DNA of 47,265 nt from a bacterium (GTDB lineage: Bacteria; Patescibacteriota; Saccharimonadia; Saccharimonadales; UBA4665). Below, in pieces: positions 1 through 47,265 of this stretch. Within the stretch, counting starts at the first letter, position 1. The number at the start of each line of letters is the position of its first letter. Position numbers and translations under genes: made by a program. Under the pieces are notes generated by a model. It saw nothing but the letters and a program-made list of their open reading frames with translations, ran no database searches and was not told the origin of the DNA. The stretch lies in assembly GCA_027448765.1 (NCBI GenBank), contig DAIDMV010000004.1, positions 1-47,265 of the forward strand. The letters run 5' to 3'.

Positions 1-792
1 AATAATTAATAACTGAATAGTTCGACTGACTCTAATTGATTTTTGTTTTAAATCATTCACACTACAACGTTTAATTTTTTTGAAAAGATAATAATAATAA
101 TCATAACTGGTCGAAAAAATAAATCGACAATTGCTCGGCAATAATTCAATCGACTGCTTGACAACCATTAAATCTAGTTCAAGTTGATCGATAATAGATT
201 TTTTATACTTTTCATCAAACTGCTGATAATTATCAAGGGGCCAATAAAAATGACCGTGAATCTCGTAATTGTTTTTTAAATTATTGATTAAATTAATTCG
301 TTGATAAATCGATCCCAACAACTTAGCATTAGCTTCTAGTTTTTTAATCTTTCTTTCATCATTGATAAAAACTCGTAAAATCATTAAACTAATCACTTCG
401 GCTGAACCATGAATATAAAGGTCAAATTTTTTCTGGTCTAATTTAGTCTTCCTTAAATCTAATTTAGCTGCTTGAAATAAATCCAAAATCTGATTCAAGT
501 CAAATTGATATTTTTTAGCCGTACGGACAAACGACATAACAATTAGATTGGTTGAATATTGATTCAAAAAAGCCTGAACTGTTTCTTCTCTCAGTTCATT
601 TAAATATTTAACCGGATATTCAAGAGATGGCTGATCAACAATTTGTTTTATTAAAATCATTAAACCCAAAATACTATACAGGTCACGTCTTATGTCTTTT
701 TTAATTAACCTACTTAAATGATAAAAAAACCTTTGATATTGCTTCAAAAATCTCTGAGATATTAAGGTAGAAAAATCAATTAAATTATCCAC
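1..792 (-). CDS. Squalene/phytoene-synthase-like protein, 3' end cut by the window edge
   Basis: An uninterrupted reading frame of 264 codons runs off the left edge. I place the start at the GTG at 792-790, which shares one base with the TAG stop of the upstream polyprenyl synthetase; no ATG lies near it. The region ILDLFQAAKLDL..KTK..Y.HGSAEVISLMI resembles the DL...Y...VAG.VG.M block of squalene/phytoene synthases. Further on, AKLLGSIYQRINLINN aligns with the family's A..LG.A.Q.TNILRD block, followed by FYWPLD (family: YLPLD). Family members join two prenyl diphosphates head to head. Here the aspartates of both Asp-rich motifs appear lost (KQIVD; NNLKNN instead of RDxxED), so catalysis is doubtful. 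Coupling to a prenyl synthetase supports a role in prenyl lipid metabolism. The family call is fairly secure; the activity is not. Confidence 0.72.
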   Translation of the reverse strand, partial: MDNLIDFSTLISQRFLKQYQRFFYHLSRLIKKDIRRDLYSILGLMILIKQIVDQPSLEYPVKYLNELREETVQAFLNQYSTNLIVMSFVRTAKKYQFDLNQILDLFQAAKLDLRKTKLDQKKFDLYIHGSAEVISLMILRVFINDERKIKKLEANAKLLGSIYQRINLINNLKNNYEIHGHFYWPLDNYQQFDEKYKKSIIDQLELDLMVVKQSIELLPSNCRFIFSTSYDYYYYLFKKIKRCSVNDLKQKSIRVSRTIQLLII

Positions 793-1841
793 TAAAAACT
801 AACTCTTAAATCGTTAATCAAGCTACTGAATTGCTCCCGGTATCGATCATTAATTGGTAATTCCTGTAATAATTTCAATGAAGTCATTTTTAAACTGTCA
901 ATTAAATCTAAAATTTCCTGATAAGCCGAAGAAGTCATAATTAAATTTTGTAATTTCTTTTGATCGGTCTCACTAATCTTATTTTGACCCATTAAATCAT
1001 TAATTAGTTTTTTATTAGCCTCATTACCTGCATTGTAAACTCGAGATATAATATAGGTTTTCTTATTATCACGAATATCACTAAAAACTGGTTTACCTAG
1101 AATTATTTCTGTTGAAAATAAATTATTTAAATCGTCAATTAATTGATAAATTTGTCCTAAGTTAAAACTTAATTTTTTTAATAAAGATTCATTAAGCTTT
1201 GTTTTAGTTAAAACGCTAGCCATTTTAATTGGAAAATAAAAACTATACATTGATGTTTTAAAATTAATTATTTTTAAAGCATGCTTCTGATCGTAATCAT
1301 TAAAAAAAGTTTCCATATCCATTAACTCACCACCGGCAACCAAAAAAATATCCTTTTGTAGGATTTTCAATAATTGAATTTTTATTTGAGATTTTAAAGA
1401 ACTCTTTAAAATTAAATCATAGCTAGCCGACAATAATAAATCACCGCTCAAAAGAGCGGCAGAATTACCCAAATGATAAGCCATATTTGAAGACCTTAAT
1501 TTATATTGTTCAATCCTATTAGCCGCTAAGTTGGGACGAGAATGTCGAACAAAATCCTGATCAATCATATCATCATGAATCAATAAAGCATTGTGTAAAA
1601 TCTCTTGAGATAATGCTACATCGAGTATATCTTGCAATTGCTGGCCACCAAACGCTAAATAGCTCAAAATCAATAAATACGCTCGACTTCTTTTACCCCC
1701 ACTTAAAATATAATTATAAATATCTTGCCATAATAAGGAATAGCTAGTATCAATTTTTTCAGCTGAAGAAACCTGAAACTTCAAATAATCATTTAAAGTC
1801 TGACTCAATTGACTTAAAATTTCTGCTTTAGATATAGACAT
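792..1841 (-). CDS. Polyprenyl (geranylgeranyl-type) diphosphate synthase
   Basis: This protein of 349 residues is a trans-prenyltransferase that extends isoprenoid diphosphates with IPP. It has GGKR at residues 48-51, the first Asp-rich motif HDDMIDQD near 89-96, GGELMD near 170-175, and a second Asp-rich motif DDLNN near 236-240. The last position of the second motif is Asn where most family members have Asp, a small departure. The length is normal for the family. The gene is directly followed, with a one-base overlap, by a squalene/phytoene-synthase-like gene, so the pair probably forms one transcription unit. Product chain length cannot be read from the sequence. A TATAAT box lies about 14 bases upstream of the ATG, on the strand opposite to the divergent gene at 1891. 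Confidence 0.9.
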   Translation of the reverse strand: MSISKAEILSQLSQTLNDYLKFQVSSAEKIDTSYSLLWQDIYNYILSGGKRSRAYLLILSYLAFGGQQLQDILDVALSQEILHNALLIHDDMIDQDFVRHSRPNLAANRIEQYKLRSSNMAYHLGNSAALLSGDLLLSASYDLILKSSLKSQIKIQLLKILQKDIFLVAGGELMDMETFFNDYDQKHALKIINFKTSMYSFYFPIKMASVLTKTKLNESLLKKLSFNLGQIYQLIDDLNNLFSTEIILGKPVFSDIRDNKKTYIISRVYNAGNEANKKLINDLMGQNKISETDQKKLQNLIMTSSAYQEILDLIDSLKMTSLKLLQELPINDRYREQFSSLINDLRVSF

Positions 1842-1890
1842 TTAGTAAGTTTTTTATTATAGTTAATATTTTACACGAATAAATATAGAT

Positions 1891-2301
1891 ATGAAAGAAC
1901 AATCGCTAATAAAGACGTCTTCTATTGAGCCAAAGTATTATTGGTTTGAGAAAGTTTTATTAAATCAAGTCTCTCAAGCATTAATCACACTTTATCCATC
2001 TCAAGATCAAATTAATTTATTTGAATTATTTCAAATTAAAACAAACTATCTCGAACCTACATTATTAATTAACAGTGTTGATGTTTTTTACGAGGATATT
2101 GCTAAACAAAAAAGTTTTGACTTAAAAGCCAATTTTCCAGGTAATAAAAAAAATTTTTACTTAGAGGGTTTAGTTGAGAATAGTGATTCAACCCATCTAA
2201 TTCATCAAACTGAAAACAAAATTAAGCTACAAGATTTGTTTTTTGTCTATACTTCCATCAAAAAGATCGCCAAACATCAAAAGACGGATCAAGTTTTATG
2301 A
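1891..2301 (+). CDS. Hypothetical protein, first of an overlapping pair
   Basis: I do not recognise this 136-residue protein. It has no signal peptide or membrane segment and is rich in Gln, Asn and Lys, with alternating hydrophobic stretches that suggest a small globular alpha/beta fold. Its stop overlaps the start of the next gene as ATGA (2298-2301), so the two are likely translated together. The two proteins have the same length but no obvious sequence similarity by eye. It is divergent from the prenyl synthetase gene. There is no clear ribosome binding site; an AT-rich TAAATA box lies five bases before the ATG. Confidence 0.65.
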   Translation: MKEQSLIKTSSIEPKYYWFEKVLLNQVSQALITLYPSQDQINLFELFQIKTNYLEPTLLINSVDVFYEDIAKQKSFDLKANFPGNKKNFYLEGLVENSDSTHLIHQTENKIKLQDLFFVYTSIKKIAKHQKTDQVL

Positions 2302-2708
2302 ATGAAAAGCTTTCAGTCGACAACCAGGATCAAAGCAAGTCCCAACAATTAATTGCCAGCATGGGGAAAAGATGGCTTTTTCGTCTTAACCAAAGTTCAG
2401 TTAATGACTTCGAATATAACGATGATAAAATTGAATTTGAATTAGAAAAAATCAATCAAGCTTTTTTATTGCATTTTAACTATTTTCCTAGTCAAACCAA
2501 CTACGAATTATTGATCGGTCCAGATTATCACAAAAAAGTATATTTTTTAGGTAAAATTATAAGTCATGTTATAGATTATGATGAAATTACTGTAGTCGAC
2601 TCAGAACAACCTAATTTAATGAGTGGGATTTGGCCATATTTAGAATTTTCAATAGTAACTAGAAAAACTAAACAAATCATCAAACAAGAATCTAAACTTT
2701 GGCTTTAA
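2298..2708 (+). CDS. Hypothetical protein, second of an overlapping pair
   Basis: This unrecognised soluble protein has 136 residues. After a polar N-terminal tail of about 20 residues, a region with GKRWLF, LLIGPDYHKKVYFLGK and WPYLEFSIVTRK suggests a compact beta-rich domain. It overlaps the preceding gene by four bases. Its 3' end also overlaps the 3' end of the convergent methyltransferase gene by 17 bases, so there is no room for an intergenic terminator. No function can be assigned. Confidence 0.62.
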   Translation: MNEKLSVDNQDQSKSQQLIASMGKRWLFRLNQSSVNDFEYNDDKIEFELEKINQAFLLHFNYFPSQTNYELLIGPDYHKKVYFLGKIISHVIDYDEITVVDSEQPNLMSGIWPYLEFSIVTRKTKQIIKQESKLWL

Positions 2709-3246
2709 TAAGATAATAATTTTGATCATAAATAGCTGCATTGATGTGTTTAAAACCAGCCTGCTTAATTATATTGGAAGCCAAGTCTAAACTAAATCTT
2801 ATGTTTTGAGGTGGACCAAAATTTGAAATTATATCAGCTCGAAAATCATAATCAATCAATAGAGTGTTAGAGTTAGACATTAATCTTAAGTTTTTTAAAA
2901 CCTTTTTAGGTTTGGCAAAATCATGCAAAGCAGTAACCAGAAGAATGAAATCAAATTTCTGATCTTTCAACAAAAAATCTTCAGCCGGTAAAATATCTAA
3001 ACTATAATTTTTATAATCTCTTTGTTCTAATTTAAATCTCAAATTATCAACTGCGACTTGATCAACATCAATTCCATAATAAAAACCTCTAGGGCCGACT
3101 ATTTTTAAAGCCGCTAAGGCATAAAAGCCATCATTACAACCTAGATCTAAAATTTTCATGCCGGGCTTTAAGCCAAAACTCTCCAGCAACTGAAGTGGGT
3201 TTTGTATTTTTAATCGTTCTGTCAGATCATAATTAAAATGATGCAT
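2692..3246 (-). CDS. SAM-dependent class I methyltransferase
   Basis: This 184-residue protein has the class I methyltransferase motif I (LDLGCNDG, residues 33-40), an acidic motif II region (YGIDVDQ) and a motif resembling post-I/IV (FDFILLVTALHDFAKP). These bind S-adenosylmethionine. The fold resembles the UbiE/Methyltransf_11 group; the substrate is unknown. It is the last gene of a four-gene operon (Fur-family regulator, glutaredoxin, rhodanese, methyltransferase) with overlapping or abutting ends, its start sharing position 3246 with the rhodanese stop. Membership in a redox and metal-responsive operon hints at a substrate linked to thiol, metal or metalloid chemistry, but this is only inference. 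Confidence 0.82.
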   Translation of the reverse strand: MHHFNYDLTERLKIQNPLQLLESFGLKPGMKILDLGCNDGFYALAALKIVGPRGFYYGIDVDQVAVDNLRFKLEQRDYKNYSLDILPAEDFLLKDQKFDFILLVTALHDFAKPKKVLKNLRLMSNSNTLLIDYDFRADIISNFGPPQNIRFSLDLASNIIKQAGFKHINAAIYDQNYYLIKAKV

Positions 3247-3509
3247 TAGAGGTAATTATCTTCAGTAGTGGCTTGATTAATACCGTTTTTTAAATTTTTA
3301 TAGCCATTTTTTTGTAAAAAGCTAATTGCCATCGAAGCTCGATGTCCGGATCGACAATAAACAATAATTTCGTCTTCCATATCTACATCTTCTAAAACAG
3401 ATTGATGATTAATCATAAGGCTTGATAGGGGCAAATTTCTAGCCGTTTTAACATGATTTTTTTTATATTCATGTTTTTCGCGAACATCCAAAATAATTTT
3501 TTTCGACAT
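3246..3509 (-). CDS. Single-domain rhodanese
   Basis: This 87-residue protein is a single rhodanese domain: DVREKHEY near the N-terminus and the active-site loop YCRSGHRAS with catalytic Cys at residue 52. Such proteins carry sulfane sulfur as a cysteine persulfide. It has no membrane segment and so is probably cytoplasmic. It sits between a glutaredoxin and a methyltransferase in an operon headed by a Fur-family regulator; its start and stop abut both neighbours. The association suggests sulfur transfer or thiol repair under metal or peroxide stress. Confidence 0.88.
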   Translation of the reverse strand: MSKKIILDVREKHEYKKNHVKTARNLPLSSLMINHQSVLEDVDMEDEIIVYCRSGHRASMAISFLQKNGYKNLKNGINQATTEDNYL

Positions 3510-3754
3510 TAATTTAAAACTCCTCTTAATTGATTTAAATCAAAACCTAAAATTCGGTCAGTAATTTTATTATCAACTTCAATAGTCGTAAAAGGTACGC
3601 TCCGTTGACCACTCAAATTAATCATAGCTTGAGCCGCAAAAGGATTTTGATCAACTTTATATTCGGTATAATCAATATGATTATCCCTTAACCAACCGGT
3701 TAACATTTTACAGTACGGACAAGTTGTAGTTGAATAAACTGTTACTTTTTTCAT
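3509..3754 (-). CDS. Glutaredoxin-like thioredoxin-fold protein
   Basis: This 81-residue protein begins KKVTVYSTTTCPYCKM, with the dithiol active site CPYC at residues 12-15. The cis-Pro motif is SVPF (family TVP), and DRILGFD resembles the C-terminal G-F-D segment of NrdH/Grx proteins. It reduces disulfides; no glutathione-specific partner is visible, so NrdH-like or mycoredoxin-like reduction is equally possible. It overlaps the Fur-family gene by four bases and shares position 3509 with the rhodanese gene. A GGAGG-type ribosome site lies just before the ATG (plus-strand cctcc at 3769-3773). Confidence 0.88.
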   Translation of the reverse strand: MKKVTVYSTTTCPYCKMLTGWLRDNHIDYTEYKVDQNPFAAQAMINLSGQRSVPFTTIEVDNKITDRILGFDLNQLRGVLN

Positions 3755-4143
3755 AAAACCTCCTTATTTTTTATACATTTTTGACAAACACCACTAATCG
3801 TTAAACTACCATTTAATCGACAGCCATTTAAAAGTGTTTCAATTTCCCTAACTATATGATCAGGTAAGCTAATATCTCTCAACAAATCACACTGACGACA
3901 ATGAAAATGATCATGATAGACAAGATTACTGTCAAATCGTTTGACCTGATTAATAGTCAGAGGAGCTAAGCCTAAAAGCTTATTTTTAACCATTCGCTCA
4001 GTAATACGATGAACCGTAGTAGCCGTTAAATTAGGATAAAATGCCTGTAAATATTCTAAAGCCTGGTGGTTAGAACTATGATTATAATTTTTAAAATAAC
4101 CCTGCACTGCTTTAGTATATTTAGTTTGTCTAGTTTTTAGCAT
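3751..4143 (-). CDS. Fur-family metal or peroxide-responsive repressor
   Basis: This 130-residue protein has an N-terminal winged helix (helix with TATTVHRITERMVKNKLL near residues 40-57) and the Fur-family metal region: YHDHFHCRQC (residues 76-85), then a second CxxC at 120-123. The two CxxC pairs form the structural zinc site known for this family; His77, His79 and His81 are candidate regulatory ligands. It could be Fur, PerR or Zur. The gene heads an operon with glutaredoxin, rhodanese and methyltransferase. A perfect 11-1-11 palindrome begins four bases upstream of its ATG and contains a TACAAT -10 box, so self-repression and a leaderless mRNA are likely. Confidence 0.88.
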   Translation of the reverse strand: MLKTRQTKYTKAVQGYFKNYNHSSNHQALEYLQAFYPNLTATTVHRITERMVKNKLLGLAPLTINQVKRFDSNLVYHDHFHCRQCDLLRDISLPDHIVREIETLLNGCRLNGSLTISGVCQKCIKNKEVL

Positions 4144-4146
4144 ATC

Positions 4147-4169
4147 TTATTGTAAATCATTTACAATAA
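4147..4169. promoter_or_regulatory. Perfect 23-bp palindrome, probable Fur-family operator
   Basis: The sequence ATTGTAAAT-C-ATTTACAAT (4149-4167) extends by two more paired bases on each side, giving 11-1-11 perfect dyad symmetry. It has the size and AT-rich, one-base-centre layout of Fur, PerR and Zur boxes. It lies in the divergent region between the Fur-family gene (start 4143) and the ferric-reductase-like gene (start 4265). On the minus strand the TACAAT half (4149-4154) is positioned as a -10 box five bases before the ATG, so a bound repressor would block that promoter directly. Confidence 0.78.
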
Positions 4170-4237
4170 TTATTCAATGGTTTAAAAAATCAGAAAAAAT
4201 TAAGCTAATTAGATTATTATATCGTCAAGTTTTAGTC

Positions 4238-4253
4238 TATAATAACTAAAGGA
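4238..4253 (+). promoter_or_regulatory. -10 box and ribosome site of the ferric-reductase-like gene
   Basis: TATAAT at 4238-4243 is followed by AAAGGA at 4248-4253, 11 bases before the ATG at 4265. The -35 region is not clear. The palindrome at 4147-4169 lies about 70 bases upstream of this -10, so control by the Fur-family protein would need a second upstream start site (the palindrome also contains TACAAT on this strand at 4162-4167) or action at a distance. Confidence 0.4.
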
Positions 4254-4264
4254 TAACAAAATAA

Positions 4265-4879
4265 ATGCATTTTTTATTAGCTGTAAGTGACATTAAAATT
4301 GTCACCGAAAGAGTCAGCGATTACTGGTCTTGGTATATAGTTAGAGCTTCAGGTTTTGTAGCGGCTGGTATTTTATTTGTTCTAATCGTTTCTGGTATCG
4401 GACAAGTAACAGGTTTTATCTATCGCTACGTAGAACCCATTAAAGCCTGGGTAATTCATAAAACACTGGCTATTAGCCTACTGTTTGCGATTGCAATTCA
4501 TGGTGGTTTTTTGTTAATTAATCATTATATTAAATTTAATTTAGCCGAAATTTTAATTCCTTTTGCTTCTACTTACTACAATGAAACTTCTTTTGCTGGC
4601 CTTAATATTGGTGCTTTAGGTGTTACTTTTGGAATTTTCGCTACCTATATTATTGTTTTTATCGTTTTAACTTCACTTAAAATTATTGATACTAATAAAA
4701 AATTATGGCGTAAATTTCATTTTTTAAGTTACTTAGCGGTATTTTTTATTTTTTTACACGCTTTATATGTTGGCACCGATTTGAAATTTGGCTTTTTTAG
4801 AGATTTTTGGTTATTAGCTGGCTTTATGTTAATTCTAACTGGAGCTTATCGACTCTGGCGAGCTAGAGTAATTAAGTAA
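4265..4879 (+). CDS. Ferric-reductase-like transmembrane haem protein
   Basis: This 204-residue protein has about six membrane spans and resembles the ferric-reductase-like domain (MsrQ/YedZ, NOX family core). Paired histidines that could ligand haem are His65 and His79 in one helix pair and His152 (KFHFLSYL) and His165 (FLHALYVG) in another. The domain carries electrons across the membrane. No flavin or NAD domain is fused, so it needs a cytosolic electron donor. The convergent neighbour, an NqrB-like membrane domain fused to a ferredoxin-NAD reductase, is the obvious candidate; the two stop codons abut at 4879/4880. Acceptor could be ferric iron, an extracytosolic flavoprotein or oxidised protein thiols; the sequence does not decide. 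Confidence 0.8.
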   Translation: MHFLLAVSDIKIVTERVSDYWSWYIVRASGFVAAGILFVLIVSGIGQVTGFIYRYVEPIKAWVIHKTLAISLLFAIAIHGGFLLINHYIKFNLAEILIPFASTYYNETSFAGLNIGALGVTFGIFATYIIVFIVLTSLKIIDTNKKLWRKFHFLSYLAVFFIFLHALYVGTDLKFGFFRDFWLLAGFMLILTGAYRLWRARVIK

Positions 4880-6382
4880 TTAATAACCACTAAAATGATC
4901 GGTTTTTATTTGATTAAACCGAAGACCTAATTTTCTTAAAATTTGTTTCGAACTTTTTACTATGGAGTCAGACCCAGCTAATAAAAATAATCTTTGATCA
5001 TAGTCACTAATTAGGTCTTGAACTAAATCAGCCGATAAACGTTGATTAGTAATTAATGGGTTGTTAAATTTTATAGTTGGCTTTCGAGACGAAGAACAAA
5101 TGTACCAAACCCTTAAATTAATAACCTTACTTGCCTGATCAAAAAAATCTTTATAAACAAAGTCTTCATAATTTGAGCAACAATAAAGTAAATAAACGTC
5201 TCTAGATTGTCTGGTATCAATCAGATATTTAATCATACTTCGAAAAGGTGTAATACCGATTCCACCAGCTATAAAAACTAATTTTTGATTAGGGTTGTCC
5301 GGTAAGACAAAATCACCACCTAAACTAGTAGCAATCAATAAAGGCTCCTCAAGGTTTAAAAGAGCTTTTTTATAACTAGAATCGCTATTTTTAAGAGCTA
5401 GGCTTAATTTATCTTCAGTGGGCGAAGAAGATATCGTGAAGTAACGTCTTATACCCCTTTGATCAAAATTGTCGTGAATTAAAGTCCATTCCATGTATTG
5501 ACCAGGAATAAAATTAAAATTACTTGGTCGATTAAAAATTAATTCTAATTGATCAGGACTCAATTTAATAATTTTTTGTAAATATAAAAATAACTTATCT
5601 TTGGCGTTGACCCAAAAAGCGTAAAGATTAGCCACCACTAAAGCAAACTCAGGGGTAGTATATAAATTAAATAAATGAACTTGTGGCAACAATAAAACTG
5701 CCACAATAACAGCGTAGATTAATTGCTGCTTTTGCCTTCTCGGTGAAGTTAACGGCTCGGTTAACATCACAAAACCCAAAAACAAAAGTGGCGAAATTAA
5801 AATAGTATCTTTTAAACTTAAAACTAAATCATGGTTAAATAATCCAATAACTGCTGTTAATGCTAAATTAACAAAAATAAAACTAGCTACCATTTTAAAA
5901 TCACTAATTTTACGAATAATTATTAAACCACCCACAAACACAAAAGGCGCTAAATACAAACTACCTACCCACCAACTAGCAGTTTGCCGAGCCGATAAAT
6001 CTAAGACTAAAACCGCTAAAGCAGCTGGATTAAAAATATGCTTATCATGATAAGTCAACAAATATTTACTAGCTTGAGCTATTAAAGAAGCCATGATTAA
6101 AAAACCAATCGAATAGACATTGCTGTAGACGGGCGTAATAATTAAAACTAAGATTAAACTAGTTATAAAATTAGATTCAGGATTGATGGGGGCATCAAAT
6201 AAATGAGAAAACATTAAATTGAATAAATAGCCACTGATAGTTAAAACAGCTAATGATAAAATTAAAAATCCAGGACTATAGCTAATGACTTTGAAGACCG
6301 AAAGAAGAAAAGCTATCAAAAAAATACCGGCTAAATAATATAAAATTAATCGATACATACTAAAACTATTTAAGAACTTCAT
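4880..6382 (-). CDS. NqrB/RnfD-like membrane domain fused to FNR-type NAD(P)H:flavin reductase
   Basis: This protein has 500 residues. Residues 1 to about 255 form 9-10 membrane spans with the NqrB/RnfD hallmark HIFNPAAL (115-122) and MLTEPLTSP (206-214), matching the MATDPVTAP-like segment of that family. Residues 265-500 form a ferredoxin-NADP+ reductase module: FAD motif RRYFTISSSP (312-321), NAD(P) loop AGGIGITPFRSM (372-383), and C-terminal DHFSGY. It would take electrons from NAD(P)H through FAD and hand them to the membrane part. The SGAT-type FMN attachment motif of genuine NqrB/RnfD is absent, so covalent FMN is not expected here. ApbE and an FMN-binding target are encoded directly upstream, the ApbE stop overlapping this start as ATGA. 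Confidence 0.86.
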   Translation of the reverse strand: MKFLNSFSMYRLILYYLAGIFLIAFLLSVFKVISYSPGFLILSLAVLTISGYLFNLMFSHLFDAPINPESNFITSLILVLIITPVYSNVYSIGFLIMASLIAQASKYLLTYHDKHIFNPAALAVLVLDLSARQTASWWVGSLYLAPFVFVGGLIIIRKISDFKMVASFIFVNLALTAVIGLFNHDLVLSLKDTILISPLLFLGFVMLTEPLTSPRRQKQQLIYAVIVAVLLLPQVHLFNLYTTPEFALVVANLYAFWVNAKDKLFLYLQKIIKLSPDQLELIFNRPSNFNFIPGQYMEWTLIHDNFDQRGIRRYFTISSSPTEDKLSLALKNSDSSYKKALLNLEEPLLIATSLGGDFVLPDNPNQKLVFIAGGIGITPFRSMIKYLIDTRQSRDVYLLYCCSNYEDFVYKDFFDQASKVINLRVWYICSSSRKPTIKFNNPLITNQRLSADLVQDLISDYDQRLFLLAGSDSIVKSSKQILRKLGLRFNQIKTDHFSGY

Positions 6383-7116
6383 TTAATATACTCCTCAAAA
6401 CAACTAGTCATTGTAGCTTGTTGGTCTGATTCAATCATATAAGCTTCAAGACCATTTAACTTTTCTAACCAATTAATCCCTTCTGGGCCCATCGCAAAAG
6501 CCGCTGTAGCCATAACGTCAGCTTCTATAATTGATTGTCCAATGACTGTTAAAGAAACTGGGTTAGCTACGATTTGACCATTTATGGGGTTAAAAATATG
6601 ATTTTTTTTAATATAATTACCTGACGTTGCTATAGCGCCATTCTGCAAAACAATAACTTTAATAATTTGGTCCAGTTCAAAAGGGTTTCGAACGCCAATT
6701 GTCCATGATTGAACCGAATTGACAGGTTTTGAAACGACAATATCACCACCAACTTCTAAATAAAAATCATCGTAATGCTCTTTTATAATAGAATAGGCCT
6801 GGTTAATAGCGTAACTTTTAACTAAACCAGACGGATCAACGATGCCATTATAATTAATCTGAAAATAACCGTTAGTTTTTCTTTCATAATCATCACAAAT
6901 GCGTAAAATTTCTTTCAATTGTTTAGACGGTTTATAATGGGCTGAATTTTGATTTAAACGAGAAATCTGACTTCTTGATTTATAGGGACTAAACTTTTCG
7001 TCTATAGCCTCGAAATACCTAAAAACACGCTGAAATGTTTGATGCAATAATAAGTCCTGATCATGATTAACTTGAAGGGTAATGGGCATAGCCATAATAA
7101 GTTTTGTTTGCTTCAT
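6379..7116 (-). CDS. apbE: FAD:protein FMN transferase (ApbE family)
   Basis: This 245-residue protein transfers FMN from FAD to a Thr or Ser in an SGAT/S motif. Seen here: DPSGLVKSYAINQA (94-107), LEVGGDI (120-126), GAIATSGNY (160-168), HIFNPINGQ (173-181) and the magnesium/FAD motif IEADVMATAAFAMG (197-210). It begins KQTKLIMAMPITLQV and has no signal peptide, so it appears cytosolic, unlike the exported ApbE lipoproteins of many bacteria. Its likely substrate is the adjacent FMN-binding protein, which carries ISGATFTS. It overlaps the NqrB-FNR gene by four bases and abuts the FMN-binding gene at 7116, so the three form one operon. Confidence 0.92.
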   Translation of the reverse strand: MKQTKLIMAMPITLQVNHDQDLLLHQTFQRVFRYFEAIDEKFSPYKSRSQISRLNQNSAHYKPSKQLKEILRICDDYERKTNGYFQINYNGIVDPSGLVKSYAINQAYSIIKEHYDDFYLEVGGDIVVSKPVNSVQSWTIGVRNPFELDQIIKVIVLQNGAIATSGNYIKKNHIFNPINGQIVANPVSLTVIGQSIIEADVMATAAFAMGPEGINWLEKLNGLEAYMIESDQQATMTSCFEEYIK

Positions 7117-7565
7117 TAATTTGCCTTCCTTAAGGCCGATGCCAAAGATTGAATGAAAGCTTCTGACGTAAAGGTTGCGCCAGATATAATTTGCACTTTC
7201 GATGATTGTTTCTGAATAGCTTCTTTTTTTAAAATTGGTAAAACTTGTTGATTAATATAGACTGAGGTTGAATGAGAGTTAGGGTACTGTAAAATATTCA
7301 AACCACTTAAATGATTAGCCTGAACAATAGCCTCAACCTGTACATTACCCCAATAAGCATTAGCGCTTTGGCCAATAAAATTACCGTTTTGAAAAACTGA
7401 CTTAGTTTTTTGATGAACAACGACTTTAGTCTGTTTACTCTTGGCACTATTGTTCTTAGGTACAGTAAATTTTAATTTATTATTTTGATAATAACGACGC
7501 GCCAATAGGCCATAACCTAAAATAACAGCAATAATTAATACACTGACAACAATTTTTTTCATCAA
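7116..7565 (-). CDS. Membrane-anchored FMN-binding domain protein, ApbE substrate
   Basis: This 149-residue protein has one N-terminal membrane helix (residues 4-22) and a short linker. The FMN_bind domain follows, with NAYWGNVQVEAIV, ILQYPNSHSTS and IISGATFTSEAF. Thr131 in SGAT (128-131) is the expected covalent FMN site. The domain should face outside the membrane, acting as an extracytosolic electron carrier. It is the first gene of an operon with ApbE and the NqrB-FNR fusion. A layout with one short FMN_bind domain is common in actinobacterial flavinylation clusters, which raises the possibility of acquisition from a host. Two tandem ATGs start the gene; the first is used here. Confidence 0.9.
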   Translation of the reverse strand: MMKKIVVSVLIIAVILGYGLLARRYYQNNKLKFTVPKNNSAKSKQTKVVVHQKTKSVFQNGNFIGQSANAYWGNVQVEAIVQANHLSGLNILQYPNSHSTSVYINQQVLPILKKEAIQKQSSKVQIISGATFTSEAFIQSLASALRKAN

Positions 7566-7608
7566 TTAAACTATTTTAAATTAAGTTGACTTAGAATATG
7601 CTTAACTT

Positions 7609-8313
7609 TTATTGCCCAAAACGACGATGAATTTGTTGAAACTTTTTTAAAGAATAGTTCAAGTCAGTCTCATGAAAATCTGGCCAATATTTTTTCGAAA
7701 ACATTAATTCTGCATAACTAGACTGCCAAGTCAAAAAATTAGATAAACGTTGCTCACCTGAAGTTCTAATAATTAAATCAGGTGGTGGTACATCAGCCGC
7801 ATAAAGATGTTGGTTGATTAAGGGTACAGTAATTTTATTGGGACTAACACCCTCAGCTACTATCTTTTTAACTGCGTCAACAATCTCTTGTTGACCGCCA
7901 TAATCTAAACATAATAAAATAGTTCCTCGTGTATTATGCTCAGTTAATTTTTCTGCATCGTGAATAGCAGTTAACATAGCAGCACCAAGCTTTACTTTGG
8001 AGCCAATTACCCTAACCCTAATATTGTCTTTGTGTAATTTTTTGATTTCATGGTTTAAAACCCATCTCAATAACTTCATAATATCCTTAACTTCTTGTCG
8101 GTCTCTTTTCCAATTTTCAGTTGAAAAGACATAAGCTGAAACATATCTTACCCCATATTTAATTGCTGCTTTAGATATTGTTCGTAAATTTTCATAACCT
8201 TGACGATGACCTTGCGCTACACTTAAATGATGTTCTTTAGCCCAGCGTCTATTACCGTCAAGAATTAATCCGATATGAGTTGGAATTTCAGAAGGATGAG
8301 ATTTATTAGACAT
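7609..8313 (-). CDS. uppS: Isoprenyl transferase (undecaprenyl diphosphate synthase)
   Basis: This 234-residue cis-prenyltransferase makes the C55 lipid carrier for peptidoglycan precursors from FPP and IPP. It contains the IPP/Mg site HIGLILDGNRRWA (residues 13-25), the block YVSAYVFSTENWKR, and the C-terminal signature DLIIRTSGEQRLSNFLTWQ. Length and motifs are normal. It appears to be transcribed alone from a leaderless promoter: an extended TG-A-TATAAT box ends six bases before the ATG. Confidence 0.95.
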   Translation of the reverse strand: MSNKSHPSEIPTHIGLILDGNRRWAKEHHLSVAQGHRQGYENLRTISKAAIKYGVRYVSAYVFSTENWKRDRQEVKDIMKLLRWVLNHEIKKLHKDNIRVRVIGSKVKLGAAMLTAIHDAEKLTEHNTRGTILLCLDYGGQQEIVDAVKKIVAEGVSPNKITVPLINQHLYAADVPPPDLIIRTSGEQRLSNFLTWQSSYAELMFSKKYWPDFHETDLNYSLKKFQQIHRRFGQ

Positions 8314-8319
8314 AACAAA

Positions 8320-8325
8320 ATTATA
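8320..8325 (-). promoter_or_regulatory. -10 box of uppS, leaderless type
   Basis: TATAAT reads on the minus strand at 8325-8320, preceded by TG-A (extended -10), and is followed by exactly six bases before the ATG at 8313. Transcription would begin at or next to the start codon. Confidence 0.6.
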
Positions 8326-8347
8326 TCACTTTAACTTGAAAAGTATT

Positions 8348-8836
8348 TTAATTTTTTGACAATTCAATAATTTTATTAAATACATTGTTCCAATAAAGAA
8401 ATAAACTATTAACATTCTCTTCGGCCGCTAAATAAATTATTTGAGCCGCATTCTCATTTTTGTCTTGAACGTATTGCTCAAACAAATCATAATAACCGTC
8501 GTAGATATTAGTTTTAAAAATTAAGGGATTATCTGATTGATTAGTAATACCCATCATATTAGCAGCCACCACTCCAATTGGAATAACTAAATTAAGCCTA
8601 CGAGATTGTTCTAAATTTTTAATTGAAGCAAAATCTATTAAATCTGGTTGACGAAAATTAAACGAATTTAGTAAAGCGGCTTTTTGTCTCACAGCCGAAT
8701 TTTTATACTCCACAACATCCTTAATACGATTATCAAAATCGGACGGAGAGATAAAATTTAAGACGTTTTTAATCGGCTCTAGTTTTAAAGCTTCTCTTTC
8801 TTGATAAGTTCGACTCAACAAAGTAACTTTTTCCAT
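8348..8836 (-). CDS. Hypothetical soluble protein
   Basis: I do not recognise this 162-residue protein. It has no signal peptide or membrane helix. The segment RLNLVIPIGVVAANMMGI is the most hydrophobic, and the C-terminal third looks helical and acidic. It is a single-gene unit between the pilin operon and uppS, with its own leaderless promoter (TATAAT six bases before the ATG). Position next to the pilin operon does not by itself link it to pili. Confidence 0.62.
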   Translation of the reverse strand: MEKVTLLSRTYQEREALKLEPIKNVLNFISPSDFDNRIKDVVEYKNSAVRQKAALLNSFNFRQPDLIDFASIKNLEQSRRLNLVIPIGVVAANMMGITNQSDNPLIFKTNIYDGYYDLFEQYVQDKNENAAQIIYLAAEENVNSLFLYWNNVFNKIIELSKN

Positions 8837-8842
8837 ATCATT

Positions 8843-8848
8843 ATTATA
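8843..8848 (-). promoter_or_regulatory. -10 box, leaderless type
   Basis: TATAAT on the minus strand is followed by AATGAT and then the ATG at 8836, a six-base spacing that implies a leaderless mRNA for the unknown gene at 8348-8836. Confidence 0.58.
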
Positions 8849-8887
8849 GACTATAGAGTCTAAAAAATCAAAAATATGGTATTTTAA

Positions 8888-9925
8888 TTAAAGACACGGC
8901 CCTCTCGTATTGCCCGTAGTTTTATTGACCAACAACTGTTTACAAATACTACTACCAGTCTGTAGGGCGAATAAGCCATGTGTGTTTAAATCATTTAAAT
9001 TTAAACCGCCTATACCAGTATTAACTGTCACTAAGATTCTTTTTAAGACATTATAACCCTTCCCAGTTGAATCAATTTGAGCTTGAGCATTGTAAAGTTG
9101 ATAGCCATTAGAGGTTTGCTCGGCTGATTGAGGGTTATAACCAGCCGAAACATATAATTTTGTTGTACTATAAAGTGGAATAACATATAAATAGTACTGA
9201 TAATTATTCTTTGAAGTTGATGGTATGGTTGAACCAGAAACAGGTATCGAAGCGTTACACCATACAGCACAATCTATCAGACTATTACCACCGTTATTCC
9301 AATTAAATTGATTAAAGGATGATGGGCTCAGATAGTATGTATTGGCTTGAGAGTTAATACTGCTTATATTCTGCCCAGACAAAACTGAAACCTGTAATAC
9401 GCTAGCCGGACAATGATATTTGTTAACACTAACAAATTTATTTTGCTGTGATTGACATATATTAAAATTAGACCCAGTAGAAGGATGATTACGCCAAGAT
9501 AAATTAAGATAATTAATGGGTGCTTGGTTTGATTTAATCGGAATTAAAACCGCAGAATTATTTTGAATATTGTATATTAAATTAGTTGGATGAAAATTAA
9601 CCATTAAGCAAGTCCATTGATTTTGACTTGAACTATTCTTCAAATAATTAACTGAAGACGTATATTGTTGACAATTAGTATTGGTTGCAGAAGTTGCTGA
9701 ACTGTAAGAAGTCGGATTACTAATAATTTGATGAATTTCATAATTAACTCCCGACTCGGCCGAATAAAAAGCTTGCGTTGATAAAGCTGAATTTAAAGCA
9801 TCTCTTTGTTGAGCCAACGACACCTGGGTAAACCCTAAAGCAATTAAGGTTAACACCAAGCTCATAATCATAGTAATAATAATAGCCGCAACACCTTTTT
9901 GATTATTTAATTTCATATATTTCAC
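8888..9925 (-). CDS. PilX/GspK-like minor pilin
   Basis: This 345-residue protein has a short prepilin leader, NNQKG, followed by the hydrophobic helix VAAIIITMIMSLVLTLIALG. Glu at position 5 of the mature protein is missing, as in GspK and PilX, which cap the pseudopilus tip. FYSAESGVNYE (about 52-62) matches the PilX N-terminal AEAG/AESG signature. The large C-terminal ectodomain contains several Cys, which may form disulfides. It is the last gene of a four-gene minor-pilin operon and overlaps the PilW-like gene by four bases. It probably helps initiate type IV pilus assembly or forms an adhesive tip. Confidence 0.8.
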   Translation of the reverse strand: MKYMKLNNQKGVAAIIITMIMSLVLTLIALGFTQVSLAQQRDALNSALSTQAFYSAESGVNYEIHQIISNPTSYSSATSATNTNCQQYTSSVNYLKNSSSQNQWTCLMVNFHPTNLIYNIQNNSAVLIPIKSNQAPINYLNLSWRNHPSTGSNFNICQSQQNKFVSVNKYHCPASVLQVSVLSGQNISSINSQANTYYLSPSSFNQFNWNNGGNSLIDCAVWCNASIPVSGSTIPSTSKNNYQYYLYVIPLYSTTKLYVSAGYNPQSAEQTSNGYQLYNAQAQIDSTGKGYNVLKRILVTVNTGIGGLNLNDLNTHGLFALQTGSSICKQLLVNKTTGNTRGPCL

Positions 9926-10644
9926 TCATAATTATTATACCTGCTTGAAACTACTGTTGAAAGTCTTTGTATTGAACAAAATTCAATTGGATTATTGGGT
10001 ACGCAAAAAATTTTATTATTAGGATTACTAACTACGTAGTGAATTAACGCGGATGAAGTTTTAAAAGGTCGACAATTTAATTGACTTGTACTGGTTGTGC
10101 TACTTAAAGAACAAAATAACTGATCTTTAGATGCAAAGGCGATGTCTAAATTAATTTTAAATAAATGTAGGCTAGAGTCAATTGAAGTGATTTGAAAATT
10201 TAAAAGCTGCATATTGTTTCCCAATAAACCTGAATATTGACAGTTACTAATAGAACAAGCTTTTAATGGATTACTAGTTTGACCAATACAATTATTAATT
10301 TCCGTTAAAGGATTAACGGTCGTATTACTGTCAATTTTGTATAACTGATACAAAAATTCAGTATGGCCTACACAAAAATAACCCTGATAATTAGAGGAAT
10401 CATACGAACTAAGATAATTACCGTTACTAAATTCAACGGCCGACGTAACATTATTTAAAATATTACCAGAGGCTGTTTGAACATTGCCTTGACTAATCCC
10501 TTTAAAGTACTGATGATTAATGGTTAGAAGAGAAACTGCTAAAACTAAAAGCGCTAAAGAAAAAACAGCTGTTGCTATCATCAATTCTACGATGGTAAAA
10601 CCATTTTTTTTTATTTTTTGATGATTAAAATGTCTATAAATCAT
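9922..10644 (-). CDS. PilW-like minor pilin
   Basis: This 240-residue type IV prepilin-like protein has the class III signal KKNGFTIVELMIATAVF: cleavage after Gly, Phe at +1, Glu at +5. A long N-terminal helix is followed by a soluble ectodomain with about eight Cys. PilW/ComGF-type minor pilins have this layout. It overlaps its neighbours by four bases on both sides (ATGA type), as expected for a translationally coupled pilin operon. Confidence 0.82.
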   Translation of the reverse strand: MIYRHFNHQKIKKNGFTIVELMIATAVFSLALLVLAVSLLTINHQYFKGISQGNVQTASGNILNNVTSAVEFSNGNYLSSYDSSNYQGYFCVGHTEFLYQLYKIDSNTTVNPLTEINNCIGQTSNPLKACSISNCQYSGLLGNNMQLLNFQITSIDSSLHLFKINLDIAFASKDQLFCSLSSTTSTSQLNCRPFKTSSALIHYVVSNPNNKIFCVPNNPIEFCSIQRLSTVVSSRYNNYE

Positions 10645-11207
10645 GCAGGAAAACCATATCCACTACTAACAGAAGGATTAGTTGGGTTAAGATACAATCT
10701 ATAATACAAAATTTCTTGATTTTTTTGACTTGGTAAACCACCAGCACTGGCCCAATCAACTTTAAATTGAAAATTATAGCCAACATTAGACGGTAAGCCG
10801 GCTGATGTTAAGGCTGGAAGAGGGGTAATCTGAACCCGATATTTATACTGCTGGTTTTTAGTTGTTGGTGGTGATGAGCTATAGTTCTGGTTTTGATCAA
10901 AATAACATGGTAAATTCTCTAAACTGTTAGTTTTAAAATTAACGCAAAAAGGTACTTGGGTTTGGATTCTTTGATCAAAAGATGGTTTTTGGATATCAAC
11001 CCTTAAACCCTCTAATTGACTTTGAATAATATTAAGAGCGACTGTTTGGTTATGTGCATTGGTTTCTATAGCTAAATCACGATTAACTACCACGAAAACT
11101 GATACTAAGACAGACGCTAAAATTGTTATAGAAATTAAAACTTCTATAATGCTATCACCTCGATAACTGTTATTAAATAACTTAATTTGTTTTTTAATTT
11201 TTAACAT
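10641..11207 (-). CDS. PilV/GspI-like minor pilin
   Basis: This 188-residue protein has a prepilin signal near residues 18-24, RGDSIIEVLISITILA: Gly before the cleavage site and Glu at +5, with Asp rather than Phe at +1, an unusual but known substitution. The segment ALNIIQSQLEGLR matches the A..ia...lE.lr pattern after the helix of PilV/GspI proteins. The basic region before the signal is longer than usual. It overlaps the first pilin gene by seven bases and the next by four. Confidence 0.78.
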   Translation of the reverse strand: MLKIKKQIKLFNNSYRGDSIIEVLISITILASVLVSVFVVVNRDLAIETNAHNQTVALNIIQSQLEGLRVDIQKPSFDQRIQTQVPFCVNFKTNSLENLPCYFDQNQNYSSSPPTTKNQQYKYRVQITPLPALTSAGLPSNVGYNFQFKVDWASAGGLPSQKNQEILYYRLYLNPTNPSVSSGYGFPA

Positions 11208-11938
11208 TGATTTTGTAATTTTAAATTTACTCCTATTGTACCATTGCCTTCAGAAAAATAATAAACAGCATAACGACTTCTAGTCGATGTAATTAAATTA
11301 CTATAACAAACTACTACCTGATTAACTGGCTTTAATTGATTCTCATTGAATGACCCAGAAGATAATTTAGAGGTAGCCCTCTCCAAACCAAGACCTAGTT
11401 GCGAGCCACCTTTGGCACTATTAGAATTTATTGTAGCAATAAATTCACCCGAGTTGAGAGGTTGGTTCGAATTATAGGTCATAGAGTATAATTTTAAAGA
11501 CTGAGGTGTATTGACAAGACTAAAGTTTGTGCCATGATATAAATATGTTTCTTGAGCATAATTAGAAACCGGTAATGTTGAATTATTGTAAGTTGCACCC
11601 CAAATTTGATCAATCTTTAAACTATAGGTTTTAGGTTCAAAAATACTACCTAAAAAAATACAACTCGAACTAGTACCTAAAGGAGAAGTGCCTGGTTTGT
11701 CTTTTGCTAAGCCATTGCTGTAGCAATTATATTGATAATGATTATTATAATTAAAATATCCGTCACTATCATAGGCTAAATATTCAATATATTGACTTTT
11801 TAAAGTGTTGGCAGAGGTGACAAAAGCTGTTTCTGCTTCCTTACCATTTAAAGCGGCTATTGCCATAACAAATAATAAAGCTGAAATCGCTAAGACAATC
11901 ATTGTCTCTATAATAGTAAAGCCTTTTTTATTAATCAT
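11201..11938 (-). CDS. GspH/FimT-like minor pilin
   Basis: This 245-residue protein begins MINKKGFTIIETMIVLAIS, a canonical type IV prepilin signal with cleavage between Gly6 and Phe7 and Glu at +5. The helix is followed by NTLKSQYIEYLAYDSDG and an ectodomain with five Cys. It is first in the operon of four minor pilins (GspH/FimT, PilV/GspI, PilW/GspJ and PilX/GspK types). A TATAAT box lies 21 bases upstream of the ATG. No major pilin, ATPase or prepilin peptidase gene is in the window. Confidence 0.82.
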   Translation of the reverse strand: MINKKGFTIIETMIVLAISALLFVMAIAALNGKEAETAFVTSANTLKSQYIEYLAYDSDGYFNYNNHYQYNCYSNGLAKDKPGTSPLGTSSSCIFLGSIFEPKTYSLKIDQIWGATYNNSTLPVSNYAQETYLYHGTNFSLVNTPQSLKLYSMTYNSNQPLNSGEFIATINSNSAKGGSQLGLGLERATSKLSSGSFNENQLKPVNQVVVCYSNLITSTRSRYAVYYFSEGNGTIGVNLKLQNQC

Positions 11939-11971
11939 AATTAAAACTAGTTATGCTTAATTATAACCCAC

Positions 11972-13033
11972 TTACACTAAATCATAGAAAGACTTTATAA
12001 AATTCATTAAACCATTAATGACAAACTTGTCATGAGATTCAATAGCCAATTCACTGGTACCATATTTTACTCCGGCATAAATAAAATTATGACTACCATA
12101 AATAACCCTATCATCAGTAATTAAAATTTTAGCGTGTAGAAATTTTTTATCTTTAATTTGATGATGAAATAAATCGGGTGATATTTTTTTAATATAACGC
12201 ATATAGACCACCAATAAACCATGAACGATGTTAAACGGGAAATCATGTTTAGTGGGCGCATTATAAATAATCTGAACTTGAACGCCCCTCAGATAAGCCC
12301 GGTTTAAAGCTTCAATCAATCGACTGTCTGGAAAAAATTGACAGGTTAAGATAATTCCATGACGAGCATCGTTAATATTTTTAATGGCTCGCTCAAAAAT
12401 AATTGATTGTTTTTTTTCACCTTTATCAATTAATAGCTCATAATTATCGAATTTCTTTTGAAGATCTTCTTGTAAGCAAAGTTTAACTGATCCTTTTAGA
12501 CATAACCGTTGGGTGAAATCAAATAAAAAATTACTTAAATTGTCATCTTTAACTCGCATCATTGAATCAATTGATAAATTATCAATTAAATTAACACCAC
12601 CAAAATAACAAATATTATTGATAATGGTTAATTTAATATGGTTTCTGCCTTTAAATGGATTTGAAAAAGGTCTAGTCGGTTGATTTAAAAGCTTAACTTT
12701 GGCGCCTAATTTTTCTAATTGTAATAAATCTTCCTTAAGTTTAAAAAAACTACTACTATTTAAAAGACTAACGTTTTGACGTCTATAAAATAACGGGCCG
12801 ATTTTTGGCCCCGGTTGAAACATAAAATTGTTGGCATCTAAAAGTATAACTACACTAGTTTTGGCATTTAAAGCAGTTTTAATTGCTTGAAACAATTGCC
12901 AACCCCGTCCAACTCGAAAATCAAGTGACATAGTTAAAATAATCAAACGATCTTTAGCTGTCAAAAGCTTTGTGGTTTGAATTAATTCATCAATATATTG
13001 ATCTTTATCTAAAAGATCTAAAACTGGCATCAA
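11972..13033 (-). CDS. Phospholipase D-family protein (cardiolipin synthase-like)
   Basis: This 353-residue protein has two HKD half-sites: H132-x-K134 in GRNHIKLTII with the following GGVNL, and H300-x-K302-x4-D307 in FLHAKILITDD with GSHNF. Two HKD motifs form one active site in this superfamily, which includes cardiolipin synthases. The first motif lacks the usual Asp six residues after the Lys (it reads Asn), so activity may be altered. There is no N-terminal membrane domain, unlike typical bacterial Cls. It follows a small membrane-protein gene by three bases, and the two are probably co-transcribed. The membrane lipid role is inferred. Confidence 0.78.
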   Translation of the reverse strand: MMPVLDLLDKDQYIDELIQTTKLLTAKDRLIILTMSLDFRVGRGWQLFQAIKTALNAKTSVVILLDANNFMFQPGPKIGPLFYRRQNVSLLNSSSFFKLKEDLLQLEKLGAKVKLLNQPTRPFSNPFKGRNHIKLTIINNICYFGGVNLIDNLSIDSMMRVKDDNLSNFLFDFTQRLCLKGSVKLCLQEDLQKKFDNYELLIDKGEKKQSIIFERAIKNINDARHGIILTCQFFPDSRLIEALNRAYLRGVQVQIIYNAPTKHDFPFNIVHGLLVVYMRYIKKISPDLFHHQIKDKKFLHAKILITDDRVIYGSHNFIYAGVKYGTSELAIESHDKFVINGLMNFIKSFYDLV

Positions 13034-13036
13034 TGA

Positions 13037-13231
13037 TTATTTTTTCTTAATAAAATAAGCTATCAAACAAACATCAAAAGTGGCTGCCAAAAGTGGAAGT
13101 AAACCAATTAAAATCAATAAGTATCCCCATCGATTATGAATTAAATAACCGGCTTCAATTAAAACTGCTCCAATTATATTTCTAACTGAGCGACCTTCAA
13201 TAGTTGACATTTTTTTTACTAAATCCATCAT
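13037..13231 (-). CDS. Small membrane protein, DUF2892-like
   Basis: This 64-residue protein has two membrane segments: RNIIGAVLIEAGYLIHNRWG and YLLILIGLLPLLAATFDVCLI. The pattern resembles the DUF2892/YgaP C-terminal family. I chose the tandem ATGATG at 13231 as the start because an AAGGAG ribosome site lies at 13235-13240 (minus strand). A 12-codon longer frame starting at 13267 would begin inside an inverted repeat and is less likely. It is followed at three bases by the PLD-family gene. Function unknown. Confidence 0.75.
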   Translation of the reverse strand: MMDLVKKMSTIEGRSVRNIIGAVLIEAGYLIHNRWGYLLILIGLLPLLAATFDVCLIAYFIKKK

Positions 13232-13249
13232 AAACTCCTTTAAATTTAA

Positions 13250-13297
13250 TAACTTAACTAATTTCAATATAGCACTTTAATGAAATTAGTTAAGTTA
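13250..13297. repeat. Perfect 17-bp inverted repeat in the divergent yaaA promoter
   Basis: The arms 13250-13266 and 13281-13297 are exact reverse complements, separated by 14 bases. The repeat lies between two divergent start codons (13231 minus, 13313 plus). The spacer contains a TATATT box for the minus strand, and the TACAAT box of yaaA follows directly. It may be a shared operator or a hairpin. It also explains why spurious upstream extensions on both sides begin with the same residues (MKLVKL). Confidence 0.8.
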
Positions 13298-13300
13298 AGC

Positions 13301-13306
13301 TACAAT
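13301..13306 (+). promoter_or_regulatory. -10 box of yaaA, leaderless type
   Basis: TACAAT followed by AATCTC and ATG at 13313, a six-base spacing. It supports the internal ATG as the true start of yaaA. Confidence 0.6.
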
Positions 13307-13312
13307 AATCTC

Positions 13313-14065
13313 ATGAACATATTAATTTCTTCATCTAAAACAATGAATCATCCAGTCAATCATAAAATATCCGACTACTTAGCCGAATCTTCCCAACCAG
13401 TCTTTTATCAGGAAAGCCAACTTTTAATGAGCCAACTCCAAAGTTACTCAATCAATGATTTAAAGCAAATCATGAAAACATCCGATCAATTAACTGATCG
13501 AATTTATTATCAGATTCAACATTTTAATCAAGTGGATCAATTTCCAGCAATTTTTTATTTTAGTGGTGATGTTTACAAAGGACTCAATTCAATCAAATGG
13601 CAAAAATCTGATTATCTTTACGCTAATTCTCACTTAAAAATTATCTCTGGTCTCTACGGTATCTTAAAACCCTTAGATCTAATTCAAGCCTACAGGCTGG
13701 AAATGGGCTATAAAATAAAATTGGCTCATAATCAAAACTTATACGATTTTTGGCAAGACAAAATAGCCTTAAGTCTTCAAAACGAGTCATTACTTATTAA
13801 TCTATTACCTCAAGAATACTTTCGAGTTATTAAAAATTATTGTCAGCCTAGTCAATTAATTATCCCTCATTTTTTAACCAAATACCCTGGTAATAACTTT
13901 AAATTTGTAGCCATTCACGCTAAATTTGGTCGAGGGTTATTGGCTAGTTGGTTAATTAAAAATAAAACTGATCAGATTGTTGATTTTAACTTTAAAAACT
14001 TTAGATTTAACTCCGAACTAACTAACAACATACTCGAACCAATTATTGTCTTTGAACCTAATTAA
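13313..14065 (+). CDS. yaaA: YaaA/DUF328 peroxide-stress protein
   Basis: This 250-residue protein begins MNILISSSKTM and contains the family hallmark ISGLYGILKPLDLIQAYRLE (residues 111-130). In other bacteria YaaA is linked to lowering free iron during peroxide stress and binds DNA. I placed the start at 13313, not at an upstream ATG at 13280, because the shorter protein matches the family N-terminus and a TACAAT box sits six bases upstream. The extra 11 codons would come from an inverted repeat. Its stop shares TTAA with the convergent gene at 14062. It fits the redox theme of the window (Fur, Ni-SOD, glutaredoxin). Confidence 0.9.
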   Translation: MNILISSSKTMNHPVNHKISDYLAESSQPVFYQESQLLMSQLQSYSINDLKQIMKTSDQLTDRIYYQIQHFNQVDQFPAIFYFSGDVYKGLNSIKWQKSDYLYANSHLKIISGLYGILKPLDLIQAYRLEMGYKIKLAHNQNLYDFWQDKIALSLQNESLLINLLPQEYFRVIKNYCQPSQLIIPHFLTKYPGNNFKFVAIHAKFGRGLLASWLIKNKTDQIVDFNFKNFRFNSELTNNILEPIIVFEPN

Positions 14066-15195
14066 TATTGCACGTTAGTTGGCATACCAGTCATATTCAT
14101 CTGATAACCATTAGTGGATAATTTATATAAATCATAAAAATACAACAAAGCTCCCGGTTGGGAAGTAGCTGATTCTAAACCACCACCATTAGTAATAATT
14201 TGATGCCAATTTGGGTTGATGTTTGAATTAGCATAACTTGCAATACCATTGACGACATAAGGTGATCCCATAAAAAATTGTTCTGGACTAGTATAACCTT
14301 CATTAATAGCTTGTTGAGCATAAGCTTGGTTTTGACCATTATAAGCATACAAAATGTTGGCAATGTCAATTAAATTAAAAGAATTATTTTGCAATAAATC
14401 CGTCTTTACACCTGCTCTTTTAAGGTAGGTATTATTAATTAAACTAGCAGCGTTTTGACATTGTTGCAAAATCTCTAAATCATTTAGTTGATTTGTTGGT
14501 TGATAGTCAGCGCCTGTAATTTGAAATAAACCGCCTAAATCAACTGGATTATACAAATTCATGGCTGTTTCTCGAACTTCAATGGCAGCCAATAATTGCC
14601 ATGGTAAATTATATTGACTAGCAACTGATTCGTAAATTGGCTGTAATGATTTAACTACTTCTAGTTGATGACTAGTCCAAATATTACCCTGATACAAAGA
14701 AGGATCTAAATTACATTCAGCTGAATTAGCCAATTGATTAACGGTTGGTTTTGTTTCGGTCTGGTGAGTCGGTTGATTAGTAGTAGGCACTGAAGTTAAA
14801 TTATTTTGATTTAAAATAATTGGTGATTCGATTACCGGTGATGAAGTTGGACTGTTGACTATGATGGTTGGTTTTGTTTCAACTGAATTACCACCAGGAG
14901 AAGGTGGTAAATTTCCATTAATATTAATGGCTAAACCATTAATATTAAATTGATTAGGGTTAACGGTTGGATTTGGAGTTGGATTTGGATTTGAATTTTT
15001 AGCTTCAACTTTACTACTATTAGCCTCAACTGGTTTAACGACACAATTATTATTTAAGGCTACGCTAGTACTCACCAATCTTGATGCTGAATGAACTTGA
15101 TCAATAGTGTTAAGACTGACTAAACCTGAAGCCAGAGCCAAAAAACCAAGACTAATTCTTCGATGATTATGGATATTAAATCTTGATTTTTCCAT
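14062..15195 (-). CDS. Secreted lytic-transglycosylase-like protein
   Basis: This 377-residue protein has an N-terminal signal or anchor (ISLGFLALASGLVSLN, 14-29), a long Asn/Pro/Thr-rich linker (about 60-155) with NPNPTPNPTVNP, and a C-terminal lysozyme-like domain (about 175-320). In the domain, YNLPWQLLAAIEVRETAMN holds a candidate catalytic Glu (206), and LGGLFQITG and LYAYNGQ match SLT-type G-L-x-Q and AYN-G signatures. It probably cleaves peptidoglycan of its own wall or of a host cell. It lies downstream of a small membrane-protein gene (19 bases), with an AGGA ribosome site. The call is by motif pattern; glycosidase activity is inferred. Confidence 0.72.
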   Translation of the reverse strand: MEKSRFNIHNHRRISLGFLALASGLVSLNTIDQVHSASRLVSTSVALNNNCVVKPVEANSSKVEAKNSNPNPTPNPTVNPNQFNINGLAININGNLPPSPGGNSVETKPTIIVNSPTSSPVIESPIILNQNNLTSVPTTNQPTHQTETKPTVNQLANSAECNLDPSLYQGNIWTSHQLEVVKSLQPIYESVASQYNLPWQLLAAIEVRETAMNLYNPVDLGGLFQITGADYQPTNQLNDLEILQQCQNAASLINNTYLKRAGVKTDLLQNNSFNLIDIANILYAYNGQNQAYAQQAINEGYTSPEQFFMGSPYVVNGIASYANSNINPNWHQIITNGGGLESATSQPGALLYFYDLYKLSTNGYQMNMTGMPTNVQY

Positions 15196-15214
15196 CAGAA
15201 AATCCTAATTAAGA

Positions 15215-15652
15215 TTATTTTTTAAAACTATTTAAAACAGTTGTCTCAGTCGTTGCATTACTAAAAACAGCCGTAGTACCAACTTGTTGGTCATTAGCGC
15301 CCACAACTCTTAAATAAAGAGTATCGACTAAACCATTAGCTGTTTTACTGATTCTATCATTAAAATCAATATTTTTACCACTAACATCAATACTGACATA
15401 AATATTATTACTACCATTAATACCAATTTTATTATACTGAATACCCTGAGCGTTTAATTGATGACCAATCAAAACTTCTTCCTCTAGTTCTTTAACCTTT
15501 GCTTGATTTTGTTGTTGACCATTGTGAACAACATCAACAACACCATAACCGGCTGCAGCTAATACTCCAACCGCTAAAAGAACTTTTAGTCCTTTGTGAC
15601 TTGTCTTTTTTTCTTGACCATCATTAATTGATTCTGCATTTTTTTTTCGCAT
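15215..15652 (-). CDS. Small membrane-anchored hypothetical protein
   Basis: This 145-residue protein has a lysine-rich cytoplasmic start, a single helix (GLKVLLAVGVLAAAGYGVVDVV, with positive residues before it) and an external domain of about 100 residues with a short coiled-coil-like start (QAKVKELEEEV). I do not recognise it. A strong AGGAG ribosome site sits nine bases upstream. It appears to be co-transcribed with the secreted transglycosylase-like gene 19 bases downstream, so a cell-envelope role is plausible. Confidence 0.7.
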   Translation of the reverse strand: MRKKNAESINDGQEKKTSHKGLKVLLAVGVLAAAGYGVVDVVHNGQQQNQAKVKELEEEVLIGHQLNAQGIQYNKIGINGSNNIYVSIDVSGKNIDFNDRISKTANGLVDTLYLRVVGANDQQVGTTAVFSNATTETTVLNSFKK

Positions 15653-15758
15653 TTTACTGTCTCCTAAAATTCATATTAATTAGTAGATAATACTACTTTT
15701 TGTCATTTTTGTCAATAATATGACGAAGTTTATACTACAAATTTTAGTTCTAAAAATA

Positions 15759-15785
15759 AAAATAGGGTTTTTAAAACCCTATTTT
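15759..15785 (-). terminator. Rho-independent terminator after the winged-helix gene
   Basis: A perfect 13-base dyad around one base (arms 15759-15771 and 15773-15785, core AGGGTTTT/AAAACCCT) is followed on the minus strand by a T-rich run. It lies 25 bases after the stop of the winged-helix gene at 15811. The near-symmetric sequence also has T-rich flanks on the plus strand, but no plus-strand gene ends here. Confidence 0.82.
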
Positions 15786-15810
15786 CTTAATTAATATTCT
15801 ATCACTCAAT

Positions 15811-16077
15811 TCAAGAAAACATCATGGTAGTTTGTGATTCTGGCCACATATACTCCATAAAGCGTCGACCCTTTGAACTAAGCGTTAACCAAATATCTAC
15901 TTTTGAAACTGCTTTTACTTTTATTAGTCCTTTGTGTTGCAAGGCTTGAACAATATGCTTAAGTTGTTTGCGATCAAATCTTAAGGTTTCCTCTAGAGAT
16001 ACTAGGTCGTCCTCGCCATCTTCACTAATTTGTTGCAAAACTAACAGATAATCTTTATGTAAAGATAGAACTTTCAT
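15811..16077 (-). CDS. Small winged-helix protein, MarR-like
   Basis: This 88-residue protein has the look of a minimal winged helix: an N-terminal helix, LVSLEETLRFDRKQLKHIVQALQHKGLIKV as helix-turn-helix with the recognition helix near 36-48, and a beta-wing ending LTLSSKGRRFMEYM. That last motif (LT..G) is typical of the MarR and PadR wing. It may regulate neighbouring genes, for example the divergent VIT-family transporter at 16197, but no operator is recognised. It has a strong AAGGAGG ribosome site and its own terminator at 15759-15785. Confidence 0.68.
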   Translation of the reverse strand: MKVLSLHKDYLLVLQQISEDGEDDLVSLEETLRFDRKQLKHIVQALQHKGLIKVKAVSKVDIWLTLSSKGRRFMEYMWPESQTTMMFS

Positions 16078-16184
16078 AATTTTAGCCCTCCTTTTTTAAT
16101 TATTAGCTTAAGCTAATACCTACCAGATTAAACCTACAACCTAAAGAATAACTTAAAAATTTTATAAATTAAGTTCTAATCTGT

Positions 16185-16190
16185 TAAAAT
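16185..16190 (+). promoter_or_regulatory. -10 box of the VIT-family gene, leaderless type
   Basis: TAAAAT followed by ATTGTC and the ATG at 16197, again a six-base spacing. No convincing -35 box is seen. Confidence 0.52.
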
Positions 16191-16196
16191 ATTGTC

Positions 16197-16892
16197 ATGG
16201 AACAGGAGACTAATCAACAATCCCTCAATAGATTGAACTCTATCCGAGCAGCTGTTTTGGGAGCTAATGATGGTATCGTATCGGTAGCTGGCATTATACT
16301 AGGTGTAGCAGGGGCTGATCACAGTGCTGGTGTTATTTTTACAGCTGGCATTGCTGGCCTATTAGCTGGTTCACTTTCTATGGCAGCCGGCGAATATATT
16401 TCAGTCAGTTCACAACGTGACACTCAAAAAGCTATGCTTGAAAAGGAAAGGCTTGAAATTGAAAATGATCCTGAAGGTGAATTTCAAGAATTAATTGGTC
16501 TTTACCAACAAAAAGGTCTATCGAAAAAGACAGCCACTATCGTAGCTCAAGAATTGACTGATCAAGACGCCTACAAAGCCCATATTGATGTCGAATTAGG
16601 TATTGATCCAGATGACCTCAATAACCCTGTTACAGCCGCTCTAGCTTCTGCCATATCATTTACAATAGGTGCTCTAATTCCATTACTAGCTATCACTCTT
16701 TCGCCAATAACTTGGAGAATCCCGATAACCTTTTTAGCCGTTTTAGCGGCACTTTCAATTACCGGCATTATTAGTGCTTATATTGGTGGCGCCAAAAAAA
16801 CCCCAGCTACTCTGAGAATTATTCTTGGTGGAATTATTGCCATCACAATTACCTATTTAATTGGTCGATTAATTGGTGGTCACATTCTTTAA
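16197..16892 (+). CDS. VIT/CCC1-family iron or manganese transporter
   Basis: This 231-residue protein begins with SIRAAVLGANDGIVSVAG, the signature of helix 1 in the VIT1/CCC1/Nramp-independent iron family. SMAAGEYISVSSQRD follows in helix 2. A cytosolic, Glu-rich metal-binding loop spans about residues 75-140 (EKERLEIENDPEGEFQEL). Three C-terminal helices end the protein. In eukaryotes these move Fe2+ or Mn2+ into vacuoles; in bacteria they probably export or balance the metals. It is divergent from the small winged-helix gene and has a leaderless promoter. It fits the metal-homeostasis theme with the Fur-family regulator. Confidence 0.9.
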   Translation: MEQETNQQSLNRLNSIRAAVLGANDGIVSVAGIILGVAGADHSAGVIFTAGIAGLLAGSLSMAAGEYISVSSQRDTQKAMLEKERLEIENDPEGEFQELIGLYQQKGLSKKTATIVAQELTDQDAYKAHIDVELGIDPDDLNNPVTAALASAISFTIGALIPLLAITLSPITWRIPITFLAVLAALSITGIISAYIGGAKKTPATLRIILGGIIAITITYLIGRLIGGHIL

Positions 16893-16934
16893 ACAATTTA
16901 TTTCAAGCAATTTTTATGATATATTACTAAAATT

Positions 16935-17312
16935 ATGGTGGTGAAAAAAAATAAAGTTTTTAATATTTACACTCTTATAGCTCTTATAGTTGTAGTAATC
17001 TCACTAAGCGGTCTAGTTCTACTAAAGAAAAAGCAAGTTAAATTACCACCTCACGGTAACGGTAATTTTAATATAACTAATCCATTAAGCGTCAAAACAT
17101 CTCAATCGTCTAATCAACTTCAAAATGGATCGATCAAAAACCCAGTTATTGAAGGTCAAAAATATTCTTTATTGGTTAAAAATAACTATAATCCAGTTAA
17201 TATTTCAAATAATTCTCTTCAAACTAACACTAATCAATTAGCACAAGGTAGTAGCAACCTACAATCTGGACCAAGTTACGAAAACCCAGCTATTCAAAGT
17301 CAAATTTATTAA
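16935..17312 (+). CDS. Membrane-anchored hypothetical protein
   Basis: This 125-residue protein has a short basic start, one membrane helix (IYTLIALIVVVISLSGLVLL) and an Asn/Gln/Ser-rich, apparently disordered external region. No recognised domain. It follows the VIT-family gene by 42 bases on the same strand and its stop shares TTAA with the convergent sodX gene at 17309. A TATGAT box at 16915-16920 may drive it separately. Confidence 0.62.
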   Translation: MVVKKNKVFNIYTLIALIVVVISLSGLVLLKKKQVKLPPHGNGNFNITNPLSVKTSQSSNQLQNGSIKNPVIEGQKYSLLVKNNYNPVNISNNSLQTNTNQLAQGSSNLQSGPSYENPAIQSQIY

Positions 17313-17629
17313 ATCTTAGGCCAGATAACTAAACCAATTAACTGATTACGACTAATTGGACCAAAAAACCGAGAATCACGACTATACTCTGGATTATCTC
17401 CCAGTACATACAGTTCATTTTGATTAGCCCATTTAACTCTCTTTATAATCTCTAATTGATTATAACGACAAATCACGACTCGACCAGTTAAATTAACTGG
17501 CTTATACTTAACCGCTAAAATTAATTGTCCGGTCGATAAACTGGGCAACATACTCTGACCTTCAACTCGACGAATTAATAAAAAATTAAGCTTGTTTAGT
17601 TTTTTTAAAAATTTCACTAATCTGATCAA
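17309..17629 (-). CDS. sodX: Nickel superoxide dismutase maturation protease (signal peptidase S26 type)
   Basis: This 106-residue protein has the S26 protease layout: nucleophile Ser26 in VEGQSMLPSL, base Lys63 in IIKRVKW, and LGDNPEYSRDSRFFGPI at the C-terminal side. Proteins of this type next to sodN remove the N-terminal extension of Ni-SOD so that its His becomes residue 1. It lacks the N-terminal membrane helix of a normal signal peptidase, apart from a mildly hydrophobic LNFLLI stretch. The start is uncertain: TTG at 17629 overlaps sodN by 44 bases, and GTG at 17617 is an alternative. No ATG is suitably placed before the Ser. Confidence 0.85.
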   Translation of the reverse strand: MIRLVKFLKKLNKLNFLLIRRVEGQSMLPSLSTGQLILAVKYKPVNLTGRVVICRYNQLEIIKRVKWANQNELYVLGDNPEYSRDSRFFGPISRNQLIGLVIWPKI

Positions 17630-17969
17630 TTAATTTAAGTAATTTATCGGCTTCTTGAACATCTTGATGACTTTTACACAAACTAGCTTGTTTAATAGTT
17701 TGCCAAACTAAATCATGCAACTCAGGAAATTTTTCTAAGTGGATTGGTTTAAAATAATCAGCCCATAATATCATCAAATGTTGTTTAACTAGTTCAGCTC
17801 GTTGTTCTTTAATAATAATAGCTCTTGTTTGATTGTAGCTATCTAACCCATCATATTTTTCCATAATAGCTTTAATTGATAAAGCTTCAATTTTAGCTTG
17901 TTCAGGATCATAAACTCCACACGGTAAATCACAATGAGCGTAAACTGCTTTTATTCTAAATATTTTCAT
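17586..17969 (-). CDS. sodN: Nickel-dependent superoxide dismutase
   Basis: This 127-residue protein carries the nickel hook HCDLPCGVYDP at residues 12-22, with His12, Cys13 and Cys17 as ligands, preceded by an 11-residue leader MKIFRIKAVYA. The leader must be removed for the His to become N-terminal. The rest (QTRAIIIKEQRAEL, WADYFKP.H.EKFPELH) follows the four-helix Ni-SOD closely. The mature length of about 116 is standard. It converts superoxide to oxygen and peroxide. The adjacent protease gene completes the pair. A strong AGGAGG ribosome site and a TATAAT box precede it. No nickel transporter is in the window. Confidence 0.96.
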   Translation of the reverse strand: MKIFRIKAVYAHCDLPCGVYDPEQAKIEALSIKAIMEKYDGLDSYNQTRAIIIKEQRAELVKQHLMILWADYFKPIHLEKFPELHDLVWQTIKQASLCKSHQDVQEADKLLKLIDQISEIFKKTKQA

Positions 17970-17973
17970 CTTG

Positions 17974-17999
17974 CCTCCTCTTTTTATATATTTATTATA
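17974..17999 (-). promoter_or_regulatory. sodN -10 box and ribosome binding site
   Basis: TATAAT (17999-17994) and AGGAGG (17979-17974) read on the minus strand; the ribosome site is four bases from the ATG. Unlike many genes here, sodN has a proper leader and a strong ribosome site, which suggests high expression. Confidence 0.6.
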
Positions 18000-18006
18000 A
18001 CTTAAA

Positions 18007-18654
18007 CTAACTTATTTTATGCTGATTTCTCCAATGATTAATAGCTTGATGATCACCACTCAACAAAACATCAGGTACTTTTAAACCATCATATTCAGTT
18101 GGTCGAGTGTACTGTGGATATTCTTTTGTTTTATCATCTAATTGAAAAGATTCATCGAGACTACTTGATTCACCACCTAAAACACCTGGCAACAAACGAA
18201 TAACCGAGTCGACTATTATCATGGCCGGTATTTCACCACCCGTTAAAATATAATTACCGATCGAAAATACTTCATCAACATAATGAGTAATTCTCTCATC
18301 ATAACCTTCGTATTTGGGACAAATGATCAGATAATTAGTTTTAGATTGGCTCAATCGAATAGCTTCAGATTGTAAATAAGTCTTACCTCTTGGTGATGGT
18401 AAAATAACTGACAACTTAGGCTCCAGTGTCTTTATCTGATGAATCAAAGTAATTATCGGCTCCGGCTTTAAAACCATGCCATCACCACCACCATAAGGCA
18501 CATCATCAACTTGTTTTCTAGGTCCCAGACCAAAATCTCGAATATTAATAAACTGATAGTCAAAAACACCTAATTTTTTGGCTTTTAATAACATACTTGA
18601 CGACAACAACTGATCAAAAACTTCAGGAAAGAGACTAGCCAAGTAAAACTTCAT
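18007..18654 (-). CDS. trmD: tRNA (guanine-N1)-methyltransferase TrmD
   Basis: This 215-residue SPOUT methyltransferase modifies G37 of tRNAs with CCN, CUN or CGG anticodons, preventing frameshifts. It has the family features VDDVPYGGGDGMVLKPEP, CPKYEGYDERI, and the knot region SIGNYILTGGEIPAMIIVDS. The length is slightly short; the C-terminal domain is reduced compared with E. coli TrmD (255 residues). It is encoded in the order rpsP, khpA, trmD, as commonly found, and follows khpA by 12 bases. Confidence 0.94.
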   Translation of the reverse strand: MKFYLASLFPEVFDQLLSSSMLLKAKKLGVFDYQFINIRDFGLGPRKQVDDVPYGGGDGMVLKPEPIITLIHQIKTLEPKLSVILPSPRGKTYLQSEAIRLSQSKTNYLIICPKYEGYDERITHYVDEVFSIGNYILTGGEIPAMIIVDSVIRLLPGVLGGESSSLDESFQLDDKTKEYPQYTRPTEYDGLKVPDVLLSGDHQAINHWRNQHKIS

Positions 18655-18666
18655 TTTAACTATTAG

Positions 18667-19092
18667 CTAGACATCAAGATCATCGAATTCGGCTAATTCT
18701 TGTCGAGTTTTTTCAAAACGATCTTCTTCAACTGGTTCTGGTTTAGTTTGTTCTAAGTTATCTAACAATTTTTCACCTTCAGACCTAGTAGTTGAATCGC
18801 TAACAGCCGATGATTGATATCTTTCTGATTGATGATGATTATGATCAGAGTTATCAACAATTTTTAGATTATAACGAGCATCATTTTTAGTGCCTAAAGC
18901 CCTTAACAAAGTTCTAATGCTCTGTGCCGTTACGCCATGTTTACCGATGACACGTCCTAAATCTTCTGGATCAACTGTTAACTCTAATAAAACACCCTTT
19001 TCATCAATAGTTCTTTTTACTTCTATTTTGTCAGGATTACCGACTAAGGCTTTAACTACATATTCAACAAACTGCTGATCAATACTACTCAT
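18667..19092 (-). CDS. khpA: KH-domain RNA-binding protein (KhpA-like)
   Basis: The first 80 residues of this 141-residue protein match KhpA: FVEYVVKALV, the GxxG loop VIGKHGVTAQSIR, and a C-terminal ARYNLKIVD strand. An acidic, low-complexity C-terminal tail of about 60 residues is not usual for KhpA and may be disordered. It lies between rpsP and trmD, the standard position of this gene. It probably binds RNA together with a KhpB partner that is not in the window. Confidence 0.88.
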   Translation of the reverse strand: MSSIDQQFVEYVVKALVGNPDKIEVKRTIDEKGVLLELTVDPEDLGRVIGKHGVTAQSIRTLLRALGTKNDARYNLKIVDNSDHNHHQSERYQSSAVSDSTTRSEGEKLLDNLEQTKPEPVEEDRFEKTRQELAEFDDLDV

Positions 19093-19166
19093 TTTAAGAC
19101 TCCCTAGATTAACTTAATTTATAAAACAATTATACCAAAAGATTAAAAAATTTAAAAAATCTACCC

Positions 19167-19568
19167 TTATTCTTCTACACTAGAAGATTCTGAAACTTCA
19201 ACTGTTTCTTTGGTCTCTTCAGCCGACGATTCTGCTGTCACTTCATCGGTTGTTTGAGTTTGATTTTTTCTTAATTTTTCTTGATGTTTAATTGATCGAG
19301 TTTTAGGCTTTGATTTTTTCACCCAACCAGGTAATTTAATTTTTTGTTGCTCTAATATACTAATTACCCTATCAGAGGGTTGAGCCCCATGATCTAGAAA
19401 AAATTGAACTCGTTCTTGATTGACTACTACATCTTTGGAATGAGGGTCATAATGTCCGACTAAAGCTACTACCTTACCACTGGTAGGAGTTCGTCTTGAA
19501 TCTTGAACAACTAAGCGATAAAAAGCCCTGGATTTACGACCATTTCTCTGTAATCGAATTACTAACAT
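19167..19568 (-). CDS. rpsP: Ribosomal protein bS16
   Basis: This 133-residue protein begins LVIRLQRNGRKSRAFYRLVV, followed by DSRRTPTSGKVVALVGHYDPHSK and the region YFLDHGAQPSDRV-like (FFLDHGAQPSDRVISIL). These are typical of bS16 of the small ribosomal subunit. The first 85 residues are the conserved protein; the remaining 48 are a Lys- then Glu/Ser/Thr-rich tail. It is first in the rpsP-khpA-trmD group. An AAAGGAAA ribosome site lies upstream. Confidence 0.94.
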   Translation of the reverse strand: MLVIRLQRNGRKSRAFYRLVVQDSRRTPTSGKVVALVGHYDPHSKDVVVNQERVQFFLDHGAQPSDRVISILEQQKIKLPGWVKKSKPKTRSIKHQEKLRKNQTQTTDEVTAESSAEETKETVEVSESSSVEE

Positions 19569-19648
19569 ACGCTATTATTATTTCCTTTTATATACTATCC
19601 TGATAATTTTATAAGTATCTTCGAAGATTGTCAAATATTTCAATCTTT

Positions 19649-20359
19649 TTAATGTCTCATAATTTGATGATAATGTTTTTCTAAAGCGTCAATAGCTGCT
19701 TGTTGTTGAGCTAACTGCTTAGAGGGTCCAGTACCCTGACCAATTATCTTATTATCAGCAAAAACTGCTACCGTAAAAGTTTTTTCATGGTCTGGTCCCG
19801 TTTCTGAAACAACTTTATAAAACGGAGTAGCTAATTCTTGACTTTGAACCACTTCCTGTAATTTCGATTTAGGATCAACCCAAGAACCAGTTGATAAAAT
19901 ATTATTTAAAGTCACAATCAGATTATCTTGAATAAACTTTTGAACTACTGAGTAGCCTTGATCTAAATAAATAGCTCCTATCACAGCTTCAAAGCAATTA
20001 GCTAAAATTTGATCACGAGCCCGTTGACTACCTCTTTTTTCACCCTTAGAAAGTCTTAAATAATTTTCAAAACCTAATTTTTTAGCAATTGAACCGATAC
20101 TTTCCGTTCGAACCAAACTACTTCGCCAGTTAGTTAAAATACCTTCAGCTTCGTTATAATTTAAGAATAAGTACTCCGTGACGACCAATTCTAAGACTGC
20201 ATCACCTAAAAATTCTAGCCGTTCATTATGCTCAGTAATCGTTTTTTTATGCTCGTTTAAATAAGATCGATGCGTAAAAGCTTTTTGCAGTAAAGATATG
20301 TCATCAATATTGATTTTTAAAATATTTTCAGCTAGAGAACGATAATCATTTAATTGCAT
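19649..20359 (-). CDS. rnc: Ribonuclease III
   Basis: This 236-residue protein has a catalytic domain with the signature ERLEFLGDA (residues 46-54) and a second acidic site NCFEAVIGAIYLD. A double-stranded-RNA-binding domain follows from about residue 158 (PKSKLQEVVQSQ, QQQAAIDALE). It processes rRNA precursors and other structured RNAs. I place the start at 20359, 14 codons inside the longest frame, because TATAAT lies exactly six bases upstream and the protein starts like the family. The promoter is within the 3' end of the upstream Nudix gene, so rnc may be transcribed both with it and alone. Confidence 0.93.
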   Translation of the reverse strand: MQLNDYRSLAENILKINIDDISLLQKAFTHRSYLNEHKKTITEHNERLEFLGDAVLELVVTEYLFLNYNEAEGILTNWRSSLVRTESIGSIAKKLGFENYLRLSKGEKRGSQRARDQILANCFEAVIGAIYLDQGYSVVQKFIQDNLIVTLNNILSTGSWVDPKSKLQEVVQSQELATPFYKVVSETGPDHEKTFTVAVFADNKIIGQGTGPSKQLAQQQAAIDALEKHYHQIMRH

Positions 20360-20365
20360 ATTGAT

Positions 20366-20371
20366 ATTATA
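20366..20371 (-). promoter_or_regulatory. -10 box of rnc, leaderless type, inside the Nudix gene end
   Basis: TATAAT (minus strand) followed by ATCAAT and ATG at 20359. It overlaps the last codons of the Nudix gene. It decides the rnc start. Confidence 0.58.
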
Positions 20372-20870
20372 AACGATTAGTTCTAATTTTTTTGATACCA
20401 ACTAAAATTAATTTAGCAATATCCTCATAGGCGATTAAATCAACTGCCTGATCAGGTTGAAACCATTGAATACCTGACAACCATTTTTCTGGTTTAAATT
20501 TATCACTATCCTGATCAATTTCAACCAAATAAAGATGCATGGTCATCAAGACTAAAGTATTGAGCCTTTTATATTTAAAATTGACCTTACCCAACCAAGA
20601 ATAAACTTGAACATGTTCTAAGCCTGTTTCTTCTTGGATTTCTCTTTTGGCAGTTTGACGTGGCTCTTCGCCAGGATCGACATGACCTTTCGGGATAGTC
20701 CAACGTTTTTTCACGTCTCGAATTAACAAAATCTCAAACCCAGCTTTTTGACGACGAAAAATAACACCACCAGCGGTAGTTTCATGAACAACCTCAGTAA
20801 TTTCAATAGGTTTATGAATGATTTTTTTAAAACCTTTCAAGGGTTGAATTTTTTTCATAATTTCAACCAT
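20367..20870 (-). CDS. Nudix hydrolase
   Basis: This 167-residue protein has the full Nudix box G62-x5-E-x7-REIQEETGL (residues 62-84), which binds the metal and hydrolyses nucleoside diphosphate linkages. The preceding segment, TTAGGVIFRR...RWTIPKGH, resembles the NUDT2/Ap4A hydrolase branch, but the substrate is not fixed by sequence. It lies between nusB and rnc. The start is ambiguous: AAAGGAG is followed after one base by ATG at 20870 and after 13 bases by a second ATG (MKKIQPLKG). The upstream start is used here. Confidence 0.88.
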   Translation of the reverse strand: MVEIMKKIQPLKGFKKIIHKPIEITEVVHETTAGGVIFRRQKAGFEILLIRDVKKRWTIPKGHVDPGEEPRQTAKREIQEETGLEHVQVYSWLGKVNFKYKRLNTLVLMTMHLYLVEIDQDSDKFKPEKWLSGIQWFQPDQAVDLIAYEDIAKLILVGIKKIRTNRL

Positions 20871-20881
20871 ACTCCTTTTAA

Positions 20882-21304
20882 TTAAACGTTAGCTGAATGA
20901 ATAGTTCCCAAAACGCCATTAATAAATTTAGATGAATTATCGCTGCCGAAAGCTTTAGCTAGTTCAATCGCCTCATTGATAGCAACTTTAGGTGGAATAT
21001 CTTCGTGTAATAATTCATAGACACCTAGCCTTAAAATTGAACGATCGATGCGAGCGATTTGCTCTAATGGCCACTGTTTAGCCACCGGCTGAATTGTTTG
21101 ATCAAGTTCTTCTAAATGTTCTGTAACGCCGTGAACAAGTTCAAATATAAATTTTTGATCATGTAAAATTTCACTATATCGTTCGATATTCCTAGCCGTA
21201 ATTTCATCGACATCAACCGTAGTGTCCCCGGCCATTTGTCGAAATTCAACTTCGAAAAGAACTTGTAAAGCTACTATCCTACCCAGGTGACGATTCGATG
21301 CCAC
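20882..21304 (-). CDS. nusB: Transcription antitermination factor NusB
   Basis: This 140-residue all-helical protein has features of NusB: an N-terminal [13 protein letters not shown], middle [22 protein letters not shown] and the C-terminal [30 protein letters not shown]. It forms part of the rRNA antitermination complex with NusE (S10). The start is GTG (21304) with an AAGGA ribosome site about eight bases before it. It follows rpmF after a 9-3-9 hairpin and precedes a Nudix gene. Confidence 0.94.
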
Positions 21305-21328
21305 GATATTATCCTTTTTAATTTTAAT

Positions 21329-21349
21329 TAAGTCTATCTGATAGACTTA
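21329..21349 (-). repeat. 9-bp hairpin between rpmF and nusB
   Basis: TAAGTCTAT-CTG-ATAGACTTA is a perfect inverted repeat with three-base loop, four bases after the rpmF stop. On the minus strand it is followed by AATTAAAATTAAAAAGG, not a T run, so it is a weak terminator at best. It may be an attenuator or processing site between rpmF and nusB. Confidence 0.6.
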
Positions 21350-21352
21350 TCG

Positions 21353-21511
21353 TTAATTAGCCTTCTTAACAACTTTTCTTCCCGACTCACCAACAGTTGT
21401 TCGAACTTTAATAGGAGATTTCGCATTGACTGATCTTGCCAAATCTAAGAATTGATGACTTCTTCTAGTACCAGTTTTACGTGGACTGGTTCGCTTTTTA
21501 GGCTTTCCCAT
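21353..21511 (-). CDS. rpmF: Ribosomal protein bL32
   Basis: This gene is short: 52 codons plus stop. The protein begins MGKPKKRTSPRKTGTRRSHQF, matching the bL32 start (AVPKKRTSKSR...RRSHW), and ends with a basic GRKVVKKAN. It lacks the two Cys pairs of zinc-binding bL32 forms, so it is the zinc-free type. An AAGGAG ribosome site is seen, and a consensus promoter (TTGAAT-17-TATGAT) lies about 40 bases upstream. It is followed by nusB. Confidence 0.9.
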   Translation of the reverse strand: MGKPKKRTSPRKTGTRRSHQFLDLARSVNAKSPIKVRTTVGESGRKVVKKAN

Positions 21512-21551
21512 ACAATATTTTCTCCTTTGGTTTTGCTAATCAATTGATAGT

Positions 21552-21580
21552 ATCATAACAATTTAACTGAAGAAATTCAA
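21552..21580 (-). promoter_or_regulatory. Consensus promoter of rpmF
   Basis: The -35 box TTGAAT (21580-21575) and -10 box TATGAT (21557-21552) are separated by exactly 17 bases on the minus strand. The gene start at 21511 leaves a leader of about 35 bases with an AAGGAG ribosome site. It is one of the best housekeeping promoters in the window. Confidence 0.75.
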
Positions 21581-21651
21581 ATATTTTCAATTAATTAGAC
21601 TAGAATAATTAAGGTCTGTAAAATAATCTAAGTAACAAAATAGTTGCTACA

Positions 21652-24129
21652 TTAAACTACAAAATTAATTAATTTATTAACAACAAAGACTGTTTTCTTA
21701 ATTAATTGATTCTCTAGATAAGGCTTAAAATGCTGCTCTTGTTTAACTAAATTTTCGACCTGGGCTTGATCAAGATCAGGTTTAATCACTAAAGTACCAC
21801 GTAATTTACCATTCACCTGTACAATCAAAGTAACTTCTTTATCAATTAAAAGTTTGCGGTCGATTGTTGGCCAATTAGACAATTGTATAGAACTATCGTG
21901 ACCCAATATTTGCCACAACTCTTCAGCTATATGAGGAGCAAAAACTGATAATACAATCAAGTACGTCTCAAAGGCAATTTGCCAATTTTCTAGTTGAATA
22001 TGATTAATTTCTTCTTGATTAATTTTATATAAACTATTTAAAGTTTCCATCATAGAAGCAATGGCTGTATTGAAATTTAATTTATTGAGGTCTAATTCAA
22101 CTTGACTGACCATATTATTAATTATTATTTTTAATCGCTCTTCTGATTTAGAACTAATATCTTCAGCCTTAAAATTAGCTTTACTTGTCACAAACTGATT
22201 AATTAAATTCCAAACTCTATTTAAAAATCGATAAGTTCCAGCTAATATTTCTGAATTCCAGGCTGTTGTTAAATCATAAGGTGCAATAAAACCAACTGCT
22301 AATCTCAAACTATCGGCACCATAACCGTTACTAAGGATATCAAGTGGATTAACAACATTACCTTTTGACTTACTCATTTTTGAGCCGTCAGGACCCAAAA
22401 CAATACCTTGGGCTCGACGAACTAAATACGGTTCAGGTGATGGCAATAATTTAATATCAGCTAAAAAATTAGCCCAAAACCGTGAATATAACAAGTGAAG
22501 CGTGGTATGCTCCATACCACCTAAATAAAAATCAACCGGATACCAATACTGTAACTTGACTGGATCAACAAAATTTTTATCATTGGTTGAATCAAAATAT
22601 CTAAGATAATACCAGCTTGAACCAGCCCAATTAGGCATTGTGTCGGTTTCTCGTTTGGCTGGTTGATGACAAATTGGACAAGTGGTCTGAACAAAACTAT
22701 CAATTTTAGACAAAGGACTCTTACCGTCATCAGTTGGCTGATAACTTGATACATCTGGTAATTTAACTGGTAAATCTTTTTCTGGTACAGCTACTGGACC
22801 ATGAACCGGACAATGAATTATGGGAATTGGCTCACCCCAATAGTGTTGACGAGAAAAAACCCAGTCTCTTAACCTGTAATTAACCTGTTCTTCGGCTAAA
22901 TCTTGGCTAATTAAAAATTCTAAAATAACTCCTCTAGCTTGTTTAGAACTTAAACCATTGAATTGATCAGAATTAATCAGATAGCCGTCTTGACCGAAAA
23001 TCTCAACCTGATCAATCACTTTTTTAGCTAATTCTTTGTCTTTCGGAATAACCGAAACGCTAGCTTTAATATTGTGTTGTTTTAAAAATTCAGCATCTCT
23101 TTGATCGTGAATATCGCCAAAAACCGCGCCTGTGCCATAATTAGCTAAAACAAAATCAGCAATATAAATTGGAATTAATTTTTGATTGATCGGATTAATA
23201 GCATAACTACCTAAAAAATGCCCCGTTTTAGTTTGATGGTCTACTTGTCGGTCAACATCACTTTTAGATTGAGTATCTTTAATATACTCATTAACAACAG
23301 CTCGATTTTGCGGAATGGTTAACTGCTTAACCAAGGGATGCTCTGGAGCTAAAATCAAGCAAGCAGCACTATAGATTGTGTCAATTCTGGTAGTAAAAAC
23401 TTCAACCACTAGATCGCTTTGATCGACCTTGAATTTAATTTTTGCTCCACTACTTCGACCAATCCAATTAATCTGTTGATCAGCGATTTTATCTAAATAA
23501 TCAACCTGTTTTAATCCATCTATCAACTGATCGGCATACTTCGTAATTCTTAACATCCACTGCTTAAGATTCTTTTTTTCAACCAAGGTATCACATCTTT
23601 CGTGACGACCATTAACAACTTCTTCGTTAGCTAAACCAGTTTTACAAAACGGACACCAATTAATAGAAACTTCCTTTTGATAAGCCATATCATGTTTAAA
23701 AAATTGTAAGAATAACCACTGTGTCCATCTATAATAAGTTGGGTCTGAAGTATTAATCATTCTTGACCAATCAAGACTAAAGCCAAGAAGCTTCATTTGC
23801 TTTTCAAAATTCTTCATATTATCTTTTGTGGCTTTAACGGGTGAAATTTGATGTTTAATAGCATAGTTTTCAGTTGGCAAACCAAAAGCGTCAAAACCCA
23901 TCGGAAATAAAACGTTATAACCCTGCAATCTTTTATAACGAGCTAGAAAATCACCTAAAGTATATTCTCGAGTATGGCCTAAATGAATACCCGTTCCTGA
24001 TGGGTATGGAAATTCAACCAAGACAACATATTTAGTTTTTTTCGACAAATCTTCAGCCTGATAATAATTTTCGTCAGACCATTTTTTTTGCCATTTCGAC
24101 TCAATTGATTGCGGATTATACCTTGTCAT
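21652..24129 (-). CDS. leuS: Leucyl-tRNA synthetase
   Basis: This 825-residue class I synthetase has the HIGH-type motif HLGH (residues 49-52) after VEFPYPSGTGI. It also has the editing domain with VEVFTTRIDTIY, the block WYYLRYFDS, the KMSKS loop (GSKMSKSKGNVVNP), and a C-terminal anticodon-binding domain ending VNGKLRGTLVI. Both paired cysteine motifs near CPFCKTG and CPICH are kept. Size and motifs are standard. It follows ddl by seven bases, with an AGGA ribosome site. Confidence 0.97.
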   Translation of the reverse strand: MTRYNPQSIESKWQKKWSDENYYQAEDLSKKTKYVVLVEFPYPSGTGIHLGHTREYTLGDFLARYKRLQGYNVLFPMGFDAFGLPTENYAIKHQISPVKATKDNMKNFEKQMKLLGFSLDWSRMINTSDPTYYRWTQWLFLQFFKHDMAYQKEVSINWCPFCKTGLANEEVVNGRHERCDTLVEKKNLKQWMLRITKYADQLIDGLKQVDYLDKIADQQINWIGRSSGAKIKFKVDQSDLVVEVFTTRIDTIYSAACLILAPEHPLVKQLTIPQNRAVVNEYIKDTQSKSDVDRQVDHQTKTGHFLGSYAINPINQKLIPIYIADFVLANYGTGAVFGDIHDQRDAEFLKQHNIKASVSVIPKDKELAKKVIDQVEIFGQDGYLINSDQFNGLSSKQARGVILEFLISQDLAEEQVNYRLRDWVFSRQHYWGEPIPIIHCPVHGPVAVPEKDLPVKLPDVSSYQPTDDGKSPLSKIDSFVQTTCPICHQPAKRETDTMPNWAGSSWYYLRYFDSTNDKNFVDPVKLQYWYPVDFYLGGMEHTTLHLLYSRFWANFLADIKLLPSPEPYLVRRAQGIVLGPDGSKMSKSKGNVVNPLDILSNGYGADSLRLAVGFIAPYDLTTAWNSEILAGTYRFLNRVWNLINQFVTSKANFKAEDISSKSEERLKIIINNMVSQVELDLNKLNFNTAIASMMETLNSLYKINQEEINHIQLENWQIAFETYLIVLSVFAPHIAEELWQILGHDSSIQLSNWPTIDRKLLIDKEVTLIVQVNGKLRGTLVIKPDLDQAQVENLVKQEQHFKPYLENQLIKKTVFVVNKLINFVV

Positions 24130-24136
24130 CTTATTC

Positions 24137-25300
24137 CTAAAACTGCGTTAAATAGTTGGTTGAAAAAACCTTTTGAACGGCTTGATTATCTTGAAACTTA
24201 TCAAAAGCTAAATCAATTAATTGAATAACTAAATCGACATTAGATATACCAAATTTCTGAAAATTATGAGCATACAAAGATCCCGGCAAAGGATTAATCT
24301 CGTTAAAATAAACTTTTTGTAGTTTTGCGTCAATTAACATATCAACACGAGCAATACCACTTAAAGAAAAAATCTTATAAACCTTAACACCTAAATCTTC
24401 GGCTTGTTTATATAATTTTTTATCAAGTTTAGCTGGAACCTCTGAATAACCCTGGGAAGTTTGATCGGTTTTTTGACCACCGCTTTTTTTACCGCCAGAC
24501 AAATACTTGGTCTTAAAATCAAAAAAATCACCTGCTTTTAAAAGTGGTCGTTCTAGATAAGCTGGCTGTGGTTTTTGATTACCAATAATCGGCAAAGTAA
24601 CTTCAATTAAATTAGGTACTTCTTCCTCAATTAAAACTAAATCATCATAATAAAAAGCTAATTCTATGGCATTAATCAAATCTGGTAATTCTTTCACTCG
24701 ACTAATTCCAATTGATGAACCAAGATGAGCTGGTTTAACAAACAAAGGAAACTTTAATTTTGATTTAACTTTTTGAGCAATTTTTTCTAAAGATTGATCC
24801 TCTAGATCAGCTTTTTTAAACCACATAAATTCTGATGTATCAATCTGATTAACCTGAGCTAATTGTTTAGATAAAACTTTATTCATGGCAACAGCTGAAG
24901 CCGGCATATCACAACCAACATAAGCTACATTGGCCATTTCTAATAGACCCATCAAAGCTCCGTCTTCTCCTTTTGTACCGTGTAAAGCCGGGAAAACTAA
25001 GTCAACTTTGATTTTTTGATTTTTAATTTTATTACGATAAAAAATATTTAAACCTTGGCTAAGCCCTATTTTAACTGGCTCAATTTTAGATAAAAATTTA
25101 TCAACTTGACCAGATCGGAACAAAGATAGATCTTTTAATCTAGGGTGATAATACCAATTACCATTTTTAGCAATATAAAGAGGTACAACTGAAAATTTTT
25201 TCGTCATTTCTAAGGGTTTAATAATACTATTAATCGCCGTTATAATTGAAATATCGTGTTCGGTTGATTGACCACCAAAAATAACTAAAACTGTTTTCAT
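24137..25300 (-). CDS. ddl: D-alanine--D-alanine ligase
   Basis: This 387-residue ATP-grasp ligase makes the D-Ala-D-Ala dipeptide of peptidoglycan. Family signatures are FGGQSTEHDISI (8-19), PALHGTKGEDGALMG, FVKPAHLGSSIGISR and the metal/ADP site YFNEINPLPGS near the C-terminus. It appears to start a ddl-leuS operon from a leaderless promoter (TATAAT six bases before the ATG). It fits with murF and D,D-carboxypeptidase in the window and indicates a peptidoglycan wall. Confidence 0.96.
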   Translation of the reverse strand: MKTVLVIFGGQSTEHDISIITAINSIIKPLEMTKKFSVVPLYIAKNGNWYYHPRLKDLSLFRSGQVDKFLSKIEPVKIGLSQGLNIFYRNKIKNQKIKVDLVFPALHGTKGEDGALMGLLEMANVAYVGCDMPASAVAMNKVLSKQLAQVNQIDTSEFMWFKKADLEDQSLEKIAQKVKSKLKFPLFVKPAHLGSSIGISRVKELPDLINAIELAFYYDDLVLIEEEVPNLIEVTLPIIGNQKPQPAYLERPLLKAGDFFDFKTKYLSGGKKSGGQKTDQTSQGYSEVPAKLDKKLYKQAEDLGVKVYKIFSLSGIARVDMLIDAKLQKVYFNEINPLPGSLYAHNFQKFGISNVDLVIQLIDLAFDKFQDNQAVQKVFSTNYLTQF

Positions 25301-25306
25301 ATAGTA

Positions 25307-25312
25307 ATTATA
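25307..25312 (-). promoter_or_regulatory. -10 box of ddl, leaderless type
   Basis: TATAAT followed by TACTAT and ATG at 25300 on the minus strand. Confidence 0.58.
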
Positions 25313-25338
25313 CCTTAATTTCTAAGTCTTAATAAAAA

Positions 25339-26016
25339 TTACAATTTAGACAGTTTTTCGAGGCTTTTTAGATGTTGCATATTAATATTGTCAAGGTAAG
25401 TTACCTTGCCGTTCTCAGAGATTACGTTCTCAAATCTAATATCTTTTTGATAATTTTTAATGATTCTTAACTGATGTACGACGTCAAAATTATTAGTATA
25501 GTGTATATTGACGTAAGTTAAATGTTTAAAACAAAAAGTATCTGGATTGTTCTTTTTAGATTCAAAAGTCGAAGTCACTAAATTTAGTTGATCAACATTA
25601 TCAAAACCCAACTGATATAAAAATTCTTGATCACTAATCTGACTATAAAGAGTCCGATTGGCCAAATTTTCAAAAATTCCATCTCCTGACCAAAAATAAT
25701 CAACAAACCGTTGAACCTCTTCATCGTCTTTTAAATCAAAAAGAATCGGTGCTATATGCATTAAATCATTGTCGTTACAATGATTTTCAACTTGACTTAA
25801 ACCTTCTATTAGTAAACTAGAACCGATCGGATCGGTTAGATACACTGCCTGCTTTAAACAGCTTTCTAGAAAAATTAGATGAAAAAAAGTAAATCCATCA
25901 ACATCTTGACCGTGTCGGCAATTATAGTTTTTTAAACCACGAAAAACATATTCAATTTTGTTTAAATCATTAGTGACTTGAAATTCAGGCATTTTTTCTG
26001 GTGGAAATGATTCCAT
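25339..26016 (-). CDS. Hypothetical soluble protein
   Basis: I do not recognise this 225-residue protein. It has no signal or membrane helix, and is rich in Asp, Asn, His and Cys (for example NYNCRHGQDVDGFTFFHLIF and ENHCNDNDLMHIAPIL). The first two-thirds look helical; a distant HD-type hydrolase fold is conceivable but the defining His-Asp pair is not evident. It is a single-gene unit between the murF-like gene and ddl, with a good promoter (TTGTCA-17-TATAAA) ending seven bases before the ATG. Confidence 0.6.
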   Translation of the reverse strand: MESFPPEKMPEFQVTNDLNKIEYVFRGLKNYNCRHGQDVDGFTFFHLIFLESCLKQAVYLTDPIGSSLLIEGLSQVENHCNDNDLMHIAPILFDLKDDEEVQRFVDYFWSGDGIFENLANRTLYSQISDQEFLYQLGFDNVDQLNLVTSTFESKKNNPDTFCFKHLTYVNIHYTNNFDVVHQLRIIKNYQKDIRFENVISENGKVTYLDNINMQHLKSLEKLSKL

Positions 26017-26023
26017 TTAATAA

Positions 26024-26052
26024 TTTATATACTAAATAATACTTTTTGACAA
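26024..26052 (-). promoter_or_regulatory. Promoter with -35 TTGTCA and -10 TATAAA
   Basis: TTGTCA (26052-26047) and TATAAA (26029-26024) are 17 bases apart on the minus strand; the ATG at 26016 is seven bases after the -10, so the transcript is leaderless or nearly so. Confidence 0.65.
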
Positions 26053-26057
26053 TTTAT

Positions 26058-27497
26058 TTAATAATAGTTATCCGGCCAATCATTTTGTAATAACACTAAA
26101 TCACCTTTAGCAAACATCAAATTAAGGTTCTGATAAAATCGTAATGGTTCGTTCTCAATAATGAGTTCACCCTTAAAAGCTTCGTTTATTAAACCAGCTT
26201 GAATCGACGAAGTAGTAGAATTATTCATTAAAACAACTCTGTCAGGTTTCGCTTTAGCAATTAATTGACCAATCAAAAAATGAATTTCGTGACTTTTTTG
26301 GCCTTGATCAACTAAACCGGGCGTAACATAAATCTTTCGTTTAAATTTTAATTCTTTCAATAAATCCAAACCCGCTTTAATGCCTTCAATATTGCCATTA
26401 TAAGTATCGTCAACAATCATTGCGCCATTTAATTCATAAGGTTCCATCCTATGTTCAAATGGTTTGGTCTGACTAGCTGCTGATTCGATTGTTTTTTGGT
26501 CTAAGCCAAAATAATCAGCTAACGCGGCCACTAAAGCAAGTGGCCCAATTAAATGTCGACCAATTAGCGGACTTTTTAATTTTAAAATCTGGTCCTTTTT
26601 AGTCATTTTAAAACTTAGTCCGTTAATTTGACTTTTAATGTCACTGATTTTCCAACCCATAACTCTCTCGCGATTATACGTTTTAAAAGTATTTGATATA
26701 TAAGGTTTTAACTCTATAGATTCTAAATTAGCAAAAATATGATCATTGGAAACAAAATTTGTAATTGAAATTAAGTCGTCAGCTTGTTGGGCTAAATTTT
26801 TATAATGATCCTGGTGAACGGGGGCTAAACCAGTAATAATAGCGTGAGTTGGTTGAGTGATTTGAGCAAACTTAGCAATATCTTTTTTTCTGCCTTCACC
26901 GTATTCAATAATTAAAATATCTTCATCACCTTTAATTAACTGTGAAAAATTATAATGAGCAGCAGCCACATTTTGATTACCAGGTGTAGCTTCAACGTTT
27001 TTAGCGGCCGACAAAACTGTCAATAATAATTCCTTCATGGTTGTTTTGCCATAACTACCTAAAACAGCTATCTTAATGCCTGAAAATTCTTGAAATTTCT
27101 TTTTAGCTAATAAATTATTGTTGATAGTTTGTGGATTAATAATTAAAATTTTAACTACTAATAAGCCAACCACGATTAAATAAGGCCAAATAATAGGGTA
27201 AGAAATTAAGGTCGCTAAACCAAAATAAATTCCACCGCTTAAATGTTGAAAAAGACCTAGATAAATTAAGGTTAATCCAAATAAAATCTGAAGAATAAAG
27301 ACAACTGCTAAAAAACCATAAATTAGTTTAGATTTAGAGGTATAAACTAATTGTTTTCGCTTAATAATTTGACTGAAGTCTCTAGTTCGATTTAACCATT
27401 TTAAATAATTCCACAAATCATATTCACTAACCTGTAACATATAAGTAATAACTTTTGGAAATTTATAGCTATAAAGACTTGTTAATGGTTTAAACAT
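26058..27497 (-). CDS. murF: MurF-like Mur ligase with N-terminal membrane domain
   Basis: In this 479-residue protein, residues 57-121 contain about three membrane spans. From 140 on it is a Mur ligase: ATP loop LGSYGKTTMKE (146-156), central ATPGNQN, EYGEGRKKDI and the C-terminal domain VDDTYNGNIEGIKAGLDLL, typical of MurF, which adds D-Ala-D-Ala to the UDP-MurNAc-peptide. The usual N-terminal UDP-substrate domain is replaced by the membrane part, so it may act at the membrane or on a lipid-linked substrate. The start overlaps the alpha/beta hydrolase stop by eight bases. Confidence 0.82.
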   Translation of the reverse strand: MFKPLTSLYSYKFPKVITYMLQVSEYDLWNYLKWLNRTRDFSQIIKRKQLVYTSKSKLIYGFLAVVFILQILFGLTLIYLGLFQHLSGGIYFGLATLISYPIIWPYLIVVGLLVVKILIINPQTINNNLLAKKKFQEFSGIKIAVLGSYGKTTMKELLLTVLSAAKNVEATPGNQNVAAAHYNFSQLIKGDEDILIIEYGEGRKKDIAKFAQITQPTHAIITGLAPVHQDHYKNLAQQADDLISITNFVSNDHIFANLESIELKPYISNTFKTYNRERVMGWKISDIKSQINGLSFKMTKKDQILKLKSPLIGRHLIGPLALVAALADYFGLDQKTIESAASQTKPFEHRMEPYELNGAMIVDDTYNGNIEGIKAGLDLLKELKFKRKIYVTPGLVDQGQKSHEIHFLIGQLIAKAKPDRVVLMNNSTTSSIQAGLINEAFKGELIIENEPLRFYQNLNLMFAKGDLVLLQNDWPDNYY

Positions 27498-28248
27498 TTA
27501 AAAAACCTCGAATTATCTTAATTAACTGCTCGGGTTGATCTTGATAGATAAAATGACCACAATTTGATAAAATTTCTAATTTAGAATTTAATATATTGCG
27601 CTGTAAAATATGACCGTATTCTACTGGTGTCGCTTGATCATCTTGTCCATAAATTAACAGGGTAGGTATTTTAATCAACCTAGCATCTTCAGTAATATCT
27701 TGAGTGACAACTTTTTTAAAACTGTCTAACATGGCTTCACGCACAAATGCATCAGAACCTATTTTTTGATAAACCCTTTTTTTAAAATTATTTCTGAGAC
27801 CACCTGGCAACACAACGGATCCAATTTTAAAAATATGGGCAAATTGTCTAATAACAAAATTTCTTTTATTAAACTTAGTTCTAATACCAGCTGAGGCAAT
27901 TAAAATTAACTTTTTAGGTTCAATCATTTTTTTGGCTATCATTTCGATCGCAATAGCCCCACCATTAGAATGACCTATAATAGTATCTATCTGAGGATAA
28001 TTGATCTTTATTAAAAAATCCGCTGCAAAACTAGCAAAATCAGTATTGTCCCAAGCTCTATCGGGTAACCCACTTTCACCAAAGCCAGGTAAATCTAAAC
28101 TGATAACTGTATAACTTTCAGAAAAATAATCCTGTAGTATGCGTAAACTACTTAAATCCGTACCCCAACCATGAATTAAAAGAATTTGCTTTGATCCTTG
28201 ACCACTAACTAAATAATTCACTAAAGTTTTATTAACAATAACTTGCAT
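27490..28248 (-). CDS. Alpha/beta hydrolase
   Basis: This 252-residue protein has the alpha/beta-hydrolase fold: oxyanion region LIHGWGT (24-30), the nucleophile elbow GHSNGG with Ser94, the acid in YGQDDQATP (about 200-205), and the His in NCGHFIYQ near the C-terminus. DLPGFGESG is a typical family block. The substrate is unknown. It is followed by the murF-like gene with an eight-base overlap, so an envelope-related role is possible. A TATAAT box (28262-28257) lies eight bases before the ATG. Confidence 0.88.
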   Translation of the reverse strand: MQVIVNKTLVNYLVSGQGSKQILLIHGWGTDLSSLRILQDYFSESYTVISLDLPGFGESGLPDRAWDNTDFASFAADFLIKINYPQIDTIIGHSNGGAIAIEMIAKKMIEPKKLILIASAGIRTKFNKRNFVIRQFAHIFKIGSVVLPGGLRNNFKKRVYQKIGSDAFVREAMLDSFKKVVTQDITEDARLIKIPTLLIYGQDDQATPVEYGHILQRNILNSKLEILSNCGHFIYQDQPEQLIKIIRGFLNV

Positions 28249-28299
28249 TAATGTTTATTATACTAAAAAGAAGCTAAATCTTAATCAATATTAAAATAC

Positions 28300-28376
28300 T
28301 GGTGGAGATACAGGGATTCAAACCCTGGACCTCAGCGCTGCCAGCGCTGCGCTCTAATCAACTGAGCTATATCCCC
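28300..28376 (-). tRNA. tRNA-Ala (anticodon GGC)
   Basis: Read on the minus strand, the acceptor stem GGGGATA pairs with TATCTCC, followed by A and an encoded CCA. The D arm is GCTCAGTTGATTAGAGC, the anticodon stem-loop CAGCG-CTGGCAG-CGCTG has anticodon GGC, and the T arm is CAGGG-TTTGAAT-CCCTG. All expected stems pair. It lies between a structured RNA candidate and the alpha/beta-hydrolase gene. Confidence 0.97.
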
Positions 28377-28386
28377 ATTAATCATC

Positions 28387-28392
28387 ATTATA
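28387..28392 (-). promoter_or_regulatory. -10 box of tRNA-Ala
   Basis: TATAAT on the minus strand ends 10 bases before the tRNA 5' end. GTGAAA lies 16 bases upstream of it, inside the terminator hairpin, and may act as a -35 box. The U run of the upstream terminator directly precedes the box. Confidence 0.6.
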
Positions 28393-28394
28393 AC

Positions 28395-28421
28395 AAAAAG
28401 TACTAAGCTTTCACTTAGTAC
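28395..28421 (-). terminator. Rho-independent terminator of the structured RNA
   Basis: GTACTAAG-TGAAAG-CTTAGTAC on the minus strand (28421-28400) forms an 8-bp stem with six-base loop, followed at once by TTTTTGTT. It lies between the structured RNA candidate and the tRNA-Ala promoter. Confidence 0.8.
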
Positions 28422-28522
28422 AAGTCGTGCGCGCCCACCCTAAGCGACGGGTTGGGCATTAATCAAGCTTTTTATTTTTGCTTTTAGTTCGCCGCTTTTT
28501 ATTTTAATGCGCACGGCATTAA
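28395..28522 (-). ncRNA. Candidate structured small RNA with a pseudoknot
   Basis: No reading frame covers this GC-rich island. A consensus promoter (28528-28556) and a terminator (28395-28421) define a minus-strand transcript of about 128 bases. Seen elements: a long-range stem P1, GCCGTGCGC (28517-28509) with GCGCACGAC (28432-28424), eight of nine pairs with one C-A mismatch. Next is hairpin P2, GCCCAACCC (28457-28449) with GGGTGGGC (28440-28433), one bulged A, closing an eight-base loop. The P2 loop GTCGCTT (28448-28442) can pair with AAGCGGC (28497-28491), giving a pseudoknot of seven pairs including one G-U. The A-rich element AAAATAAAAAGC occurs twice (28505-28494 and 28478-28467). P1 and P2 share a continuous 3' strand and could stack. 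I do not recognise it as tmRNA, 6S, SRP or RNase P RNA. Confidence 0.7.
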
Positions 28523-28527
28523 TTAAA

Positions 28528-28556
28528 AGCATAACAACTTTTCACTAACTATTCAA
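28528..28556 (-). promoter_or_regulatory. Promoter of the structured RNA
   Basis: The -35 box TTGAAT (28556-28551) and -10 box TATGCT (28533-28528) are separated by 17 bases on the minus strand. The -35 lies directly after the stop codon of the upstream secreted-protein gene (28558). Start of transcription is expected near 28521. Confidence 0.7.
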
Positions 28557-28557
28557 C

Positions 28558-30591
28558 TTAATAAATTGGTGGCAAACTAGTCAATGAAGCATATTGCAGT
28601 TGATTGTTGTTTTCATTAAAAGCTGAGGTTCCACTAGAATTATTAGTCACTTGATCAAACCACATTAGTGGACTTAGGTTAAATGTTTCTGCTGGTGTAC
28701 CTGAATATCCAGGGTATGGTGATGTGATTAAACCACTGATAGTTCGATCTAAATGAACGGTCTGTTGAGCCATCATACTACCATTAACTGTTAGTGGTTG
28801 AGAACAACTTGAATAATTAGTTCCATCAGATGGATAACAATCATAGATACTACCACTACTACCTAGTGCTTGATACAGTCCATCAAGTTGAGTCACACTT
28901 GAATCAATGTAAATGTTACCATTAACTATTAAATTAAAACTTGGGATTTGAGCTGGGTTAGTTATTGAAGAAGTTTGAAAAACTATATTATGACTAATAG
29001 TAACATTACCATTAACATAATAAGTATAATGTTGCCCAGCTGATATGGAATAAGGTAAGTTGGGGTTAGAGGTAGTGACATAGGTATTACCACTACTAGA
29101 ACTTGGTGGATGAAAATAATTAGTTAAACAAGGCGCCGTACCAAAATAACCGTTACTACTAGTGTTAGCAAAAGTTAGTGGATTAGTTGATGAACTGTAT
29201 AGACCTTGGCCGCTAGGAAAATTACTAATCGTACCAGTCGCAATCGCAGCGTATTTTGAACCAGAACTTGTTGTATCGGCAGAATAAGCACTAATATTAG
29301 CTTCATTTCCGGTGCAACCTAATGATTGTAGAATTGAACCAGCCACAATGTCTCCGTTTTGAATTTGAAAATAAGGTTTATAGTCACAGGTGGCTGTATT
29401 GGAATAAACAGTGTTAGACGCTCCAAATTGTTGAACGGGAATAGTTGTGCTTCCAAGATGCCAGCCTGTTGAGTTTTTATACCAATAATAATTAGTTTGA
29501 TTATACCAATAGTTATAACTAGTTGTTGCAACATAATTATATCCTCCCGGTGGTGGATTTTGACTATGTAGTGTATATGGCGTAACAAAAGTAATAGGGT
29601 TATAGGGATAGCTCTGATAATAAGAACCGACTAATTGTCCTTGATAGTATTTGTTAACGGCAACCGAGTAGGTCGGACTATAAGCACCGTATGGTGGTAA
29701 AGACGGAAAGGTATAATTTAAAATACCATCCACCGGTCCAGCTCTACCATTACAGGAAGCTATAAAATTACCGTAACCACCTCCACTGGGTGGCGGGGGT
29801 GGTAAATTAGGTGGCGGTAAGGATTCAAAATTAACCGTAAAATTAATAGTCTGTGTACAAGGACCTACACAGGAACTAGGTTTATTATAAAAAGTATTAT
29901 ACGGATCAAAAGTAACCGAGACATTAACTGACGTTACATAACTTGGTACGCTTGAAGAATTAAAAGTCATCGAACCAGAACTAGCAAAATAAATACTATT
30001 CGGGATTATGTGAGTTGGACCATTGGTACCATAATTTAATGTAGTTTGTGGTAAACCACTTACCGAACCAGAACTAGCAGAAGCTCCTATAACATTAAAA
30101 ACAGTTGACGTATTAGGATTAAATCCTTGTTTGTGTGGAGCTAAAAGATAACTATACGGATTTAGATTTTGAGTATTAATTTCAGCTGAATTAGGGTAAG
30201 TAATTTTATTACTACCTGCAGCCGCATCAGTTGCAAAACAAAAAACAGTTCCGGTATTTAATTGAAAGGAATAACTTTGACCTCTTGGTAAATTAATCGA
30301 ACTATTATTTATATTGGTTGTTGACTGTCCAGAAGGTGATAGCCAAAAAGTATTAGCTTCGGTTGTCGGGGCACCATAATTACACTCGTTGGTTGCACCA
30401 GTATAGATCGAATCATAAGCTTGAAAAGAATTATTGATACCGCTAGGAAAATTATAAACCGCTGAACTACCACCAACTTGACTTTGAGCAGCTACTTGAT
30501 GTGGCAAAATACTGATTAAAAAAAATACTAGCAATAAGACTACATAAAAAAAATAAAAACTTGGTTTAAAAATTTTTTTTATTAATAACAT
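28558..30591 (-). CDS. Large secreted surface protein of unknown function
   Basis: This 677-residue protein has an N-terminal signal peptide (FYFFYVVLLLVFFLISILPHQVAAQ, cleavage likely near residue 35). The body is rich in Ser, Asn, Thr, Tyr and Gly, beta-rich, with a Pro-rich spacer LPPPNLPPPPPSGGGYGN near residues 258-275. The last 170 residues contain YYVNGNVTISHNI, FNLIVNGNIYIDSSV, QLDGLYQAL and LTVNGSMMAQQ. These repeated (V)NGN/S-hydrophobic turns suggest a beta-helix, as in polymer-forming or PilX-associated ectodomains. Several Cys are spaced as if paired. It is probably exposed at the cell surface and may aid adhesion to a host. No transpeptidase sorting signal is seen. Confidence 0.72.
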   Translation of the reverse strand: MLLIKKIFKPSFYFFYVVLLLVFFLISILPHQVAAQSQVGGSSAVYNFPSGINNSFQAYDSIYTGATNECNYGAPTTEANTFWLSPSGQSTTNINNSSINLPRGQSYSFQLNTGTVFCFATDAAAGSNKITYPNSAEINTQNLNPYSYLLAPHKQGFNPNTSTVFNVIGASASSGSVSGLPQTTLNYGTNGPTHIIPNSIYFASSGSMTFNSSSVPSYVTSVNVSVTFDPYNTFYNKPSSCVGPCTQTINFTVNFESLPPPNLPPPPPSGGGYGNFIASCNGRAGPVDGILNYTFPSLPPYGAYSPTYSVAVNKYYQGQLVGSYYQSYPYNPITFVTPYTLHSQNPPPGGYNYVATTSYNYWYNQTNYYWYKNSTGWHLGSTTIPVQQFGASNTVYSNTATCDYKPYFQIQNGDIVAGSILQSLGCTGNEANISAYSADTTSSGSKYAAIATGTISNFPSGQGLYSSSTNPLTFANTSSNGYFGTAPCLTNYFHPPSSSSGNTYVTTSNPNLPYSISAGQHYTYYVNGNVTISHNIVFQTSSITNPAQIPSFNLIVNGNIYIDSSVTQLDGLYQALGSSGSIYDCYPSDGTNYSSCSQPLTVNGSMMAQQTVHLDRTISGLITSPYPGYSGTPAETFNLSPLMWFDQVTNNSSGTSAFNENNNQLQYASLTSLPPIY

Positions 30592-30633
30592 CTGGCTATA
30601 ACTTTAACATAATCACTTACAAAAAATAAATAT

Positions 30634-32646
30634 TTAAGTTAAATAATTTATTAAACTCAAAAAAAAATTTTCATCAATAATCTTAGTTTCATAAGACCGA
30701 GCTAGTTCTATTTTATTATGACCTGGCTCATGACCAATCACCAAATATGAGGTTTGTTGGGTCACGTTAGACTGTAATCTACCACCAAGTAGTTTAATTT
30801 TTTCTTCAGCTTGCAAACGACTCATACTATTTAATGTACCAGTAATCACAAAATTTTTATTAATTAATTTATTATTTTTATGCTCAATTTTTGGTTTAAC
30901 ACCTGCTCTAATAAATTTATCAATTAATTTTAAATTATCTATGTCATAAAACCAGGCTAAAATCGATTCTCTAACAATATGGCCAATACCTTCGATTTGA
31001 TCTAAATCGTCAGCTTCGATTTTTTTTAAATTATCTAGAGATTTAAAATTTCTGGCCAAATCAAGAGCTAATTTAGTACCAACATGCCTAATACCCAAAC
31101 CGAAAATAAACTTATCTAAATCAGGGTTTTTTCGATTCTGAATGGCCAATATTAATTTTTGAGCGGAAACATTCGCAAATCGATCAAGTTTTAAAATATC
31201 TTCAACTTTTAAATAATAAATATCGGCTAAATCTGCTATTAAACCACTATCAACTAATAAATTAACATTTTTTTCACCTAATGTATTAATGTCTAAAGCC
31301 TGTTTAGAAGCGAAATGAATTAAATTCTTTTTTAAAATAATCTTATTGTCTAGATTAACTAATCGATAAACTGCTTCATTGTCTTTTCTAATAAACTGTA
31401 GGTCTGGATATTGTTGATGAAGAGCTTTTTCGATATTAAAAGGCTTGGAATCATCGGTTCTTAAATCTTTAAGAATTCTTTGAACTTGAGGAATAATATC
31501 GCCAGCCTTATAAATTATGGCCGTATCACCAATTCTTACGTCTTTTTTAATAATCTCATCAATATTATGCAGGGTAGCATGTTGAATAATTGATCCAGCC
31601 AAGAGGGTTGGTTCAAAAACAGCTACCGGATTAGCACTACCTGTTCGACCAATACTTAAAATAATATCTTTAATGACTGCTGTAGTTTCTTCAGCCGAAA
31701 ACTTATAAGCCACCACAGCTCTAGGAGCCTTACCAACTACACCTAGTTGCTGAAATATTTGACGATCATTAATCTTAATCACTAAACCATCAATATTAAA
31801 AGCTAGTTGATCTCTTAATTTTTCCAGTAAGGTTAAAATATTTTTTAAATTCTTAAAACCAATTACCACTTGGTGCTCTTGATTAATCGCAAAACCTAAT
31901 TGATCAAGATTGTGATAAATTTGATCAAAAGTTTGAAAAGGTTCGTGATCAGTTTTAAGCAAATCATAAGCTCGAAATCTTAAGTGTCGACTAGATGCAA
32001 CTTTAGGGTCTAACTGACGAATGCTACCTGCGGCTAGATTACGTGGATTAGCATACAAATTCAAACCTAATTGTTTTTGTTGTGAATTAATCTGTTCAAA
32101 ATCCACTTGATTAAGATAAATTTCACCCCTAATTTCAGTTCTACCAGCATTAAAAGGCTTAAGATTGATCTTAAGAGGAATTGATTCAATAGTTTTAACG
32201 TTACTGGTCACATCCTCACCGACGAAACCATCACCCCTAGTAACTGCTTGAACCAAAAAGCCATCTTCATAAATTAGGCTACAAGCTAGTCCATCCATCT
32301 TTAAATCAACAAAAAATTCTTCTTTTAAAAGTGGTTGATTTTTCTTTAATCTTTCAAACCAAGTTTTAATTTCTTCAAAACTAAAAACATCATTAATGCT
32401 TAGCATACGACTTTGATGCTCGATCTTAACGAATTCTTTTAACGGTTGTCCGGCTACTCTTTGCGTTGGACTATCGGGAGATAAAAGATCGGGGAATTGT
32501 TGTTCTAATTGGCTTAATTCGTGTTTTAAACTATCAGCCGCCGCTTCTGACATAATTGATTGATCTAAAACATGATAATGATATCTATAATCATTAATCT
32601 GTTTCTTTAATAACTCAACTCGTCGTTTAGCTTGCAGATGATTCAT
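30634..32646 (-). CDS. ligA: NAD-dependent DNA ligase, zinc finger lost
   Basis: This 670-residue protein has normal LigA domains: Ia with YHYHVLD, adenylation domain with the nucleophile Lys116 in FVDLKMDGLA, then RGDGFVGEDVT, an OB-fold with GRTGSANPVAVFEP and HATLHN. Helix-hairpin-helix repeats and a C-terminal BRCT domain (NKNFVITGTL, about 590-670) follow. The four cysteines of the zinc finger between OB and HhH are all absent: the segment PDLQFIRKDNEAVYRLVN replaces CPxC...RCxNxxC. It seals nicks using NAD+. The start overlaps the upstream membrane-protein gene by 20 bases. Confidence 0.93.
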   Translation of the reverse strand: MNHLQAKRRVELLKKQINDYRYHYHVLDQSIMSEAAADSLKHELSQLEQQFPDLLSPDSPTQRVAGQPLKEFVKIEHQSRMLSINDVFSFEEIKTWFERLKKNQPLLKEEFFVDLKMDGLACSLIYEDGFLVQAVTRGDGFVGEDVTSNVKTIESIPLKINLKPFNAGRTEIRGEIYLNQVDFEQINSQQKQLGLNLYANPRNLAAGSIRQLDPKVASSRHLRFRAYDLLKTDHEPFQTFDQIYHNLDQLGFAINQEHQVVIGFKNLKNILTLLEKLRDQLAFNIDGLVIKINDRQIFQQLGVVGKAPRAVVAYKFSAEETTAVIKDIILSIGRTGSANPVAVFEPTLLAGSIIQHATLHNIDEIIKKDVRIGDTAIIYKAGDIIPQVQRILKDLRTDDSKPFNIEKALHQQYPDLQFIRKDNEAVYRLVNLDNKIILKKNLIHFASKQALDINTLGEKNVNLLVDSGLIADLADIYYLKVEDILKLDRFANVSAQKLILAIQNRKNPDLDKFIFGLGIRHVGTKLALDLARNFKSLDNLKKIEADDLDQIEGIGHIVRESILAWFYDIDNLKLIDKFIRAGVKPKIEHKNNKLINKNFVITGTLNSMSRLQAEEKIKLLGGRLQSNVTQQTSYLVIGHEPGHNKIELARSYETKIIDENFFLSLINYLT

Positions 32647-33568
32647 TGATCAAGTTCCTATAAAGTACATCGATAAAAACAATTACAATTGGTAGGATGA
32701 AGGTTGTTAAAAGATAATAAACCCAAGGGGCAATAACACTGAGGCCAACAATTACACCAAGCATAATTAATAAAGCGACAATTAAAATTAAAATTAAAAA
32801 AATTAATAAATCAAGTGCCACGATAAAACGTCTATTTTTAACTATTTTATTAGCTTGCTTAATGGCTTGTCTTGGCATTAAATCTGGTTGATTAATAATG
32901 ATGACTAAACTAATTAAATGTGCTACCAACAAATAAATAGTTATAAATATACCCCCCAAGAAAACAGTAAACCAAAGTATTTTTTCAATAATAGTTTGAT
33001 CAATATGATAATGAATAACTTGAGAGTAAATATAAACCGTAATAATGGCTGGTATAAAATCTAAAAAAATAAAAAAAATAACTATAAAAATTGGAATTAA
33101 TCTATCAATTCCTTGATACATTGCTCGACGAACAGAAATTTGTTTTTGATTGGCAAAATTCTTCAACGACCATAGGATAATAGAAATCAAAAAAACTATT
33201 AAAAAAAAGTCAAATACTTGTGATGAACCAGATGATGACTGATTTAATAATAAATTTAAGGAAGAAAAAGTAGTTTTTAAAGCCTGATTAGATTGACCGG
33301 CAAAAACTTTTTTAAATTCTTGATTAGCACTACTAATATTAACTGCACTAGCTAAACCACGAACAAACAAAAGATTAAAAAATAAATACCAACCAAATAA
33401 AATACTCCAAAATTTTTTATGATCTAAAAAAACTCTAAAAGTCTGTTGAATCATTTGAATCAACACTCGGATTGATTTTTTATGAAAATCTTGATTATTG
33501 TGATTAGCTTTGATTTTAGATTTTGATGTCAATTTTGAAGAATTTGCACTAAGTTTTTTTTTAGCCAT
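32627..33568 (-). CDS. Multi-pass membrane protein of unknown function
   Basis: This 313-residue protein has a Lys/Ser-rich N-terminal tail of about 30 residues, then about six membrane spans (near 50-72, 115-140, 150-178, 190-225, 248-275, 278-303). The middle shows the arrangement FANQKQISVRRAMYQGIDRLIPIFIV and MPRQAIKQANKIVKNRRFIVALDLLI, a duplicated amphipathic helix before a membrane pair as in several glycerophosphodiesterase-type or YciC-like membrane domains. No catalytic motif is visible. It overlaps ligA by 20 bases and follows htpX by three bases; the group lemA-htpX-this gene-ligA looks like one unit. Confidence 0.7.
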   Translation of the reverse strand: MAKKKLSANSSKLTSKSKIKANHNNQDFHKKSIRVLIQMIQQTFRVFLDHKKFWSILFGWYLFFNLLFVRGLASAVNISSANQEFKKVFAGQSNQALKTTFSSLNLLLNQSSSGSSQVFDFFLIVFLISIILWSLKNFANQKQISVRRAMYQGIDRLIPIFIVIFFIFLDFIPAIITVYIYSQVIHYHIDQTIIEKILWFTVFLGGIFITIYLLVAHLISLVIIINQPDLMPRQAIKQANKIVKNRRFIVALDLLIFLILILIVALLIMLGVIVGLSVIAPWVYYLLTTFILPIVIVFIDVLYRNLINESSAS

Positions 33569-33571
33569 GAA

Positions 33572-34483
33572 TTAAACAGTCATTTCCATTTCTTTCAATT
33601 TCTTGATCCGATCTTTAATAGGTGGATGAGTTGAAAATAAACTAGTAATTTTATGTCCTTTTAATGGATTAGCAAAGAAAAAATGAGCTGTTGCGGTGTT
33701 AACATTATTAAGACCACTGCCTGTTTGATCGATTTTTTGCAAAGCACTGATTAAACCTTCTGGATATTTAGTCATCAAAGCACCCGATGCATCAGCTAAA
33801 TATTCTCTTCGCCTAGAAATAGCTAGCTGAATCAAACTAGCGATAATTGGGGCTAAAATAGCGGCTATGATTCCTAAAAATATAAAGGTTGTTTGACCCT
33901 CACCCTCCATACTACCACCACCTCGACGACCACCATAACCACCCATACCACCAAAAAAGGCTAAATTAATCATAAAATCGGCCAACAAAGAAATAATTGA
34001 AGTTAAAGCAAAAGCAATCATGTTAACCCTCATATCATAATTTTTAATATGACTAATTTCATGAGATAAAACCGCTTCAAGTTCTTGGTCATTCATAATG
34101 TCTAACAATCCACTAGTAACACAAACAGATGATTTATTGGGATTACGACCAGTGGCAAAAGCATTAGGTGCTGGATCATTCATAACATAAATTTTTGGAG
34201 TTGGTAAACCATCTTCAATTGATAAATTTTCCACAATCCGATACAATCGTGGATTTTGTTCTCTGGATACAGCCTGGGCTTTATTGAGAGCTAAAGACAT
34301 ACGTGAACCAGCAAAAAACATAATAGCGGCATAAATTAAAGAACCAATCATAGCACCGATAAAAATACCGGTGCCACCATTAAAAAATTTTACTAAAATA
34401 AAAACAATGACGGCAATAAATAAAAAGAAGCCGATTAATATATATAATGTTCGTCTTTTATTGGCCGCAATCTGAGAATACAT
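33572..34483 (-). CDS. htpX: Membrane metalloprotease HtpX
   Basis: This 303-residue M48 protease has two N-terminal membrane helices (12-34 and 38-58), the conserved block NAFATGRNP, the zinc motif HEISH (141-145), two further hydrophobic segments and a third ligand region REYLADASGAL, where Glu binds zinc. A Gly-rich loop (GGMGGYGGRRGGGS) lies before the third segment. It degrades misfolded membrane proteins. The lemA-htpX order is a common pair in bacteria; 11 bases separate them. Confidence 0.95.
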   Translation of the reverse strand: MYSQIAANKRRTLYILIGFFLFIAVIVFILVKFFNGGTGIFIGAMIGSLIYAAIMFFAGSRMSLALNKAQAVSREQNPRLYRIVENLSIEDGLPTPKIYVMNDPAPNAFATGRNPNKSSVCVTSGLLDIMNDQELEAVLSHEISHIKNYDMRVNMIAFALTSIISLLADFMINLAFFGGMGGYGGRRGGGSMEGEGQTTFIFLGIIAAILAPIIASLIQLAISRRREYLADASGALMTKYPEGLISALQKIDQTGSGLNNVNTATAHFFFANPLKGHKITSLFSTHPPIKDRIKKLKEMEMTV

Positions 34484-34494
34484 TTTAAAAAACC

Positions 34495-35082
34495 TTAACT
34501 AGGATTAACATTATTAAAATCAACCTTGACTGGCTCTTGAGCACTAGCCATAGCTGTATCATCTAATTCAAAATATTCTTTATCTTTGATAAAACCAAGT
34601 CTAGTGGCAAATATACGAGCTGGAAAAGTTTTTCGTCTAGTATTAAAAGCCATGACTATGTTGTTATAAAACCTTCTTGAGGCTTGAATTTTATCTTCAG
34701 TATCAGTTAATTCGGTTTGTAATTCGATAAAATTTTGACTAGCTTTTAAATCAGGGTAATTTTCAGCTACAGCAAATAAACTTTTCATAGTTTGCTGAAA
34801 TTGATTTTCGGCTTGACCAGTTTGAGCTGGACTTTGAGGCTGAATTGTTCGAGCTCGGGCATTAGTAACATCTTCAAAAACAGTTTTTTCATGAGAGGCA
34901 TAACCTTTAACTGTGTTAACTAAATTAGGAATTAAATCTGCCCGTCGCTTTAGTTGAACAGTAATATCACTCCAAGCTTCGTCTGACTCCTGGTTTAATT
35001 TAACTAAACCATTATAAATACTAATAGCTATTACAGCTAAAATCACTAATACAACCACTATAATTACTAGTAAAAAAGTCAT
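34495..35082 (-). CDS. lemA: LemA family membrane protein
   Basis: This 195-residue protein has one N-terminal membrane helix followed by YNGLVKLNQESDEAWSDI and LKRRADLIPNLVNTVKGYA, the LemA family block. Its coiled helical domain ends with AFNTRRKTFPARIFATRLGF (RxxFP motif). The function of LemA is not settled; the pairing with HtpX suggests a role in membrane quality control. It is probably first in the operon; a TGC-TATAAT extended -10 lies upstream, with a GAGGG ribosome site. Confidence 0.95.
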   Translation of the reverse strand: MTFLLVIIVVVLVILAVIAISIYNGLVKLNQESDEAWSDITVQLKRRADLIPNLVNTVKGYASHEKTVFEDVTNARARTIQPQSPAQTGQAENQFQQTMKSLFAVAENYPDLKASQNFIELQTELTDTEDKIQASRRFYNNIVMAFNTRRKTFPARIFATRLGFIKDKEYFELDDTAMASAQEPVKVDFNNVNPS

Positions 35083-35115
35083 TTATGCCCTCTAATTCTA
35101 TATTAATTTAGCTCA

Positions 35116-35124
35116 ATTATAGCA
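35116..35124 (-). promoter_or_regulatory. Extended -10 promoter of lemA
   Basis: TGCTATAAT on the minus strand, followed after about 30 bases by lemA. The leader contains GAGGG near 35089-35094 as ribosome site. No -35 box is clear, as is common for extended -10 promoters. Confidence 0.6.
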
Positions 35125-35219
35125 CAATTTTATTTAGTAAATTTTAAGCTTAATTTTCTTAAGTCAATTTTAAGCTAGTTTAATAACAATTAAGACTAGT
35201 GAAATTTTATAATTAATCA

Positions 35220-35225
35220 TATAAT
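35220..35225 (+). promoter_or_regulatory. -10 box of the D,D-carboxypeptidase gene, leaderless type
   Basis: TATAAT followed by TAGCCC and ATG at 35232. Confidence 0.6.
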
Positions 35226-35231
35226 TAGCCC

Positions 35232-36470
35232 ATGACTAATGAGACAAAACCTAGAAAAGCACACAAAAAACATCTTTTTCTAAAAATTTTTATTGTTTTA
35301 ATTGTCGTTATTTACGTCGCTGTCAATATGTCCATTAATTTAAGTTATGCTATTCAACCAACTAGAAATCTAAATCACAACCTAAATTTATCTTTTAAAC
35401 CCAAAAATCAACCAACCTGGATCAACAACATTGAAAGCGCCATGGCTATTAACGGTCAACAAATATTAACTTATGGACAACAAAAAGAATTACCAACTGC
35501 TTCAACCGCCAAACTGATAACTGCACTAGTAGTTTTAAAGGCTAAACCAATTTCACCTGGGCACACCGGGCCAATCATAACAATGACACCTGCTGACGTT
35601 AGTATTTATAACAATTACGTCAAGAAGAATGGTTCAGTTATGCCAATTGTTAATAGTGAAAATCTAAACGAATATCAGATATTAGAAGGTATGCTATTGC
35701 CCTCAGCCGATAATTTAGCCGATGTTTTAGCTACTTGGGCCTACGGTTCCTTATCCAATTATGCTAACGTAGCTAATCAATATCTTAAACAGCATGGCAT
35801 TAACCACACTCATATTGGTACGGATGCTAGTGGTTATAGTTCGTCAACTGTATCTACTGCTAAAGATTTAGTTAAAATCGGTGAACTTGTCATGAAAAAT
35901 CCAGTTCTAGCTCAAATCGTTGGCCAAAAACAAGCTTATGACATTCCGGTTGTTGGCACTATTAACAATCTTAACTATCTACTTGGAGCAGATGGTATAA
36001 ACGGTATTAAAACTGGTAGCACTAACCTAGCAGGAGGAGTTTTTGTTGGATCGGCTAGTTATCAATTACCGAATAACAGATCAGTTCCATTGATTACGGC
36101 TATCATGGGAACACCTGATTTAAATGATGCTTTAATTGATTCATCAATTTTAATTCAAAACGATGAAAAAGATTTCTCTAATCAACAAGTTATTCAAAAC
36201 AATCAAGCCGTTGGCAACCTTAACCTGCCTTGGGGTGGCACCGATCAAATCTTAACTACTAAGTCTATTAACGAAGTTACTTGGTATTATCCCAACACGC
36301 AATATCGACTAAAAATTAAATCATTAAAAGTTAATCAGAAACATCTAACCAATATTGGTCAATTAACCACGATAGCTAACTCTATGAACTCTTCTGTCAA
36401 CATTCCAGTTAAATTAGCTCAACCAATTCATGAACCATTATGGTGGACAATCTTTCATTTTAATATTTAA
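35232..36470 (+). CDS. dacA: D-alanyl-D-alanine carboxypeptidase (PBP5 type)
   Basis: This 412-residue penicillin-binding protein of the S11 type trims the terminal D-Ala from peptidoglycan. It has an N-terminal anchor helix (about 15-40), the active-site Ser91-x-x-Lys94 in TASTAKLIT, the second motif PSADN (157-161), where SADN replaces the common SxN, and KTG in NGIKTGSTNLAGG. The C-terminal domain is beta-rich. There is no C-terminal amphipathic anchor as in E. coli PBP5. It is transcribed alone with a leaderless promoter; two tRNA genes follow on the other strand. Confidence 0.92.
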   Translation: MTNETKPRKAHKKHLFLKIFIVLIVVIYVAVNMSINLSYAIQPTRNLNHNLNLSFKPKNQPTWINNIESAMAINGQQILTYGQQKELPTASTAKLITALVVLKAKPISPGHTGPIITMTPADVSIYNNYVKKNGSVMPIVNSENLNEYQILEGMLLPSADNLADVLATWAYGSLSNYANVANQYLKQHGINHTHIGTDASGYSSSTVSTAKDLVKIGELVMKNPVLAQIVGQKQAYDIPVVGTINNLNYLLGADGINGIKTGSTNLAGGVFVGSASYQLPNNRSVPLITAIMGTPDLNDALIDSSILIQNDEKDFSNQQVIQNNQAVGNLNLPWGGTDQILTTKSINEVTWYYPNTQYRLKIKSLKVNQKHLTNIGQLTTIANSMNSSVNIPVKLAQPIHEPLWWTIFHFNI

Positions 36471-36524
36471 AGAGTTCGAAAAAACTTATCTAAACCTAGC
36501 TCTCAAAAGTAATATTCAAAATTA

Positions 36525-36612
36525 TGGTGGGCGAGGAGGGACTTGAACCCTCAAGGTTATTAAGACCAATGGATTTTAAGTCCATCGCGTATACCAATTC
36601 CGCCACTCGCCC
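36525..36612 (-). tRNA. tRNA-Leu (anticodon UAA)
   Basis: Acceptor GGGCGAG pairs with CTCGCCC, followed by A and an encoded CCA. The anticodon stem-loop ATGGA-CTTAAAA-TCCAT has anticodon TAA, and a long variable arm (TGGTCTTAATAACC) marks a class II tRNA. The T arm is GAGGG-TTCAAGT-CCCTC. A TATGAT box (36638-36633) is about 20 bases upstream. Confidence 0.97.
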
Positions 36613-36656
36613 GAGTGGTTAAAATTTATTTTATCATAAAAGCTTAAAGAACTAAA

Positions 36657-36730
36657 TGGAGGCGCCTACCGGAATTGAACCGGTGTAAAAGGTTTTGCAG
36701 ACCTCTGCGTAACCACTCCGCCAAGGCGCC
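36657..36730 (-). tRNA. tRNA-Cys (anticodon GCA)
   Basis: Acceptor GGCGCCT pairs with AGGCGCC, followed by T and an encoded CCA. The anticodon loop CTGCAAA has anticodon GCA. The T arm is ACCGG-TTCAATT-CCGGT. It is upstream of tRNA-Leu with 44 bases between. A TATGAT box (36752-36747) lies 16 bases upstream of the 5' end with TTAACT 18 bases further. Nothing else is seen in 36731-36820 beyond AT-rich sequence. Confidence 0.97.
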
Positions 36731-36820
36731 ATCAAAACTACTTTATATCATAACAAAAAAAATACTAAAGAGTTAAGAGATAAATAAAAAAAACTAATTT
36801 TATAGTCAAATTTATAAACT

Positions 36821-38257
36821 TTAGTCAAATAATGGCTGAAAACCGACTATGAATCGACTAATCAAATTAAAAATAAAGCCTAAAATATCTTGATTAGCAG
36901 TATTTTGTGTCGTTACAACCAAAGTATTTGAAATTTTCTCAAACTGAATAGAATTATTAAATAGCACTAGTAAGTAACGTAAGTTTTCAATTAAAAAATT
37001 AAAACCATACTGGGCTACAAAATCAATCAAATATTGACGAGGTTGATTATAACCGAGCTGAATTAATAATTGAAAAATTTGCTTGACCAGATCAGTTTGT
37101 AGCCCTTGCTGTTGATCCCAACTAGTCACAATATTTTCCATCAACCCTAAACTATTCTTAATATAATCTAAATCATTAGGTTCTGCTCGATTCTCTTCTA
37201 ATAATTTAACTAATCCCACAAAAGACTCTTCCAGAGTACGCTGATTAGTCTGTTGTTCAATTTCGGATAGATATAACGGTTCAACTAGATCTAGATTTGA
37301 TTGGATTAAACTTTCCGCGGAAGGATAAACTATCTCAACTAAATCAATCTCTTCTTGGTCAACGTCAAAAGCTTCAATTAAGCCAATCGTTAAATTAATT
37401 TCTTGATCTGAAATTATTGTTTCTTCAAATAATGGTTTAACATCAATTGATGGCTTAAGCTCTATTTGATTTAGCTCTAAGTCTAACTGATTATCTTCCG
37501 CTAAATCAAAGGACATTTCTCTAATTTCTTCTTGAATTAATTCTTCTGAGACTAATAAATCTTCATCGACCAATTCTGCTTCAAAGGCCTGATCAACTGA
37601 CATTGAATCCTTTTGATCTTGATTAATCTCAACTAACGGAATAGCTTGTTCAACTTGATCAGGCAACTCTATTATACTGGCTTGATCTTCAAACAACGAC
37701 AAATCATCACTTGTATGGTCAACAACAATCTCTACTTCTTTAAACTCAACGACTTGATTAAAATTATCATGAAAAATAAGTTCATTTTTAGTTGATATAT
37801 CAGGTAGTTTATCATGATTTAAACCTACTGGAGGTTGATTATTGGTTATGATCTTTGGTGGTTGATAATCAACTTGATCAGGACTTGCAATCTGATCGAT
37901 AACTGGAGTTTCTAATATAACATTAGACTTTTTATCATCTATCTTAAGATCACTTTGATTTTTTAATTGAAGGTCTTGTTCCTGATGTTCATTAGATTTA
38001 GGACTATCTTTTTCGTTAGCTAGACTATTTATATCGTCTTGCTTTTTTTTTACTCCGCGGTATGAGAATTCTAAAATTTTTTGAACCGCTTCGAGACCGC
38101 CGTTTTGAGCAGCTATTTTACCTAAAAATGAACATTTATTAATAGCATCTTCGAGACCGTTGGCTACATAAATTTGACCGTCATTAGCTTCATAACTATA
38201 TTGGGAAGAATTATTTTCATCAACCGGATTAAGCTCTGGCACTTTGATTACCAACAA
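36821..38257 (-). CDS. Large acidic hypothetical protein
   Basis: I do not recognise this 478-residue protein. Residues 1-70 look folded (NGLEDAINKCSFLGKIAAQNG). Residues 70 to about 330 are a strongly acidic, low-complexity linker with many Asp, Glu, Gln and Ile-Glu-Leu-like units. The last 130 residues (TSWDQQQGLQ to GFQPLFD) are helical. It has no signal or membrane helix. The start is uncertain: TTG at 38257 overlaps the preceding gene by 29 bases; GTG at 38242 is an alternative. Co-transcription with the small gene upstream suggests a joint function. Confidence 0.55.
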   Translation of the reverse strand: MLVIKVPELNPVDENNSSQYSYEANDGQIYVANGLEDAINKCSFLGKIAAQNGGLEAVQKILEFSYRGVKKKQDDINSLANEKDSPKSNEHQEQDLQLKNQSDLKIDDKKSNVILETPVIDQIASPDQVDYQPPKIITNNQPPVGLNHDKLPDISTKNELIFHDNFNQVVEFKEVEIVVDHTSDDLSLFEDQASIIELPDQVEQAIPLVEINQDQKDSMSVDQAFEAELVDEDLLVSEELIQEEIREMSFDLAEDNQLDLELNQIELKPSIDVKPLFEETIISDQEINLTIGLIEAFDVDQEEIDLVEIVYPSAESLIQSNLDLVEPLYLSEIEQQTNQRTLEESFVGLVKLLEENRAEPNDLDYIKNSLGLMENIVTSWDQQQGLQTDLVKQIFQLLIQLGYNQPRQYLIDFVAQYGFNFLIENLRYLLVLFNNSIQFEKISNTLVVTTQNTANQDILGFIFNLISRFIVGFQPLFD

Positions 38258-38504
38258 ACTGCTTAATCATCATTTGGGCCAATCCTTTTCTTTTTTGATC
38301 TTCATCAGCTAAACCTGAAGTAACCAAAAAACCATCTAATGCCCGAAAACATGCATCAGGCATTTGATTAATTAAGGTTGCTGTTTGAATAGGATCAGCC
38401 AAAACTTTTTCATCAGCACCAGCTAGTTCAAAAGTCTGTTTTAAGAGCTCAACTTTTTGCTCATAAGTTCTTTGATTTAAATCTTGAAAATTATTTTGTT
38501 CCAT
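38229..38504 (-). CDS. Small hypothetical helical protein
   Basis: This 91-residue protein has no signal or membrane helix. Its helical content is high, and the sequence around KVELLKQTFELAGADEKVLADPIQ and GLAQMMIKQFVG suggests a small alpha-helical bundle. It has one Cys. It is followed with overlap by the large acidic gene. A leaderless extended promoter (TGC-TATAAT, six bases before the ATG) drives the pair. No function can be assigned. Confidence 0.6.
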   Translation of the reverse strand: MEQNNFQDLNQRTYEQKVELLKQTFELAGADEKVLADPIQTATLINQMPDACFRALDGFLVTSGLADEDQKRKGLAQMMIKQFVGNQSARA

Positions 38505-38510
38505 AAGTTA

Positions 38511-38516
38511 ATTATA
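38511..38516 (-). promoter_or_regulatory. -10 box, leaderless type, extended
   Basis: TATAAT preceded by TGC and followed by TAACTT and ATG at 38504 on the minus strand. Confidence 0.6.
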
Positions 38517-38539
38517 GCAAGTTTTAGCTGAAATTAAAT

Positions 38540-39811
38540 TTAAAAATCAATAAAATCTTGGCAAAATCTTTCAAAAACAGCATTGGTCCAACCAAAACCA
38601 ATTTGAGAAGTATATATTCCGATTACAGGTTGTTTAGCCACATTAACAACATTATATTTTTCTAAAAAATTATCATTCTGTTCAAACCAGGCTAAATTAG
38701 TTTTTAACCATCTCATAGCAACTCGGTTAGCATCATCAAAATAATTATATTTTTTCAAGCCTTCAACCACAATAAAATGAAGTGGCGCCCAACCATTCGG
38801 ATAAGACCATTGAAAGTTTAAAAAACTCTTGTTCTGATATTTTTCTGGCAAAAAATCAGTCGTTACTAAACCACCTTGATGCTCAAAATATAATAAATTA
38901 TTCTTTAATTTTTCAGCCTGGTAATCATTGGCAAGTCCTGACCAAAGCGCAAAATATGCTGCTAAAGATCGAATTGAAGCTTTTTTCTTATCCACAAAAT
39001 TATAATCATAAAATAAACCGCTCGATCTATCCCACATTAAGTGATTTATCTGACTAGCTCGTTGTTCAGACTTAGATAACCAAAAATTAGCTTCATAATC
39101 ATTATTGAAAATTAAAGCCGTTCGATAAAAATCTCTTTCATACTTATACAACATACAATTTAAATCAATCGGTAAATAATTTAGACATTGTCGATTAAAT
39201 CGAATAGTTTTATCCCAACCACTTTCATTTTCAGCTAAACTATCATTAGAATCATAGTAACGGCTTAAACCTTGATAAACCTGATGATAATAAGGTAGCT
39301 CCTGACTGGTCCAAACTTTAACGTATTCTTCCTTGGCAACTTCAATTCTTTGTTCTAACCATTGATTAGACATTGAATAATGATCATAAATATCATAAAT
39401 CATTGATGTCAATAATGGTGGTTGAGAATGAGTTGTTAGATAATCCCTTGAAGCATTAGGAATAATTTGAAATTTTTTAAACAAAAAAATTAAATTATCT
39501 AAAATGCCTAAAACCAGTTCCTTGTTGCTCTCAGAATTTAAAAAAGGTTGAATCGTAAAATAACTATCCCAATAATACATTTCATTAAAATCAAAGCCTT
39601 TAAAATTTTTTCTTGAGGGTATTAAATAAGGATACGGTAAACCAATCAAAGTGTCTTTATCGGTTGGATTAAAGTAAGTTAATTTAGGCCAATAATTTTG
39701 AACATATCTTCGAGCCAAAAAAACATCTTCCATCATTAAATTTTGTGATTGATTAAAAGACCAGTGTTTGGTTTTAAAAGTATTCTTTCTAATATTGGTT
39801 AAGCTAAACAT
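38540..39811 (-). CDS. Trehalase, glycoside hydrolase family 37
   Basis: This 423-residue alpha/alpha-barrel enzyme hydrolyses trehalose to two glucoses. GH37 signatures: KGFDFNEMYYWDSYF (family PGGRFxExYYWDSYF), ESGWDKTIRF with the candidate catalytic Asp, DLNCMLYKYE, QWSYPNGWAP and FLEKYNVV with a catalytic Glu. It lacks a signal peptide, so it probably acts in the cytoplasm. It is shorter than E. coli TreA (565 residues), mainly at the N-terminus. No trehalose transporter gene is in the window. A TATGAT-like box is upstream of the ATG; no ribosome site is obvious. Confidence 0.88.
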   Translation of the reverse strand: MFSLTNIRKNTFKTKHWSFNQSQNLMMEDVFLARRYVQNYWPKLTYFNPTDKDTLIGLPYPYLIPSRKNFKGFDFNEMYYWDSYFTIQPFLNSESNKELVLGILDNLIFLFKKFQIIPNASRDYLTTHSQPPLLTSMIYDIYDHYSMSNQWLEQRIEVAKEEYVKVWTSQELPYYHQVYQGLSRYYDSNDSLAENESGWDKTIRFNRQCLNYLPIDLNCMLYKYERDFYRTALIFNNDYEANFWLSKSEQRASQINHLMWDRSSGLFYDYNFVDKKKASIRSLAAYFALWSGLANDYQAEKLKNNLLYFEHQGGLVTTDFLPEKYQNKSFLNFQWSYPNGWAPLHFIVVEGLKKYNYFDDANRVAMRWLKTNLAWFEQNDNFLEKYNVVNVAKQPVIGIYTSQIGFGWTNAVFERFCQDFIDF

Positions 39812-39915
39812 AGTTGATTCTTTGTTTTCATCTTCTAAAGATAATCATAACCCTTTTTATAAAAAATAAAAGCCTGTTTGAACTTTATAGTTGATTATCT
39901 TAAAATAACAACTAA

Positions 39916-40605
39916 ATGAAAAAAATTAAAAACAGTTTATTTTTATCTGTCGCCATTCCAGTCATCTTAGTAACTATAGTCTATATAGTCGTTAGTTTAG
40001 TTTTAAGCCAACAACATGTTTCAAACAAACAAATGAACGTCAACATTAAGACCGTTCCCAGTGCCAAACATTTTAATTTAACTGAATTAACCTCACTAAA
40101 AAATTATAGTTTTTCGGTTAAAGATAATAATTTAACCTTTAATGGTTCGGTTTTCTCCACTGATAATTGGTCAATCAAGCAACCAGTCTTAGAAGAACAT
40201 ATTAATCATTTCATTTACACTGAATTAAGTCCAAATAATTGGTATAGACAAACTGAGGGAAACAATAACTACAATCAATCACCTTTCATAACAACAGCTA
40301 AAAACTTTTTAAATTTTTATCATGTTGGCGGTACATATTTAGTTAAAGGTAAAACCTGTCAAGTTAACAATATTCAAGGTACAATTTACAGTTTTTTTGG
40401 TCCTGCACTTCATAAAAAAAATACTACCACTATTATTTCCTCGGCTTGTCTAGCTAATCATGGCTATTATTTATTAGCTTTTAATTTGGGCACCTCAACT
40501 GATTTTATAAACTTAAAATCTAAAAACATTAACTTTGGTTTTAGAATTACTAGTATTAATCAAACGAAAAAACTATCCCCACCAAACCATTTTAAATCAG
40601 CCTAA
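39916..40605 (+). CDS. Membrane-anchored hypothetical protein
   Basis: This 229-residue protein has an N-terminal membrane helix (SLFLSVAIPVILVTIVYIVVSLVLS) and an extracytoplasmic domain with two Cys (TCQVN and SACLAN) that might form a disulfide. No known domain is recognised. TAAAAT at 39901-39906 is nine bases before the ATG. The stop shares CTAA with the convergent MFS gene at 40602. Confidence 0.65.
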   Translation: MKKIKNSLFLSVAIPVILVTIVYIVVSLVLSQQHVSNKQMNVNIKTVPSAKHFNLTELTSLKNYSFSVKDNNLTFNGSVFSTDNWSIKQPVLEEHINHFIYTELSPNNWYRQTEGNNNYNQSPFITTAKNFLNFYHVGGTYLVKGKTCQVNNIQGTIYSFFGPALHKKNTTTIISSACLANHGYYLLAFNLGTSTDFINLKSKNINFGFRITSINQTKKLSPPNHFKSA

Positions 40606-42059
40606 CTAGTTGATTTAATGATTCTACCTCTAGATAAAGATAATAAAGCTGCAATAAACATAAAAATCATTAAAACATAAAAAGCAGCGTGTAAACCATT
40701 ACTAAACGCTAAAGCTAAATGTCCGTGCAAACTAGTGACACCAACAAAAATCGCAAAAGCCAAACTCTTAGAAATCGAATGAGAAGCTACTAGAATAGCT
40801 ACTGAAAATGAAAAAACCATACCTATATTAGAAAAAGTTCTGAGCATACCTGAGGAAATACCAAACATATTATCTGGTGATGCTTTCATGACGGCTGAAC
40901 TGTTAGCCGGGAAAAAGAAACTAGAACCAAATCCATTAATTACACTAGCTACAACTACCACCCATAAACCAATATTAAGCGATAAATGAGCATAGATAAA
41001 TAAAGCGATAACCTGAATACTAAGTCCAATAGTTGCAGGAATAACTGGACCAATTTTATCGGCTAATTTACCAGCCAGTGGGCCAATTGCTGAACCGACT
41101 ATATAACCTGGTACCAATAATAAAGAAGCGTGAATTGGCGATAAACCTCTCGGTCCTTGAAGATACATAATCACCAAAAATAATACCGCAAAATTTGCCA
41201 TACCTTGAAATAAAGCAGCTAACAAAGAGGGGGTCATGGCTGGAACTTTGAAAATTGAAAAATTTAACATTGGCTCTGACTGTCTTTTTTCAAAAAAATA
41301 AAAACCAACTAGCAACATTAAGCCAATCACTATATCTAGAATAATCGATGAATTTAAGGAAGAAGTTGTCAATTTAGTAATTGCCCATAAAACACCAAAT
41401 AAACCAAAACCTAACATTAAAATACCAACTGGATCTAATTTATGTTTAAGTTTTTCGTTCTTATCGTGCAAAACTTTTAAAGCTAAAATTGTTGCCGCCA
41501 GACCAATTGGGACGTTGATCCAAAAAATCCAACGCCAAGAAAAATAAGTCACGATAATACCCCCAACAACAATGCCAAGTACAGCCCCTAAACTCCAGCC
41601 AATTGAATTGTAACCATAAGCTTTACCTCTTTCTTCCGGCGGATATAGTCCAGCAATGATAGCACCACTATTAGCTGAAACTAAAGCTCCACCAACACCC
41701 TGTAAAAGCCGAAAAACAATAATTGAAATTTCGTTAAAAGATAAAGCGCACAACAACGAACCTACAATAAAAATAACAAATCCCGCTTCATACATCTTAA
41801 CTCGTCCAAACATATCACCTAAGCGACCAACCTGAGTAGCCAGTAATGTAATCACTAACAAATAACCAATAACAATCCAAATAACAGACGCTAGGCCAAC
41901 CTTTAAGCCTTTCTCAATTTCTGGTAGAGCTAAGACTACAATAGAAGTATCGACGGCTGTAATTAAAACTCCAGTCATAACTACAATCATGGCTAAAGAT
42001 CGATGATTGGTTAAATTAGAATGGTAAGCTTTAACCTGATTAATAATTTTTTCAGCCAT
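40602..42059 (-). CDS. MFS transporter, DHA2 (EmrB/QacA) family
   Basis: This 485-residue protein has about 14 membrane helices. Helix 1 carries TAVDTSIVVLALPEI, then the motif A loop GRLGDMFGRVKMYEAGF, the block RLLQGVGGALVSANSGAI, and motif C (GWSLGAVLGIVVGG). Members export drugs, detergents or other lipophilic compounds by proton antiport. Third in the MFS-MerR-MFS operon, it overlaps the MerR gene by eight bases. Confidence 0.9.
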   Translation of the reverse strand: MAEKIINQVKAYHSNLTNHRSLAMIVVMTGVLITAVDTSIVVLALPEIEKGLKVGLASVIWIVIGYLLVITLLATQVGRLGDMFGRVKMYEAGFVIFIVGSLLCALSFNEISIIVFRLLQGVGGALVSANSGAIIAGLYPPEERGKAYGYNSIGWSLGAVLGIVVGGIIVTYFSWRWIFWINVPIGLAATILALKVLHDKNEKLKHKLDPVGILMLGFGLFGVLWAITKLTTSSLNSSIILDIVIGLMLLVGFYFFEKRQSEPMLNFSIFKVPAMTPSLLAALFQGMANFAVLFLVIMYLQGPRGLSPIHASLLLVPGYIVGSAIGPLAGKLADKIGPVIPATIGLSIQVIALFIYAHLSLNIGLWVVVVASVINGFGSSFFFPANSSAVMKASPDNMFGISSGMLRTFSNIGMVFSFSVAILVASHSISKSLAFAIFVGVTSLHGHLALAFSNGLHAAFYVLMIFMFIAALLSLSRGRIIKSTS

Positions 42060-42519
42060 TTTTTAAAAATCCTTTAATTAAATTAACTTTATCATTTAAA
42101 TCATTACGATAATGATTAATTCGATCAATTTTTTTATCAATTAAATCCATTAAACTGGTGATTTCAGTTAAAGCCGATTGACCGAGTTTGTTTTTTAACG
42201 TTTTATTGTGACTGTCTTTTAAATAAGTTTGCTTCAGATTAGAAATTTTATCTTCAATTTGTAATATTTGTTTAATTTCATTCAAGCTAAAACCAAACAA
42301 ACCCTGAAGTTCCTTAATGTGTTGAGCTCTTTTAACGTCATCTAATTTATAAATTCTTTCACTGCTATGCATAGATCCGTGAGGTATAATCAAATCGTTC
42401 TCTTGCCAATAACGTAAAGCCCTGGGACTTATCTGCAATAAATCAGCTACCTCCGAGATTTTATAATCTCGATCTTCTAACTTTTTTAAATCAGTTAAAG
42501 GCTCAGAAAAATTAATCAT
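42052..42519 (-). CDS. MerR-family transcriptional regulator
   Basis: This 155-residue protein has an N-terminal MerR DNA-binding domain: YKISEVADLLQISPRALRYW (19-38), NDLIIPHG and the second helix-turn SSERIYKLDDV with FGFSLNEIKQIL. A long coiled helix follows, with no large ligand domain. It lies between two DHA2 exporters with eight-base overlaps on both sides. The 19-bp operator upstream of the first exporter gene (44369-44387) is its probable target; it would activate by twisting the promoter when a drug or stress ligand binds. Confidence 0.9.
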   Translation of the reverse strand: MINFSEPLTDLKKLEDRDYKISEVADLLQISPRALRYWQENDLIIPHGSMHSSERIYKLDDVKRAQHIKELQGLFGFSLNEIKQILQIEDKISNLKQTYLKDSHNKTLKNKLGQSALTEITSLMDLIDKKIDRINHYRNDLNDKVNLIKGFLKNG

Positions 42520-44311
42520 TCTGTATTTCTATAGGTGATTGTAAACTAACAGAAGAATCTTTGATAGATGACTCAGTCTCTAAACTAATCTCTGGTTGAT
42601 GAACATATTTTTTACCTCTAGACCAAGAAGCTATAGCAGCAATAATACAGGCAATAATAGCAAACGTAAATGCTTCGTGTAAACCTGATTTAAAGGGTGC
42701 TGAGATTAAACTCGGGAAAAAACCTCTTCCGGTTAGAATAGCTTGATGCGCATGCGATAATGTTTTTAAATATGGTCCGAGTAATTGTTTAACCGGATTG
42801 TAACCTAAGAAAGCCGCGAATAAAACCGAGACAGGTGGTAAATGAGCAATTTTAGTAGCTAAGGCCGGATTAACACCTTCTTTAATTAAGCCCGAACTCA
42901 AGTTCAACGGTAAAGTAGCAGATAATCCAACAATAATTAAAGTAAAGAAAATACCAATCGATAAAACCTGGGCTGAATTTTGAAAAGTTGAATTCATACC
43001 ACTGCCGGCGCCTCGATCTTTAGCCGGTAAACTGTTCATAATACCAGCTCGATTAGGTGCTGCAAAAGCTCCCATAGCAAGACCCATCAACAACAAAATG
43101 GCGCCAAAAGCTAAATAATTAAAATTAATTGGTAAAAATTCCAACAAACCAAAAGCGATAGCCGAAACAATCATACCACCAGTCGCAAAAGGTCGAGAAC
43201 CATACTTATCAGATAAAATACCAGAAATTGGACCAGCCAGTAAAAAACCAACAGTTAAAGGCAACATATAAATACCCGCCCATAACGGAGTTCTAGTAAA
43301 ACTATAGCCGTGCTCTGGCAGCCAAATTCCCTGCAACCAGATTATCATCATAAACATCAACCCACCCCTAGAAATAGCAGACAAAAAGCTTGATAAAACA
43401 CCGGCTGTAAACGCTTTAATTTTAAATAGATGAAGTCGAAACATTGGCTGATAGGTTCTAGTTTCAATAATAGCAAAAATTATTAACAAAACTACGCCAG
43501 AAATTAACTCAGCTAAGACTTGTGGACTAGTCCAACCCATTGTAGATTGACCATGAGGCTCAATACCATAAGTAATACCGATCATAACTAGAATTAAACC
43601 AACGGCAAAGAAAACGTTACCCCACCAATCAACTTTAGTTTTTTCTCTATAAGATCGTTTTTCTTTCAACATTACATAGGCCCAAATAGTACCAGCTATA
43701 CCAAACGGCACTGAAACTAGGAAGACATATCGCCAGTCGATTGGACCCAAAACACCACCTAAAATTAAACCTATAAAAGAGCCACTAATACCGGCTACAT
43801 TATTAATACCTAAGGCTAGACCTCTTTGATGTTCCGGAAAAGCATCAGTTAAAATTGCCGCTGAATTAGCAATCAAGAAAGCAGCACCAATACCTTGAAC
43901 TACTCTCATTAAAACTAGATATAAAGCTCCCGATTGTCCAGTCATCCAATCGATAGTTAAAAGAATAGAAGCCACAGTATAAACTGCAAAACCCAAATTA
44001 TACATTTTAACCCGACCATACATATCACCAAGACGACCCAGACTAACGACTAAAACACTACTAACAATTAAAAAGCTTAAGATCATCCATAGTAAGTAAA
44101 AACTATTTCCGGGTTGTAAAGGATTTAAGTGAATGCCTCGAAAAATATCTGGTAAAGCAATCAACATTATAGAAGAATCAATTGTCGCCATAATCATTCC
44201 AAGAGTCGTATTGGCTAAAACCACCCACTTATATCTTGGATGACGCTGACCTTCATCATTGATATTTTTTTTATGACGTTCTTGAATATATCGATATAGG
44301 ACTGAAAACAT
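42512..44311 (-). CDS. MFS transporter, DHA2 (EmrB/QacA) family
   Basis: This 599-residue protein has about 14 membrane helices: helix 1 with ATIDSSIMLIALPDIF, motif A GRLGDMYGRVKMYNLGF, RVVQGIGAAFLIANSAAI, motif C (GISGSFIGLILGG), and an extended loop before the last helix with a cytosolic tail of about 30 residues. It is longer than its partner at 40602. It is probably a drug exporter. First gene of the operon with MerR. GAGG lies about six bases before the ATG. Confidence 0.9.
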   Translation of the reverse strand: MFSVLYRYIQERHKKNINDEGQRHPRYKWVVLANTTLGMIMATIDSSIMLIALPDIFRGIHLNPLQPGNSFYLLWMILSFLIVSSVLVVSLGRLGDMYGRVKMYNLGFAVYTVASILLTIDWMTGQSGALYLVLMRVVQGIGAAFLIANSAAILTDAFPEHQRGLALGINNVAGISGSFIGLILGGVLGPIDWRYVFLVSVPFGIAGTIWAYVMLKEKRSYREKTKVDWWGNVFFAVGLILVMIGITYGIEPHGQSTMGWTSPQVLAELISGVVLLIIFAIIETRTYQPMFRLHLFKIKAFTAGVLSSFLSAISRGGLMFMMIIWLQGIWLPEHGYSFTRTPLWAGIYMLPLTVGFLLAGPISGILSDKYGSRPFATGGMIVSAIAFGLLEFLPINFNYLAFGAILLLMGLAMGAFAAPNRAGIMNSLPAKDRGAGSGMNSTFQNSAQVLSIGIFFTLIIVGLSATLPLNLSSGLIKEGVNPALATKIAHLPPVSVLFAAFLGYNPVKQLLGPYLKTLSHAHQAILTGRGFFPSLISAPFKSGLHEAFTFAIIACIIAAIASWSRGKKYVHQPEISLETESSIKDSSVSLQSPIEIQND

Positions 44312-44354
44312 CTTAACCTCTATTTTAAAATTTGATTTTAATTAATTCTTATAA

Positions 44355-44387
44355 TTTATAATATTTAACTTTAACGTTAACGTCAAG
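44355..44387 (-). promoter_or_regulatory. MerR-type operator and promoter of the efflux operon
   Basis: The minus strand reads CTTGACGTTAACGTTAAAG (44387-44369), containing the perfect palindrome ACGTTAACGT and near-symmetric flanks. TTGACG (44386-44381) acts as the -35 box. At 19 to 20 bases spacing lies TTATAA or TATAAA (44361-44355). Such a stretched spacer with a dyad between the two boxes is the established layout for MerR-activated promoters. It lies directly after the tmk stop codon and about 44 bases before the exporter ATG at 44311. Confidence 0.8.
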
Positions 44388-45008
44388 CTAATCTTGTACA
44401 AGTTCAATAATGCTCTGATTAATCGTTTCAATTGATTGTTGCCCATCAATTTTATGAATAGAATAATTCTTAATTAACCACAGATAACCATCTCTAACTT
44501 TTTTATAAAAGTCTAATCCTCTAGATTCAAAATTATCACTCGAGACGTCATCATGTCTTTTCCTTAGTCGATTAAAGGCTACATCAATTGGTAGGTCTAT
44601 AATAATCGAAATATCCGGTAAAAATAAATCAGTTAATGATTTTTTGGTTTGAGTAACAATTGATTCAACTGATAAACCCTGACCAAATCCTTGATATGCT
44701 AGTGAAGAAAACCAATTTCTATCACAAACCACCCAGTGGCCTAAAGATAATTCTTGACGAATAACTTGTTGAGCTAATTCACGACGGCAAATGTTAAATA
44801 ATTCAAAATCAGTTTCAGCGCTTCTAATTATATGACTATTTTTAATAATAGGCCGAATCTCTTCACCTAATCGTGTACCCCCAGGTTCTTTAATATCACA
44901 CACCACTTGATTATTTAATTGCAAATAGTCAACCAGTAATTTTTTTTGAGTGGTTTTACCTGCTCCGTCAATTCCTTCTATAACAACATATTTATTATTA
45001 GTTAACAT
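44388..45008 (-). CDS. tmk: Thymidylate kinase
   Basis: This 206-residue P-loop kinase phosphorylates dTMP to dTDP. The motifs are YVVIEGIDGAGKTTQKK (7-23), the DR-type region CDRNWFSSLAYQGFG, IIDLPIDVAFNRLRKR and the RxDDVSS lid. I chose the ATG at 45008 because TATAAT lies exactly six bases upstream and this ATG begins the family N-terminus. A longer frame to 45080 would add 24 residues from the promoter region. It stands in front of the efflux operon, whose operator begins right after its stop. Confidence 0.93.
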   Translation of the reverse strand: MLTNNKYVVIEGIDGAGKTTQKKLLVDYLQLNNQVVCDIKEPGGTRLGEEIRPIIKNSHIIRSAETDFELFNICRRELAQQVIRQELSLGHWVVCDRNWFSSLAYQGFGQGLSVESIVTQTKKSLTDLFLPDISIIIDLPIDVAFNRLRKRHDDVSSDNFESRGLDFYKKVRDGYLWLIKNYSIHKIDGQQSIETINQSIIELVQD

Positions 45009-45014
45009 ATCTCC

Positions 45015-45020
45015 ATTATA
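45015..45020 (-). promoter_or_regulatory. -10 box of tmk, leaderless type
   Basis: TATAAT followed by GGAGAT and ATG at 45008. The GGAG sequence inside this spacer could act as a ribosome site only if transcription began further upstream. Confidence 0.55.
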
Positions 45021-45114
45021 ACTAGATATTAAAAATGATAAAAATCCACCGTACACATAAGACATAAATTTAATCAGCAAATTCTCAGTACTATTAATTT
45101 ATTATCAAATCAAC

Positions 45115-45120
45115 TAAAAT
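45115..45120 (+). promoter_or_regulatory. -10 box of the propeller gene, leaderless type
   Basis: TAAAAT followed by ATTTAT and ATG at 45127. Confidence 0.52.
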
Positions 45121-45126
45121 ATTTAT

Positions 45127-47217
45127 ATGCCTGAACGATATAGCAACAGAAATACCAGTAGAAGAACTAGTAAAAAAAAATCAAAACTCTACTTTATTAT
45201 AGCTATCTTGTTAATTGCAGTCGGTATTACTGTTTACCTTAATTCAAACAAAAAATCTACTACTTCAAACAATAACAAAACAACTAGTTCAAATTCATCA
45301 ACCGTCAAATTAGCTGCCGTAGAATCTGGATTATTGCCCTGGCATTTATCTTCACCGCTGAGCAGAATGGCCCTTTTTCCTAATGGCAATAATTTAACTA
45401 TCGTCGGAGGCCTAACCTCAACTGGTACTTCAGCTAGTGGAATATTTAATTTAAATACCAGCAATGGTAGCCTCACTTCAACTGGTTCTCTACCTACTGG
45501 GGTACACGATGCGGCCAGTTCCATGATAAATGGTAAACCCGTCATATTTGGGGGTGGTCAAATAGCCTCAGTTAATTCAGCCCAAATACTATCTCCTAAT
45601 TCGGGCTTATTAAAAAGCAGTAAAATGCCTCAACTTCGATCGGATGCAACGGCTGTGACCGTTAACAACACCACCTACATTATTGGTGGCTATAATGGAA
45701 AAAGTGCCGATCCACAAGTTTTAACTACTACTAATGGCACAGTTTTTCACAACTATGGTAATCTTCCAGTACCGGTTAGATATGCCGCCGCAGTTTCTTT
45801 AAACAATCTAATCTATATTTTTGGAGGCTTAGCTGCATCAGGTCAAAATATCGGCAATCCACTCAAAACAGTTCAAATAATCAACACCAATACCCACACT
45901 ATCACTCAAGCATCCTGGCAATTACCCATGCCATTAGAAGGCGCCTCAGCAGTTGTATTAAATAAAGTAATCTACTTAGTAGGTGGTCAAAGCAATATTA
46001 AACAAAATATACCTCTTGGCGTAGGCACTACTCAAGTTGATGGTATTTCAGTTACCAATACAGATACTTCCAATAATATTTACGCCCTTAACACAACTAG
46101 TCATCAATTTCTTCTAGCCGGACATTTACAGGTACCAGTATCTAATGCTGGGGTTGCTACAATCGGCACAACAGCTTGGTTAGTCGGTGGTGAATCAAAT
46201 ACTCAAGTAGTTAATGTAGTCCAAATGTTGCGACCCAATATACAATTCGGTATAGCCGGCACAAGTGGTGTTGGATCTCCTTATTATGGTGATAAATTAC
46301 TAATCGCTGATCGTGGCAATAATCGACTTTTAGTCATGAATTCAGCTATGAAAATAATTTGGAAATATCCTTCAAAATCTCTACCTGCTAGTAATAAAAA
46401 TTTCTATTTCCCTGATGACGCGTTCTTTGCCGACCATGGTCACGTCATTATATCTAATCAAGAAAACAACAACACGATAGTAAAAATCGCTTATCCTTCG
46501 GGTAAGTTATTGTGGTCGTATGGACATGCAGGAGTTGCCGGAAGTGCACCAGGTTATCTTAGAGCTCCTGATGATGCCTATCAATTAAAAAATGGTCAAG
46601 TAGTTGTAGCTGATGATCAAAACTGCCGGATCTTATTCATAAATCCAAATAAAACTATAGCTCATACGATAGGTGAACCTGGTATTTGTCGACACAATCC
46701 TGGAATTTCAATTGGTTCTCCTAACGGTGATACCCCATTATACAACGGTGACATATTAGTTTCTGAAATCATTGGTTCATGGGTAAGTGAATATACCCCA
46801 ACTGGCCATATGGTATGGGCAGTTCATCTACCTATCGCATATCCTTCCGATCCTCAACAATTAAATGCCGGACCAGGCAAAAACACTAACCTCTATCTCA
46901 TAGCTGACTATTCTAATCCTGGAGCTATATTAACCTTTAACCGTCAAGGTAAAATTTTATCCCGCTATCAACCAACTTCAGGCCCAGGCCGATTAAACAG
47001 TCCGTCTTTAGTCGAATTACTACCCAGTGGAGTCTATATGCTAAATGATGACCATAGAGACAGAATGGTTGCAATTGATCCTAAAACCGGCGCTCTAGTT
47101 TGGCAATATGGTGTCAGCGATCATCCTGGTACATCTTATGGAATGCTCAATAAAGTAGATGGCTTCGATATTTTAGCACCAAACGGAACAACCCCTACTC
47201 ACGGTGCGACCGGTTAA
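45127..47217 (+). CDS. Membrane-anchored double beta-propeller protein (Kelch plus PQQ/NHL-like)
   Basis: This 696-residue protein has a basic start, one membrane helix (about 20-38) and a Ser/Asn/Thr-rich stalk. Residues about 70-370 contain six Kelch-like blades ending with GG, such as TIVGG, VIFGGG, YIIGGY, YIFGGL, YLVGGQ and WLVGGES. Residues about 385-690 contain a second set of at least six blades such as LLIADRGNNRLLVMN, KLLWSYG, VVVADDQNCRILFIN, LYLIADYSNPGAI and MVAIDPKTGALVWQYG, of the PQQ/NHL type. The propellers should be outside the cell and probably bind proteins or polysaccharides. No enzymatic motif is seen. Confidence 0.82.
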   Translation: MPERYSNRNTSRRTSKKKSKLYFIIAILLIAVGITVYLNSNKKSTTSNNNKTTSSNSSTVKLAAVESGLLPWHLSSPLSRMALFPNGNNLTIVGGLTSTGTSASGIFNLNTSNGSLTSTGSLPTGVHDAASSMINGKPVIFGGGQIASVNSAQILSPNSGLLKSSKMPQLRSDATAVTVNNTTYIIGGYNGKSADPQVLTTTNGTVFHNYGNLPVPVRYAAAVSLNNLIYIFGGLAASGQNIGNPLKTVQIINTNTHTITQASWQLPMPLEGASAVVLNKVIYLVGGQSNIKQNIPLGVGTTQVDGISVTNTDTSNNIYALNTTSHQFLLAGHLQVPVSNAGVATIGTTAWLVGGESNTQVVNVVQMLRPNIQFGIAGTSGVGSPYYGDKLLIADRGNNRLLVMNSAMKIIWKYPSKSLPASNKNFYFPDDAFFADHGHVIISNQENNNTIVKIAYPSGKLLWSYGHAGVAGSAPGYLRAPDDAYQLKNGQVVVADDQNCRILFINPNKTIAHTIGEPGICRHNPGISIGSPNGDTPLYNGDILVSEIIGSWVSEYTPTGHMVWAVHLPIAYPSDPQQLNAGPGKNTNLYLIADYSNPGAILTFNRQGKILSRYQPTSGPGRLNSPSLVELLPSGVYMLNDDHRDRMVAIDPKTGALVWQYGVSDHPGTSYGMLNKVDGFDILAPNGTTPTHGATG

Positions 47218-47265
47218 TTCGAATCATTTAATCGGCCGTGATATATAAATTGAAGACTTTAAACA

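Follow-up and report, generated by a model that had tools for sequence, protein, structure and literature searches.

The minus strand of the 47,265-nt stretch of DNA analysed here (the window) carries a predicted gene for a small structured RNA, which belongs to the lineage-specific structured ncRNAs and is a member of no known family. With a probability of about 60%, we regard it as a constitutive, trans-acting, likely protein-bound, stand-alone structured ncRNA of the order Saccharimonadales. Saccharibacteria (TM7), tiny bacteria with a parasitic or epibiotic lifestyle and strongly reduced genomes, form a large group that is common in soil, in groundwater and in the human mouth. In these minimal genomes the RNA is kept throughout the order, normally in single copy, with compensatory evolution of its helices and an almost frozen sequence elsewhere, and an important role is very probable because of this retention. 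The RNA would add a family that is missing from Rfam 15.

Distribution of the RNA

A blastn search in 60 relatives located the RNA in nine other genomes, in six of which it adjoins tRNA-Ala, and a covariance model built from six sequences matched 64 of the class's 295 genomes, never at more than one place in any of them. Because this model underdetects diverged families, the search was extended with a short pattern consisting of one A motif and GGGUGGGC, which matches 181 of the 295 class genomes (the reversed control matching almost none) and 0 of the 32 class genomes from other orders. The fraction within the order, 181 of 263 genomes, is a lower bound, as the exact pattern misses some genomes where the model finds the RNA; a few genomes contain an extra match to the short pattern that does not resemble the RNA. 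Outside the class but within the phylum, pattern matches are no more frequent than those of the control, and three matches in other classes, considered as possible homologs, look like chance, the reversed control being about as frequent. When model R2 was run over 380 genomes of the phylum, its matches were confined to Saccharimonadales. A spaced pattern applied to 84,980 species gave 59 matches, nearly all of them in Candidatus Saccharibacteria, in records of an unnamed 'bacterium' or in Patescibacteria bins, several being the same contigs as loci of Saccharimonadales; three in high-GC genera (Streptomyces, Sphingomonas and Actinomycetospora) are taken as chance. Judged by these searches, the RNA is specific to the order, widespread there and normally single-copy. 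A phage-borne element was also considered and rejected, no exact match being present in the viral collection. One record titled Chlamydiae bacterium (L107, CAJCIR010000070.1) carries the RNA at the same match position as contig C70 of G027, from a Saccharibacteria family, and its label is probably wrong.

Locus and transcription signals

The first-pass annotation had read a promoter and a terminator on the minus strand; these sequence elements are present in the window (Table 1), and both signals are conserved in the homologs. Of 102 homologs whose flanks are long enough, a sigma-70-like promoter (at least 9 of 12) precedes the RNA in 74, compared with 4 for shuffles, and a terminator-like hairpin follows it in 88, compared with 26 for shuffles. 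The end of the -10 box is mostly 9-10 nt upstream of helix P1 in homologs with a promoter, and the predicted transcript should start 2-3 nt upstream of P1. In the window, the terminator reads GTACTAAG...CTTAGTAC followed by TTTTT, and the same 9-pair stem was returned by a separate terminator computation. A promoter and a terminator of its own, which characterize a stand-alone ncRNA, are thus found here as conserved sequence signals.

Table 1. Features of the RNA locus and its neighbours, numbered along the window.
Feature	Position	Strand	Basis or remark
RNA gene with promoter and terminator	28392-28556	minus	~128 nt predicted RNA
-35 box TTGAAT	28551..28556	minus	sequence reading; promoter conserved in homologs
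-10 box TATGCT, extended (TG upstream), 17-nt spacer to -35	28528..28533	minus	sequence reading; conserved
Predicted transcript, ~128 nt	28394..28521	minus	ends inferred from promoter and terminator
P1 5' strand (CCGTGCGC)	28509..28516	minus	P1 covariation
P3 5' strand (GCGGCG)	28490..28495	minus	P3 covariation
A-rich linker with one AAATAAAAA motif	28469..28487	minus	motif twice in most homologs
P2 5' strand (GCCCAACCC region), partner GGGTGGGC, optional pseudoknot helix	28449..28457	minus	main-clade alignment
P3 3' strand (CGTCGC)	28444..28449	minus	P3 covariation
GGGTGGGC, nearly invariant block	28433..28440	minus	103/104 homologs, collected by a pattern already requiring a close form
P1 3' strand (GCGCACGA)	28425..28432	minus	P1 covariation
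Intrinsic terminator: 9-pair stem, 4-nt loop, T-run	28395..28421	minus	fold and sequence reading
tRNA-Ala (GGC), separate gene, conserved neighbour	28300..28376	minus	ARAGORN and Rfam; relatives' neighbourhoods
ligA (NAD-dependent DNA ligase), conserved upstream neighbour	30634..32646	minus	Pfam; 70 loci

The 128-nt segment folds better than 200 of 200 dinucleotide shuffles (z = -3.67), and its complement also beats all shuffles (z = -4.52), so that folding energy alone neither proves nor orients the RNA. The orientation, about which doubt had been expressed, is settled by the conserved promoters and terminators and by the helix changes tolerated in homologs, which include G-U pairs on the minus strand where the plus strand would have A-C mismatches; on the same grounds, a plus-strand RNA is ruled out.

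Helices P1, P3 and P2

Structure was compared in 104 homologs, and covariation was counted on 47 distinct P1+P3 strings; model alignments A4 and A5, which include antisense rows, were left out of the pair counts. The enclosing stem of eight out of nine pairs that had been proposed for the window (GCCGTGCGC/GCGCACGAC) is present and corresponds to P1, a helix with strong compensatory change, inside which P3 is nested. With the strands of both helices taken in the composite as the best partners within a small interval, which favours pairing, 95.3% of P1 and P3 cells are paired, 12 of the 13 pairs change on both sides, and 90 cells are double-changed. Shuffles give 22 +/- 3.5 such cells (0 of 500), and sliding the partner strand out of register gives no more than 15. 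P3 is present in nearly all 104 homologs, a few being short or irregular, and its sequences are diverse (GCGGC/GCCGC, GCGAC/GUCGC, GGCUC/GAGCC and GGGG/CCCC). The P3 strands of one species pair at -13.0 kcal/mol, compared with -9.7 kcal/mol for strands swapped between species. In two clades the pairing outscores 97-98% of shuffles, as against only about 90% in family f26, which we take to be a mostly oral family. In a model-based alignment of the main clade, in the building of which P3 was not used, 99.4% of P3 cells are paired and five sequences show a change on both sides from G-C to A-U. The homologs therefore have conserved secondary structure with compensatory change, as a stand-alone structured ncRNA would, and the covariation analysis suggested in the first-pass annotation finds such change to be abundant in P1 and P3.

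The second helix of the pseudoknot, P2, is formed by a C-rich segment pairing with GGGUGGGC. An alignment of the main clade that was fitted to P2 has 98.5% of the P2 cells paired, and co-changes of the two partners were read by eye in L036 (CACCU/AGGUG), L045 and L058 (CACCG/CGGUG) and L057 (CAUUAC/GUGGUG). A P2-like stem also arises in ~23% of shuffles of such C-rich sequence, and in f26 P2 is no better than chance. P2 is taken as real in the main clade and as lost or absent elsewhere. The pseudoknot described earlier for the window thus holds as a P2/P3 pseudoknot in the main clade but is not universal, P2 being clear only in some lineages. The roles given to its two helices also need to be exchanged in part: the pairing of the hairpin loop with the upstream segment AAGCGGC (seven pairs, one G-U, in the window) is real and is the universal helix P3, whereas the 'internal hairpin' itself is P2, the variable one.

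A possible alternative fold was noted in f26, where the 5' strands of P1 and P3 and the bases next to them can form a strong hairpin (mean z = -1.98 in 28 sequences; L158, L160 and L183 are examples) that would exclude both helices. The corresponding signal is weak in the main clade (-0.54), and a universal 5' competing hairpin is unsupported there. It has been considered that a core housekeeping RNA could work as a two-state switch between P1+P3 and the 5' hairpin, sensing Mg2+ or a partner protein and replacing regulators lost from reduced genomes, a role that seems improbable.

The invariant block and the A-rich motifs

The block GGGTGGGC has the variants AGGTGGGC, CGGTGGGC and GTGGTGGGC among the homologs, and GGGUGGGC is nearly constant even where a P2 partner is missing, so that it would be held by something else, either by a protein, by a target or by a tertiary contact. 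Motifs of the AAAYAAAMA type (at most one mismatch) occur twice in 76 of the 104 homologs, mostly at 13-17 nt from each other, whereas no composition shuffle contains two. One A motif belonged to the pattern that collected most homologs, which leaves the second copy as the informative one. The two copies of an A-rich 12-mer pointed out earlier are also present in the window (AAAATAAAAAGC, at 28505-28494 and 28478-28467). They flank the P3 5' strand, one on each side, whereas in relatives both A motifs are between the P3 strands; by its placement, the 12-mer pair is not the conserved A-rich pair.

Constancy of GGGUGGGC without a constant internal partner could also be understood if the RNA were a base-pairing regulator acting in trans, with single-stranded GGGUGGGC (where it is unpaired) or the A motifs pairing with many mRNAs or with rRNA, and P1 and P3 serving only as a scaffold. 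Single strands rich in A or in G typically serve as seeds in small RNAs. Such a regulator is nevertheless considered unlikely, given that P2 occupies GGGUGGGC in the main clade and that the elaborate covarying fold exceeds the need of most seed-pairing RNAs.

Gene neighbourhood

The tRNA-Ala neighbourhood, in which a search for homologs had been recommended, is conserved in relatives: in 70 loci ligA precedes the RNA on its strand, with none to several genes between the two, and tRNA-Ala is found within the stretch, on either strand, in 42 of the 69 loci scanned. From this gene order (ligA, RNA, tRNA-Ala), the locus is read as orthologous. A fixed position between the two genes, on the ligA strand, is also what an untranscribed or processed DNA or RNA element would have, such as a terminator complex of the ligA operon or a tRNA-Ala leader, but this explanation is extremely improbable in view of a separate promoter with its -10 box at a fixed distance from P1, of the varying number of genes that follow ligA, and of a tRNA-Ala that is convergent or distant in several genomes. 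In the window, positions 28558-30591 (minus) encode a 677-aa protein whose N-terminus is signal-like and whose repeats are rich in proline, serine and tyrosine; no Pfam match was found for it.

Downstream neighbours vary (tRNA-Ala on either strand, a lipoprotein, a hydrolase, CorA) while the RNA persists, which argues for action in trans. Genes for Mg2+ or metal transporters follow the RNA at 22 of 104 loci. At 18 of them, from family f1 and a few named records, the next gene, on the strand of the RNA, encodes CorA; at the other 4, the same site holds genes for an MgtE_N protein and Nramp (Pfam names). This context suggests a link to Mg2+ in family f1, although it may reflect only two insertion events. 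A metal- or metabolite-responsive leader, similar to a riboswitch and controlling a downstream Mg2+ transporter gene in part of the order, would agree with these transporter genes, with the 5' hairpin of f26 and its exclusion of P1 and P3, and with corA starting 19 nt (L018) and 38 nt (L039) after P1 without a terminator. However, at most of the other corA loci a terminator is followed by a second -10-like element, TGTATAAT, before corA, most loci have other genes or a tRNA downstream, on either strand, the two transporter associations may be just two insertions at one syntenic site, and no Rfam riboswitch model matches, which together make such a leader quite unlikely.

A clear terminator after the RNA was missing at four loci, L018, L039 and L015 (all with corA) and L069 (with another gene, starting 23 nt downstream), where the RNA may serve as an mRNA 5' leader. 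Three of these, L018, L039 and L069, count against the stand-alone reading, since with a gene start within 19-38 nt the RNA can be in an mRNA leader.

In f26 the RNA is often arranged head-to-head with a gene whose product is an RRM RNA-binding protein (L160, L161, L162, L163, L165, L166, L168, L169, L178, L180 and other f26 loci). As an obligate partner this protein was rejected: it is missing in g63 genomes keeping the RNA and present in other orders without the RNA. It is the sole candidate partner, and its absence from genomes that keep the RNA is an argument against the ribonucleoprotein reading.

Proposed function

In the preferred reading, that of a stand-alone RNA acting in trans, a sigma-70-type promoter of its own would transcribe the RNA and its own terminator would release it. 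P1 would clamp the molecule, which would begin at P1 and end at P1 before the terminator, and P3, inside P1, would close a large loop rich in A, of which a C-rich segment would, in many lineages, pair with GGGUGGGC to give a compact pseudoknot. The RNA is probably constitutive and abundant, and it would most likely be the RNA part of a ribonucleoprotein in which a protein partner would read the A motifs and GGGUGGGC. Persistence of the A motifs, and constancy of GGGUGGGC without P2, would be as expected of binding sites. Cultured Saccharibacteria and a genetic method exist (PMC10633639), and given these, knock-out, probing and pull-down are feasible now.

Comparison with known RNA families

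The Rfam 15 scan, which had been proposed as a check, gave only three tRNAs in the window and left the RNA region unmatched, and in 36 diverse loci no family matches the RNA. Weak matches (E up to 5; SNORA32 at 0.005, and others) were set aside, being to eukaryotic snoRNA or microRNA models, far below cut-offs and in A+T-rich sequence. Together with conserved helices and with promoter and terminator signals of its own, this result agrees with the first-pass annotation, which had favoured a stand-alone RNA without a known family. In the literature, apart from a large 2017 catalogue of bacterial RNA motifs in which an earlier mention is possible, no paper describing the RNA was found.

The same annotation had also judged that the RNA is not tmRNA, 6S RNA or SRP RNA, and the searches are in accordance. 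No tmRNA (RF00023) was found in the window by ARAGORN or Rfam, and tmRNA identity was rejected, the tmRNA of this genome being elsewhere (G000:C3:41334-41729). The SRP RNA models (RF00169 and RF01854) matched neither the RNA nor anything else in 21 genomes, and the Ffh M domain (PF02978) was detected in 0 of 21 genomes, as against 14 of 14 controls; SRP RNA identity is excluded by these two results in relatives. The signal recognition particle seems to have been lost in the order, judging by these 21 genomes, which include that of the window (G000). The 6S RNA model (RF00013) gave no match to the RNA, nor any above cut-off in relatives. Undetected SRP RNA and a 6S RNA below cut-off do create a vacancy that a highly diverged known housekeeping RNA, for example 6S or SRP RNA, could fill, but this origin is very improbable: the Ffh M domain is also undetected, tmRNA is accounted for, the RNA is too short for 6S RNA, and even weak Rfam matches to 6S or SRP RNA are missing.

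Several known systems are nevertheless similar in part. Like 6S RNA, the new RNA is a stand-alone RNA of housekeeping type with an end-to-end closing stem, but it is much shorter, is matched by no model and has no central bubble between two long stems. In a minority of genomes it precedes Mg2+ transporter genes, as do Mg2+ leader RNAs (for example M-box), whereas most copies have no transporter downstream; as to riboswitches in general, no curated aptamer model matches and no consistent regulated gene is downstream. H-type pseudoknot aptamers with A-rich strands (for example the preQ1 and SAM-II classes) may resemble it in the A-rich linker beside the P3/P2 pseudoknot of the main clade, from which it differs in being stand-alone with a terminator, in its extra enclosing P1, in a P2 that is not universal and in having no Rfam match. 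LOOT RNA (RF03000) is also structured, ~120 nt long, from the same bacteria and at one place per genome where found, but it is a separate gene with a separate sequence, found in 10 of 40 relatives and absent from the genome of the window. L173 has a LOOT RNA (297-414, minus) separated by ~1 kb from tRNA-Ala and the new RNA; matches above cut-off were obtained in 9 of 40 relatives. LOOT is the only Rfam small RNA seen in these bacteria in the present analysis.
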